From Magnolia sinica (taxonomy: Eukaryota > Streptophyta > Magnoliopsida > Magnoliales > Magnoliaceae), in NCBI RefSeq assembly GCF_029962835.1, contig NC_080588.1:68354501-68418500 (forward strand): a stretch of 64,000 nt of DNA. Direction: 5' to 3'. Shown in pieces: positions 1-64,000 of the stretch. Position 1 is the stretch's first letter. Every line of letters begins with the position of its first letter. Below the pieces are notes generated by a model. The model saw nothing but the letters and a program-made list of their open reading frames with translations, was not told where the DNA came from and ran no database searches. The position numbers and the translations under genes are program-made.

Positions 1-3000
1 TGCAAAGGAGTTCCCCCGAGGGTCAAACTTCCCATCGCAAGGGAATCGATTCTTAAGCGTCCAGGGATGAGATTTCCAGGTCCAAATTTATCTTGACTAG
101 CATGAGCATCCACATCATTATTCATTGACGTGGATACCACAATATCATCCAACTGAAAGGTTTCCTCTTGGATGGAGAAGTCCCTATCTGATGAGCCGAC
201 AGCATACGAGCTACTATCATTACATTTATGATCGCCATTGCTTCCATCAAAATCTGCACACAAGCCATTCTTGATCTCGGTCTGCTCAGCACTGCTTCCA
301 TGCGCAACTATGAAAGAAAAACTCATCAAGATAAAATTTGAATATTTGCTAATTAGCAACAAGACAAGAGCAAGCACTAGTAAATAATGCCCAAGATCAG
401 AAATAAGTAAAAGCGAAGAAGCATTAAGGGAAGTGAAGGAAAACAATGAAGTTTTAAGCACAGAAAGAGATTCATCTCAGAATTCCATATCATAAACAGC
501 TTCAGATATAAACAGAAATTTTTTTTTCTTCTTCTTCTTCTTCTTCTTCTTCTTTTGAAACAATGGAAAGATACAAACAGAAAATGGTGCTCTCAAGAGC
601 TTAGACTCAATCATCATCATGGTATTTCTAGCTTCCCTGAAGAATTCTGTTTTCCTTTTTCTTTTTCTTTTTCTTTTCTTGCCTTTGTGAGCAGAATATA
701 CTAATCTTATCATCACCATTCAAATGAATATAAATTATCCTCATCATCATCATCATCATAGCCTTATCCCAACTAATCAGGGTTGGCTACATAATCCTTT
801 TATGCCATTCCACTCTTTCAAGGGCCAGAACTACAATTGGACCATAGGTCTCCAAGTCTTTTATATTCAAAATAAATATAAATGCTTTGGTTAAAATGTG
901 ATTACCCAATGCTAAGATTTCCAAGGAATCAACTCCACAAGCTAACTGATGGCAACGGGCCCAATCCAAAGAACCAGGTCCAGGCCCAGGTCCATAACTT
1001 GCTTGCAAGCCCAAGTGCCTAGGGACTATAAGATAGTTATTAAAGAAGGGAAGTCATTACAGAGGGTGTTGGCTGGCTTGAGAAAGGTGAAATGCATGGG
1101 AATTTGTCAAGGTAAATTTCTGACAAAGCGGTATTGGAAACCAAGTTTGATAAGAAGATCAGCATGAGAATTATAAAGCAGTAGATATCCTATATTGACT
1201 ATTAATTGCATGTAGCTTCTTTAGCAAGTTTCCTCTTCTATACAAAATCATTTCTCCTATTCTTTTAAGCTTGAATGAATAGAAAAATAAAATAAAATAA
1301 ATTCCAGCACTAGTTTGCTTCCTTGGTGGTCTATCAGAGGTGAGCTATTGTCGATTGACTGGTGTGACTCATATCTTGAATTAATGGTTCAAGGTGAGAA
1401 TCTGAAGACTTTAGTTTCAAGTTGTTCAACTCGGTCCATTATCATCTTCTTTCTTATCTGTGTCTTTTCTTTGACTAATCAATCAACCACCAAGACTTGC
1501 TAACTTCCTTGGTGGTGTGATACCACCAACCCCTTTCAAAGTTGAGACGTGTCTGATTCGTTGGTTTGACTCTAATTTTAAATTAGAGGTCTAATAGAAT
1601 TAGAGCAGGCTCCGAAGACTAGTTCCAAGCTGTGTGACTTGGCCCATTATCATCTTCTTTCTAATTCCAGCCTTTTCTTTAACTTTCTGATCTGTTGACC
1701 ACCACATAAATCCCTCTTACCTCTTTGTTCAATCACTCCTAAACCTCATCTAACACATCTGTCCTACATCACTAAATAACCAACTGCAATTGAAGCAAAA
1801 AAGAAATAGATAAAAGCAAAAAAATAAATGAAAATCCTTGGGCAACAAACACGACAGTGAATTACCCACGTGAAATTTTCGAACTTATTGGTGTAGAACC
1901 TAATCCACATTACATTGATGAATACGTTCATTAACAGCACCCTTCTCATCATAACCAACCACTCATGCTATTGGATTGCTTCCTTTTCTAGATGAAGTGA
2001 TGCCAATATAAATCATAGCCAGTTTTGTCTTAATAGCCTACTACACAGCATGTACCATACGTTATGTCATTGCATAGCCTTCGCACTACATAGCGCATAA
2101 AAATAGTGAATTCCCATGTAGCGTACTCTATACACTACATAGGGTTGCTATACATATGCTACATGCCACCACAACACATTGTTGTATCCCTGCGGATATT
2201 TCTCTTTCTAACCACATGTTCTTTGGGGCATATTATGTAGAAACAAGATGACTCGGCCTTAAGACTTTCCAACTCGTTCTTTTCTGAAGTTGAAGTTTGA
2301 GTAGCTCTACGCCACACTAGACGTAACTTACGCTAAATGCTATTTTTCACTAAAATGGTAAAGTGAAATAATATGAGCAACAATATCAATCAATTGTGTT
2401 GCTATTTTATCTTTATACTTACTCTTTGCCCTAATTTTAATTAAAAAACTCAAACTTGGCTAAACTCTATGTAGCTTATGCCTCACCCTTCATGGAGGCA
2501 TTGTTTGATGTATCCCAATATTATTGATAATATCCGTATCTCCAGTTCGGCGATGCCAATAACACTAGTAGTATCGGAAATTCCAGGTATCGACAATAGA
2601 TTGCTAAGTATCGCCAATGTATCGTCAATATTTTTTACTGTGTAAATTCCAGGTGTCACATGTATCATGAATATTTTCAATTGAGTAAACTCCAAGTGTC
2701 ACTTGTATTGCCAATCTTTTCAATTGAGTAAACTTCCGGAGTCGCTTGTATCGCCAATGTATCAATATCGCCAAAAATCTATTTATTAAAAAAATTTGTC
2801 ATTTCAATTTTTTTTACGGATGCATAGTTGTATGATGAAATGCAAGTTTTATGTGTGTGTATATGTATGCATGCATGGTTGGATGGATGGATGGATGAAT
2901 GAATGGATCATGGATGGATGGTTGGATGAATGGGCGGGTGTGTGTTTCCATGTGTGTCAGTGTGTGTGTATGCCCACATGCATGGATCATGCATATGTAT

Positions 3001-5482
3001 ATGTATGCAATGTTCGAAGTATCGGTATCATTACATGTACCGCTAGCTGGGGATACGGAAACATGTACCGAGATTGCCGATGTTAGCATTGATATGAAAA
3101 ATGATAGTTGACTTAGGGGAACATTGGGGAAACACGAGGAAATGGTGGAATTTCTCAATGAAACTTCAGAAGATGCTAAAATACACGTATTTACATATTT
3201 AGGAATCAAATAACTGCAAAAAAGATGAACACATAATAAGTTTCTCTTTAATGGGGGTCTAAAAGCATGTAACGCTAACTCAAAGAAAAGATAGCGAAAC
3301 AGGGGGGAGATGGTGGAATTTTTCAATGATACTTCAGGAGGTGTTAAACTACACAGATTTGCATATTTAAGAATCAAATAATAGCGAAACGATGCATATT
3401 TAGGAATCAAATAATAAGTTTCCCTTTAATGGGCCTAAAAGCATGTATCGTTGACTCAGGAAAACTGAGGACTATTGAGCTTGCTCACTATCATTGCATC
3501 TTTTCTCTTGTGTGACTCGAACTTTCGATTTGGTATGCCGAACTAGTGTTTGTAGAGAAACAATAGAACTTGCTCAAAGAAAATATCATTCAACTATCTT
3601 ATTCCACAAGGCTAAATGCCTTACTAATAATGAGTGTTTACAAGGTTTCCTCGAGAAAATCTCTAGCATAATCTAAGGAATCTAAAATGGAATTCCTTGC
3701 TAGCCAAGATCTCTAAAATAAGAAAATCCTTGAACATGAAAATCTAATAATAATTATTTCCTATCATATAGATATTTTCCTAATAAAGAAATATGAAAGA
3801 AAGGAAAAAAAAAAGAGGAAGGGAAATTCGGTCATTTCTTCTGCACACATGTGGAGTGTGTCCGTGTGGGATGTGGCGAGGTTGCATCATCCCCCATCCA
3901 TACTAACATCCAATGTGGAAGATTAGAAAAATCTTTTCTTCTACTTTTCTCACAACCAAGCTAGGACTCCAAAACCAGTATGAGTCTTGCATCGAACCAG
4001 TCATACACACGGGAAACCAAGGTCAAGTCACCCTGGACCAGAAGAAGAATGGTTTCTCTAACCAGTTGCTACTAAGTGAGCTAGTTTACTTGAGTGAGTT
4101 GTTGTGTATGTGAACTATTATCTAATGCCAACTAGATCAAGGAAGAAACTAATTACAATAAGATTCAACGTACCGGATTGAAGTTTGAACTACAAAAGAG
4201 AAAATAATGCAAGACTGTAAGCAAGCTCAACAGTCTAGTCTTAAATTAGAGATCACTCCCCCTCCAGCATTCAACAACCACAGTAAATAAACAAGAGAAT
4301 TTGCTCGAAGAGAGCCATTCAATTGTGTTATTCCATAGGCCTAAGCCTTACTTATAATGAGTGCTTACAATCTTCAACATAATCCGTGGAATCTAACGAT
4401 AGGATTCCTAGATAGCCAAGATATTTAAAATAGAAAAATAATAATGCTCATTTTTTGACATAGAATCTCTAAAATAAGAAAACACTTATGTAAGAAAAAT
4501 CTAAGTTACTTGTTTCCTAATATAGAGATATGAAAAAAAAAAAAAAAATTTGAAATTAGAGCATAGGCTTTAAAAAAAAAAAAACAGAAAGTGGGCCTTT
4601 TCTTGTGCACACTTGCGGAGCGTGCACATGTGGGATGTGAGTCGATTGCGTCATTATCCTAATTCTTACACTCATCACTAGAATTTCTAAATAAATAACA
4701 AATTCCCAAACAATGTAAGAATAAGAAGAAAATAGGGGAATTTGGAACCACTTGAGATTTCTAGCTGCAATTGTATCTATTATAGGCAAATGTTTCTTCG
4801 TAGAGCTGGTACAAGACAACACTAAACTAATTACCATGATATTAAACAAACACATGGAAACAGCTCAAAATCAACCTTCAACGGCAAACCTGTACCATTG
4901 CTTACTTCTACTTTCCTGAATTTCAATGTCAAACTTCTCAATAGAAAACAGGAGCTAGGCTATGGTGTGAGTTCGCAGTGCCTCAAGAGACCACCAGTGA
5001 TGACTTAATAGCTACACGTAATATGCATATGCACTGATCCAGACCGTCCAGGTCGTCGTCCGAACTGATGATGGAAGATAGGCTAAAAACCAGACCAATT
5101 GGACAATCCTCTCCATCCAATCAGCGGCCAATACACAGATGGTCAAAAAGGAAACTATCGGTGGCCCAATTTTCAATGCTCCCTCCGCAACAGAGAATAC
5201 ACACACACACCAGGTGCGAATGGTGTAACAAACTCACACCGTGATCCGGCTCATGAAAATCAACCAGAAAAGAGGGGAAAATAAGCCTTTTTTTAAAGAT
5301 CCAAACTTACAGCATTCCATGAAATTCAACTTCGTTGGGGAAGAATTCTCAGATTTTGAGTTTCCAGAAACCACGGATTTCTTCGAGAGCTCTTTGGGAG
5401 CCGATTCGACGATTTCGTCTTCTTCCTTGGAATCGTAAACGGAAATATCCTCTCGGGAGGAGCTCTGCATCGTTGAAGACAT
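1..5482 (-). CDS. Unrecognised plant gene, 5' part only (two exons, runs off left edge)
   Basis: Two exons can be read on the minus strand. Exon 1 is 5482-5311: it opens with ATG, encodes 57 codons rich in Ser, Glu and Lys (starts MSSTMQSSSREDISVYDSKE), and ends at a strong donor, GCT|GTAAGT. Exon 2 starts at 307 after a pyrimidine-rich TTTCTTTCATAG acceptor and stays open to base 1, about 101 codons, ending in the frame ...SLTLGGTPL. Exon 1 leaves one base and exon 2 supplies two, so the phases match and the joint reads ...NFMEC-F-AHGSS.... A small exon inside the 5-kb intron cannot be excluded. The visible 159 residues are acidic and serine-rich, with no membrane segment or known domain, suggesting a disordered N-terminal region. 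A second Met at codon 5 could also start translation. I do not recognise the family. The gene is cut by the window edge, not visibly broken. Confidence 0.6.
528..758. repeat. Microsatellites in the left-edge gene intron: CTT, CTTTTT-like and CAT tracts
   Basis: A CTT run occupies about 528-554, a TTTTTC-type run about 654-681, and a CAT run about 740-759. Reading frames over them are low-complexity artefacts. Confidence 0.85.
1318..1715. repeat. Divergent tandem duplication, two units of about 190-210 bp
   Basis: Unit 1 (about 1318-1503) and unit 2 (about 1504-1715) both begin CTTCCTTGGTGGT, both contain a TTGACT/TTTGACT-TAATT block followed by GAAGACT, and both contain CCATTATCATCTTCTTTCT before a CTTTTCTTT tract. 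The copies are diverged, so the duplication is old. It lies in the intron of the left-edge gene. Confidence 0.6.
2500..2790. repeat. Degenerate short tandem repeat with TATCGCCAATGTATC blocks
   Basis: Three imperfect units each carry AATNTTTTCAATTGAGTAAA, then a TCCAAGTGTCACTTGTAT-like block. Unit length is about 45-60 bp. Related TATCGG text recurs near 3017-3090. It is probably the decayed interior of a transposon. Confidence 0.4.
2872..2935. repeat. ATGG/GGATG microsatellite
   Basis: An imperfect run of TGGA/TGGT tetranucleotides, preceded by a GT/AT-rich stretch. The reading frames here (poly-Trp/Met/Asp on one strand, His/Pro on the other) are artefacts of the repeat. Confidence 0.8.
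3112..3457. repeat. Tandem duplication, two units of about 170 bp
   Basis: Each unit contains ATGGTGGAATTTNTCAATGA, then ACTTCAG.AG.TG.TAAA, CATATTTA.GAATCAAATAA, and TAAGTTTC.CTTTAATGGG, ending in AAAAGCATGTA.CG.T. The second unit has an additional small internal repeat, GATGCATATTTAGGAATCAA. Confidence 0.7.
3478..3900 (-). mobile_element. Copia-like LTR fragment, copy 1
   Basis: This copy shares ordered blocks with those at 4205-4690 and 17275-17885: GAACTTGCTC-like text, a CAA.T.TTATTCCA block, a CCTTACTAATAATGAGTG block, then a stretch of AATCT/AAAATAAGAAA text, and finally CACACATGTGGAGTGTG. In reverse complement the order (short TATAAGTAAGG-like promoter region, then downstream splice- and tract-rich sequence) resembles a Copia LTR. 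No coding domain is attached. Confidence 0.4.
4205..4690 (-). mobile_element. Copia-like LTR fragment, copy 2
   Basis: Same block order as 3478-3900 and 17275-17885: AGTCTAGTCTTAAATTAGAG, GATCACTCCCCCTCC, TGTGTTATTCCATAGGCC, CTTATAATGAGTGCTTACAA, and a terminal TTGTGCACACTTGCGGAGCG. It lies about 0.7 kb from copy 1 in the same orientation inside the intron of the left-edge gene. No gag-pol lies between them, so they are fragments or two solo LTRs. Confidence 0.45.
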
Positions 5483-5700
5483 GGAAATGCAGCGATTTGA
5501 AACTCGAATTCACGAAATGGAACGACAAAACCCTAGTACGGGAGATTGAAGAGGAAGCGACGGACACAGGAGTGCTCCGTCGTCCGTCGCGTTGGATGGT
5601 GTAGAGGTTCGGACCAGGAAGGCGGTGTTAGGGCTCGGAGAGACTGCCGGGAATTTACGTGAGGAAATGAAGGAAGATAAAAACTTTCATACTCTGGAAG
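5483..5700 (-). promoter_or_regulatory. Probable 5' UTR and proximal promoter of the left-edge gene
   Basis: This is the DNA immediately upstream of the ATG at 5482 on the minus strand. It is GC-richer than the flanks and free of transposon sequence until about 5740. No convincing TATA box was identified. The assignment rests only on position next to a well-supported first exon. Confidence 0.3.
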
Positions 5701-5739
5701 AGTGTGACGGATGATACTCAGTCATTAATAAATTAACCG

Positions 5740-6075
5740 TTTAGAATACAATTAGTGCAATTAAAACGTCCAAAATATGATCCAAACTGTGTATATATTA
5801 TGCACGAAATATTAATATTATTTGATTAGCTGAATACCAGATGGGTAGACATCTATTGGACGGTTGAATGAAAATATCCAACCGTCCTATTTCCACAAAC
5901 AAGTGTCCACGAATCAGATGTTATGATTGTTTAATCAATCTGATATTTTTCTGGTAACTTGTAGAAAGTAGCATTCACAATCTAGTCGGCTTTATTTGAG
6001 TTTATATGTGCCACTGATACAACTTCTGAATGCCTGCGTATCAAGCGTCATACGGCAACCCGAGTATCATGTCTT
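5740..6075. repeat. Dispersed 330-bp repeat upstream of the left-edge gene (matches PAS2 upstream region)
   Basis: Blocks shared in order with 15115-15450 are GTCCAAAATAT, ...GGACGGTT..., AAAATATCCAACCGTCC versus AAAATATCCAACGGTCC, AACAAGTGTCCACGAATCAG, CAATCTGAT, and TATCAAGCGTCATACG. A shorter inverted relative is near 50680-50790. It is non-coding. Confidence 0.65.
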
Positions 6076-6079
6076 CATC

Positions 6080-6625
6080 ACGAAGCGAAGTCTCCGTTTC
6101 AGAGACTGAGAGGAGAGTCTCGATCAGAGGATACGGATATTATCCTTGGCTTGTATTTCTTTACAATGAGCCATGGTTCAGTGATCTGAACCATTCATAT
6201 AACCTTCAGTAGCATGGATGGACGATGACATTGAAATCTAAAACTCTAGAAGGTCTCAGCCGTCCAATGTTTGGCCTTTTTTTCAATTTAGCGTGGACCG
6301 TTGTTGTATTTCCTATCTTATACTCTTCTTACAGGCCATTAGTTGGAGATTTAGGATTATCAACTGCTGAAGACTTTCGAAAATGGGCCACCCATTGTGC
6401 CGAGCATATTATCAATGGTGTAGATCGATTATAAATGGGACCCACTGTTGCAAGATGAAAACCCAAGGATACCATTATTCATATTACACTATGGGGAGGT
6501 GGACAGTCTATACACTACCTCGGGAGCTTTTGGTCTGGACTACCAAGTTCGAAGATCCAAACCGTTGGTTTGGTGAGCCTCACTCTGGATGGCTCTCTAA
6601 ATGGCAAATCCTATTAATAGATTGG
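6080..6625. other. Intergenic stretch with no recognisable feature
   Basis: Short open frames occur here but none has splice structure or a recognisable motif. The right part grades into the first inverted-repeat MITE. Confidence 0.4.
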
Positions 6626-6629
6626 TAGG

Positions 6630-7115
6630 CCTATCGCTACTGAAGTGACGTCACCAAGCTCTGTGGACCCCACCATGATGCATGTGTTGTATCTGTACCG
6701 TCCATCCACTTGGAGAGATCGTTTTATGGTATGAGAAAAGAATGAGATAGATCTAAAGCTCAAGTGGACCCCACCATAGAAAACGGCGGGGACAAAACAT
6801 CCACAGTTCAAAACTTCTTATGAGCCACAGAAGTTTCCGATTCAGTTGATTTTTATTTTTATTTTCACTTCATCTATTTTTATATTAACTTATGAATAAG
6901 TATTATCTCAAAAATATATCATGGTGGGCCTTATAAATGTTTCAACGGTGTTGTGATGGTTCCAGTTGAACTTTAGATCTATCTAATTCTTTTCCTCGTG
7001 CAATAAAACAATCTCTATAAATAGTTGGACGGCATGGATACAACGTATGCATCACGGTGAGGATCCACATAACTTGGTGACGTCACTTGAGTAGTGATAT
7101 GAATACTGACCTTGT
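6630..7115. mobile_element. GTGGGCCC-type inverted-repeat MITE
   Basis: The left end reads CTACTGAAGTGACGTCACCA and the right end is its near-perfect reverse complement, GGTGACGTCACTTGAGTAG. Inside are the family's paired blocks: CCATGATGCATGTGTTGTAT near the left, CAAGTGGACCCCACCATAG, and the mirrored TGGACGGCATGGATACAACG near the right. The element therefore folds back on itself over most of its length. It has no coding capacity. Confidence 0.75.
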
Positions 7116-7701
7116 CAGTATCTACTAGTTGAGTGTTATTTATGCCTGGAAACTGATTGCATACCGACGCTTTCAGCAGCGACCATGGTATATTTGTTTT
7201 ATCCATGCTGTTCATCCGATTTTCTAAATCTTCAGTGAAACACACCAAAAAAAAAAATTTACGGTGATTGAACAATGACCATTAAAAGCTTCGTAGGGCT
7301 ACGAAAATTTTGGATGATATTTTTGCTTTTCCTTAATCTATATCGCTGTTACCTAATCAACGGGATGGATGAAAAATAAAAATTACAATGGATCCTACAA
7401 AATTTTAAATGGTATACATTTGATCACCACTAATTTCCTGTGGTGTGGCCCACTTGAGATTTGGATGTAGTTTGTTTTTAAACCCATGCTTAGAATAATT
7501 ATCCAAAATGGATGGCCGGCATGGATAGTTCTAATACATTACGGTGGAGGCCACGAGGCACTATTCAGCAGCAACAATGAGTGGTAATATGCAATCTACG
7601 CTCTTTAACTCTGTATTTTCTTTCATAATCGTCCAATGACAGCGATTATGTCAGTGGTTTAGACTGGTGCAGGACGCGAATTGGCTAGGACGCGAATCCG
7701 C

Positions 7702-8223
7702 TACTGACAGGTTGAGCAGCGAGATTGCTGCTAAAGTGACGTCTCCAAGATATGTGGTCCCTCCTGCGTGTTTTGCATCCCTTGCCTTCTATCCATCTAA
7801 AGAGATTATTTTAGAGTGGGTTCCAAAGAATGAGTCACATCCAAAGCTCAAGTAGGCCCCACCACAGAAAGTAGTAAGGAGAGTGACATCACTATTAAAA
7901 ACTTCTAAAGGCCAAAAAAGTCTCCAATAAATTTGATTTTTGTGTTTTCCTTTAGTTCATGTCTTTGTTAACTTTTGAACATGTTGTATTTCAGAAAAAA
8001 TTATATTAAGCCTTAGGAAGGTTTCAATGGTGGGCAACAATTTTCTTGCTATTTTCTATGGTGGGTTCACTAAAGCTTTGGATCTGACTGGTTCTCTAAG
8101 TTATGCCTTAAAATAATATTTCCAAACGAATGAATATTGTTGATACAACACATACGTCATGGTGGAGCCCACAAAACTTGGTGACATCACTTCAGTGGGA
8201 ATCTCGCACTCAACCTGTCAGTA
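7702..8223. mobile_element. GTGGGCCC-type inverted-repeat MITE with long TIR
   Basis: The left end TACTGACAGGTTGAG mirrors the right end CTCAACCTGTCAGTA. Homology continues inward through AAGTGACGTCTCCAAG versus CTTGGTGACATCACTT, giving a terminal inverted repeat of about 45 bp. The core carries the usual GGTCCCTCC...GTTTTGCATCC and mirrored GATACAACACATACGTCATGG blocks. Confidence 0.75.
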
Positions 8224-8274
8224 CCTAATACGCATCCATGTGTATACAGTACCTAATACGCATCCATGTGTATA
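8219..8274. repeat. Perfect 28-bp tandem duplication at the MITE's right end
   Basis: Two identical 28-base units, 8219-8246 and 8247-8274, each begin CAGTACCTAATACGC. The first overlaps the last bases of the MITE ending near 8223, so the unit spans the insertion border. Confidence 0.9.
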
Positions 8275-8587
8275 AGTCGAGCCCGACACAGTGTATGCCA
8301 GCATTGTTTCCAAGAGAAGCATACCGCTTGTGAAACTATTATAGCCTATCCAAGGGGGATTAAATGAAATAATATCATTTGAAAGTAATTATTACGTGAT
8401 GTCGGGGTTGTCAAGGGATTCAATTATTCTTATTACTTCTATTCCAAGTTTGGTAGGTAAGAATTATCCATTTATTTCTTAGGTAAATGGAATACAGCAT
8501 TTGAATACCTATTTGGAGTCGTTGGTTAAAATGAAGATGTCGATGTGATTTTTTATTTTAACAGAAGGATCATGCATAAGTTGGTGC

Positions 8588-9040
8588 TTAGGAATGCTCG
8601 GTGGGGTCCACTGTGTTGTTTGTGAGAAATTCACTTCGTTCATTCATTTTGAGAGTTCATTGCAGGATAAGAGAAAAAAAATTAATTGGATCCAAAAGCC
8701 AAGTGGGCCACACGAGAGAGAAGAGTGGGGATTCAGTGGCCACCGTTGAAACATTTATATGGCTGAAGAAGTTTTGGATCAATTTGATATTTGTTTTCTC
8801 CCTTTATCCCAGTCTTTGTGACCTCATGAACAACTTAGATGACAAATAAACATCATTAGAAGCCCTAGGAAGTTTTCAACGGTGGCAATTATGGTCCCCA
8901 CTGCTTTCTATGGTGTGGTCCATTTCATTTTCTTGGCTCATGACCTAATGTGATCTCGAAAAATGGATAGATGATGTAGATGTAATGCTTATATCATGAT
9001 AGGGCTAGAGAACTTTGTGATGCCAATATTCCACCACACA
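8588..9040. mobile_element. GTGGGCCC-type inverted-repeat MITE
   Basis: Begins near GGTGGGGTCCACTGTGTTG, with GTGAGAAATTCACTTCGTTC, CAAGTGGGCCACACGAGAG and AGTTTTGGATCAATTTGATA. It ends near GATGTAATGCTTATATCATG. The right half is the degraded reverse complement of the left half. Confidence 0.65.
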
Positions 9041-9257
9041 ATCGGCTTCCAAATTTTCTCCCCACATAGGTTAATTAAATGGGATTGTGAAAATGCCCTT
9101 CATTCACATTTTTATCTGGCATGGTTTCCAAAGCATTAAACCAACATCAATAAAGAGAGTTATGGAATAAAGGAAAGGTTTGAAAAAATATTTTTTGCAA
9201 TTCAAACCCCCTTATTCTGATATAATACCATGAGCCAACCCCTTTAGCAAGTTAGTG

Positions 9258-9685
9258 CTCCAAAAAGTTAGGTGGGTCAATCATGATGTTTGCAAGAAAT
9301 TTATTCCATTCATCTATTTTTTATCGCACATATGCTAAAAAATAATCAGAACTAAAACTCAAGTGACCCACGACAAAGAAACAGTAAAAATTGAATGTTT
9401 ATCATTGAAATCTTAATAGAATTACAAAAGTTTGGAATTGGTTTTTTTTTTTCGTCCAAGTAGAAGGAACCTTATGAACAATGAATGAAGGAGATTTTTA
9501 GTGTGGGAGTTCCCCTTTCTACTACTTTTCCTGTTGCAATGCCACTTGAGTTATAAATCTAATTTATTTTTAGACTGTTTTAGATCTAATTCATTTTTGA
9601 ACTCATGACCCAACATGATTCAGAGAAATAGATGGAGAGGTGAATTTATTAATCACATCATGGTGGCCCACCCAGCTTTGCCGTC
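9258..9685. mobile_element. GTGGGCCC-type inverted-repeat MITE, degraded
   Basis: Left AAGTTAGGTGGGTCAATCAT and right ATCATGGTGGCCCACCCAGC are mirrored. The internal half-sites CTCAAGTGACCCACGACAAA and ACTCATGACCCAACATGAT are recognisable. Confidence 0.6.
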
Positions 9686-9782
9686 AGAGGGTTTCACAAG
9701 GAACTTCCTCCTTCAGAATCTGCCACGTGCCTAACTGTTGTTAAATGCTGGATACACCGCAGGTCGCAGACAGTAAGCTGTA

Positions 9783-10245
9783 TCCATTCATTTTTTTCAT
9801 ATTACTGTAAGTGTATAAGCCTAAAATTGAAGCATATAAAAGGCTGGAGTGGACCATCACAACAAATAATGAAAATTCAACGTCTACCATTAAAAACTGC
9901 TTGCGGCCACAAAAGTTTCAGATCTGGCTAATATATGTTGTTTCCTTGCATCAATGTCTTTTTTAACCTTATGAACCGTCCGATAACAAATAAATATTAC
10001 CATGGGCCCTAGGAAGGCTTCAACGGTGGAAGTCATCCTCGTTTATTTTTTATGTTGTGGGGCACTTGAGCTTTAGATATTCCATGATTTTGTACACTTG
10101 AGCTTTGGATATTCTTCCATTATAGGATCATGACAGAAAACAAGTTGGTAAAACATGAGTTGAAAGGCATGGATAAGAGACATACATAACGGTTGGACAT
10201 ATACATCACGGTGGGCCTTACAAAATTTACACGATGGCATATTGA
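9783..10245. mobile_element. GTGGGCCC-type inverted-repeat MITE, left end lost
   Basis: The core blocks AAAATTGAAGCATATAAAAG, GGAGTGGACCATCACAACA, AAGTTTCAGATCTGGCTAAT and GTGGAAGTCATCC are present, with right-end sequence ATACATCACGGTGGGCCTTA. A matching left GGGCCCACC end is not visible. Confidence 0.55.
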
Positions 10246-10309
10246 GTATGAAATCTGCATCCTCCCGTGCAAAGCCGTGTAGGTTGGGGGCTGATTGCCT
10301 ACTAAGTAA

Positions 10310-10770
10310 GCTTGACGAGTAAACTTTGTGGGGCCATCATAATGTATATGTTTCATCTGTGCTTTTAATCCGTTTTGACAGCTCATTTCATGGCATGATC
10401 TAAAATTTGAAGCATATCCAAAGCTAAAGTGGAGCACATTACATGAAAATAGTGGGTATAATGACATCCACCATTGAAACCTTCCTCGATCCAACGGTGA
10501 TTTTTATTTGTCATCCAACATGTTCATAAGGTCACACATTCATGGCTGAAGGGAAAAAACAAATATCAGCTTGATCCAAGACTATTGTGGCTCCCAAGAA
10601 GTTTTCAATAGTAGGCCTGCTTCGATTCCAATGGTTTCTTGTGGTGTGGTCTACTTGAATTTCTGATATGCTTTAATTTTGGACCCATAATCTTAAATGA
10701 TATGATAAAAAAGGATGGCCGCGTGGATAAGACATGCATCATGGTAAGCCCCAACAACACAATGTTGTGG
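10310..10770. mobile_element. GTGGGCCC-type inverted-repeat MITE
   Basis: Left TTTGTGGGGCCATCATAATG and right CATGCATCATGGTAAGCCCC mirror each other. Internal GAAGCATATCCAAAGCTAAA and TTGTGGTGTGGTCTACTTGA blocks match the family. Confidence 0.65.
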
Positions 10771-10879
10771 TGATTTCGTAAACATGAAGAAATTGAGAAG
10801 ACTTTGCCGCCAGCACATGAGAAGAGCTCCCATACCTGGCAAGGAATGATTTGAGGGAACTCAAGCACATGGGGTTGAA

Positions 10880-11290
10880 TTGAAACCAGTGAAGTGGTTC
10901 ACCACTCTATTAATTGGTATCATGAATATGACCGAGGAAGATGAGCTCTTCCACTTCATGCATTGGCCTTTTGCATGGATGAGCAATAGTTGCAATGGAA
11001 TGGCATGTGAGACTTGGCATCATGTTAGCCAAGAGGCTTGTGGAGAAAGGCTAGAACAAGGCCAATAATGCTTTGAAGTTGAAGCACACCAATCACTGCA
11101 ATAGTAGTGATGGTTAGGGAGATGTGAAAATCCAGCAATATTGGGAAGGGCTTCAAAAGGTAGCAAGATGACAAGGGTTCATTAGGATTTGGGAGGGGAA
11201 CTTGAGTTACTTCATGTGTAGTGATGATCATCGGGCAAGGGAATACCCACAAAGGCAGATTCTGAACTCAGTACAGGACATTGGGCAATT
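10880..11290 (+). pseudogene. Decayed Gypsy-type gag fragment with zinc-knuckle remnant
   Basis: Plus-strand frames interrupted by stops and a shift give first a MTEEDELFHFM segment followed in another frame by GLLHGW, resembling the SEEDKLFNFM-GLQ-WA segment common in plant Ty3/Gypsy Gag. Later, near 11205-11275, CSDDHRAREYPQRQILNSV resembles the CCHC knuckle CxxCxxxHRARDCPKR-x-LNA, with key Cys residues replaced. No protease, RT, integrase or LTR is visible nearby. From family knowledge Gag packages element RNA; here it is dead. It could instead be a coincidence of two short matches, but their order and spacing fit. Confidence 0.5.
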
Positions 11291-11309
11291 TGGTGCATGG
11301 TATTAGGTG

Positions 11310-11775
11310 GGATGGAATTGCATTTAGCCTTGTACAAATTCCATCTTGTGTTTGATAATAACAAAAAGGATTTGATTAATTATGGTATCATATGTTCCAA
11401 TACCAATAGTGGATATTATAGGATTTTTGGTGGATTTTGAAATATACTATAGCAATGAGTCTATGTTAATGCTCATGTTTTATCCACGCCATCCACTCGT
11501 ATATACCCTTTACACATGACATTCAAGCTGCATATGAGCATAGGTTATGACATCAGTTGTGAAATGTAGTCTGTTGATTCGAATTATATGATACGACGAA
11601 GCATATACTTTACATGATACAATATATTTTTCAAAGGTTTGATCCCAAAACATGGGATTTGGAGGGTGAAAATACCATGGAATCATTGTGCAATAAATGG
11701 TGTTAATTCCATCTAATACAATTCCATACCATTTAATATTGTTGTCCAAACAAGCATGTGTAGACAAGGATGTGG
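11310..11775. mobile_element. AT-rich MITE of the GGAATTGCATTT family
   Basis: Left GGGATGGAATTGCATTTAG is mirrored by right TAATACAATTCCATACCATT before a CCAAACA end. Internal ATCCACGCCATCCACTCGTA, TTTACACATGACATTC and AATACCATGGAATCA recur in a second copy at 34790-35195. Confidence 0.55.
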
Positions 11776-12455
11776 GCAAATCCGATATTAAATGCAATTA
11801 AGAAATAAGGGGCGAAAGAGGCCAAGCAATTCAAGAGAGAGCTGATATAAGTGGACACAAATCAAATGAAAAGTGTCAGTGAATAACTCCCATGAGATAG
11901 ATGAATACAACCAACTCAAAATCAAACCCACAAAAGATATGGTTGAGGATGTCACATCAGTGGGGCAAGTAGCAAGGTGAGTCTATCCGTTGCCTCATTA
12001 GACGGCTTCCAAGCATTTTAGACTTGATTTCCAAATAACGAATAAGGTGGTTCCAATGCTATTCCTCGGGACGTTTTGCATCTTGGATGAGTGACTTCCA
12101 AGCATGGTCTAGGTAATGCATGTGAAGGAGGCAAGGGGTGAGAAGATCTCAACCTTGCAGCTAACTAAGGCCCTTGCAAACCACATTTGAAACAGTATAA
12201 GAAGAGGAAATGAGAGAATGGTGTTGGATATAAGCATGCGGAGCCATTTGTTGGGAAAAATTAGTGGGTGAGTCCCATGCAATTTTCCCTCAAAATATCT
12301 TTGGGTGGATATACTTTTTTTTCTTTTTCTTTTTTTCACTCTCTCAAAGTTCAAATTTATACTTAAATTCAAACCAGGGATAGTATATATGGAAGAAAAT
12401 TCGGATGTGATGGAAATAAATCTTGTTGTATCCAAACTTTCCCTAAACCTATTAA
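11776..12455. other. Intergenic stretch without recognisable feature
   Basis: No convincing exon, TIR pair or repeat was seen. A T-rich tract at 12316-12340 generates spurious frames. Confidence 0.35.
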
Positions 12456-12459
12456 GTTT

Positions 12460-13565
12460 AGTAATGCATACCACATGTCCAGTTTAAGAGTGCCAGCGTA
12501 CCAGTCGTTCGCCAATGGCTACCTTTTTTAAATGCTTTTATCCGTCGTCCCGTCTCCATGGAATGTTTGATTTTGCATGGTTTGCCCGCTGGCAAGATAG
12601 TGGACAGGTGATGCACTTGATCCGCGATCCAAATTGTTGTTTGGTTGAGCAGTAAAAGTGGTTAAACTTTAACAGCATGAGGGTCTTAAGAGTACTCTTG
12701 AGTGGGTCCCATAATTTATACAATTTAATTCGAGCATCTATAGTGGTCCCACAATTTAAAAAGTTAGATTTAAGTAAATGCATACCAAGTGTCCAATTTA
12801 AGAGTGCCAGCCTATCAGCTATTGGCCAATGACTACCCGTTTTAAATGCTTTTATCTGTCCTTTTATCTCCATGGAGTGGTTGATTCCATACTGTTGTTA
12901 GACAAGTGACACAATTGACTGGTGATACAAACCATTGTCTGGTTGAGCAGTAGAATGTAGCTAAACTTTAATAGCATGAGGGTCTTCGAGTACATATTGA
13001 GTGGGTCCCACAATTTAAACAATTTAATTCGAGTATCTGTAGAGGGTCCCACAATTTAGACTACTCAAATTAAATGCACACCTAGTGTCCAATTTAAGAG
13101 TGCTCCTGTACTAGCCATCGGCCAATGACTTTCCTTTTTAAAATGCTTTTATCCACCCTTCTTACTCCATGGAGTGATTGATTCTATACTGTTGTTGGAC
13201 AAGTGCCGCACATGACTAGTGATCCAAACTGTTGTCTGGTTGAGCAGTAGGATGTAGTTAAACTTTAATAGCATGAGGGTCTTAGAGAACATATCAAGTG
13301 GGTCCCACAATTTAAATAATTTAATTTGAATATCCATAGTGGGTCCCACAGTTTAGACTGTTTAATTTAAGTGCACATGTGTACTAGCCATCGGCCAATG
13401 ACTTTCCTTTTTTAAATGCTTTTATCCATCCTTCTTACTCCATGGAGTGTTTGATTCCATACGGTTGGTAGACAAGTGACGCAGATGATCGATTATCCAA
13501 ACCATTGTCTGGTTGAGCCGTAAAAAGGTTGTTAAACTTTAACGGTCTTGTACCAAAGTAGCTTT
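12460..13565. repeat. Tandem array of about 300-bp units, 3.7 copies
   Basis: The block GCCAATG(A/G)CT recurs at about 12511, 12825, 13121 and 13394, so the spacing is 314, 296 and 273 bp. Each unit contains TTTTAAATGCTTTTATC, CTCCATGGAGTG, TTGTCTGGTTGAGCAGTA, AACTTTAATAGCATGAGGGT and a doubled GGGTCCCACAATTTA. Units 2 and 3 are closest to each other. The last unit is truncated after the AAACTTTAACGG block. The translated frames in it are repeat artefacts. Confidence 0.85.
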
Positions 13566-13569
13566 GATA

Positions 13570-14410
13570 TCTCTAGTTGTCCTCTTTGGCAAAATCTAGT
13601 TAAAGTTTCAATGTTTATTACTTATTTGAGATGATTTTATATAATTTTTCTAAAATCAAAGGATGATTGATTACGTGATTTTTTTTGAGTAGGCAGCGTC
13701 TTTAGTTGAATCTTTAAGATGTGTGATTTGTTGTGGGGTCCACAATGAGTCCTGACTTTCTCCCATAGTTCTATAGGAAATTTCCAAAATGCCTCTTTGA
13801 TTCTAGAACAATATTTGAATCTTCTCTTCAAAATTTGAAAGATGAAATGTTCTAAAAGGACTCAAGCCCCCTTTTAATTGCAATGACATTGTAACTTTTA
13901 TTTCGAAAGTAAAACTATCACTTTAACATTTAGAATTTATTTTGAATGGGATATTTTTATAACAGATTTTTCTTTATTATTAATATTATTTTTTTAAAAA
14001 TTGTCATCTCGTCATTTACTTTTCTTTGATCTTGATTGGACAATGTACTTTTTCATGTGCCGTTTTTAAATCACATGAGATGATCTTGAATTGCATGGAG
14101 TCATCCATTACTAATATAAAAAAATGTTCATTGCATTGAAAATGAGTCTTTGGATCTCATAAATTTTATAAGTCTTTTTTTTTTTTCATTTTATTTGTTT
14201 AGATTCTTGAAAAAATGTCTTAAAAGCCTATAGAGATGGAGATTAGAGATGAAGATAGAGAAGAAAGACCAACTTCTTGAAGAGCCTTGCTAGAAAGAAG
14301 CTACCCTTTACTCTGGTGGACCGCAGGATTTTGGGCTAAGGTAAAATCTACCTTGTGGGCCACCAAGCAATGACACATTCGGGCATGTGTATAACTGGAC
14401 ACGTGTGTCT
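13570..14410. other. AT-rich intergenic DNA, no feature seen
   Basis: Poly-T and poly-A tracts with no splice-bounded frame and no paired ends were found. Confidence 0.35.
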
Positions 14411-14416
14411 AATGAA

Positions 14417-15015
14417 TAGAGCTGGGCATCGAGTTGAGTCGGATTGAGTTAAGGTTGACCGACTCGATTCGGTTTTGAAATATACCTGACCTGAATTCAA
14501 CCCGACTTAGTACTGAGTCTAGTATGTTTGACCTAATTCGAGTCCGATATGCCCCGGACTAATTTGGATCGAGGCCAAATTGGTCAAAAGTACTGAGTCG
14601 AGTTGAGTTGGTACCGAGTTAGATTGAGAGATAAGGGAGGAAGGGAGGCAGTGGAGACAAGAGAGAAATGAGGAGGAGAAGGAGGGTGGTGATGGTGGTG
14701 GGTGGCTGCCAGACTTGGAAGAGGAGGAGGATGAGGGAGGGAGCGAGGAAGAGGGAGATAGAGAAAGTTTGGGTTTGGATCGGAGTTGGGTATGACGAGT
14801 AGAATTAGATATACTTAGAAACTAGCGAATGTGTGTGTACACACACCTAAATCCAAGTTGAGTTAGGTTTAACTCAGACTTGACTCGATTTAAGTTCAGA
14901 TTAGGCGAAGCCTACTCGGTTTGGATCGACTCACTGTTTGAATCGACTCACTCATTTAGTTCGACTTGGGTCGGTTCCAAACAAGTCGGTCTAAGTGGTC
15001 TCGTGCCCAGCTCTA
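14417..15015. mobile_element. hAT-like non-autonomous element, GA-rich interior
   Basis: Termini TAGAGCTGGGCATCGAG and CTCGTGCCCAGCTCTA form an inverted repeat. The flanking octamers CTAATGAA and CTCAAGAA agree at 6 of 8 positions, as expected for an aged hAT target duplication. Subterminal GAGTCGGATTGAGTT and ACTCGATT blocks match the other hAT-like copies in this window. The middle (about 14630-14770) is purine-rich GGAGGAAGAGG sequence unrelated to the interiors of the other copies. It ends 674 bp before the PAS2 start codon. Confidence 0.65.
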
Positions 15016-15114
15016 CTCAAGAATATACTGCTGATCTAATCGGTCCCACGCTTGAGGAAAATTTTGATACCATGATAAAGTATGATGGATGATGCACAAT
15101 CACCCAGAAATTAC

Positions 15115-15450
15115 TTACCAAAATGCAATTAATAATCTTTAAAATGTCCAAAATATCGTTCCAGTTTACAGATACCATGAAATAAAAATTATAGTTTTTT
15201 GATCGATTATCAGATTGATGGACATTTATTGAACGGTTCAAATAAAAATATCCAACGGTCCAATTTACACGAACAAGTGTCCACGAATCAGAGGTTAGGA
15301 TTGCTCCACCAATCTGATTTTGGAACTGTTAATTAGAGACAGTAGGAACCCCAATCAAGTCCGTTTAATCGAGTTAGGAAATGCCAGGCGTAAACTTTTT
15401 GAGTGCCTGCTTATCAAGCGTCATACGCTGCCGGAGTATCAAATAACTCA
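15115..15450. repeat. Dispersed 330-bp repeat in the PAS2 upstream region
   Basis: Homologous in order to 5740-6075: GTCCAAAATAT, GGACATTTATTGAACGGTT, AAAATATCCAACGGTCCAAT, AACAAGTGTCCACGAATCAG, TATCAAGCGTCATACG and GAGTATCAAATAACTC. The last block recurs alone near 56265-56320. It ends about 240 bp before the PAS2 ATG and so may overlap its promoter. Confidence 0.65.
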
Positions 15451-15464
15451 CTGTATGGTCCTCC

Positions 15465-15688
15465 TATATATTGTAATGGAGGCCGTTGAGTGCAGAAGAG
15501 GAACATTTACGGAAGCATGGGTTGTTTATCTGCTCTCACCTAGAATACTCAATGCAATTTCTTCTCACTTCATCAATCATTTTCAACCGTCCATCTCAAC
15601 CCCCTCCTTTATTTCTCTCTCATTCCTCTCCCATTCTATAAAATTCAAGCCTTGCAATAATCTCGCAAGTCTCCCATCAGCAGCAGCA
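15465..15688 (+). promoter_or_regulatory. PAS2 core promoter and 5' UTR candidates
   Basis: Two TATA-like sites precede the gene: TATATA at 15465-15470 and TATAAAA at 15637-15643. Between them (about 15595-15633) is a pyrimidine tract of the plant Y-patch type. The upstream site allows a conventional leader of about 190 nt. The downstream one would leave only about 20 nt before the ATG. The choice needs transcript data. Confidence 0.4.
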
Positions 15689-18600
15689 ATGGCCGGATTC
15701 TTATCGACTCTCAGGCGTCTTTACCTCTCAATCTACAACTGGACCGTCTTCTACGGCTGGTAATTTCCCTCTCCACTCTCTCTGTGTGGCTACTTACTAC
15801 TGGAAGAATCCTAGCCGTCAAAGTAGTGGGATTCAGTGTAGATGGATTATGACCTAAAAAATCAAGCTGAAGTGTGGTGTTTACTGCCCGATTGGGGGAG
15901 ATCTAATGGACGGTGCAGATTTTCAACAAACGAATGTCAATTAATCGGAGGCGTGGATTCTGTGACCAGTTTGATTTTGGGGAAATGACCAATCTGTACT
16001 GGATTCCACTATTTTGGGCGGTTCAGATTTGAGGACATGACCAGTTTAGATGGATTACCACCCAAAATCAAGCTAAGTTGTGGTGTTAAATGGCCGATTG
16101 GGGGAGATCTAATGGACGGTTCAAATTCAACAAACGAACGTCCCTTAATTGGAGGCGTGGATTCTCTGATCAGTTTGATTTTGGACACATGAACAATCTA
16201 TACTCGGTCCCACTATTTGGTGGTTTAGATTTGATTATAAAGGGTGGCATGCTGTGGTTTTTGTTTTTTTCCTTCCATATTTTGATCATTTTAGTTTTGA
16301 TGTTGGATTTGAATTTTGGTTGCTGCTGTTGCAGGTTGCAGGTTTTGTATCTTGCTTTGAAAACTTTGAATGAATCGGGGCATGAGAAAGTGTATGATGC
16401 GGTTGAAAAGCCTCTGCAGCTTGCGCAGACAGCAGCGGTCATGGAGGTATGTCTTCGGAGGATGGTGGAATTTCCTTTCACTTATTGAATTTTCTTTTCT
16501 TGGAGCCACTATTTACAGAATTACACTGACCATGATTGATTTGCATACACCCATCTCCCCCTTTTGGAATCAAATCAAGAAGCAGTTCAATGCCTGTACT
16601 TGTGTGGGGGCATGCGGGCAGTCCAATGGCTTGATCTGGACTGTCCTTTATGTCCAGACCATGTTTCATTGGTCACCATGCAAAATTTACACTATTGGAC
16701 GATTCTAACAGTCCAATCAGCAGTGTGCGAAATGGATGGTCAAAATTATTTATGGGAGAATAGTTCCAATCAACAATTCTAGTCATTCATTTGGTGCGGT
16801 TCATCATGGATTGTGTATGGCCCCAAAAGATTGCTTTGATCAGAAAATCCTAAAGAATTTGAATGGTTGAAGATGGCCTACCTTTGGATGGATAGAATCA
16901 TCTGATCAGTATGATTTTTGCATTGTGGCCTATGAAGCATAGGCTGGACCTGATGGATGTGGATGCTCAAGATAAACCATTTGGACTGTTCGTGCATCCC
17001 CATGCAACTAGGAGCACTGGACAATTCCTTGTTTCAATTCCCAAAATGCATTATAAGTGTATGCAAGTGTAGATTCAATCATCTTCCTCTTCTTTTTCTC
17101 ATGTAATTTAGAAGATGTTCGATATATTTCATGCTCTGTACTTATTCTTTGTTTTTCTTGTTCGCAGATTCTTCACGGTCTTGTAGGTATGGAATTTCCC
17201 CCCTTAAGGATTATTCCAGATAATTTCTGATTCTAAATTATAGTAAGAATTTATGAGTAAAAGAGAGATGTACAGGTGGTGATGCAAACCCAAAAGGGAA
17301 AGGAAATAAATCAATAAGAAAAAATAGAGATTGTGGGCAAGATCCAACAATCCTCTAGCCGGATGCTAGAGTTCACAAATGCAAGACTGTGAGCAAGCTC
17401 AGTAGTCTTCTAGTCTAGAACTAGAGATCACTTTCCCTCCCTTCAACAGCCACCGTAGAGAAAAGAAGAAAATTTCATAAAGAGAACATTGATCAAGTTG
17501 TGTTATTTCATAGGACATAGGTCCTATTTATAATCAACTTTACAATCTGTAATAAAAGATATAAAATCTAAAAATCTATGAAATAGGAAAGCACCTAAGT
17601 AACAAGCATTCTATAATTAGGAAAATGCCTACAATAAGAAGATACTTGGATAAGAAAATATTTAAAATTATTTCCTGCCTAAAAATAAGGATATGAAAGA
17701 AAGAGCAAATCTCCTAATTTAGAGATTTGAAAAAAATGGAAAGTGATGATGGCTAAAAAAGGAAGGTGGTTCTTTTCTTGTACACACGCGTGGAGCGTGC
17801 TTGTGTGAGATGCGGGCATTTTCTTCAAATCTTGATCAATCGCCACGTGTGGCCATTTTGTTGCATTAGGTGTGCACACCTTTCAGTAATCCACCATCAT
17901 CTGGTGGGACCACCATGAATGGATGACCAAGTCACATCCCTCAATCAATCCTAGCCATTCAGTCAGCGGGCTTCTTTCCATTGCATATCCACTAGGTATA
18001 TTCTTTCCTTCTGACTGTGCATTCGCTGTAAAAAAAAGGATGGCTAGGATTGTTTGGTGGGAACAGTTTGTCTTGTATTGCCTATTAACAGAGGGGAATC
18101 ACCAGATGAGCTGTCTGGGTCGCTTATAGGTGGGACCCATACTAAATGCTGGCCTGAATGAAAATTCCAGTAGTTTCAGGCCATGTGAATCATAGTTTCT
18201 TTTAAAGGAGCTGATATTTGTGCAGCACTGATTTTTTTCCTTCTTCTCATTTTCTCTGTTTTGGTCTTGAGAAGGTCTGGTAAGATCTCCGGTATCTGCT
18301 ACACTACCGCAGATCAGTTCGAGGTTGTTTGTAACGTGGGGTATTTTGTGGAGTTTCCCTGAGGTAATGGTGCTACATTCAATAAACATTTATTATTACT
18401 ACTTAAAGTAAAGAATTGTACTAACAAAATGACATTTCATCTGTAGACTCGAACACACTTGCTTGTTAGCTCTCTGGTTATCAGCTGGTCTATCACAGAG
18501 GTGCGGGTTCTTACATGATTATGAAATGAATTCATCGCATCTCCTGAAATTTTTTCGATTAGGAGGTTACTCTTGTTGGCTAATTTGGTGTTGCATTGTT

Positions 18601-18909
18601 AATTCCTGTGTCTACGGTGGTGAGTAGTTCTTAGTTAATGGGCAATTTGATTTTCAGTTTCTGACAATTTACTTACCACTTCTTTAATGTTAAAAAGGTT
18701 GAATTTGTTAGTTCCAATGAATTGATACTTCCTCAAATTTATTTTGAACATTAGCATTTATTGTAGGAGAAAATTTACCTATTCCGAGGGTGCACTGCCC
18801 CAAATGGGTCATTTTTAGAGTTGTCCCATCTCATTGATTTCACAATCATATAGCTGACCTAGAATTGGATGGTAGAAAGAACTAGGGGATGTGGCATGTG
18901 CAACGCATG

Positions 18910-18972
<63 letters not shown>

Positions 18973-21900
18973 GGAGGGAAAGGGCGAGGATAGGTGCGTA
19001 CACACATAGGGTGAGAAAGAGAGAAGAGTTGAACAGTGGACGGCCCATCTTGACTGTTTCCAACTGTGGCCCATCTGTGTTTGTGGTCTCCCTATTTTTT
19101 GAGTTGACATTCTAGCTTGAGCCAGCGCGCTAGATGTACAGAGTGGATGTAAACAGAGTCACCATGATGGCACCGTGGAGTCTATGTTGCATAGGTTCCC
19201 TAAGATCGTCTTCCGTGTAGGTTACATGCAAAAGGAGGAGAATGGGTGTGGGATCATGGTATTTCATAGCTGTAATGGTGACCGCAATGGCCACCACCAT
19301 TGCTGTTACAATAGGGGGCCGTAATAGCTGTTATGTCTTTTTTTTTTTTTTTTAAATTTAAATTTATTTATTTTTTATAACCCTGTATCAGCCCTGTAAC
19401 AGACCGTTATGGGGCCGTTACCCCCATTACAGGTCTGTCATGGGCCTTTTTTTCCATAATGGCCATTATGACCCCGCCACGTGTAACGGTGGTCACCGTT
19501 ACTGTTACGTATACGTAACGGCCATTATGTAACCGTTTTTACATACCTTGGTGGGCTACTTGCATGAAGAAGAGAGAAATGATAAAAATGACCAATGCAC
19601 TTTTCTCTAACTAATTACAGGGGTAAAATTGTCCAAACACTTCTTGAATCAAAAGCTGCTCAAAAGCTTTTTGAGGGTGATATTTGAACCATATGATTGA
19701 CAACAACCACATTTTTCAGTTCCCAAAATACCCTACCTTCATTTGAAATCTCTTACCATATCCTTTGAATATCCAAAGTTTCCGTCGATACGAAGACCAA
19801 TCGTGGGGGCCAAAATGTCCAAAAGCTCCTTGTTGTCAATATTAAACAGGATGCATGCAGAAATGGTGAAGCTGAGTTTAGGAGTGTATTTGATTGGTTA
19901 ATTCTTGGTGCTTTTGAATGGGTCTCAGAAAGGATTCTTTAAGGTGTCAAGCGGTCTTTGACAGGGGGACCTGATCTCTCCCTTCCTCTTTGTGGTGGCT
20001 GCGGAAGCATTGGGCAAGACGTTGGATAAAGGGTTAGTGGCGGGGCTCATGAGTGGATTCAAAGTGGACAGAGGACGATCAAATATCTCACTGGCAGTTA
20101 GCCAATGACACCATTCTCTTTTGTGACATGACAGTGTCCGAGGTGGACAATTTGAGAAAAATAATTAGATGCTTGGAGGTGTTGTAAAGATTGAAGGTGA
20201 ATATCTCCAAAAGCGAGTTGTTGGGGGTTGGTCTGTCTGAGGAGTTGGAGAATTTCGAGGAAATTTTTGGCTATTGAGTGGGTTTCTCTCCTACTATGTA
20301 TCTTGGCTTATACATTGGTAAACTGCCAAAATGCTTCTAGGACAAGGTTATCGAAAGGGTAAAGAGGAACCTTTCACGGGGGAAATGCTAACACCTTTCT
20401 TTAGTTGGGAGGTTGACTTTAAGGAGGCATTGTTAAACTTGCCGCTTTACTGCATGTCTCTCTTCAGGTGTCCGAGGTTTCTTTTGGATAGGTTGGAGAG
20501 GTTGAGACGTGGCTTTTCGTGGTGGGGTGCAGATGTATAAGAAAATTTTCATTTGCTGAAATGGAAAGAGGTTTGCAAGCGTTAAGGAATTTGGAGGGAA
20601 TGAACTCAGCATTGTTAGGCGAATGGTTATGAAAGTTTGGCTCAGAAGAGGACCATTTATGGAGGGAGGGGATAGCTAAGAAATATGACGTTCAAGAAAA
20701 GGGGTGGTGGATGAGAGGCTCATCGTTTTATAGGGCCTTGGCGATGTGGAAAGCAATCTACAGAATGGGGACCAAGTTTAAGAAGGGCATCAGGTTTTCT
20801 TTGGGAGATGGGAAAGGGATCCGCTTTTGGAAAGATATTTGGTTAGATGAGAAGGTGCTTCATGAAGAGCTTCTGAAGTTGGCGAGGCCAGCTATGGATG
20901 CAGATATCAGTATAGATCAATGTCAGTTAACCTCAGGTGGTGGAGTGGTGTGGTTACCACCTTGCTGGAGAAACCCCGTTGGATGAGGAACTAGATGAGT
21001 TCATGCGGCTTCTTGATAGGCTTCAAAATACTCTCTGTGGCTTGGCTTGTAGGGATGCGATGGCATGGGTGCAAGAGAAGTCAGGTCAGTTCTCAGTTCG
21101 GTGTAGCTCCAAGAGGAACTTTTCTGTTGATCAGTATAGATCAATGTCAGTTAACCTCAGGTGGTGGAGTGGTGTGGTGTTGGATGAGGAAGTGGATGAG
21201 TTCATGTGGCTTCTTGAAAGGCTTCAAAATACTGTTTATGGCTTGGTTTGTAGGGATGCGATGGTATGGGCGCAAGAGAAGTCAGGCTGATTCTCAGTTT
21301 GGTCTAGCTCCAAGAAGAACAATTCTGTTGAATTTTCACGGCTCTCTGAGATCAATTGATCATAAGGTACTGACATTAGTGATAGATTCCAATTTCTCGC
21401 GTTTGGATTTTCCAGTTAACTTTGATGGAATCAGGAGGTTAATTCTAAAGTTGAGTCTTTGAAAAACTTAAACGGTTAGTTTGCCAAGAATCTAGATGTG
21501 GGAAAGCTGGCGAGAAAAGGCAGAATGCCTAAAACTGTCCCAATCCAAGTTGTTCGTCAGAATGTCAGTCTCTGAGATTGGCAATGAATGGCTCAGCATC
21601 ATAGCCTAGCTCCCTGTCTGGGTTAAGCATTTCAAATCTTTAACCCAGTCAGTTGTTTTTGCTGTTTTGCTTGATTGCTGCATTATCTATCTCGCCCCAT
21701 TGTTTTCTGGGTCCTTTTCTTTATTTGCTTTCATATCTTTTTATCCTCTTTAATGCAACCTTAAAAAAAAGAAGAAAGAAGATAGGCATCATGTTCTGTT
21801 AGTATATGCATCTTCTTCAGCAGGATCCGTGAGTGTAAACACCAAACTAGAGCTGATCAGTTGCTTGATGGAATTGATTAGCTTTCTATCTGGGTTTAAA

Positions 21901-24343
21901 TCCATGCCTCCCACTGTTGTAGGGAAAGCATCTTTGATTTCTGGTAGTTCCATTTCTTTGTGCTTTTCCAGCTTTATGCAGGGTCAGTGGGTAATATAGA
22001 CAGAACATGGTTCTATTATAGGATGATGGATCTCCGTGCATCATTTTTATTGAACAATGATACAGTATGCTCAGCACGTACCTTTGCTTTCTGAGCCACG
22101 GTCCCTTGCCATAGAACTCTATAACATTCCATGGCATTCTCTCTCTCAGAGAAGAAGAGAGGATAAGAAGAAGAAAAATGCTGACCCTTGTCTAACAAGG
22201 ACCCTTCAATGTTTTAAAATGGCCTTTTCAGACACGCCACTAATGGCACAATCAAGGGAGAAAAAACCTGATTTTAATGTTTAATTTTGTTTTGGTATTC
22301 TTTTGTGTGTGTTGCGTGGGTATCATATTTTATTTAAGAGGTCTCAAGTCCAATCAGTTGGACCATAGTTTACTATCCACCTAGCAAATAACTTCCAACC
22401 TGCCACATGTGTGCAACATCCAATCCTTCCGATAGGTTGGCCCCACGATGAGTATCACTTCATGCAAAGTCCACCACCATTGACTCATCGGACCGGCCAT
22501 GCCATTAAAAATAATTTATAGCCGTTGATAAATAAGAAAACATAATTGTGGTCCACATAATGAGTGGATGTGGCTAGCATAAGGTGATCCGCATGATGGG
22601 GACAAGCTATTGGACGGGTTGGGTGTAACCCACACATGACAGGTTGGAAGGTATATGCTGGGTGGATGAAAACTTTTGGTCCAACTGGTTGGACTTGATA
22701 CCTTCTCTTTATTTAATTATGCAGTGATTTATTTAGAAATATGAAATCTTTAGATATTTCATGTACTCGTAGAATTTATACAGTTCATATGTCACCCTTA
22801 CATGTGTCCATGACCCAGCTGCACATGTAGAAAACAAAAGAAGAATCTGTAAACAAATTTGTATAATTGGAATCCATTCTGAATTCTGCCTAGAATTGTT
22901 CAAATTTTCATGATTATTCCATCTAATATTTTGATTATCCCTGTTGCCATTTGCTTTTTCACGGCAGTCCATCTTGGTATACAAAACTATGACTTGCATT
23001 TTCCAAATGTCTTCTCAAAATATGAACTTCAAACAGAAATGAATCTCTTTTTGTAGTCTGAACATTGTTATGCTAGTTGTAATTGCAGATTATTCGATAC
23101 TCTTTCTTTGGCATGAAGGAAGCACTTGGAGTTGCACCTTCCTGGCTTTTATGGCTCAGGTATAGCTCGTTACAAATGACTTCAAAGCAATCTTGATCTT
23201 TTTAGAAATTATTTAATTCTGTGAAATTGAATCTATGCAGGTACAGCACCTTTTTGGTATTGTACCCAACTGGCATCACCAGCGAGGTTGGTCTAATTTA
23301 TACGGCTCTGCCATACATCAAGGTAATAATTTCAATGATAAATCAGATTGGCCTCCTTAACATCGTGGTTTTAAAACTTGGGTTGTGAAGCCACTAAGTT
23401 GACTTGGGAGTTGTTAGACCTGACATGCAGCAAATAGCGCAAGTCTTAAAACCCTGGGTAGGCTCTGCTGACTCGGGCCAGCAAGGACGGATTGTTATGG
23501 ACTTCCGGCTATGTGCCTGAGTCAGGCCAAGTTGACCCGAGCAACTTGTCTGGCAAAAAAATGTTCAATGTACTCGGGTTCTTAATTAGTTAAGTGGGGC
23601 CCATCGTTCCATAATCCAATCTGTAGGTATGATATGGATTGCTGTGGATGGATCCCACTCTAAATAATTTCTACATTAGAATATCCTAGTCACCAATGTT
23701 GGTGATTTCTTCTTAGTCACGTTTAGACCATTACTATATTTTAGTATTTCCCTTCCTAAAGAATTATATGATGTGTGGCCCGGTTCGGTGGAGTTTTTTT
23801 TTTTTTAATGGTAGGGCGGAATGGATAGCATCTGAATGAATGCAGAACATAAAGGTTTCACCAGTTCACCTAGGTAGGTGGCTGGGCTTGAGCCACCTGA
23901 CGTAGATGGTTCGAGCAGTTTCCTTCCAAAAAATAGGTTTCTAGTGACCCATCCTTTTTTTTAGTGGGCTGGTTCAGTCCAACTGTCTGATCTGGTCTGG
24001 GTTTATGAATGCTGCTATTTGTTTTTCTTCTCATGGGTGCCTTACGTTTCTGTTTGAGATGATTTCAGGGGTCTGATAAGTACTGCGTAAGGATGCCCAA
24101 CAAATGGAACTTCTCTTTTGATTATTTCTATGCCTCGATCCTAGCCCTTGGAATCTATGTCCCAGGCATGGAACTTCACCTTATTAGTGTTTGATCAAAT
24201 ATGTTTGTGGATTTCTGTTGCATAGTTGATAAGATTGATAGCTGACCATGTTCTGTTATTGGATTGTTTCAGGCAGCCCACACATGTACCAATATATGCT
24301 GGGGCAGAGGAAGAAAGCTCTCTCCAAATCTAAACGAGAGTAG
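15689..24343 (+). CDS. PAS2: Very-long-chain (3R)-3-hydroxyacyl-CoA dehydratase PASTICCINO 2
   Basis: Exons: 15689-15759, 16335-16446, 17168-17186, 18275-18363, 18447-18500, 23089-23159, 23241-23322, 24069-24165, 24273-24343. All phases join, giving 221 codons plus TAG, the usual plant length. The product starts MAGFLSTLRRLYLSIYNW and closely follows Arabidopsis PAS2 as I recall it. The PTPLA/HACD family removes water from 3-hydroxyacyl-CoA in the ER elongase cycle. The segment YPTGITSE (residues 147-154) places Tyr147 and Glu154 seven apart, matching the catalytic pair of yeast Phs1. Several hydrophobic spans fit a polytopic ER protein, and the C-terminus KSKRE fits a KxKxx retrieval signal. 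Exon 3 is only 19 nt. Intron 8 uses a GC donor (CCAG|GCATGG). Intron 5 is 4.6 kb and full of transposons. No coding disruption was seen. Confidence 0.96.
15823..16237. repeat. Tandem duplication of about 200 bp in PAS2 intron 1
   Basis: Two copies, about 15823-16034 and 16035-16237, share TAGATGGATTA, ATCAAGCT.AAG, CCGATTGGGGGAGATCTAAT, GGACGGT, CAACAAACGAA.GTC and GGAGGCGTGGATTCT. Divergence is roughly one base in six. Confidence 0.8.
17275..17885 (-). mobile_element. Copia-like LTR in PAS2 intron 3
   Basis: On the minus strand the sequence reads TTATAAATAGGACC..TGTCC, then a downstream leader with CTTGATCAATGTTCTC, a GGGAGGGAAAGTGATCTCTAG block and a TTGCTCACAGTCTTGCA block. This is the organisation of a Copia LTR with a TATA box and R/U5. 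Related to 3478-3900 and 4205-4690. No internal region is attached, so it is a solo LTR or fragment. It lies antisense to PAS2. Confidence 0.5.
18911..18971. repeat. (GA)n microsatellite, about 60 bp, in PAS2 intron 5
   Basis: An almost pure GA dinucleotide run. Frames through it (poly Arg-Glu or Ser-Leu) are artefacts. Confidence 0.95.
19255..19545. repeat. GTAACGG-rich fold-back repeat in PAS2 intron 5
   Basis: Many copies of GGCCGTTA / TAACGGCC / CCATTACAG text in both orientations flank a T16 tract and an AT-rich core. It is likely a decayed MITE. Similar low-complexity text (CATAGCG, TGTAGC) is seen near 2020-2170. Confidence 0.45.
19860..21785 (+). pseudogene. 5'-truncated L1-type LINE, dead, inside PAS2 intron 5
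   Basis: Plus-strand translation shows the RT segment LLNGSQKGFFKV...QGDLISPFLFVVAAEALG (about 19905-20025), a decayed catalytic region reading LANDTILF where ADD is expected, YLGLYIGKLP (about 20300), LPLYCMSLFRCP (about 20440), and a downstream GWWMRGSSFYRALAMWKAIY...GKGIRFWKDIWLDE region typical of the zf-RVT part of plant L1 ORF2. Several in-frame stops (for example TGA replacing the Arg codon before QGD) and frame shifts kill it. The endonuclease domain is missing, so it is 5'-truncated. An A-rich tail lies near 21762-21785. It is on the same strand as PAS2. Confidence 0.8.
20905..21330 (+). repeat. Tandem duplication of about 220 bp within the dead LINE
   Basis: The block starting ATCAGTATAGATCAATGTCA occurs at about 20905 and again at about 21131. 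Each is followed by TTAACCTCAGGTGGTGGAGT and then by a TTGGATGAGGAA...TTCAAAATACT...GGGATGCGATGG module. The second copy lacks a few bases after the shared GTGTGG. Confidence 0.85.
22346..22696. mobile_element. MITE with long TIR in PAS2 intron 5
   Basis: Left AAGTCCAATCAGTTGGACCA and right TGGTCCAACTGGTTGGACTT are reverse complements with one mismatch. Mirroring continues through TTCCAACCTGCCACATG and CATGACAGGTTGGAA, giving a TIR of about 60 bp. It is non-coding. The superfamily is uncertain because no clear target duplication was found. Confidence 0.75.
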
Positions 24344-24589
24344 ATGAAAGATAAGTAGGCTTTGTACCACTTTCTTAGGAATGATACATGCATTTTGTGT
24401 AACTTACCTGTCATGTTGGAACAATTCGAATTTCACATGTTATTCGATGTTGAGGCTTGTGATATCAATGGATCGATTTGTCTGGTATTCTGGAAAATGT
24501 GGGTTGGGATTTGAGTGTTTTTGTTGCTACTCATCTTTTGTCTAGTTAGTTTCTGGAACAGAATGGATTTTCTATTAAACAGAGATATT

Positions 24590-24997
24590 CGAACCATAGT
24601 TCAGAAACTCAAAAACTTGATTAGACTCAATTTCTAGCCGGGTTGGGTTGACTTGAAGACTCCAATGAGTCTTTGCTTGACTTGAATGGATATTTAATAA
24701 TTAAATTAATATTATTTATGGATATTTTGAATAGCGATCTATAGATAAAATATAAAAATAATGGGAAAAAATGCAAGCATGTAGAGCTTGGCTTCCTGGT
24801 TAGAGACATCACAACCTCGGCAAGAGGACTCGGGTTCGAAACCCACTTTACATTTTATAGAATTTGCTTCCCAAGCACATGATGCGCTTTGAGTAGAGTT
24901 GAGCTGACAGTTTCATGGTGTGATTCGGCTTGACATCTCGCCAAGTTGGCTCAGCCACATTTCGAATTTAAGTCGCCAAGTTTTAGAACTATGATTC
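24590..24997. mobile_element. MITE in the PAS2 3' flank carrying a tRNA-like insert
   Basis: Left GAACCATAGTTCAGAAACT and right AAAACT...AGAACTATGATTC are inverted copies. Both arms hold Pro/Ser-codon-like TTGACT/GACTTG text. Near 24785-24870 is a tRNA-derived segment with TGGTTAGAGACATCACAACC and a GGGTTCGAAACCC B-box-like sequence, interpreted as a SINE or tRNA relic. It lacks a foldable acceptor stem, so it is not called as a tRNA gene. Confidence 0.5.
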
Positions 24998-25116
24998 AAA
25001 CAGGCTGGATCCACTGGGACTGCAATCGGTTCATCTAGTGTTTTCATTTTAGTATTTTGTTTTTCTGATTGATGATAAACTTGGGAAAACATGTAAGGGA
25101 TGAAGAAGAATGTTAA

Positions 25117-25505
25117 GGGGGCGTTTGGATCGTAAGTTACTTTACATAAGCTACTTATGCCTCAAGTAGTTTATCTTAGTTTCTACTTATTTAGCAAATA
25201 AGTATGTTTGGCAAACAACATTCTTATCAGCCAAAAAGTAGAAAAGTAATGGTTTCCCACATCATATAAGTACTTATTCATCAAGTTTGTTTGGTCCACC
25301 CTTAATATCCATCATCCATCATGCGGGCCATTCATCATTAGGGGTTTGCCTTTGATGTGGACAATCCACTATGTGGGCTCACCTTGATGTGGGTCATCCA
25401 TAATGTGGGACCCAATTTTGATGTGGACCACCCATCATGTGGGGTCTCCTTTGATAGGGAGTTAAGTTAAAAAAGTAACTTAATGGGTGGTATCCAAACA
25501 GGCCC
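25117..25505. mobile_element. Tourist-like (PIF/Harbinger) MITE between PAS2 and GDI
   Basis: Ends GGGGGCGTTTGG and CCAAACAGGCCC form an imperfect inverted repeat, followed inward by AAGTTACTTT versus AAAAAGTAACTT. TAA lies directly outside both ends (25114-25116 and 25506-25508), the 3-bp duplication expected of PIF/Harbinger. The interior holds several copies of ATGTGG.CC.ATC text. Confidence 0.7.
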
Positions 25506-25509
25506 TAAA

Positions 25510-26100
25510 CTAGTGTTAATTGCTTGCCAACAAGTCACAAGTCACCTAGTTGGAAAGACTTCCAAATTCGATGGTGAAGCCCATCACAGTATGCAGGCAC
25601 CCTGGCCCAACCACAATAGCCATTGATGCATGCAGGTGAACATGGAAGCAAATAATGTAAGAAGCATATGCTTGATTTGCTCCTCAAGAACTCCAATATT
25701 GCACAAAGCATCATGCACAATCTTACCTCATTGGATGCTCATAATCTGTTTGCCCGGGCCATGCACAACGTACGTCCGGCTTAGAATGCTGTTGAATCAT
25801 TCACTGTGAATTGACGTGCTCAGGCGATGTGAAGCACTACTCCTGCAGAGAGATTGAGGCTGTTCAGACTCCTCGAGAGGGTTTTGGCTGCCCTTGACAT
25901 GGATAAGTGCAGAGAATTTGGTGTGATTTAGTTTCAAACTCGCTAGTTGCTGGGATGGTGTGGAAAAACCCCAAATGGATGGTTATGTTTTTCCGATGGC
26001 CCATCAATTGGTATGATTTCAACAAAGCAAATGACTGGATCAATTGTTTTATTACTGTTAGATTGGCATGATTTCAAGGCAATGGCCCATCGATAGTTGG
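25510..26100. other. Convergent intergenic DNA without recognisable feature
   Basis: Moderately GC-rich, with short frames on both strands but no splice-bounded coding pattern or known motif. Confidence 0.3.
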
Positions 26101-26104
26101 TCAC

Positions 26105-26300
26105 TATTGTCACTACCCGACGAGGTTTGGGCGAGCGGCCATCACTGTGGGTTTGCTCCCTAGAGGTGTGGGTTCGACTCCCCTCCTTGGCATTACCTGA
26201 TACACGTGGTTGCGGGTGATTGTGCATATCTGCAGGGAATAGTCTCGCCTCAAAAAAGGGCGAGGATACCTTGTGTCGTCAAAAAAAGAAGAAGAAGAAG
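26105..26300 (+). mobile_element. tRNA-derived SINE (CTCGCC...GTGTCGTC-A type)
   Basis: A B-box-like GGGTTCGACTCCC occurs near 26170, then GGGAATAGTCTCGCC, GGGCGAGGATACC and TTGTGTCGTC ending in an AAAAAAAG tail. This order matches the 3' half of widespread plant SINEs that I recall. The A-box part is degraded. Confidence 0.5.
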
Positions 26301-26569
26301 ATGCTGGTCGCTGAATGAACACCCAGGTTCACTATCCACACATGTTAAGGAGTGGTTGGAGAAAAGTTTTGGCATGCTATCATTTCTCCCACTTTCATTT
26401 CACGGATGCATTTGGAAGGTCCCGGTAGAGTCCAAATGCAAGTGAGATAGCTTTAGAAGCTGCCCATATGTCACGAGTGGTTTGGATAAAAAGAAAAAGA
26501 TAAAAAAGAGAGTAGGAATTGGAGGCCCGCTTAGGGCAGAGCTGTGTGGATGCAAAGAAGAAGAAGAGG

Positions 26570-26712
26570 GTCCTTACTCATGGCTTAGTGGTAGACTCGC
26601 AAGAGTTTCAACACAAGGTCATGGGATCGAGTACCCATTGTGGTGAAAATCCAATGTGGTGTGAGTGCATGGGTGTGTGTGGGGTGTGAGTGCATGTGTT
26701 AAAAAAAAACAG
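26570..26712 (+). mobile_element. Au-like SINE, copy 1
   Basis: Reads GGCTTAGTGGTAGACTCGC (A box region), GAGTTTCAACACAAGGTCAT, GGGATCGAGTACCCAT (B box region), a GTGAGTGCATGGGTGTGTGT tail module, and terminal TTAAAAAAAAA. Eight related copies lie in the window. From memory this resembles the Au SINE family of plants. Confidence 0.65.
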
Positions 26713-27598
26713 AAAAAAAAAAAAGAAAAGAAAAGAAAAGAAGATGTTGTGTTCCAAATAGACTATTTGAGCTAAGTTAATTTAAAAGGGCCATTTAGGT
26801 TATGACTAACTATTTTGTTTGCTATTTGTCAAACACCCTTGAAAAAGATAGTAAAAAATGGACTAGCCAATGTGGGATGAATGGTGACACATGTAGCGGG
26901 GCACATGTGGCACATGTGCGGTGCTTGAACATGAACAATTGCACTAGTGGCATATTTGGCCCATGTGATGCATATGCATAAAATAATGTGTTCCCCAGCA
27001 CCAAAAGTAGGGATAAGCTTTCCATGTTCTTTGTTCCATCTTCTTGTAGAAAGATGTTGTCCTTTATCTATTCCATCTTTTGAATTTTTTCCCTCAATTC
27101 TTATATATAATCCACAAACAATGAACATGTTTACTCTTGATAGCCAATGCCATACACAAACTTTCCTGAAATCACTGCCACAAACATGTGCCTCGTTGGC
27201 ATGGGAGTCACACCAACAACTATCGGGTGCTGCATCCAAACACTACAAACAGTTGAGTTCTGTTTATGGAAGGGCAGCAAAGGGAACTTTCTCATGTTAT
27301 GGAGTGGAATGTTTATGCAAAAAAAAAAATAAAATAGCATGGAAGTTCTTACTAAGAAGGCCTAAACACATCCACAAGCACTTGAGACAACAACTATAAG
27401 AAAGGAGCTTCAACTAAAAAGTCTGGCAAGCCATAAATAGATTCAATGTGTTGATTTTAAACAGAAGAAAGGGAAACTGAAACATCAGAGCGTAGAAATT
27501 TTCATGGTTAATGAAAGAAATAACAACAAACAGAAATGTTTGGAGTCCTTGAAGCTTTTTCCACAAAAACTTATGAATAGCAAAATATATTAGGAATT

Positions 27599-30500
27599 TC
27601 ATTCTTCAGCGGCAGCGCTTGCGGCACTGAGATCCACAGTTAGATCAAGAGCCTGAACCAAGAGACAAGAAAACAAAATCAATTACTAAAACAAGCCTTG
27701 CATTATTTTTGTGTGTGATGCTGAGTGAATTAATTAGTCCAAGTTGTCTGCTCACAGGTAGTCTTTAGTAGTGAATGATAAAAAAAAAATCTGACATGGT
27801 CCACATTCTACATCAACACATGGCCTGCATGATGAGTAGGTTGGCCTGATTTTTATGTCAGGTCAAGTACATGTTGGGGCCCACCTAATGCATAGCCTGG
27901 ATGTCCCACACAGTTGTGTACGTGCAAGCAGTCCCAGCTGAAGTCTTATACGTAGAGGTTCAGAGAAAATATGATAGTTTTGTTGCAATGATGGGATCTC
28001 TCTCCAATGTGTTTCTCATCAGAAATAGTGTACTTTGATAGATATATATATATATATAATATTTCCAAGAGTTCATTTGGTTGGTATCACGAGACTTATG
28101 ATATTTCATGATTGACCAGTCCAACTTGGTGCAGAATTTCATGATAGTTCATGAAATTTAGTGCAACCAAACACACCCTAAAGTAAAAGTAACAATTTAA
28201 GAACGAGCGTTTTTTAATTTATGAGAATTAAAAACCAAAATTACCTTTCCAGTTATCCGACTGTACATATCAATCACATCTGCTACTGTTGACTCGAAGT
28301 GCGTTGTTGCATCATAACTCTGTAATACATTCCAATTCAAATACCTGATCAGCAACGTGGAAAAAAAAAATCCAAACAGAAAATGATGGAAAACCAATCC
28401 ACTTTTTTTTTTTAGTGATCAGTTAGTGGTAATATGAGTCCACGTTTGGATACTCGACTACATTTTATTCCAATTCATTTGATTCATAACAGAGGAGACC
28501 GCTTGGGGTGAAACCTTATTTTTAATGATGACAAAGCTCCTAATGGCACAATTCAAGCATTTCAAGTTGAACTCAGAATGCTATTGATCACATGCTATTT
28601 ATTGAATGAAATTATTGCAATTCAATTCAATTGTGCATCCAAACACAGCTTTAGATAGCAACTGCAGCAACATAAGCATTTTCCAAAGCAAATAAGGGAA
28701 AAAAGTAGTATATACGTACAGTAGATATGAAGCAATTGTCTCCGTCGTTCTGGTTGGTAGGTTCGTATCTGTCGTAGATGTCAAAAAATGTCTCCTCTAC
28801 AGGCCCAAGCAGTTCTATTCCAGGCTTCAACTCAACCTCGGGATTGTTGGTCTCCGCGTCAGTTGAAACAAAAGCAATGTATTTTCCTTTTGGGGCTACA
28901 TTATGAGAATAAGAGCAGCAAAACAGGTACCTAAAATCCAGATAGAAATCAAGCAGTCTTGAGAAGGCTTGAATACTCAGTCCATTAGTGGCCTACACTT
29001 CTTTTGTTTTTCCTTCTTTACCAGTTCACACAACTGTAACCAATCGAGTGTTGATGCAGTGATTGGACTGTTTGTTGGTGTGGCCCATTCTTAGGTTTTT
29101 GTTTTCTTGGCTATGAATGATCAATGATTCGTTTTGGATCGATGTTGCTTATCTACCAACAATACAACTGCTGAGGATATGCATGCAGTGCATTGCAAGA
29201 TCAAGTCCATTCATCCAGTTGAACCCGCCAGTAAAAGGCCATGGTCTAAAAGACTGGCCTGTCCAATCACAGGTCAGCTACATGTGGATATTGAGCATGG
29301 AAACCCACTTGATGAGTGGCTGATATATCACTTGTATTTGACAAATACCATTCTCGATCGTGTTGGTTCAAACACCTTTGTCACCCTTCATATGCATACA
29401 AATACACATAAACCATAAGGAGTAAGTACTGAAAACATACATATCTGATTTGCGTCCGAGCTGTTTCTGTGGCAGGATAATCTGCACTGATTGAGAATCG
29501 CTGGTATGTGGGATGGGATGACTCATTATACATATAGCGCGAGCGACTTTTCCAACCTTCCGAACCTGTCAGAATTAGTGGGTCACAATTCAAAGGCCCA
29601 TTTGAGGAATTAATGAAAGGCCACGATTAAATAATTAAACTCTTGAAAATCAATCCTAGTTTACCTTGTTAGGTAGATAGGAAGGATCACATACAACTTT
29701 CTTGCACTTAGCAGTTTCTCCCTCAGAGGTCACACCAAAAGCTTTCCCATTTTCGTCAAACTCTACCTGTCGTATACACAGAATCATAGGTGACAGACTT
29801 CAGAACTTCTGCAATATCCCATATTATTTTGTTATGTTTTGTTCTAGGATTATATGCCATAAATTTTTTTTTGAGAGAGAAATGATACAGTAGTCCATGA
29901 AGTACCATAATACGGTACTGCACCAATCAGAGAGGGGCAAGTGGAGTGGAATGTGAAATCTCTTGGAAGTGCTTTAAGAAAACACATAGAGTACTCTGAT
30001 TGGTGCATTACTCTATTATGGTATCGCATGATCTCCTGAATCATTTCCAAGAAGATTAAATTGTCTCTTTTCCTTCTTTTCCTTCTCTTTCTTCTATTCC
30101 TTTTTTCTCTTATTCCACTGATTTAAACATATGGGATCAGAGCAAGATCTTGAATAAAATCAGATCCACAACAGATACAGCTAATAGTATTATTTGAAGA
30201 ACCTTGGGAATTCGGGCAGGCAAAAAGCTTTCCCACCATTTAAGACTTCATTATTTTCAAGCTATACTTGAACAGATGAAATTTTATTTTTTATTTTTAC
30301 AAACACCCATCCACACACACACACACACTCCACATGGGCACTTGAACCCAAGATTTCAGTGTTGAAATGCAGAGTGCTACCACTGAGCCATGCAGCGAGA
30401 CTCAATGAATGAAATTGTTTTTTCAGGGAAGAAAAACATGCCCATTTATGTTTTTTTTTTTTTTCCATGCCAGTCAAACACAAAGTTCAATATGAAGTGA

Positions 30501-33500
30501 CATACCAACATATTCAACCAAATGTCAAATTGGGGTGCTTCCAAACGTGATATAGCAGGAGTGTTTTATGCGTGAGTCTTCTTGTCGGATGGAAACAGTA
30601 GCAGTCAACGATTTCAGAAGGCGAAAAAAGTACCTTGCACTCAGGCTTGTTGAGCATGTAGGTGCCACCATAAACAGCACTTAGACGAGCAAACGCCTGC
30701 AAATTGCGAGACAGCGATGTCAAAGCATTTGGGAAACTTCCCAAACGGATTGAAAATGGTTATGGATGAAAACTGACCTGGGGGAGTTCTCCTAATCCGT
30801 AGAGTGGGTAAATATATGGAGATCCTCCTTGAAATCGTGCCAAGGACTCTGCATAAAGCTATGTAGAACAATTGCCAAAACAATTAGCATCTCATAAATC
30901 CCACCATCATATGAAAGAAGTGTCTGGCAATAGACCACCCATTCACCACTAATGGTCTTCTATTCTCAATCCTCTTAACTTATAAAATAGAAGAAGACAT
31001 GCAAGTGAATGTACAAGGTTGTAAGAAATACAACTCTGTTGGGGTGAATTAATACAATGGAAGAGATAATATATGTAAATTTAAGACCCAATTAATGCGT
31101 GGTTTTTTAGTGATAAAACCATTGGTATTGATATGACGGGAAGTGCTGATATGACTTTCACCTTCATTCTTTTTACAGTATCCAATGCGGGCTCATCCAA
31201 GTAGTTATCGTTGCTATGAAGTGCCAATGCGTGCCCGATAAAATCAACCGTATTGTCATCTAACCCATATTTCCTACATAGAAAAATAAAAAATAAAAAA
31301 ATAAAAAAAAACTGCAATCCAATTCACAACCTCGAATGGAGAGAACATGAAAATTTGATACCACAGGTTTGCTACATGATTTTATATCTAACGGTCATAA
31401 ACAACCATTAACATTTTTTACTACCAATGCCAAAATTCTATTTATCAAGAACCAATTTATATTGGAAAGAAAGAAATACTAAGGAAATTCGCAGCTTGTT
31501 CGGTTTTTTGCTGAAATGGATGAGATGCATGGGGACCATTTCCAAAATAAATATGTTTCGTTGTGCGACCGGGTTCATTCTCCGGCAAAAGTGACTCGAG
31601 TCAGACTACCTGACTCAGTTTCAGTGGGTTTTAATCTGCTTGTTAACAAGGCCTGACCCACAACTACTTGCATCGGATTCAGAACGGAGAACTGACGTAG
31701 TTTGTAGCTATGACAACTCATACAAATCAATAGCTGGTGAAATTTAGAACATTAGAGCATATGGCCAAATTAAACTCTAAAACAATAACTTAGTGCAAAA
31801 GAAAAATATAGCGTAGTTTAAAAAAGGCCATGAAGCATGCCGACAAGCACAAATTGAAATTTGGAAATGGGCCCGGCCAGTACCTGGGACTCTGGCCGCC
31901 CATTGGCAGTTGTAAATCTTGAAATTTGGAAATGGGCCCGGCCAGTACCTGGGACTCTGGCCGCCCATTGGCAGTTGTAAATCGAAGCGGATGAATCAAC
32001 AACACTAGTCAGAACAACACTTAGAAACATAGGTAAAGATGAGAGAAATACGAAATAACTTGTCGCGTTGTGACTTTGTTGAGGTCTAGCCCTTCATGCG
32101 ATTTTGGATCGCTCTCTTCGTAATCTTGCACGTAAATGAAAAACTTCCGAGCACGTCTCTTTTCAAAGAGACCCATCAACTGGGATTTTAATGCTTCCAC
32201 ATCAGTAGCCGGCACTTTGTGAATCTGATGATTATGATAGAGTAAGATGTAAGTGTAAAGTGTCTGAAAGGTTGTAAGTTTTAACTGTAACTGTTGCATT
32301 GATTAAAGGAAATGATCAGTAATTATGAGAGATCAAAATGACATACCTTCCCTTTGTTGTAAACAAAACTACCATCGACGGCCTTGAAGCTCAGATATTT
32401 AGTAACATCGGTATGGATGAGGACGCGGACCAAAATTCCATTGGCCATCATGAACTGCCCAGGGACATCAATAACGCCTTTTTAGATCGCATGGAGAAAT
32501 GCAGGAAGTGGCATTATATGCAAGTTTATGGGGAATGCAGATGAATGAGGAAAAAAAGATGGGGCTAACACAAGCTTTGTTGCCTCTCTCTCTCTCTCTC
32601 TCTCCCCTCTTCTCTTCTCTTCTTCTCACCTCTCTACTGGGCACAACCGCAAAATCAAATGCAGAATGCATAACAAAGAAGGAATACATTGTACATGTTG
32701 GGCCCACCTTTTGGTGTTCTAAAGTGTTCATATTGTAGGCCACATGGTGACCAGAGATAACCCTCAAAATCTTCCCAGCTGGATGATCCTAACCATCTGA
32801 CCGGACCCGTTAAATGTAGAATATGGGTTATGCTTGTATGTTCCATCTTCTTCAGATGGCTAGGATCAAATGCTAGGGGAGATATGATGGCATTGTTGGT
32901 GTGTTTCAAAACAATTCCATGTTTTGTGTTGTTTCCTACATGGGCCAACAGATCAACAGCTGGGTAATTGAAAGGTGGGTCTTGCAAAAGAACATTACTT
33001 CTGTCGTTCGATCATTATACAGAAAAGAGTCCGACTGTTATCATATTCATCTAACATTTTTAGAGCCACGAAATCTTTGATACCTTGGGAATCATATCGA
33101 CATTGTAATCCCTGCTCGAACCCAACTGCTCTGGAGGCTTTTCATCGCCTCTAAACCTCTTCCAAAGCTGAAACCAGAAAAAAATAGAAGAGAGAGAGCT
33201 CCATGGGTAATGTATTCATCAAACAATTAATACACTTAGATTATAATCAATGGCAAAAGCACCTGTGTGAGACTGAGGGAGCTAGACTCTCCTCCATAGT
33301 AGTCATTTCGATCCATATGTAGTACCTGCATCGAACAAATACACGAAATTAGAACCAGAGAGCTCTGCGTTTGGATGTGACATTGAAAGGAATTGCAATA
33401 ATTAGTTCTATGAGCTGAAATGACCCAATTGCATTTACCTTAGTATTCATATTGAGAGATCAGGCTCCAAATTAAAATTACATTAGATAATGTTTGGATG

Positions 33501-33630
33501 CTCACTAAAATTGTGTTTTAATACATTTTGCTCTTTAGGCGATCACACGGGAGTCGGCACCTTTCAGAAGCACACAACAACCTGTACTTAAATACGAAAT
33601 TGTGCCCTAATCAAGCATCCAATGGGCAAA

Positions 33631-33674
<44 letters not shown>

Positions 33675-36541
33675 TTGTGACGGCGAATCTGATGAGCGGT
33701 TTGGCTTTTCAAAAACATCTCCTATTTTTACACTTGTGTAAGAGGCAGTCAAGCAACAAAAGAAATGAGTAGGAGCCGCTTCCAGACATCTGTATTTCAC
33801 TTGCAAATTTAATGAAGAGTGAAAAATGGGTAGAATCCAAACACACCCATATTGTTTGGTAGAAACATGAAAATGGGTTAATCTCATTTTAGCTATTCAT
33901 AATTATTATGATTAGCTAAAATGAGATGAACCCATTTTCAGGCGACTACCAAACAGAACTTAGTTCCAAGCTTCAATACATAATTATGATTAGATAAATG
34001 AAAAGAACCCATTTTCAGGTGTCTGCCAAACAGACCTAGTTTCAAGGTGAACTTGAAAAGAATGTAATTGGAATTTAAGGATACTTCTCTACTCATACCA
34101 GAAACATCAATGCATTTTCATTACTCTGCAATTGGTTGAATTGTGTATTCACAATTCAATTTAATTGCACATCCAAACGCACCCTAAACTGACCACATTC
34201 ATAAGAATACCAGCATGCGTTTAAATATCCGAATGTATCGCAAATACTGCACTAAACTGGCCAGAATACTAATCGATATGAATGGAAAGTTCACAAGTAG
34301 TATCTCACAAAAAAAAAAAAAAAAACAATAATAAAAGGAAAAAAAAAAAAAACATGAAACAATAAAAATGTAGTATTGAAATTCATATCAAGATCCACCA
34401 TCATGCTTGGATATAAGGAATTCGTGGGGACAATAAATTAGAATTATTAATTTTATTTAGAGTAACTTTTATATATATATAAAATAATAATAATAATATT
34501 AGATGGCCGTTGTCTAATAAATATAAATTTTCTATAGTATAAATAAAAAAACATAAAAATAAAATCCATATGTCAGTGCAGTTGAAGGAAATAATCAACC
34601 AAATGACCATCATCGACGTTCTCTGTTTGTATAAGTGGGCCCATCGTTTGTTTATCTGGAATGTAGATCTGATGGATCCCACCAGTTGGACCATGTCCCA
34701 AAAATCTGCCATATTCGAAGATCCTAGGTGCTTGGTTTATGTTACCATTCCATTGGATTTGAACTGCCGGAGGATGAAAAAGGTTGGGATTAGACGAGAT
34801 GGAATTGCATTTGGTACATGGAATTGCATTTGGTCTCAAGCGGGATCTCCGTGGATTTTGAAATCCACTACACATGTGGGCCCACATTGATGCTTGCGTT
34901 CATCCATGCTGTCCATCCATATATACCATTTACACATGACATTCTGGTTATATATGTGTACAAGTGAACAACATCCGTTGTAAAATTGGTCCATTAATTA
35001 CAATTCTATGGTCCACCACACAGGATTTGGCTTAATCCAGTATTTTCCGTGGCAAGAATTTTATCCCAAACATGGGATTGGATGGCTAAAATACCATGGT
35101 ATTTTCAGACATGCAATCCTTGTACAATAAGATGTTAATCCCATCTAATACAATTCAATATCATTTTATTCTAAGGACCAAACACGCCCGAACTGTATAT
35201 TTGCTGGACAATGAGTGAAAGGCTATGATTGTTACATTGGGGAGATTTTCAAGGAGCTGTCAATCCAAGGCGTGGGCCGTTATATCAATGGTCCGGATAC
35301 CAAAGGAAGTGCCTCACCTGTGCAGGCTTAAGGCCTGAGGATCTTATGAAAATCTTTGGGCCGAGGAATTATTCGGTACTCGACCCAAGGATATAAATAC
35401 TGTTCTTGGGTATTTTAGGTTAGAATATCCTAGCCATCCAATCCTCAGCCATTTGTCAGTTGAATGTGGACCATTGCTGTGTAGCCAGTGCACCGATTGG
35501 CTGCGACACCCAGTCCAAGAAAGTTAGGGGGCAAGAAGCTAGGTGGGCCCACCTTGATGTTTGTGAGAAATCCACCCGGTCCATCCGTTTTTGCAGATCA
35601 TGTTAGGACAGAAGCCCAAAAAGGAGCCACATCCAAAACTCAAGTAGGCTGCAGGACAGGAAACAGTGAGGACTGAACATACACTGTTGAAACATTTGTG
35701 GGGCCACAGAAGTTTTGGATTAGACTAATATTTTCGTGCTTTCCGTTCATCCCAGTAGGAATAGCCTTATGAACGGTTTGGATGGCATGTAAACTTCACG
35801 GTGGAGCCAGGGAGATTTCAACGGTAGGCATTTCCCTACCCACATTTTCCTGCCGTGCGGCCCACTTGAGTTTTGGATCTGCCTCATATTTGCCTCATAT
35901 CTTAAACATGAGATGGAAAAATGGATGGACGGGATCGATTTCTCACAAACATCGCGGTGGGCCCCATTAGCTTCCGACTGCAGGAAACTCCTGCGACAGG
36001 TTCCGTATAGCCTGTGTTTCTTTTCTCAGCCATGTATTGCTGGCCACCACGGGATTGTTCCATGGAGGAGATTTTTAGGCCATTCATCTGACGGCATATG
36101 CTAAGATATCCGGTCCATACATCAGGTGTGGCCCACCAGTAATGCGCCCTGGCCCAAAAATCAAGCTGCTTCACTCATCAGGTGCCGAAACAGGTTTAAG
36201 AAAAATGAATTTCTAGAAGACAAGAACAGACGGTCTATATTCAATGCACAAGTGCCTCCCGCCTGATGAGTGGGCCAGTCTGAATTTTGGGCCAAGGCAT
36301 GTTCGTAGAGGTTCCCATCTGATGAATGGCCCGGATCTCTCAGCCACGTGGATCATCACCAATCGTCGATAGAACCAAAATCAGACGGTTGATATTGAAT
36401 GCTGGTCGAAAACCATATATCGTAGGAGTGAAGAAAATGAAATGTATGGAATACTTTGAGTCCGTCGACGGACAGAAGGCCGCTGAGGATGCATTCTTTG
36501 AGGCCTGTCCCAAGCACTATCACATCGTATTCTTCATCCAT
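27599..36541 (-). CDS. GDI1: Rab GDP dissociation inhibitor (RabGDI)
   Basis: Thirteen exons (5' to 3'): 36541-36455, 33325-33263, 33167-33084, 32454-32347, 32224-32052, 31273-31162, 30858-30778, 30696-30634, 29766-29665, 29565-29441, 28930-28720, 28319-28245, 27652-27599. All use GT-AG borders and all phases close, giving 445 codons plus TGA, the standard plant length. The product starts [20 protein letters not shown] and contains [10 protein letters not shown], the conserved GDI/REP signatures of the Rab-binding platform, then [39 protein letters not shown] and, near the C-terminus, [14 protein letters not shown] extracts prenylated GDP-bound Rabs from membranes and carries them in the cytosol. 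There is no signal peptide or membrane span. Intron 1 (3.1 kb) carries several MITEs. No coding damage was seen. The symbol follows the Arabidopsis-type name; which paralogue it is cannot be told. Confidence 0.97.
28441..28660. mobile_element. Small MITE with TTTGGAT ends in GDI intron 11
   Basis: Left CCACGTTTGGATACT...CCAATTCATTTGATT and right TTGCAATTCAATTCAATTGTGCATCCAAACACAG are imperfectly mirrored. It is AT-rich, without coding capacity. Confidence 0.45.
30285..30412 (-). mobile_element. Au-like SINE, copy 2, in GDI intron 8
   Basis: In reverse complement: GTGGTAGCACTCTGCATTTC, AACACTGAAATCTTGGGTTC, a B-box-like GGGTTCAAGTGCCC, a GTGTGTGTGTGTGTGG tail and an A/T-rich end. ATGAAATT occurs just outside both ends (about 30277 and 30407), a probable target duplication. 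Confidence 0.6.
31854..31983. repeat. Perfect 65-bp tandem duplication in GDI intron 5
   Basis: Units 31854-31918 and 31919-31983 are identical at every base I compared. The unit is unusually GC-rich for an intron here (GGGCCCGGCCAGTACC, CTGGCCGCCCATTGGC). It lies 68 bp downstream of the exon 5 donor in transcript direction. Confidence 0.95.
32585..32625. repeat. CT-rich microsatellite in GDI intron 3
   Basis: A TC dinucleotide run followed by CCCTCTTCTCTTCTC. It creates a spurious Arg-Glu-rich frame on the minus strand. Confidence 0.85.
33588..34195. mobile_element. Cluster of small AT-rich CCAAACA-ended MITEs in GDI intron 1
   Basis: Inverted pieces ending in ATCCAAACACACCC, TACCAAACAGAACTT, TGCCAAACAGACC and ATCCAAACGCACCC alternate with AAAATGGGTT/AACCCATTTT arms. 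A TA microsatellite occupies about 33636-33668. Individual borders could not be resolved. Confidence 0.4.
34790..35195. mobile_element. AT-rich MITE of the GGAATTGCATTT family, copy 2, in GDI intron 1
   Basis: Shares with 11310-11775 the left GGAATTGCATTTGG, internal CCATCCATATATACCATTTACACATGACATTC, AAAATACCATGG, and right CCCATCTAATACAATTCAATA blocks before a CCAAACACGCCC end. Confidence 0.6.
35483..35995. mobile_element. GTGGGCCC-type inverted-repeat MITE in GDI intron 1
   Basis: Left AAGCTAGGTGGGCCCACCTT...GTGAGAAATCCACCC is mirrored by right GGGATCGATTTCTCACAAAC...CGGTGGGCCCCATTAGCTT. Same subfamily as 42555-43045 and 8588-9040 (GAGAAATCCAC variant). Confidence 0.75.
36085..36345. repeat. 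Imperfect inverted repeat in GDI intron 1
   Basis: CACTCATCAGGTG...GAACAGACGGTCTATATTCA and CCTGATGAGTGGGCC...CATCTGATGAATGGCCCGG repeat the element TGATGARTGG in alternating orientation. It is a probable decayed MITE 100-450 bp from exon 1. Confidence 0.4.
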
Positions 36542-36560
36542 CGCGAAGGAGGCAAGCAGT

Positions 36561-36607
<47 letters not shown>

Positions 36608-36640
36608 TGAAATGAAGTAGATGCAAGCGATGGATTGTAA

Positions 36641-36691
<51 letters not shown>

Positions 36692-36760
36692 AGGTCTTTG
36701 GAGCTTGGAGTGTGCACTGCTACTCTCCACGTTGCAACCGCGAGAGGTAAGTTCGGCGCG
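36542..36760 (-). promoter_or_regulatory. GDI 5' leader with CT/CA microsatellites
   Basis: On the minus strand the ATG at 36541 is preceded by CGCAACTGCTTGCCTCCTTC and a (CT) run (GA at 36564-36604 on plus). Further upstream are a (CA) run (GT at about 36640-36658) and a second (CT) run (GA at about 36659-36690). CT repeats in leaders are common in plant housekeeping genes. No TATA box was identified, and a leader intron cannot be ruled out. Confidence 0.45.
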
Positions 36761-36794
36761 GGTCCTGATGGGAGAGGATTAGGGGTTACCCGGG

Positions 36795-37290
36795 CAACAC
36801 CTTAGTGGGTGTTACCCTTACCGTGGGGCCCACCTTAATGATGTATTGTATATCCACGCCGTCCATCAGTTTCTTCACCCATTTTAGGACGCGTTCCTAA
36901 AAATTAAGTAGAACCAAATCTTAGGTGGACCACACCACAGGAAAGAGTGGTGATTGAATGTCCACCTTTAAAAAGTTCTTAGGGCCACATTAAATGCCCG
37001 ACGTAACGTTTCCTTCTCATCCAACCCGTTGATAAGTTCAACCATTCCTGGATGAAGAGAGAAATATAAAGATCAGATTGATCCAAAACTTTTGTGGCCC
37101 AAAAAATCTTTTTAATGGTCATTCACCACTGTTTCCAGTTGTGTGGTCCACTTCAGATTTTTATCTATTAATTTTTGGGATCACCCCCTAAAATGATATG
37201 AGAAAACGGATGGACGGCATAGATTTACAAAAAGCTCATCAAGTTGGCCGGGTAATGCCCGCTAAGTTGTTATCCGGGTAACACCTAATC
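36795..37290. mobile_element. GTGGGCCC-type inverted-repeat MITE upstream of GDI
   Basis: Outer arms AGTGGGTGTTACCC and GGGTAACACC, then CCGTGGGGCCCACCTTAATG left, and the mirrored GGACGGCATAGATTTAC right. Core CCACACCACAGGAAAGAGTG and AAACTTTTGTGGCCC are conserved. It is the first element upstream of the GDI leader. Confidence 0.7.
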
Positions 37291-37299
37291 CGCTCCCGG

Positions 37300-38530
37300 T
37301 CTTGTTTTGAACAAGGATGATTGAAGGGTTGTAAATGGCCTGGACCCATCTCATCTTTTACCGGGTTGGGTTCGGGCCTGGGCCACATGTACCAATGGAC
37401 CTGAGCACATTTTAATAGATCATGGTCCAGTTTTTGTTTAGATACTGGGTCCAGTTCGGGTATGCCATTTTGGACCCATCGGGTCTAGATGTGGTCAGTT
37501 GGATCTATCATCTGGGACTGTTGGTCAAGATCATCGGGCTGGCAATCGATCTGTTTCCCAATCACCCAACATATCCGGCGGGAGAAAATGGAACTCAAAA
37601 GTAGGCTGTTTTATCCTATTAATTTTTATTTTTTATTTTTATAATACAAATATCTGATTATTTTATCACCCAACTTCTATGATCTGACATGGACCATATC
37701 CATATTCCTACTCAGCTAATAATATTTATAACTAAAATATTAAATATTAATTTTATAGAAAAATGCTCCCCTACTCTCAGATTGAGTTTGTATAAGTTGA
37801 AGGCCATAAAAAGATAAGAAAAAAGTCCAAAAGAACATAATAAAAAGTTTATACTAGAGTTATAACAGAATAAAATGATTAAAAAGAATTCACGTAGCCA
37901 ACTCCAATTAGTTAGGATAATGTTTAAATGATGACTATGATGTTGCTCATAAAGCTACATGAGCTACTGTCCTTCTAGTTGCATTTGTCACTTAGTCCAA
38001 TTGATCTGAATTCCCTATTAAGTCTATATCACATTTTATGACCAAGAATCATATTGCTTAGATGATCCAATCTACACTTGATTTATCCTTATTTTTATAG
38101 CCATAGACCCTTTTTCCGAGCGATGGGATGGTTAGGATTGCCTAAAAAGTGATTCTTTAGAATCATAAGCACTCCACGGTAGGCTCCAAGAATTAGAAAT
38201 AAATTGATCAAAGTGTTGACTGGACCTATTTTGTGAAAATGATCTCAACCGTCCAAATTAAATACTAAAATTCAGATAGGTACAATTATTAGATTATTGT
38301 GATATTTGTACGGTAGCTCATTAAACCTTCTTTTCAATTAATATACAGTCTAGATCAAGCAATCGGGCTATGCGCATCCCAATGCAACTTGGGGCTCAAG
38401 GCATTTCTTAATTTTAAATATTGACTACCGTTAACATGGGTGAGGAGGTTGATATGATATTCAATGATAATTGACTTTATTTTATAAAAGTCCATAAATT
38501 TTTATTTTAACCTTTTAGGATTTGTGGCCT
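37300..38530. other. Intergenic DNA, decayed repeats only
   Basis: 37340-37560 contains repeated GGGTTCGGG/GACCCATC text like the ends of TIR elements. The remainder is AT-rich with no exon signal. Confidence 0.35.
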
Positions 38531-38534
38531 TATT

Positions 38535-38642
38535 TTTTTTAGCGCACACACCCACACACGCCACAATGGGTACTTAAACCCATGACCTTAGTGTTAAAAC
38601 TCTTGTGAGTCTATGACTAAGTCATGGGTAAGGACCCTTGTG
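38535..38642 (-). mobile_element. Au-like SINE, copy 3
   Basis: In reverse complement: TGACTTAGTCATAGACTCAC, AAGAGTTTTAACACTAAGGT, CATGGGTTTAAGTACCC, then GTGTGTGGGTGTGTGCGCTAAAAAAAA. Confidence 0.6.
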
Positions 38643-38644
38643 GT

Positions 38645-39337
38645 TTCACATTAGGTAATTTTGTTAGGAAAATGTATATATTTTATCAGTTGATTATGTA
38701 TTATATATATCATGAAAATGTGATTTTTCCTAGTAAATTGCTAATTTTATTAGATATTTACCTTATTTTTCACATTTGTTAATTAAATGTAGTAGGAGTT
38801 TGAATGCCCAACTATTCGTCTTCTATCCATCCTATATGGATGATATTTGTATTTGACTTATATTTGATTATTCAACTATTTGCCTTATGTCCCATTTATG
38901 AATCAGTATTTATATTTGATACCAAGTTGGATATCGAATATAGATATTGCAATGTTTGATTGTTTCCAACCCATTTACAAACCTACTCATCCCTAATTAA
39001 TTCTAGTAGTTATGTATTTTTCAGAAAAACAAATTAAAAAGTTATTTTTTGAAAATGAGCATGTGTGTATAGAGAGAGAGAGAGAGAGCAATTATCTCAA
39101 AAATATTTATACAGAATAGTCCTAATAAGAAACTTAGGTAGGTTTTTTGGAGCTCTATTATATGCGCTTTGCACTTGACATGTGCTCTTGGTTTAGATCC
39201 ACGAGTCAGGGTGCAATTAAGGAGCAAACCAAGTCCTTGCTATAGTGTTAGTTGGGTATATATACCAAACATATGATTATACACACCGCATAGACGATAC
39301 ATATTGTACTTATAGTTGGATTGACTAAAATTTGGAT

Positions 39338-39374
<37 letters not shown>

Positions 39375-39490
39375 GTGTAACCATCTCTACCAAAAATAAA
39401 TAAATAATAATAACAGTTAAAAGAAAGTATATTCATTCATGACAAAATGACTATTGTATGTAAAAAGGTTACAGATATCTTAAAGAGGCA
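38645..39490. other. AT-rich intergenic DNA with microsatellites
   Basis: GA run about 39070-39088 and TA run about 39340-39369. 38800-38990 holds decayed TATTTGAT/GGAT(A)TTGAATA repeats. No gene was seen. Confidence 0.4.
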
Positions 39491-39496
39491 CATGAA

Positions 39497-39607
39497 CTAG
39501 TCTCCATCAATGATACCCTCGTAATTTAAAGCTGCAGCACCAAGATCAGATGGATCCTGCTCGAGAGTTGAACATAGCACTTTCTGATTCAAGAGTGGAT
39601 GACCAAC
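39497..39607 (-). CDS. Possible terminal exon of an unrecognised gene
   Basis: On the minus strand, a TTTTCCTTTAG acceptor is followed by 36 codons and TAG, beginning VGHPLLNQKVLCSTLEQDPS and ending NYEGIIDGD. Phase at the acceptor is 0. The amino-acid composition and clean acceptor are gene-like, and the third-position pattern differs from the surrounding AT-rich DNA. No upstream partner exon was found within the next several kilobases on this strand. It may be a real last exon with a very long intron, an exon captured by a transposon, or a pseudogene fragment. I do not recognise the family. Confidence 0.35.
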   Translation of the reverse strand, partial: VGHPLLNQKVLCSTLEQDPSDLGAAALNYEGIIDGD

Positions 39608-40369
39608 CTAAAGGAAAAGGTGGAAGGACAAAAAGGAAAAACCAGAGACATTAAGAATGTCTCCGCAAATTACTATTCGACAACTCTCTCGTGTGGACAA
39701 TGGCCCGCAGCAGAAGGTTTACAAAAGATTCCTATAAGGTCTATATATCTTAGACATTACAATATAAATAAACATAACAATAGCCTGGTGTTTCGAAGAT
39801 TGTTTGCCTTCTCATTTATTTATTTTTACTTTTTGGAATATTCAGGGCAACAAATTTGCCTTATATTAACTATTCAAGTCAAAACTTAAAACTCATAAAT
39901 CCATCATTTCTTTTAAAAATTTTCTTGTTTTCTCTACAGTGTGCTACTTCAATTATCAACGTTCAATATATTAATTGAGGCCCATTCAAATATTCACTTT
40001 GCACAGGTGATACTATTGATAGAAAGCTTTGATATGGGCCCCATGCACCAAATATGGAGCAGAACCGTGTATCTGGTGACCGCCAGTTGGATGGTTAAGA
40101 TTTTTCGAAGATGGGTGGCCATCCGGAATATAGCTCATAATATCAACGGTTTGGACTAGTGAACCATAACAACATTGAAATTGAAGAGGGTTCATGAAAC
40201 AGCATTGCATCTAAGAGAACCCGTTTAAACACCACGAGTATATAAGTGAGCCTGTTCACAGATCCATCTGGTGAGCGAGCTCCGGGTCCGACCATCAGGC
40301 CCGAGTCGGATTATTTAGCTCATCGCCTGAGCTCTCCCCGAATCATGTCCTCACCCAACACAGGGTGGC

Positions 40370-40775
40370 CCTGACCGTGGGCCCCACCTTGATGTATTTC
40401 TTATAAATCTAAGCTGTCCATCTATTTTTCCGTATACTTTTAGGGCATGACTCATGAGACCACACTACAGGAAATGGTGGTGATTGAGTGGGCCACATGA
40501 GTTTTGGATCAAGCTGATATTTGTCTTATCCCTTCATCCGGGTATTTATGACCTTGTGAACAAGTTGGATGGAAAATAAATATTAGGGTGGGGCCTTGGG
40601 AAAATTTTAATGGTGGGCGTGCAATCATCACTATTTCCTATCATGGGGTGCACCTGAGATATGGATCTGCTTTATTTTTGGGCTCATGCCCTAAATTGAG
40701 CTAGCAAAACTAATGGACGGCGTGGATATGCAAGAAATACATCAAGGTGGGCCCCACGGTCAGGACCGCACCTAA
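40370..40775. mobile_element. GTGGGCCC-type inverted-repeat MITE, best preserved ends
   Basis: Left CCTGACCGTGGGCCCCACCTTGATGTATTTCTT is matched by the exact kind of reverse complement on the right (AAGAAATACATCAAGG, TGGGCCCCACGGTCAGG). Both arms continue inward with TCCAT..ATTTTTC and GTGGATATGCA. It appears to be one of the younger copies in the window. Confidence 0.85.
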
Positions 40776-40841
40776 TCTGCTCCCATTTGCGTAGTGGTAC
40801 TTTACGGCCCCGATTGACCATGACTAGAATGTCCCTGACAA

Positions 40842-41461
40842 GGTTTCAAGACTCGGACGGGCCTCGTGTGACTCGTCCGAGTTGACTCAGACCTGGTCAA
40901 ACCCAACCAAATTCAACACTGTGAGTCAGATTTCAAAAATGATAATAGGGGTGACTCGGCCCGAGTCATGACCGAAATCGGGTCTGAATAAATCTGGGCG
41001 AGTCTCCAGTCTTAAAAAAACTAGACCCGAACCAGAAAGGACGCAAACTCGGGTCTCCTTTTTTTTAGGACGTGGACCGGGATCCGGGTGCTAGTTGGGG
41101 TACCCATTGGGCCTTTGGACCTCATATTCTGGTGTGTTTGAGTTGGGTCCATGGCAAACAACTGAATCTACATGGTTGGGCTCACTTGATTGGAAGGATT
41201 GAATCACACACGTGTGGCTTAGAAACCCTCGTTGGGCCCACATGGTGGATTGGGATGGTTCTACCTGTCGGTCATTCACTGATTAAAGAGACTCGGTGAC
41301 TCTTGAGCTGAGTCATGACTATCCGAGTCGAGGTGAATTGGACCCTATTGGGCCTAGTCAAGGACGACAAAGCCAGGTAACTAGTGGTATTAAACCAGAA
41401 CAGGTCCAAGTGAGTTTGACTCAGCCCGGATGAGTCACAGAGTCGTCTGAGCCTTGAAACC
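40842..41461. mobile_element. TIR element with GGTTTCAAGACTCGGACG ends
   Basis: Left GGTTTCAAGACTCGGACG...GACTCGTCCGAGTTGACTC corresponds to right GAGTTTGACTCAGCCCGG...CGTCTGAGCCTTGAAACC in inverted orientation (about 50 bp). The interior includes CCTTTGGACCTCATATTC and no transposase. Related text is seen around 23355-23600, 31570-31680 and 56965-57115. The superfamily is not resolved. Confidence 0.6.
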
Positions 41462-41707
41462 ATTGTCCTTCGGATGCAAGCCCAATTTTAACATGATTGG
41501 ACCTAAAATCAGGCCCAAGCTCAACCCATGGGCCTCTACGCTCGTCCTCAACTCAACCCACCGGCATGTCACTTGTTCATCTAAAAGATGTAATATGTAG
41601 GTCACACCACAGGGATTTCCAGGAGCGAAAATTCGGATGGTCCACTCATTAAGCATGCTATACCGTAGGTGTCAATGGACGGTCGTCGCTGTCGATGTTG
41701 TAACAAG

Positions 41708-42500
41708 TAGAGTTGTACACAAGTTGAGTTAGATCTGTCAGCTCACTCAACACGACTCGGAAAAGCTTGACTCGCCTTGACTCGAAACTGGATTCGAACT
41801 GAGTCAAGCTAGTTTTTGAAGCTCGAAAAAATTTCGAGCCGAGTTCGAGCTTGCTTGAGATCAACTTGACCTGGCTCGAACCCCAAATCGAATCGGCTTG
41901 GTGAGTCGGTTATTTTGATCTTTAAAAAAAAAAAAAAAAAAATTTTAACACACGCACACACACCCCACACTCGCGCTAGTGGAATTTCACCAACTATGGA
42001 TACTCAAAACCTTGAACGGGTGTTGAAACTCTTGAGAGTCTACCACCTGAGCAAGAGTACGGATCCTGGTTATTTTGATCTTGATGTTGCTTACTGAGTA
42101 TTTGATAAAACGACTCGACGAAGTGTTGTTTTTTAAATTATTCTTATAGTAGGGTATTCTTAAAATGAGCATTTGAAGGAAGATTGAAGAAACAAATCCC
42201 TATAAAATAAAATAAAAAAAACTTTACATTATAAGACTGCTCTTATATTTTAATCTTGATGCTACTTGCCATGTGTTTGATGAAATGCCTACAAAATGCT
42301 ATTACTATTTTTCATTAAAAGTGTGAGAGATTGAAGATGCATTCTATGCACTTGAAAAAAATGCCTCACAAGCTCGAACTAACCTAAGCTATTGACTGAA
42401 CTAAGTTGAGCTGGCTAGTCAGACTTGAGGATTCGAGCCGAGCATGAGTTGGGGTTGGCTGTTGGTCAAGCTATGCCAAGATCAACTCACATACTACTAT
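41708..42500 (+). mobile_element. hAT-like element with PPR-like cargo, interrupted by a SINE
   Basis: Starts TAGAGTTGTACACAAG. The subterminal GAGCTCG/GACTCG repeat zone and the GAGTCGGTTATTTTGAT junction match the other copies. The cargo reads, with stops, DVAY-VFDKTTRRSVV (about 42083-42130) and later CHVFDEMPTKCYYYFSLKV...IEDAFYALEK (about 42268-42365). The right terminus is too decayed to place exactly. A SINE sits at 41923-42067. Confidence 0.6.
41923..42067 (-). mobile_element. Au-like SINE, copy 4, with 15-bp target duplication
   Basis: GGTTATTTTGATCTT occurs immediately before (41908-41922) and after (42068-42082) the insert. In reverse complement the insert reads TTGCTCAGGTGGTAGACTCT, CAAGAGTTTCAACACCCGTT, TGAGTATCC and GTGTGTGTGCGTGTGTTAAAA with a homopolymer end. 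It is inserted within the hAT-like element, so it is younger than that element. Confidence 0.85.
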
Positions 42501-42554
42501 ATTGTTGTTGGTGTCATCATTATGGTCGGACATGGATTGCTTGAGACAACCGAG

Positions 42555-43045
42555 GGTAGGAAGCTCTTGCGTTCGGAAGCTAGGTGGGACCCACCATGAT
42601 GTTTGCGAGAAATCCACTTTGAACATCCGTTTTCCTATCATATATTAGGACATAAGGAAAAAAGAAAAAGAAAAGAAGAAGAGGCTGATGCAAAACTCAA
42701 GCGGCCCACACGACAGGAAACAGTGGGCATTGAGCGCTCACAGTTAGAACATTCATGCGGCCACAATTTTCGTATCCTGCTAATATTTTTGTGTTTTCAG
42801 TTCACCCCAGTGGAAATGACCTTATTAACAGTTTGGATGGCACATTAACATGAAGGTAGGATCTAGAAAGGTTTCACCAGTAGGCATTTTCCTTCCCACT
42901 GTTTCCTGTGTGGCCCAATTGAGTTTTGGATAAATGATCTCATGTCCTAACATGAGCTGGTAAAATGAATGGATGGGGTGGATTTCTCGCAAATATCACA
43001 GTAGGCCCCACCGAACTTCTGACCACAGGAACTTCCTATGCTTAC
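42555..43045. mobile_element. GTGGGCCC-type inverted-repeat MITE
   Basis: Left GGAAGCTAGGTGGGACCCAC...TTTGCGAGAAATCCAC and right GTGGATTTCTCGCAAATA...GTAGGCCCCACCGAACTTC mirror each other. The core contains CACACGACAGGAAACAGTGG. Same subfamily as 35483-35995. Confidence 0.75.
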
Positions 43046-43554
43046 AGGCAATCTGCATGAGTCGATCCTAGCCATCAATTAGGGTCAGCTACATAAATCC
43101 TGTTACGCCATTCTACTCTATCAATGGACAATCGGCCGACGATCTAACTTGATGCACGTGTGGCCCACTAAATGAGTGGATTGACCTTATTTTTACGTTG
43201 TGGACCCATATGTATAGCTCAGATGTTCCACGCAAGTGACACGTTGGCATAATAGAAAACATTACTGATGAATGTTTACACTCAAAGCCAAATACATAGG
43301 AATGAGGGAGTTGTTTGATACTCTGTCAAAGCTTGATATGCAGGCACTAAAAAAAATGTACAGTCGGCTCAACCGAGGAAACTATACTCATGATTGCTTT
43401 CAAAGCCCGACAATCAGATACCATGGACAGTCCTGACCTCGTCTCTACTGGATACCGCTTTGTTAAAGGACCAGCGAATAATTTTAGCCGTACGATGACT
43501 GTGATGCGGATTGCCCTATGCGAATTGGGTGGTGACCCTGCCACCACTGATATA

Positions 43555-44020
43555 CGTGGTGTCAGGGAAATGTGGGGTCTACTGTGATATATGTGTTTTA
43601 TCCGTGCCGTCCATCCATTTTGCCGGCTCAATTTTAGGCCATGAGCCCAAAATCGAAGCATATCAAAAACTCAAATGGACCACACCACAAGGAAAATTGG
43701 GGATTGAATACCTACCATTGAAAACTTCCTGAGGCAGGGGGCCACACATGTTTTGGATCAAACTGATATTTGAATTTTCCCTTCATTCAGCTCCATGATG
43801 ACCTAATGAACAGGTTGGAAGACAAATAAACATCATTACAAGAGAGAGGCAGGTTTCAACAGTGGATGTTATTATCCAAGCTTGTCCTACAAGGTCCACT
43901 TGAGCTTTGGATCTCCTTCAACTTTGGGCCTACATCTTCAAATGAGTTGCAAAGCCAACAAACAACATGAATAAAACAATTATGACACGATGGACCTACA
44001 AAATCCTGACACTACGGAGG
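43555..44020. mobile_element. GTGGGCCC-type inverted-repeat MITE
   Basis: Left GGTGTCAGGGAAATGTGGGGTC...TTATCCGTGCCGTCC is mirrored by right CAACATGAATAAAAC...GGACCTACAAAATCCTGACAC. ACCACACCACAAGGAAA and TTTTGGATCAAACTGATATT are present in the core. Confidence 0.7.
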
Positions 44021-44084
44021 TTGATGGTGGTTAGGTGGTCACCACATAATCCAAGTGACCTTGATATCGCAATGCAATAAAAAT

Positions 44085-44480
44085 AAATAACTTACTTAAT
44101 TGTGTTTGGATGGGAGAAAATGAAATGCATTAAAAATTCAAATATTCTATTTAGATGAGAGTAACTTGGAAGAATTAGAATGCATTGTAATTTTTCGATA
44201 TATTCGTAGGAACATGTGATACTCCAAGTCAATTTTAATATTCCAAATTAGTGTATATATATAATATTTAACGGAATGATTGTAATAAAACTTATTGAAA
44301 TGTATACTTTAGCCAAAAATGAGAAAATTTTGAGGCTTGAATAGGCTATAAAAATAAGGATCACAAACAAGCATCTTGCCAATAATTTTTTAACCATCCA
44401 TTAAATGGTTTTGATCATTCTATTGATGTGATTTTAGTGATGTAACTGATAATTAAATTGTTTCAGAGTATCATTAATAT
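44085..44480 (+). mobile_element. AT-rich MITE, family with GAAATATATACTTTGCCAAAAA
   Basis: Shares ordered blocks with 63125-63480 and, inverted, with 47020-47535 and 55720-56165: TTTAATAT.., ATTGTAATAA, GAAATGTATACTTTAGCCAAAAATGA, and GGATCA.AA. The left side has a TTGTGTTTGGATGGGAG end. Confidence 0.5.
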
Positions 44481-44489
44481 GTCACATAT

Positions 44490-45057
44490 GTAGCAATATG
44501 TGCATACTGGTACCTTTATTTATTAGTATGACTCCGCAAGGGAGCTCAAAATGGCATTTTACCCTCATTTACTTCGCGCCCTCTTTCATATGGATGATTT
44601 CATTTACATAAACATTTACTCCATTTTATTTTATTTTCATACATTTACTCCAAATAAATACACATTGAATGCCATTTACCTTTATTTACTCTCAATTGCC
44701 TACAAATGTAGGTATCCAATAATAAGAGTAAATTTGTTATTTTATATATAAAAATCTTTCATTTTCATTGCAAGCACATAAATAATAAGTATGCACGTAA
44801 CAACTTTTCTCAATAGTTGGTTCCTACAACCAGTTGCAAGCACCACATTGCAATGGTTGTTTTCCCTCGTGATGCAACTTGGCATTGACCCAATATAACA
44901 TTAAGCTCGGACTGTGGTGTTTGTGTCATATACATTTTATTCATACGTTTTGCCCGGTTATAAGATATGAGGCCAAATACAAGATATTTAAAACTTAAGT
45001 AAGCCAAACCACAAGAAACTTTAAAAATCAAGAGCATATTTGGATTACTAATTATCA

Positions 45058-45117
<60 letters not shown>

Positions 45118-45560
45118 GAAAAGGTACACATGTGCATATGATAAAGTCAATGGTCTGGATCGATAAGAAACAGCCAGGAATTGTACAAAACAGGTTTATA
45201 TGATAAAATGGGGTGGAGCATGCTATTTATGCACTTGCAGCCACGTCATTTTCAAGGCCATAAAATGGCACAACAACGTCCCAGTGTAGACACGTGCAAA
45301 TTGCAGAAATGTTATTTTCTATCGTGAAAATCACACAAAGTACATTTACCTATGAGGGACACATGTGCATTCAATGTAGACCGTTGGTTGTCAGTTTCAT
45401 AGCCAGCTATTTCTTCGTACATGATCCTCACCTGACAAATGGAGCGCCTTGGGACCAAGGACGGGCACCATGGTTACCGGACTCGGATTCGGCAGTAACA
45501 CTTCCAGTACGGACATCGGTGCTGCAAAAGATCTGTGTGTCCCACCATGTGCTATGTGTT
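44490..45560. other. AT-rich intergenic DNA with a half MITE and a long TA microsatellite
   Basis: About 44895-45030 is a decayed left half of a GTGGGCCC-type MITE. 45060-45115 is a nearly pure TA run. 45240-45560 has no recognisable structure. Confidence 0.5.
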
Positions 45561-45561
45561 T

Positions 45562-46683
45562 CTGGGGCTGTACATGAACCAAGTAAGCTCTCTCAACTCG
45601 GCTCGTAAAAGCCCGATTTGACTCTGTTCGAAATTGAGATTGAGTCGAGCTGAGCTGATTTTTTGAGCTCGAAAAAATTTCAAACTGAGTTTGAGCTTGC
45701 CAGAGATCGAACCCGAACTCGAATCGAACCTGGATCAAACCAGTTCAAGAGTCGGTTACTTTGATATTGATGTTGCTCACCAAGTGTTCGATGAAATGAC
45801 TTAATGAAGTGTCGGGTGGTGGTAAGGAAACAATTACCATTTTTTCTTGATTTTGACCTTACCTACAAGAAGGGGTGTACATTGAGTCGAACCGAGTCGA
45901 GCTAGCCTCAACTTGACTCGGCTCGGCCACTAGCTAACCTTGGCTCGAACTCGGCTCGGCTCGGTCCTCGAGCCTGATTGGCTAGTTCGGCTCAGTTCGG
46001 TCAGCAGCTTGGGCCAATTCGAGCCAAGATCGATTCAAGTTCGCCATTGTAGCATTTTCACAAACACGTGGACTGCACCTTTAAAATCTCACTGTATTTG
46101 ATACAATAGCAATGATTTTACAGGTATTTTATCAAACACCTTCTAAGTAACATAAAAATCAAGAAAAAAAAGGGTATAAGTTTCATATACATACCTTCCT
46201 TGCCACCAGCGACACTTCGTTTAGTCATTTCATCAAACACTTGGTGAGCAACATCAATATCAAAGTAACCGAGTCACCGAATTGGTTCGATTCGAGCTGG
46301 GTTCGATCCGAGTCGAGCTGCGGCTAGCTTGAACTTGGCTCGAACTTATTTTCGAGCTCAAAAAATCAGCTCGAGTCGGCTCGAACTCAACTTTGAACCG
46401 AGTCGAATCGAGCTTTTTTAACTCGAGTTGAGCGAGCTAGCTCGGTTTGTGTACACTTCTACGTACAAGGTGTTTGATGAAATACCTGTAAACAGCTGCT
46501 ACTGTTTTACATATAGTAAGAAATTGAAAGTGTACTTCATGTATTTGTGAAAATGCCGCACAGGCTCGATCTTGGTTCGAACTCAGCTCGAACTGGCCCG
46601 ATCCGCTGATTGAACAAGCTGAGCTGGCTAGTCAGGCTCAAGGACTGAGCTAAGCCGAGTTCGAGTTGGGGTCAGCTAGTGGC
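45562..46683. mobile_element. hAT-like element (outer copy) split by a second copy
   Basis: The left end TGGGGCTGTACATGAACC is followed by CTCTCTCAACTCGGCTC and a cargo reading FDIDVAHQVFDEMT before interruption at 45869. The right half resumes at 46462 with GTACAAGGTGTTTGATGAAATAC (VFDEI) and GTATTTGTGAAAATGCCGCA, then GAGTTGGGGTCAGCTAGTGG. The outer right terminus is lost against a fragment of a GTGGGCCC-type MITE (46684-46745). Confidence 0.65.
45870..46461 (-). mobile_element. hAT-like element nested inside another copy of its own family
   Basis: Termini AAGGGGTGTACATTGAG and GTGTACACTTCTA. Flanking octamers CCTACAAG and CGTACAAG agree at 7 of 8. Length is 592 bp. Its cargo lies on the minus strand and reads FDIDVAHQVFDEMTKRSVAGGKEGMYM and then KVFDKIPVKSLLL. 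The insertion point is inside the cargo of the outer copy. Confidence 0.8.
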
Positions 46684-47015
46684 CGATGGGAAAATGGATG
46701 GACGGTGTGGATAGAACACATACACCACAGTGGGACCCACAATTTTTTATTTTTTTTTGGACAACCAACTTTGGTCTTGGAGGGATCGGTACTGAATCCT
46801 AGTCGGTGGTTCCCCACCGCAAACGTTCAGATCCTCCGCCGGTGCCACGTGGACAAGTGTGGTGCCGCATTACTGGCACTTGAAGATGGGTCATGTGGCA
46901 TTTGCGTTAGTCAGTTTTTACGTCAGGTTGGGCATAAAGTATATCCAAATACATGGTGTGGTCCACTTGAGATTTATTTATATATTCACTTTAAAGTAAC
47001 TGGCGGATTTTAATA
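46684..47015. mobile_element. Fragments of GTGGGCCC-type MITE
   Basis: AAATGGATGGACGGTGTGGA...CACAGTGGGACCCACAA is a right half. A separate TGGTGTGGTCCACTTGAGAT piece lies at about 46955-46975. The sequence between (46760-46940) is GC-richer and open on the plus strand but has no recognised motif. Confidence 0.45.
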
Positions 47016-47019
47016 TAAA

Positions 47020-47535
47020 GATAAAATCTTGGATTACATCTAAAATCCTTTCTAGAGTTGCATGTGTACCAAGTGTGTCGCTAGATTATTAATCTATTAA
47101 GCACATTGCTTAATGATGATATTCCAAAACAATTAGATTATCAATTGCATCGCTATGATTACTTTAATATGATGATATGTGCCATCCAAAGACTATCCAT
47201 ATAAATCAACAAGTAAAAGTCATTTGTTAGTTATGTGATTTTGTGCCTGTGACGAGACTTCAAATTTCATTATTTTCTAGCAAAGTATATATTTTAACTG
47301 CTTAGTACAACCATTGTGTCAAACATTACATACATATATTGATTAGAGATATTAAAGTTAATTTAGTAATTTAATTCAAACTTATATAAATATACCATAT
47401 GTAAATACTTTTGAGTTACAAGCATTCTGAATTCAAGATGACAAACACAATAGGAGGATTTCAAAACCAGGAGTTTCAATTCTACGGGATTCAGAATCTA
47501 AGTGTACTTAATCACGACCCCAAACATGGCCATAG
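47020..47535 (-). mobile_element. AT-rich MITE, GAAATATATACTTTGCCAAAAA family
   Basis: An inverted relative of 44085-44480 and 63125-63480: GCAAAGTATATATTTTAACT, GTGTCAAACATTACATACAT, AGATATTAAAGTTAATTTAG, then GGATTTCAAAACCAGGAGTT and a CCAAACATGGCC end. Confidence 0.5.
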
Positions 47536-47539
47536 TTTT

Positions 47540-47960
47540 AAGTAATGAGCTTTCAAGGTAAGCCTTAACAAGTCACCGTCCTTGGCTGGGTATCTACACT
47601 AGTCTTCAAGAAGTTTTCAACATTAGGCCCTGTTTGTTAAATCCGAAGTCTAAAGATTGAATCTGAAATCTGAAATCAAAAATTTTGTTTGGCTGAAGTT
47701 TGAAATTTAAGTACTGAATTTGAAATAAACCCATCTTAACAAACATATTAAATATCTGAAATATATTAATTTGACACATTTGCCCCTATCTCCTGTTTGG
47801 AAATGTTTTACATTATAAAGAAATTATTTTTTATTAAATGAAAATAAAATCATTATATTTAATTCAAATGAACTAAAATACTTAATAGAAAACTAAAATA
47901 TCATTATTCATAAAAAAATAGATTAAGAAAATCACCACAATAGGATCCAGGAACATAAAT
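47540..47960. other. AT-rich DNA, possible MITE starting GGCCCTGTTTG
   Basis: TTAGGCCCTGTTTGTTAAAT at 47625 resembles a TIR of the TTA-duplicating class, but no matching right end could be located. Confidence 0.3.
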
Positions 47961-47964
47961 TGTA

Positions 47965-48370
47965 TACTGTTGATGGACGGTGCTGTGTTGCCCCCACCAT
48001 GATATGTGTTTTATCCACATCATTTGTCTATTTTTTTTAGATGTGGACCATGCTATAGGAAACAGTGGTGATTGAATGCCCACCATTAAAAACTTCCTAG
48101 TGACTTCAAAAGTTTTGAATGAGGCAGATATTTGTGTTTACCCTTAGTCAACAGGTTGGATGGTAAATAAACATTACAACAGGCCTTTGGAAGTTCTTAA
48201 CTGAACGTTGAATCACCACTGTTTTCTTATGGTGTGGTCCACTTAGATTTGGATGTCTCATTTTTGGGCTCGTGCCATAAAATGATTTGGAAAAATAGTT
48301 AGACAGCGTATATAAAACATATATATCATGGTGGGCCACATAGCACCGTCCAGTAGCCACCAAGCTGCTA
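47965..48370. mobile_element. GTGGGCCC-type inverted-repeat MITE
   Basis: Left GGACGGTGCTGTG...CCCCCACCATGATATGTG and right CATATATATCATGGTGGGCC...TAGCACCGTCC are mirrored, and the core holds the ATAGGAAACAGTGGTGATTG block. Confidence 0.75.
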
Positions 48371-48444
48371 TGCAATCCGCTCCTGGATCCGAGATCCACC
48401 GAACCCGCACCATCCAGGAAGCAGATTGCGTGGTGTGCTCGTGT

Positions 48445-48890
48445 CGATGTCACCAACTTATGTGAGCTACTCCATAATGTATGTGTTGTATCCATACCGT
48501 ACATTAATTTGGCGACATCATTTTAAGACAAAACAAAACATGAGGCAGATATAAAGCTCAAGTGGACCACAAAACAGAAAGCAGTGGGACAATAATTCCT
48601 ACCGTTGAAACATTCTTATGGCCCACCATTATGTTTATTTGTCATCCAACTTGTTCACAAGGTCACAAAGACAAGGATTAAGGGAAAAAAAAAACAAATA
48701 TCAGATTGATTTAAAACTCCTGTAGTCCTAAGAAGTTTTCAATGGAAGACCTTCAATCCCCTGCTTTCTATGGTATGGTCTACTTGAGCTTTACATCTGC
48801 TTCAGTTTTTGGGCTCATATCTGTTAAAATGTGCGAACAGTGTGGATATAACACAGAGACCATGGTATAGTCTAAAAAAACTTGGGACAT
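48445..48890. mobile_element. GTGGGCCC-type MITE, right end shared with a SINE insertion
   Basis: Left GATGTCACCAACTTATGTGA and right AAAAAACTTGGGACATTAAC are the TIR variant seen at 6630-7115. The core has AGTGGACCACAAAACAGAAA. A SINE follows immediately at 48896. Confidence 0.65.
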
Positions 48891-48895
48891 TAACA

Positions 48896-49046
48896 AACTG
48901 GGTCCTTCCTCTTGCTCTGGTGGTAGACTCTTTGAGTTTCAACACCTGGTCAACGGTTCGAGCACCAATAGGTGGTGAAAACCTACTACGGCCTGAGTGT
49001 GTGGCGGTGTGTGTGATGTCTTACGTGTGTTAGAAATAAAAAAGGT
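48896..49046 (+). mobile_element. Au-like SINE, copy 5
   Basis: CTTGCTCTGGTGGTAGACTC, TTTGAGTTTCAACACCTGGT, CGGTTCGAGCACC, GTGGTGAAAACCTACTACGG and GTGTGTGATGTCTTACGTGT with an A-rich end. Nearly the same order as 62428-62525. Confidence 0.7.
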
Positions 49047-49114
49047 CATCAACGCAGTCAGTTTCCCAAATCCTATTTGGGAGGGTACTACCAACCGCGA
49101 CAACATGGATTCTC

Positions 49115-49515
49115 CTGTAAGGGGTTTGGTGTGGCCTACCTTGATATATATGTTTTATCCACACCATCCATCCATTTTTTTTACACCATTTTAGAGCATA
49201 AAATAAAAAACGAAGTAGATCTAAGGCTCATTGGGCCACGCTACCATTAAAAACTTCTTAGAGCTACAGAAGACTTTGATCAATATGATATTTGTGTTTT
49301 CCCTTCATCCAGTTCCTTTTGACCTTATGAAAAGATTAGATAACAAATAAACCTCACAGTGGATCCTAAGAAGGTTTCAAAGATAATTATTCAATTCCCC
49401 TTCTCGCCTGGTCCACTTGAGCTTTGAATGTGCCTCATTTTTAGGGCTAATGCTCAAGAATGATTTAGAAAAGTTGATGTACGGTATGGATCTAACACAT
49501 AAATCATGCCGGGCA
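49115..49515. mobile_element. GTGGGCCC-type inverted-repeat MITE
   Basis: Left GGTTTGGTGTGGCCTACCTT...TTATCCACACCATCC and right GTACGGTATGGATCTAACAC...ATGCCGGGC. A further half copy occurs at about 49775-49925. Confidence 0.6.
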
Positions 49516-49997
49516 ATTTTAGAAGGAAAAATTAAGTTGTGTATTAGAGACATAATATCTTTTGCAATTTCCAAGGGCAATTTTAGAAGGAAAAAGTTTT
49601 GATTTCAAAATAATTGGCGAGCGCATTCTCCATTCCCTGTTAAGCCAGACCTCCTTGGTAGAAAGTACTCCGTGAAAATGATGGATTTTTTTTTGAATTC
49701 AGAGTTAACAAGCAAAGCTTAATGTTAAGTTAATTTTTTCAGTGTTAACAACCATGCCCTTAATTTAACTCTTCATTGTTTTCTCTTGTGTGGTTTGCTT
49801 GAGCTTTCGATGTGTTTTAATTTTTTACTGAAAAACAAATAAACTGCATAGATAAAACATGTACATTATGGTGGGCCTTAAAGAATTTACTCACCACGCT
49901 GACACACAATCCAGATGGACAGGTAGGATCTCATGAAAGTTCTAACCATGCGGTGCTCAGTGGGCGAAAATGACGTAGGAAAGGTACTACGCGCAGT

Positions 49998-50550
49998 TAG
50001 GGGTGTACATCGAGTTGAGCTGGCCTCAGCTCGACTGGGCTTAGCCAGTAGCTGACCTCAGCTCGAACTCGGCTCGGTCCTCAAGCCTGATTGGATAGAT
50101 CGGCTCGATTCGATTAGCAGCTGGGGCCAGCTCGAGCCAAGATCGAGCTGAGTTCACCATTATAGCATTTTCACAAGCACCTTGACTGCACCTTCAAAAT
50201 CTCACTATATTTGAGACACCAGCGATGGTTTTACGGGTATTTTATCAAACACCTTCTAAGCAACATAAAAATCAAGCAAATAAGAGTGTTGGTTTCATAT
50301 ACATACCTTCCTTGCCACTAGCCACTTTTCTTTGAGTTATTTCATCAAACACTTGGTGAGCAAATCGATACAAAGTGACCGAGTCACCGAATTGATTCGA
50401 TCCGAGTTCAATTCGAGCTGGATTTGATCCAAGTTGAGCCGAGTTGGGGCCAGCTCGAAATCAATTCGAACTCATTTTCGAGCTCAAAAAATCACGAACC
50501 AGGTCGAATCAAGCTTTTTCGAGTCCAGTCGAACGAGCTGTACAGCCCTA
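49998..50550 (-). mobile_element. hAT-like element with PPR-like cargo and 7/8 target duplication
   Basis: Termini TAGGGGTGTACATCGAG and GAGCTGTACAGCCCTA. Flanking octamers CGCGCAGT (49990-49997) and TGCGCAGT (50551-50558). Length is 553 bp. On the minus strand the cargo includes CACCAAGTGTTTGATGAAAT (HQVFDEI-type) and further on AAGGTGTTTGATAAAATACC (KVFDKI). No transposase. Confidence 0.85.
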
Positions 50551-50679
50551 TGCGCAGTAGGCTGGCGCGGTTCATAGGCAATCACTCGAAGCTATATAAG
50601 TGGCATGATATTTCCAAATCAAACCGTTCAAATATTGTGGACCCTACCGTAAAGGTCATCACAGGTTGAACAATCTGAA

Positions 50680-50790
50680 TCTGACATCTGGTTCGTGGAG
50701 TACTTTCTCTGATTTCTTTGAATGAGGACCGTTAGTTACTTTTAATTCCAAACGTCCGTTAGATGTCCACCGATCGGCTGGCGGGGTTAT
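50680..50790 (-). repeat. Inverted partial copy of the 330-bp upstream repeat
   Basis: In reverse complement it shares CGATC.G.TGGACATCTAACGGACG, AACTAACGGTCC and CCACGAACCAGATGT with the copies at 5740-6075 and 15115-15450. It is divergent. Confidence 0.4.
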
Positions 50791-51144
50791 GAAGTTAGTC
50801 TAGACTATGGTCGTGGATGCATCTAATGCGCGGGTCACAATGTGGACAGTTGATTTGAGTTGCTCGGGCGCTGCTAGTATTGTTATTGGACGCCAGTGAT
50901 GCTACTCGTCCAATGTTTCAAAATTCACGCGTGTAACTATTTGTCAACTGTTGGACGCTTCTGTATAATACCGTCCATTTGAAGGCCACTGATCAGATGA
51001 ACAGGATCATCTTATAGATTCCTATTTTAAATAATTCTCCATCTGCGGTATGGAAAAGTAGATGGACGGTCCTGCTTAATATATCTGCATGCCACATGTG
51101 ATGCGGAGAGATGGCTCTACACGCGCGCAGATTCGGTCACGTGG

Positions 51145-51605
51145 GGACCTGATCTTAGGTAGGGCCCACCTCAATGTATGTGTTTCATATCGGCACCTTC
51201 CATCCGTTTTTGCAGCTAATTTTAGGGAATCAGCCAAAAAAATGAACTAGATCCAAATCTCAATTGGACCACACAATAGGAAACAGGTGATTAACCATTA
51301 AAATCCTTTTGTGTGGGCCACAAAAGTTTTGAATTAAGAAAACGTTTGTGTTTCCTCTTCATCTAGATTCTTGTGACATTATCAGCAGTTGGATAACAAA
51401 TAAACATTATGGTGGACCGTAGAAAGTTTTTAGTGGTAGGCATTCAATGATCACTGTTTCTCTGGTGTAGTTAACCTGAGATTTGGATCTGATTATTTTT
51501 TAGTCCTATGCCATAAATGATCTAGAGAAATGGACGGACGGTGTGGATATACAACTTATACATCAAAGTGGGCCCCACAGCAGACCCGACTGAATCCGCA
51601 CCCGA
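51145..51605. mobile_element. GTGGGCCC-type inverted-repeat MITE
   Basis: Left TAGGTAGGGCCCACCTCAAT...GTATGTGTTTCATAT and right GATATACAACTTATACATCA...AAGTGGGCCCCACAGCAG, with the ACCACACAATAGGAAACAGG core. Confidence 0.75.
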
Positions 51606-51674
51606 TCTGCACATGCCGGTTGGCTCTACTTATATCGACGCCTCTTTTGGGCGCGGATAGCGCGGTGTACCCAA

Positions 51675-52160
51675 CATCAGGGAGCTACCCGGTGTAAGGA
51701 CTCCGTAAGGCGTACTATGATGTATGTGTATTATCCACGCCGTCCAAACATTTTTTCAGATTATTTTAGGCCAACATAAAAAATATTTAAGCATATGAAA
51801 ACCTCAAGTGGACCACACCACAGAAAACGGTGGAGATAGTGAAATCCACGGTTGAAACCATCCTAAAGCCAACAGTGATGGTTATCTGTCATTCAACCCG
51901 TTCATAGGGTAACATATACCTAGATGAAAGGAAAACACAAATATCAACAAGATTCAAAACTTATGTGGCCCCAAAAAGTTTTCAATGCTAAGCATTTAAT
52001 CTCCATTGTTTCCTGTGTTGTGGCCCACTTGAGCTTTTTCTATGCTTCAATATTTGGAAGATAGCCTAAAATGATCTAGAAAAACGGATGGACGGTATGG
52101 ATAAAATTCATAAATTACACGGTGGCTCCACAGAATCCTTACACCACGTAACGACGTAGT
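51675..52160. mobile_element. GTGGGCCC-type inverted-repeat MITE
   Basis: Left GGTGTAAGGACTCCGTAAGG and right CCACAGAATCCTTACACC are inverted. Internal CCACGCCGTCCAAACA versus GATGGACGGTATGGATAAAA mirror each other. Confidence 0.75.
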
Positions 52161-52164
52161 GTTG

Positions 52165-52925
52165 GGTTCGCCATGTAATCCGCGTTCGATTCCTCGCATC
52201 AAATGGGAAAGATGATACGGTAGATACAGAAGAACCGTGATATGGTACAGCCATCTCTCCACAGAACACGTGACATGCTGATGTATAGATCGGGTCCACT
52301 CATATGTTGCACAGGGATGGATGGCTCATGTTTTAAAAATAAGATCATGATACAATCCTATTTATATTTTCGTTTTCCACCGTCAAATTAATGGACCCAA
52401 TTCAGATGGATATTATTGTCCAATAGAAGAGATTTTTGAGAAATAGACCATCCATGCTAGGTACCCGCATAAGAACGGTCCTGATTTACCTATGAACCTG
52501 CCACGTGTCCTGTGCAGAGATGGCTATGATGTCTAATGGTTCTTCCCGCGCCACCATATCATCTCCCATCAAATGGACCCGCCTATTATTAAATGGTCCA
52601 AAATGACCCTGGCAAAAAGAGAAGAAGGGATAAGAGCTGGGACCCACAGCTTTTAAAGCGTTGTGATCAGAAGAGAGGGTGGGGGACAATCAAGCGATAG
52701 TCGTACGGTGATTCAGTACTTTTTACGCTTTTAAATACCATGAAGGGTCAAAAAGAGATTCCTTTCCCGATTTAAATTGTTTTTAAAAAAAAATCTTAAT
52801 TTTTTATTTTTTTCATTTTTCGAAATCCGTCTGATCTCCCGCTTTTTTGAAGGGAATAAGTACTAAGATTCATCCCTTCCAAAAAGAATGTATTACTACG
52901 AGGAATTACCATATGGTTCGAAGCA
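52165..52925. other. Intergenic DNA without recognisable feature
   Basis: No exon or paired ends seen. T-rich tracts at 52780-52830. Confidence 0.35.
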
Positions 52926-52928
52926 ATG

Positions 52929-53283
52929 GATTGCGTCCGAACCCGGCCGGACAATAAACCGTCCGACCAGAGGTCCTGTGGGTCCCACTATGATTTATCT
53001 ATTTATCCACGCCTTCCATCCATTTTATCGGATCATTTTAAGGTATAAGCTCGAAAATAAAGCAGATCCAACGATAAATTGGATCACACCAGATATTGAG
53101 CTTGCACAAAGCATTAAGTGCAAGAGTCATCTCTGTTGTGGTTTACTTGAGTGTTGGATATGCTTCATTTTTAGTTTATAATCTTAAAATGAAATGAGAA
53201 AATTGATGAACCGCTTGGATAAACAGATATAACACAGTGGCCCGCACAGGAGCTCTGGTCGGACAGGGGTTCGGACGCAATCC
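52929..53283. mobile_element. Compact MITE with long TIR (GGATTGCGTCCGAACCC)
   Basis: Left GGATTGCGTCCGAACCC...GTCCGACCAGAGGTCCTGTG and right CACAGGAGCTCTGGTCGGAC...GGTTCGGACGCAATCC form a TIR of about 60 bp. The inner part is a short GTGGGCCC-type core (TTATCCACGCCTTCCATCC). Confidence 0.8.
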
Positions 53284-53879
53284 ACTTTCTATATGGTTCT
53301 GATGCATCAGCACGTGAATCGAGTCCTGGTGCGTAAATTCGAGCTGCGTGGGCCCACCCATGATGTTTACGTGGAATCCAAACGGTTAATCTGGTGATCT
53401 GCGTGGGGTCAACCGTCAAGTTTGAGTTCAATCCGGCCCATCTATTAGATGCGCCTGATATTAAGCTTAGATCCTGAAATTGATCAGGAACTTAGGTGGG
53501 CCACACCAAAGGGAAAATCGTTGGACATTAGGGAGGGTGGAGCCCACTGTAGAAAATTTCAAACGGAACGCAGGTCTGCCATCCAACCTCGTCAAGATGT
53601 ATGAGGGGGCCCACCAAAATTCAGGCCATTTCAAACTCAGGTGGGCCGCACCATGTGAACATATGACTTTTGGGTGTACTTGTACATTGCTCCTCGTCGT
53701 ATGTCTCGCGCCTATGTTTTGGATGAGTCTGAATTGTCAATATGAAGAGTGTCACGAGATTCACAGTCTGGATTCCACCTAGACATCACAGGTGGGCCAC
53801 ACATTGCGGGAACGTTCCAACTCGAACACTCTTCCTCGTACGGTTCATGAGGACTCGAAATTCCATGGTGACCCCTGCC

Positions 53880-54845
53880 GGGTAAACTGTGGGCCCCACC
53901 GTAATGTATGTCTTTTATTCGTGCTGATCACATGAGCCAAAAAGAAAAAAGAGACAAACCTAAATCTCAGGTGGACCACATGAAACAACGGTGATTGAAC
54001 GCCCACCATTAAAATTTTCCTAGGGCCTCACTGTCACGTTGATTTGCCATCTAGCCCATCGGTTACATCACCCAGACTGGGATGCAAAGAAAAACACAAT
54101 TACCTCGGGAAGCTATAAGCGGTGGGTGTTCCCTTGCCACTATTTCCTATGGCATGAGACTCATGCAGGGCTGCACGCGAACCGGGCTAGCCGGATTAAC
54201 TCACTCGACTCAACTTGAAAAAGATCGGTTCGGCTAGACTCGAAACTGAATTCGGGTTGGAACGGGCCATTTTCTTCGGCCCGAAGTTGAGTAGCCGACT
54301 CAGTCTATATATATATTCTTACCCTAATCATTTACACTAATTTAGGCCGTCCAAATCATGGGTTCTTTTGTAGATGGACCAAAGTCCCAAAAATCTATGA
54401 TAAAAGTCTTTTCCAAAAATTAAAGTTGTTCAAGTTACTTACCAAAGCCTTTCCCATGGAGTAAATGGAGCAGAGTCAAAAAATCATGATCATCTAAATC
54501 GTGGGTTAGAAACTGGCTCGAATACGGCCCGAACTCACCCGATTGCTGACTGAGCCGGGTTCGGGCTGGACAAGTTGGCCAGATGATCAGGCCGGGCCGG
54601 GTTGAGCCTAGTTCAACTTAGTTCAACTCGATGTACACTCCTAGACTCATGAGATTTGGATCGACCTTAGTGTTTAGCTCATCCTTTATTCTAAACTCTT
54701 AAGGTCCCAATTAAGTTTTTAATGGTAGGAGTTCAATTCCTAATTTTTCCTGTTGTATGGTGTTCTTGAGCTTTGGATTTGCTTCATTTTTTTTGGCATA
54801 ACAAATGAGCAGCGTGGATAAATCACATATATCACAATGGCCTCC
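53880..54845. mobile_element. GTGGGCCC-type MITE interrupted by a hAT-like element
   Basis: Left GTGGGCCCCACCGTAATGTA...TCTTTTATTCGTGC, CAGGTGGACCACATGAAACA and TTTCCTATGGCATGA precede the insertion. GAGATTTGGATCGAC...AGCGTGGATAAATCACATATATCACAATGG follows it. Confidence 0.7.
54166..54643. mobile_element. hAT-like element, perfect 8-bp target duplication, different interior
   Basis: Termini CAGGGCTGCACGCGAACC and GATGTACACTCCTA. GACTCATG is present identically at 54158-54165 and 54644-54651. Length is 478 bp. Subterminal GACTCAACTTGAAAAAG and TTGAGCCTAGTTCAACTC match the family, but the interior (54310-54510) lacks the VFDEM cargo and instead holds TTAGGCCGTCCAAATC and mirrored CATCTAAATCGTGGGTTAG. 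Confidence 0.9.
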
Positions 54846-55124
54846 ATTGATTTTGTAAATTTCTCAATTTAAGTATTAAAAAAGTAAGTTATTACATCTA
54901 CACTAGGAAAAATGTGATAATTATTACCCATTTATATGGTAATTATAGTTGAGCCGAAAAATCAAACAGAACCTAAAGTTAGTGAGAAAAATGGTTCAAT
55001 ACAATTTATGACCCACACTATATGGTGCAATAAGACCCACCATGTAGGAATGATCTCCTAAAAATTGGATGGTTCTAATCAAATTTATTATTATTATTAT
55101 TATTTTTTTCCTGTTAGCTTGTTA

Positions 55125-55250
55125 GTATACCTCACTGTCAGTTCAGACATCATGTTAGCCACCCCCACTAGGGATTAATGCCAAGACCTCAGTGTTGAAA
55201 TGAGGTATATTTCACACAGTCTACCACTTGAGCTATAGATCAGGGTGGGG
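55125..55250 (-). mobile_element. Au-like SINE, degraded, copy 6
   Basis: In reverse complement: CTCAAGTGGTAGACTGTGTG, ATTTCAACACTGAGGTCTTG and a GGGGGTGGCTAACATG tail. The B box is damaged. Confidence 0.45.
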
Positions 55251-55511
55251 TTCTAATCATATCATTTCGAAATATTATTTAAATGTTAGTGTGTTTTCTG
55301 GCAACTATTTATTTTAGGGCTGCTAACCATTTCTCAACCATGACCCATATAAGCAAACGGTGCACATCCGGACATAGCTCATGTTTCAATGCCACGAGAA
55401 ATAAAAAATAAAAAAAATTGGTCCTTTCACATACTATAGCAATTATATAAGAATTGTTTAAAAATTGGATCTATGGAATACAATTAATTCAAATTAAATA
55501 ATATTGTAGGT

Positions 55512-55650
55512 CAATTCTCAAGGCACAATGGTAGACCTTGTGGGTTTGAGCGTTAAATTTGTGGGTTCGAGTACCAAACTTGAATTACGAAAATCTGAGG
55601 CGTTAAACAGGTGGTGTGTATGGGTGTGAGGGTATGTGTATTAAAAAAAG
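55512..55650 (+). mobile_element. Au-like SINE, copy 7
   Basis: AAGGCACAATGGTAGACCTTG, GTGGGTTCGAGTACC, GGTGGTGTGTATGGGTGTGA, and GTGTATTAAAAAAAG end. Confidence 0.55.
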
Positions 55651-55719
55651 AAACGTGATTTAATTATCACACTTAGAATTTGGTGGGGTTAGGGATATTC
55701 GAAATTCATTGTTTTGATG

Positions 55720-56165
55720 AATTTTGAAATCTCATATTTTTGTTATGATGGTGTGTAATATGACTAAAATCTCTTTTTGACTTTATTTTTTATTTTTTTG
55801 AAGGTAAAAGAGTTATTAGTCTATTGCACAAGTTACATTCAAATGATACTCTAAAATAGTTTAATTATTTGCTACAACATTAAAATCATATCAATAGAAT
55901 AATTTGAACTGTCCAAACATTGGCCATTTACACAGACGGTTAAAAACATCAATGAATCACTCATTTGTGATTCTTTTCATTGGTAGCCTACTGAGATTCT
56001 AAATTTATTCATTTTTTGCCAAAATATACATTTTAATGGGTTTATCACTATCATTTTGTCAAATATCATACATATATGCTAATTTTAGATATTAAAATTG
56101 ATTTAGTTAACTAAATTTAGCTCTTGTGGGTATACTTAAAATTCTCATGCATTCCAAATAGAAGC
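55720..56165 (-). mobile_element. AT-rich MITE, GAAATATATACTTTGCCAAAAA family
   Basis: Contains inverted forms of the family blocks: TTTTTTGCCAAAATATACATTTTAATGGGTT, GTCAAATATCATACATATATG and TTTTAGATATTAAAATTGATTTAG, with CATTCCAAATAGAAGC at the right edge. Confidence 0.45.
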
Positions 56166-56169
56166 TCCC

Positions 56170-58030
56170 GATCCAAGCTGGAATAAAGGAAAAATCTAGC
56201 AAATTTGCACTGGTTCCGACAATTTCATCCAGTTAACTGGGGCTCATGTATGCCACAGGTGCAATTGAGAGTGCCCGCCTATTAAGCTTCTCGCTGGGAC
56301 GAGTATCAAATAACTCCCACCCTTTTTGTAAAAAAAGAAAATAAATAAATAAATGCATTTGGATATGGAAATTCATTCTCTCTCATCATTCATTCATAGA
56401 GTCTCGGTTTGCTCTTTGCTTTTATTTATTTATTTATTTTACTTGTGACAGTCATTCTCCACAATCATCTGTCTCCAATCATCTTTGCGACCGTTTAAGC
56501 CAAAGTAACTAGTGTTATACCAAAACTGTCCCTTGATCTGCCTCAAAACTACCAAAATGCCATGGTTATTCGGATGTTTTGTCTACGTACGCGTCGAAAG
56601 GTTGGACTTTGCAGGAGGCCGGATCCTGTACAAAGCTTTGTAGGTTAAGCTTATACTACACCACAACGTGTGGGGTCCATCATGATGGGTACATGACATC
56701 CAATCCATCCATCATGTGTACTACCTTATGTTCTTTTTGTTGCTAAAAACTTAAGTTCGATCCATATGTGGGTGGAATGCACCATGTAAAATCATTCCTA
56801 AAACGTCTAAAATCAATTGGCGAGGCCCACCTGGGTTTTTGAACGGTCTGAGAGTGGGCTGGGCTGTCCCACTATAGGCTGTGAGTTGGGTTGAGCTTGG
56901 GTCAGTCCAATGGCTATGGGGTGGGCCACAAGACCACTTGTTCTCGATTCTCAAACCATGGAGTACATGAGACCAGCGGTTCTCGTCTGAGTCTAATGCA
57001 AATCGTCCGAGTCAACTCGGACTAGGTCGAGTCAGATCTGGTCCTGTGCCGCGGGTCACCCCAACTTGCCTGAGTAGAAACTCAACTTAGACTAGTAAAG
57101 TTGATCCGAGTCGCAGAGGCAGAAAATAATAAGGGGACCCACTTATGCAAACCAATGACACGAGGACACATATCTTCATAAGCACTCTTTATATGGACCA
57201 TTAGAATCAAAGATGATCCAACGGCCCATATTCAAGAAGGTAGAACCATTGGAACAATGTAATTTTTGTACTTATTAATAAATCTGGATAATTAATTTGG
57301 TTATTGCCCAATAAGAGTAGGAGAATGATGAGGAAATTAGAAAATATATGAAGTTATTCTTAACATAGGAGGCTCTAACTAAGCGTTTAGAATCATTTGA
57401 CGTTGTTCCTGCCATCCAATTATTTCATTTGAAATCATTATTTTCCTACCTGTTAAAAGAATTTTGAATTGATTTTCCTAGTTATAATTATAGATTTTAT
57501 GAAATTATCATTTTTTTTCACTATTTGTATGGTAAAAAATAATGAATATTTGTACTAAGCATTTATTAAAGTTTTTTCTTTGAAGAAAAATTATATAACT
57601 ATTTGATGTAGGAGAAGGTGAAGAAAAATCTCATATATGGCCAAGATAATAATAATGATAATAATAAATTAGGTTAGAAAATTTGATCGAAGGATCCGAT
57701 GTGTATTATAACTTTGTGGGTGGTTATCCTTTCACGTATATTATAATATGTTGTTGGAAATTTGTCGACGAGTTTTAAATGTTGTCAATGCTAAAGGAAA
57801 TTAGGCTTTAAGTGATTTTTTAAAAATTAAATTTTATTATTTTCAATAAGTTATAGTTTTTGCTATTTTAGGGTTTAAAAAGTTTTGCGATAGTTTTAAG
57901 TTCTTATATTAGTTATAGAAAAGAATTCAAGTTAATTTTAATGTCAGTAATTGGTTTTATTAAATTTATTATTTTAAAAAGTTTTACTATTTTGAAAAAG
58001 GTATGAATTTACGACCTAGATCTATCTACA
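56170..58030. other. Intergenic DNA, no gene recognised
   Basis: About 56265-56320 carries the terminal block of the 330-bp upstream repeat (CCTATTAAGC...GAGTATCAAATAACTC). 56965-57115 has GAGTC/CCGAG text of the GGTTTCAAGACTCGG element. 57120-58030 is AT-rich with nothing recognisable. Confidence 0.35.
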
Positions 58031-58039
58031 CACTCTACA

Positions 58040-59141
58040 TTATTTCCTTCACAAATAATTCTTTTCATTGTTTGGGTTGTAAGATATTATTAAAAATTCT
58101 CTAATATGGTCCGACCGCCCTGAGGGTTGACTCGGGGTAATGAGCATACACTCCTGTGCCATATCATCCAGAGAACAAGACATCGCATCCCCAAGTGTAG
58201 TCCTCGGCCATGCATGTTTCCGAACTCCCACCTATGTACCTCATAAAGATTGTCATGAAGCCCCCAGTCATAACAGGCTCAGGGATTGATCAGCTCGGGG
58301 AAGTTGAAGAAGTGCTCATCAAGAATAGAAGGAATCGAGGAGAAGATAAGTCTAACCCTCCGCTCGGAAAAACCAATAGCCCAAACGACTAATGCAGAAC
58401 TTTCGAGCTCCTCATAACAATCCATGACTGGTCAATTGATTGGTTTAGCTCTACTTCAACACAAATAATCGAAGACTCAGTTCGAGTCATCTCCAATGAT
58501 TCGTGATGGTTGAGCTAGGGGGATGGTAGCGTGCCAAACGCACGTCAGATGATGTTTAAGAGTATAAGGAAGCTCGCCCGTGTATGCTAAACAAAACAAT
58601 GGCCGTCCAGAAGGTCTTTATGATGTCCAATTTCTGCAACCTTTAACTTCTTCATGACTCATGATAGCCTCCTCGGATCACTCATATATAGGTTCACCTT
58701 GGGCAAAATAAGAAGTCCAAACCATGCTGACCCTAGATTGCTCCGTGCCGAACTATGATACTCTGATCAGAACTGTGCCAACTTACTTTGGGTATGTGCG
58801 ACTCTGGGGTAACCTTTGACATTCGTCACCTGCGCATAACCATCCACTGCATAATTACAGGGTAACTACCAACATTCACCACTCACGCATATCTCGCCTA
58901 ACGGCTAAGATCGTGCTTGAGATTACAGACTACCCTATCCTACATACGCTATAAGTAAAGGATCTACCCATACTGAAAAGGTACGTAGAATCTTTTACCA
59001 AAACTCCTTAACACGACTAGACCTAGATGCCTGGCCTGACTTTGGCATCGGAAGGTCCCTTGCTCTAGTCAGGGTCTCCTTTGCTCTTCTCTTGTACAGG
59101 TGCTCAGAGGTTTGAAGAGGGTAGTCTAGATTCTTACATCA

Positions 59142-59176
<35 letters not shown>

Positions 59177-59200
59177 ATGGATTTGGCTGAACCGAAAAGA
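58040..59200 (+). mobile_element. Possible LTR-retrotransposon remnant (Gypsy-type LTR/UTR)
   Basis: The segment has a base composition unlike its AT-rich surroundings. Near 59030-59100 it contains GCCTGACTTTGGCATCGGA followed by GGTCCCTTGC and a CAGGTGCTCAGAGG stretch. This layout is familiar from the R/U5 end of plant Gypsy LTRs. A frame at 58210-58392 has no domain I recognise. No coding RT or integrase is present and both borders are unclear. A GT microsatellite lies at about 59143-59174. Confidence 0.35.
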
Positions 59201-59204
59201 TCCT

Positions 59205-59825
59205 TAGAAAGAACCTATTTCCTCAAACAAGTCTTTGTACCAACATTTCATTATTTAGATTGGCAAAAAGTGGGTTCTTACAATATATCCTTTCCAGCTT
59301 AATGGCCATTTTTTACTTTCGTTATCTAATGGGTGGGTTAGAATGATCAGGTTTTCCATTTTCTTTTCTCATTACGTAAACATAACAAACAAAACCTCTT
59401 TCCAAATAAGTCTTTTTTGTCTTTCATCTACTAAAGTCATGTGATGTAACTTATCAAAAAGGCACCTTCACCTTATGCATGATTTAGCTCAATTGTGACA
59501 AAAGTGAAAATGATTTTTGCTCAAATGATTTACTATAAAGAAGGATTCATTAAGTTGGGAAGAAATCCAAACCCTTAATTTAGTGGGGTTTATTATCAAT
59601 GGCCCACACTACCTTCGCTACCTGATTAGTTGTTGGAAACCTTAAGAAGAAGAAGATATTAAAATGTGATTCTTCTCTTCTGAGAGTAAAAATATGAATG
59701 GTTTAGATAAAAAAAGATGTGCTTTACTGGATATTCTCTGGGCCAAAAATATGTCGAATGTGCCATGTGTGACTATCCATATTCAAAAGCCACATGTGCC
59801 ACCCTCAAGTGAAGTATACCACACC
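59205..59825. other. Intergenic DNA without recognisable feature
   Basis: AT-rich, short frames only. Confidence 0.35.
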
Positions 59826-59834
59826 ACACTCAAT

Positions 59835-60411
59835 TAGAGGTGTACACAACCGAGCTAGCTCTGTTAGCTCGCTTGACTCGACTCAAAAAAGCTCGATTCG
59901 ACTCGGTTCGAAGCTGAGTTCGAGCCGAGTCAAGCTGGCCCCAGCTCGACTCGACTCGGATTTAACCCAACTCGAATCAAACTCCGATCGAACCAGTTCG
60001 GTGACTCGATTATTTTGATATTGATGTGGCTCACCAAGTGTTTGATGAAATGACTCAGCGAAGTGTGGCTGGTGGCAAGGAAGGTATGTATATGATACTG
60101 TTTTTCCTTGATTTTTATGTTGCTTAGAATGTTTTTGATAAAATACTTGTAAAACCATTGCTACTTTCTTAAATACAGTGAGATTTTGAAGGTGCAGTCC
60201 AGGTGTTTGTGAAAATGCTGCACAGGTGAACTTGGCTCAATCTTGGCTCGAACTCGGCTTGAACTGGCCCGAGTTGCTGACCGAACAGAGCCAAGCTGGC
60301 CAGTTAGGCTCAAGGACTGAGTCGAGCCGAGTTCGAGCTGAGGTCAGCTAGTGGCTGAGCCGAGTCGAGCTGAGGCTAGCTCGACTTGGTTCGACTCGAT
60401 GTACACGCCTA
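59835..60411 (+). mobile_element. hAT-like element with the clearest PPR-like cargo
   Basis: Termini TAGAGGTGTACACAACC and GATGTACACGCCTA. Flanking octamers CACTCAAT (59827-59834) and CGCTCAAT (60412-60419) agree at 7 of 8. Length is 577 bp. From about 60015 one reading frame gives FDIDVAHQVFDEMTQRSVAG, then NVFDKILVKP 31 residues further on, and then GAVQVFVKML, with three stop codons between. Both flanks are GAGCTCG/GACTCG repeats shared by all copies. Confidence 0.85.
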
Positions 60412-60414
60412 CGC

Positions 60415-60885
60415 TCAATGACAATGATGCCCGCTGTTGAAACCTTTCTAGGATATACAGTGATATGTTTATCTGCCATCTAACTTATTCATAAGGTCAA
60501 ATGTATTTGGATGAAGGAAAACATAAACATGAGCTTGATCCAAAACCTCTATGGTGGCCAAGAAGTTTTCAATTGTAGGCATTCAATCACGTGTCCTATG
60601 GTGTGGTCCACTTAAACCTTAGATCTGACTTTTTTTGGGATTTAACCCTAAAATGATATGTAAAAATGGATGGAGGTGTGGATAAATCCCTACAGATCCA
60701 CCAGGACCGTTCGTCTCTAGCTAAATCCTAGTGGGGGTAGTATCCAATCTGCATCCCATTTGAACATTGTCCATTTTTCCAAACGCATGCAATTCCATAT
60801 CATTAGCCTAAATCAGGTTTGTGGATAAGATACATAACTCATGGTGGGCCCCACAGAGTTTACTCAGTAGGCTGAGTTACCCATT
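60415..60885. mobile_element. GTGGGCCC-type MITE, left end missing
   Basis: GTTGAAACCTTTCTAGG, ATCCAAAACCTCTATGGTGG and GTGTGGTCCACTTAAACC belong to the core. The right end ATACATAACTCATGGTGGGCCCCACAG is present. The left end probably sits beyond the hAT insertion and is decayed. Confidence 0.5.
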
Positions 60886-61043
60886 GTGCAATCCGATTTC
60901 AGGGTCATACTCATGGGCGTATTCATTGCCATATTCATGGGCTAGTGTGTCCATTCACCATGGCCAATTTGATGATGGCTTGTAGCATGCATGCATATTT
61001 TGCGATGGTAATAGTGGTGCACTTGTCTTGCAATGCTAGCAGA

Positions 61044-61687
61044 TAGAGCTATGTATGAGTCGAGTTAGCTTGGTCAGCTCGCTCGATTCGACTTGAAAAA
61101 GTTTGACTCATCTCGGCTCGAAATTGGATTCGGACCCAGTCGAGCTGGTTTTTGGAGTTTGAAAAAAATTCGAAGTGAGTTCGAGCTTGCCCAAGCTCAA
61201 CTCGACCTGGATCGAGCCAAAACTCGAATCAACTTAGATCAAATCAGCTTGGTGACTTGGTTATCGCCGAGTGTTTGATGAAATGACTCAATGAAGTGTT
61301 GTTTCTAGTGCCTACATTCTCCACGGGATTGGCTGGTGGTGAGGAAGGAATGGATACGAAACAAATCACTACAAAAAAACTTTACATTATTAAACTGCTC
61401 TCAAATCTTGATTTTGATGTTGCCCGCCAAGTGTTTGATGAAATACATGTAAACTGCTGTTACTTTTTGCATTCCGTGAGAAATTGATAATGCACTTTAT
61501 ATATTTGAGAAAATGTCGCACATGCTCAAACTCGGCTCGAACTAACTCAAGTTGCTGACTGAACTGGGCGGAGCTGGTTAGTTAGGTTCGAGGACCGAGT
61601 TGATCCGAGTTCAAGCTGGGTTAGCTACTAGCTGAGCCAAGCTGAGCTCAGCAAAGCCCAACTGAACTCAATTCATATACAACTCTA
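61044..61687 (+). mobile_element. hAT-like element with PPR-like cargo
   Basis: Termini TAGAGCTATGTATGAGTC and CAATTCATATACAACTCTA. Length is 644 bp. The cargo near 61400-61510 reads LDFDVARQVFDEIHVNCCYF and, after a frame shift, ALYIFEKMSHM. Flanks AGCAGA and GCAGCAGA suggest a damaged target duplication. Confidence 0.7.
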
Positions 61688-61854
61688 CGCAGCAGATGTG
61701 GAGTTTCGCTCGCATATCTGACCAAATCTCTGGTTGGCCACCATATCATAGGACATTTCACAAAAAACCACAATGCCTGAACAATATCCCTAGCTATAAA
61801 ATGTTGACCGTTGCTCGAGAAATGCAATGGCTATTCCCCGTCTGCTTATGAGGG

Positions 61855-62160
61855 TGTGGAATGGGACCACCGTGATGTGTGTGACATCCACCCGTCCATT
61901 TGCGAATATCATATTAGAATGAAAGCCCAAAAATCAGGCCTATCCAAAAGTTAGGTGGGACACCCATCAGGGAACAGTGAGGATGGAGATGCACACCATT
62001 GAGACCTTCATGGCCCACTTAAATTTCAATGGCGGACGCCCACTTTCCCACTATTCCCTCTGGTGTGGTCCACTAAATTTCGTATTGACCAGAGTTTTGA
62101 GCTTATACCTTAAAACAAGCTGGCGTGGCTAAAGGACTTGGTGGATGTAGCGTGAGGGCT
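61855..62160. mobile_element. GTGGGCCC-type MITE, short variant
   Basis: GAATGGGACCACCGTGATGTG...CATCCACCCGTCCATTTG on the left and a degraded TGGCGTGGCTAAAGGACTTGGTGG on the right. CCATCAGGGAACAGTGAGGA and TGGTGTGGTCCACTAAATTT in the core. Confidence 0.55.
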
Positions 62161-62164
62161 CGGG

Positions 62165-62650
62165 ACAGGCAGTCTCGGGGGCCACCGTTATTTATGGCTT
62201 TTATTCGCACCGTCCATCCATTTTTTTTCATATTATTTTAGTTTATTAGCTTGAAAATAAGGTGGATCCAATGCTCAAGTGGACCACATCACAAGAAGCA
62301 ATGCTGTTAAGGATGTCTGCTATTGAAACCTTCTTAGGGCTCACCGTGTTGTTTATTTACCATCCAACGTGTTGATACGGTGGATGAAGTGACAAAACAA
62401 ATACCATCTTTATCTGGATAGTTACTTTTGTTCTGGTGGTAGACTCTTAAGAGTTTCAACACCCAGTCAAGGGTTCAAGTATCCATAGGTGGTGAAATCC
62501 TACTACGGCCTGAGTTAGTAATTTAATCTTAACTATGTAATTTACTTGAGCCTTGGATCTTTCTTATTTTTAGACTTATTTTCTAAAATGATATGAAAAA
62601 ATGAATGACTAGGTGTAGGTAGAATCTATGCATCATGAAGGCCTTCATAG
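62165..62650. mobile_element. GTGGGCCC-type MITE containing a SINE
   Basis: Left GGCCACCGTTATTTATGGCTTTTATTCGCACCGTCC and core CAAGTGGACCACATCACAAG are interrupted by a SINE at about 62428-62525. Then TTACTTGAGCCTTGGATC...ATGACTAGGTGTAGGTAGAATC resumes. Confidence 0.6.
62428..62525 (+). mobile_element. Au-like SINE, copy 8, 3' truncated
   Basis: TTGTTCTGGTGGTAGACTCT, TAAGAGTTTCAACACCCAGT, AAGGGTTCAAGTATCC and GTGGTGAAATCCTACTACGG, ending after GGCCTGAGTTAG without the GT-rich tail. Confidence 0.65.
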
Positions 62651-62654
62651 CCTA

Positions 62655-63120
62655 GCCTGTCTTACCTGATTGGTATTGTTTTCTAAGAAACTAGATCCTC
62701 TTCTTGCTACAAGCAGAAAAATACCACTATCCTGCATCATGATTAGTCCATGTCAGCAGTGTTACACTGAATGCAATGTGTGATAATGTGATCCAATTGC
62801 ATTGCAATAAGCAGAATTTTCCTACCTGTGATAAACTGAGGTAATATTCATATATCAAGGCGGGGTTCTTACTCACATCCCTTGTTCCGCGTCGCAGCTA
62901 AGTGGTGCTCTCTCTGTTGGATTATTCTCACGGCTGATATCTTTCAATTGGGGCAGATTGGGTACTTCCCCCGCTAGTCCTGAGCTCAAAACAGGACCAC
63001 CATAATGTATGGATTTTATCCACACTGTCCATCCATTTTTCCATGTCATCGAAACCTTCGTAAGACTGGAAACCTTCCTGGGACCTACCATGATGTTTAT
63101 CCACCATCTAACTTGTTTAG
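62655..63120. other. Intergenic DNA with a left half of a GTGGGCCC-type MITE
   Basis: About 62990-63110 holds GGACCACCATAATGTATGGA, TTTATCCACACTGTCCATCC and GACCTACCATGATGTTTATC. The rest shows nothing recognisable. Confidence 0.4.
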
Positions 63121-63124
63121 AAGC

Positions 63125-63480
63125 TTAGGGCATGTTTGGGAGCATGGATTTGAAACTCCTTGGATTTGAAATCCTCTTATTGTGTTTGGCACCCTAGATT
63201 GAGAGTCAATTTTAACCCAAAAGTAGTTATTCATAGTATATTTGCAGGGGTTTGAATTTAATTACTAAATCAACTTTAATATCTTTAATTAGTGAACTTA
63301 TGTAATTTTTGACACAATAGTTGTAATAAGCCCGCCGAAATATATACTTTGCCAAAAAATGACGAAATTCCAAGTCTCGAATGGGCCACAAGCATAAGAT
63401 CAAATCCGAGTAACTAACCAATGATTTTTAACCATTGATTTATATGGACAATGTTTGGACGGTGCTGATCATCTTATTAA
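63125..63480 (+). mobile_element. AT-rich MITE, GAAATATATACTTTGCCAAAAA family
   Basis: Left GGGCATGTTTGGGAGCATGG, then TTTAATATCTTTAATTAGTG, GAAATATATACTTTGCCAAA and CAATGATTTTTAACCATTGA. It is the reference copy for 44085, 47020 and 55720. The right border abuts a new GGGCCTGTTTGGGCGG end at about 63480. Confidence 0.5.
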
Positions 63481-63639
63481 GGGCCTGTTTGGGCGGTGGG
63501 ATTAGAAGGGATTAGGTGGGATGGGATTCATCTGGTTCTGTACCAATTCCACCCCATGTTTGGAAAGAATGGAAAAGCGTGGAATTACATTAAATACAAT
63601 TGCATTGGGTTCTATGCCAATTTCACTCAATGTTAGCAA

Positions 63640-63905
63640 GTTGTGTAGGTCCCACCATGATGTGTGGGCTATATCCACACCGTCCACCCATTTATCGAGA
63701 TTATTTTAGAGCTTGGGCCAAAAAATCAGGTAAATCTAAAGCTCAAGTGGACTCCACCATAGAAAGCAACAGGGATTGAATACTTACCATTGAAAACTTC
63801 TTTGGGGCCTCAAAAGTTTTGGATCTACCTCATTTTTAGGCCCATGCCATAAAATGAGGTTACAAAACAAATGAACAGTTTAGATATAACACGTGTGTTA
63901 TTCTC
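63640..63905. mobile_element. GTGGGCCC-type MITE inside a GGGCCTGTTTGG-ended element, incomplete
   Basis: TAGGTCCCACCATGATGTGT...ATATCCACACCGTCCACCC and core CTCAAGTGGACTCCACCATA are followed by TTTTAGGCCCATGCCATAAA and AACAGTTTAGATATAACACG. It is nested in a sequence starting GGGCCTGTTTGGGCGG (63483) that runs off the window. Confidence 0.5.
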
Positions 63906-64000
63906 AGTAATTTCAAATGATGGTGGGTATATCCATTCAATGTACTACCGTATTATCAACAAAGCATGGCATTAATCTTATCCCATGGCAACAGGGACCG

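Follow-up and report, generated by a model that had tools for sequence, protein, structure and literature searches.

The stretch of DNA analysed here (the window) comprises 64,000 nt of Magnolia sinica on contig C16, in a genome of 1.84 Gb in 127 contigs. It contains a non-autonomous hAT-type element at 59835 with 86 % identity to the 605-bp consensus of c1, the youngest of the three forms described below, together with further members of the same repeat family (Table 1). The repeat was found to be common to all the places named for it in a preliminary description of this DNA, with one copy nested in another (45870-46461 within 45562-46690). The copies at 59835, 45870 and 49998 were assigned to form c1, that at 61044 to c2 and that at 41708 to a c3-like group, and the outer 45562 copy formed a sister branch of c1.

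The sole gene recognised in the window has + strand exons in 15689-24334 and is presumably a PAS2/PHS1-type 3-hydroxyacyl-CoA dehydratase gene; Pfam scans of two frames within this region gave no match. The 145-bp insertion in the 41708 copy has an A-tract at its left end (+ strand), its minus strand shows A-box text resembling that of a tRNA, and the A/B-box-like text suggests that it may be tRNA-derived. A repeat family designated D1, with 8 copies in 41000-62500 and text like CTCAAGTGGACCACACCACAGGAAACAGTGG, is perhaps another MITE.

Table 1. Elements of the family and associated features in the window
Feature	Position	Strand	Details
Non-autonomous hAT-type element, youngest form c1	59835..60411	+	Ends TAGAGGTGTACA / TGTACACGCCTA
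Left target-site duplication cactcaat of element 59835	59827..59834	.	Right copy cgctcaat 60412-60419, 7/8
Piece A of captured PPR exon, remnant DIDVAHQVFDEMTQRSV	60016..60066	+	C12 exon 84.3 % over 51 bp, E 1e-9
Piece B of captured PPR exon, remnant FEGAVQVFVKMLHR	60186..60226	+	C12 exon 85.4 % over 41 bp, E 5e-7
c2 (middle form) copy	61044..61687	+	83 % to 669-bp c2 consensus; C12 exon 43 bp at 93 %
Old c3-like copy	41708..42500	+	19 % from c3 consensus; degenerate right end; duplication 6/8
SINE-like insertion, 145 bp, within 41708 copy	41923..42067	-	15-bp duplication GGTTATTTTGATCTT at 41908-41922 and 42068-42082
Older copy interrupted by nested member	45562..46690	+	Right terminus gone; duplication 4/8, i.e. 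none
c1 copy inside copy 45562..46690	45870..46461	-	Duplication cctacaag/cgtacaag 7/8; 87.6 % to c1 consensus
c1 copy	49998..50550	-	Duplication cgcgcagt/tgcgcagt 7/8; 82 % to c1 consensus
Sister-family element, related ends, unrelated interior, without PPR cargo	54166..54643	+	Duplication gactcatg 8/8

Ends, duplications and superfamily

An autonomous partner would be expected to have TAGAGNTGTACA ends and TCGAG-rich subterminal repeats. The consensus termini were TAGAGGTGTACA and TGTACACCCCTA for c1, and TAGAGCTGTACA and TGTACAACTCTA for c2. Elements of the hAT superfamily have a short TIR starting YARNG, and the ends of both consensuses conform to this. Target-site duplications were scored at offsets of ±1 in 30 fetched copies of each form. 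At least 6 of 8 bp agreed in 28/30 c1-form and 24/30 c2-form copies, and 7 or 8 bp in 24/30 and 19/30 respectively, these samples including some non-independent copies with common flanks (L012/L032, L045/L055 and L057/L065/L066). The 8-nt length of the duplication is a feature of hAT elements (PMC8903248).

Within the window, the hAT-like ends and 8-bp duplications of the preliminary description stood for the copies at 59835, 45870 and 49998 (7/8), as they did genome-wide, but not for the outer 45562 copy (4/8); the 41708 copy reached 6/8. The 61044 copy gave 6/8 at ±1 offsets and 7/8 solely after a border shift. Single duplications in the window are weak evidence, because random places scored at least 7/8 in 110 of 2000 trials at the ±6 offsets used for the window scan, and the genome-wide test at ±1 offsets is the stronger of the two.

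Pack-MULEs are recognised by a 9-bp duplication and long TIRs. Membership of this group was rejected, the duplication being 8 bp and the TIR about 12 bp. The consensuses, of 605, 669 and 655 bp for c1, c2 and c3, lack a transposase of their own, and no transposase-length frame was found in their translations (both strands for c2, the element + strand only for c1 and c3). A genome search with 60003-60230 gave 4300 first-look candidates, of which the best 40 were scored, and 40 matches besides the query were 88–91 % alike. The corresponding search with 61265-61530 gave 2598 first-look candidates, again with the best 40 scored, and 39 matches besides the query were 84–90 % alike. As 605–669 bp, non-coding sequences with first-look candidates in these numbers, which are not copy numbers, the family has the properties of a high-copy MITE.

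PPR character of the interior and its three forms

The PPR-like text quoted in the preliminary description is present, with FDIDVAHQVFDEM, NVFDKI and QVFVKM following one another in a single frame over 60002-60240, and the interval from the first VFD to the second is exactly 31 residues. This spacing had been taken as a hallmark of PPR S motifs and turned out to be an accident of the 59835 copy. In the c1 consensus the frames of the two VFD motifs differ, and a 7-bp loss relative to c1 brought the motifs into one frame, which accounts for the exact spacing. The first two motifs are about 55 residues apart in the c2 and c3 readings, and the donor's two are about 101 apart.

Nine pieces, comprising window copies and the c1 consensus, were scanned against Pfam. 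The 59835 frame was the only one to match PPR models, below cut-off; among the other eight, one had a weak match of an unrelated kind and seven had none. The same frame had no match in PDB up to E 1. A reading of the 41708 copy with frames joined matched a synthetic PPR-DYW protein in PDB at E 0.0013. Taken by themselves, the window copies thus make a weak case for a PPR interior. For the c2 consensus, one of four forward readings, with a frameshift joined, had PPR models as its first Pfam matches, below cut-off, and its three best PDB matches included two designed PPR proteins (E 1.5e-4 and 6.2e-4).

The pattern QRSV-V-S-W, the expected continuation of a PPR S motif, is absent from the c1 and c2 consensuses. 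A genome search with it found 11 places, all matching the c2 consensus, and the reversed control found 0. Seven of the 11 were older, c3-type copies that read on in PPR-like fashion past the pattern (for example SWTALISGC, SWTVLISGYS and SWIALISGYSR). The remaining four (L078, L079, L083 and L084) were rejected as having met the pattern by chance, since their text after the motif is not PPR-like (IRWQGR, IWWRGR). Five of the seven older copies had PPR matches in Pfam, two of them over cut-off, and two had no PPR match; for one copy, L080, the match to a synthetic PPR-DYW protein had E 6.6e-26 with the repeats summed and 4.7e-7 for the best stretch.

The c3 consensus was built from the seven pattern-picked copies and the window copy 41708, so that its first motif is partly selected by the pattern; the B piece, the second motif and the donor-exon search described below are free of this bias. 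With frames joined, the c3 consensus exceeded the Pfam cut-offs for PF01535, PF12854 and PF13041, and its reversal had no match. A PPR HMM scan of a consensus, proposed earlier as a check, was therefore passed by the consensus of the older copies. The second c3 motif, untouched by the pattern, had PPR models as its sole Pfam matches, below cut-off.

Divergence from the respective consensus was 2.9–11 % in 29/30 c1 copies (one at 18.5 %), 6.5–13.7 % in 28/30 c2 copies (two at 17–18 %) and 9.4–18.8 % in 8/8 c3 copies. Median terminal branches were 0.047, 0.074 and 0.137 for c1, c2 and c3 respectively, in a midpoint-rooted tree of 72 rows representing 71 distinct copies (61044 was entered twice). 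The rise of both measures from c1 through c2 to c3 indicates that the oldest of the three consensus forms is c3, which also has the clearest PPR character. With the midpoint root, c3 fell inside c2 and not at the base of the 72-row tree; the unrooted tree is compatible with an origin on the c3 side. Similarity to the donor, divergence and branch lengths together suggest that the forms arose in the order c3, c2, c1.

The cargo is about 290 bp in c3, with the middle missing and the stretch containing the VFD motif doubled, similar in length in c2 with the motif text decayed, and about 220 bp in c1. The PPR part is more decayed in c2 and c1, and these forms yielded more first-look candidates. Change in the c2 cargo at codon positions 1, 2 and 3 was 8.5, 7.4 and 7.8 %, and stops were present in 28 of the 30 copies, with 2 lacking them. 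In c2, the form analysed, the cargo evolves like passive filler without protein constraint. An intron captured in the c1 interior, as its flanks (GAAG|GTATGT ... ACAG|TGAG) might indicate, was considered and rejected, the donor frame being open through the stretch.

The donor exon and whole-segment copies

A composed PLS-PPR query was searched against the genome; the best 150 of 3426 candidates were scored and eight of the better ones fetched. The c3 cargo matched a single exon of one gene, on contig C12, in stretches of 110 bp (94.5 %) and 80 bp (87.5 %), and its third stretch, a repeat of the first, matched the same exon at 84.5 % over 58 bp. Of the other fetched PLS genes, the closest reached 75 % over 84 bp. 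Within the window, 42076-42185 of the 41708 copy was 74.5 % identical to the C12 exon over 110 bp. The idea of a captured PPR-gene fragment is thereby borne out at the DNA level, with a specific host exon as its counterpart.

The C12 gene has two long frames, one of 323 codons ending at 35917580 and a second at 35918135-35919310, which would be joined across an intron as ..LRDGI/MPDHFTF... Both frames contain PPR repeats (PPR_2 at 93 and 107 bits against a cut-off of 30), and the second also carries an E motif (E_motif 59.8 bits, cut-off 27.3). The captured stretch is C12:35916935-35917478, within the first frame (coding exon 1). PPR repeats of the PLS class over the Pfam cut-off were thus found in the donor frames, the c3 consensus and the C8 copy described below, and not in 59835. 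A sister-family hAT element, a longer relative of 54166-54643, lies at C12:35915837-35916764 with the perfect duplication GCCGCACC, about 170 bp before the captured stretch. It is upstream of the donor gene, with some 115 bp between its end and the presumed start codon.

A genome search was made with 376 bp of the donor exon, independent of the QRSV-V-S-W pattern, the best 40 of 1106 candidates being scored. These 40 were the donor gene, 13 places alike over 259–365 bp (77–90 %) and 26 places whose best match was the A piece only, with the B piece close by in 23 of the 26. Termini were checked at 2 of the 13 near-full-length places, and 2 of the 26 A-only places (L080 and L082) were read. At C8:85992946-85993823, 518 bp of uninterrupted exon (88.6 %) lie between the left and right family ends, and at C2:107286677-107287563, 540 bp (85.9 %) are enclosed in the same way. 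The duplications agree at 7/8 in both (accacagt/accacggt at the C8 copy and gtcatgac/gtcatgat at the C2 copy), each element is about 880 bp, and the C8 copy scored 62 bits for PPR. Two places, L088 and L089, had been considered as relatives of the gene; this was rejected, as they are transposon copies with the whole segment. With a host gene fragment between their TIRs, the C8 and C2 copies are Pack-hAT elements.

Taken together, these results identify the element at 59835..60411, with a probability of about 95 %, as a late product of a Pack-hAT lineage, now eroded, with an interior that derives from exon 1 of the C12 E-class PPR gene.

A continuing effect of the copies on the donor gene via small RNAs would be improbable. 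The longest exact sense match to the donor exon was 11–16 nt in c1 (n=30), 12–26 nt in c2 (n=30) and 14–35 nt in c3 (n=8). A length of at least 21 nt was reached in 4/30 c2 copies and 4/8 c3 copies, and some old copies elsewhere could yield exact 21-nt small RNAs matching the donor; the c3 set was, however, chosen by pattern, which raised its score. None of the 30 c1 copies and none of four further window copies (10–17 nt) reached 21 nt, the 41708 copy, counted in c3, had 14 nt, and shuffled c3 gave 8–13 nt. As the longest exact match in the window is 17 nt, no exact pairing with the donor would be possible for 21-nt small RNAs produced by the window copies, and action of these copies on the parent gene appears unlikely.

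The presence of the segment in all three forms could point to a native part of a hAT element or to a remnant of an ancestral autonomous transposase, the latter having been named in advance as the finding that would overturn a captured fragment. This is very hard to sustain, since the Pfam matches of the cargo (window pieces, c1, c2 and c3) included no transposase family, the interior of the sister family is unrelated although its ends are related, and the segment runs on into the C12 PPR gene with its E motif. Acquisition in the reverse direction, by the PPR gene from a transposon, is equally implausible. The segment forms a normal internal portion of a PPR array whose gene has additional repeats and an E motif, and the c2 cargo is without constraint, although the sister element near the presumed start codon does indicate that transposons have been active at the locus. 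A purely fortuitous VFDEM-type string, luckily spaced within a non-coding MITE, as the sub-cut-off window copies, the copy-specific 31-residue spacing, the lack of a PDB match for the 59835 frame and the 4 of 11 fortuitous pattern matches might suggest, is already refuted by the agreement of the c3 consensus with one host PPR exon over 110 and 80 bp, by the outcome of the donor-exon search and by the 518–540 bp of contiguous exon in two copies.

Proposed history and known systems

For the origin from the C12 exon, the DNA content of the copies gives a series from the donor exon through a whole-segment element of about 880 bp to c3, c2 and c1. About 540 bp of exon 1 were captured by a non-autonomous hAT-type element, and either template-switching repair or an aberrant transposition event between adjacent elements may account for the capture. 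In the Pack-CACTA model, two neighbouring elements are joined and the DNA between them is taken up (PMC13317346). The position of the sister element close to the captured stretch shows that neighbours of such a kind do land there; its proximity is maybe a coincidence, because such elements are common (as at 54166-54643 in the window). The element would then have been moved by a hAT transposase acting in trans, and loss of cargo probably accompanied amplification. We tentatively suggest, as a possibility slightly short of an even chance, that successive stages in the origin of a high-copy MITE are preserved in this one genome and that the amplification was released when the gene piece was lost, either by an escape from silencing directed at the shared sequence or because short elements transpose better.

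The origin of a common anonymous repeat is in this way followed through intermediates to a single donor exon of its own genome. Pack elements can thus wear down into a plant MITE family, and faint PPR-like text in repetitive DNA can represent genuine relics. Whether the shedding of host sequence frees an element to multiply can moreover be tested directly with this series.

The kind of element is already known (Pack-TYPE, here Pack-hAT), and what is less usual is that a single genome preserves the steps leading from a donor gene to a decayed, numerous MITE. The hAT-type MITEs of plants usually arise by internal deletion of an autonomous element; the Magnolia family differs from them in keeping a gene-capturing intermediate. 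Such MITEs are likewise short and numerous, with TIR and duplication and without coding capacity (PMC12550479). Pack-hAT elements have been described in rice and maize and are alike in being non-autonomous, with hAT-type ends, an 8-bp duplication and a host gene fragment (PMC8903248). The Magnolia lineage, in contrast, shed most of its cargo and became a numerous MITE, a series that does not appear in the accessible text of that rice and maize annotation.

The cargo of the KAONASHI-MULE of Arabidopsis is ULP. This element resembles the present one as a high-copy family and is discussed among gene-capturing MULEs (PMC2528002), but it is a non-TIR MULE, whereas the Magnolia family has short TIRs and 8-bp duplications. 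The same source describes grapevine Cactavine-5, a cut-and-paste transposon in which part of a PPR gene lies downstream of the transposase frame in two reported copies (PMC2528002). Cactavine-5 is a CACTA element, whereas the Magnolia family is hAT-type and non-autonomous. As judged by titles and the beginnings of abstracts, subscription papers lying outside the scope of the search, no description of the Magnolia family or of such a donor-to-MITE series was found among the papers listed.

PPR genes on C6 and C3, which we take to be RFL-type, were also considered as donors and rejected, because the c2-type element there is one insertion co-duplicated with the genes. At these five loci (L069-L073; C6 86.5–87.3 Mb and C3 126.87 Mb), the c2-type match lies 274–1159 bp past the end of the longest frame, ctcatgga is present at one or both element borders, and the 400-bp right flanks of three loci are 92–97 % alike. 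The co-duplicated insertion is old and usable as a marker of the history of the RFL cluster. At a further place (L074, C6:86616000-86621000), the left ctcatgga is present and the longest frame is not PPR; its minus strand has a 288-codon frame with CCHC zinc-knuckle-like text, presumably resembling the gag region of a Copia-type retrotransposon.
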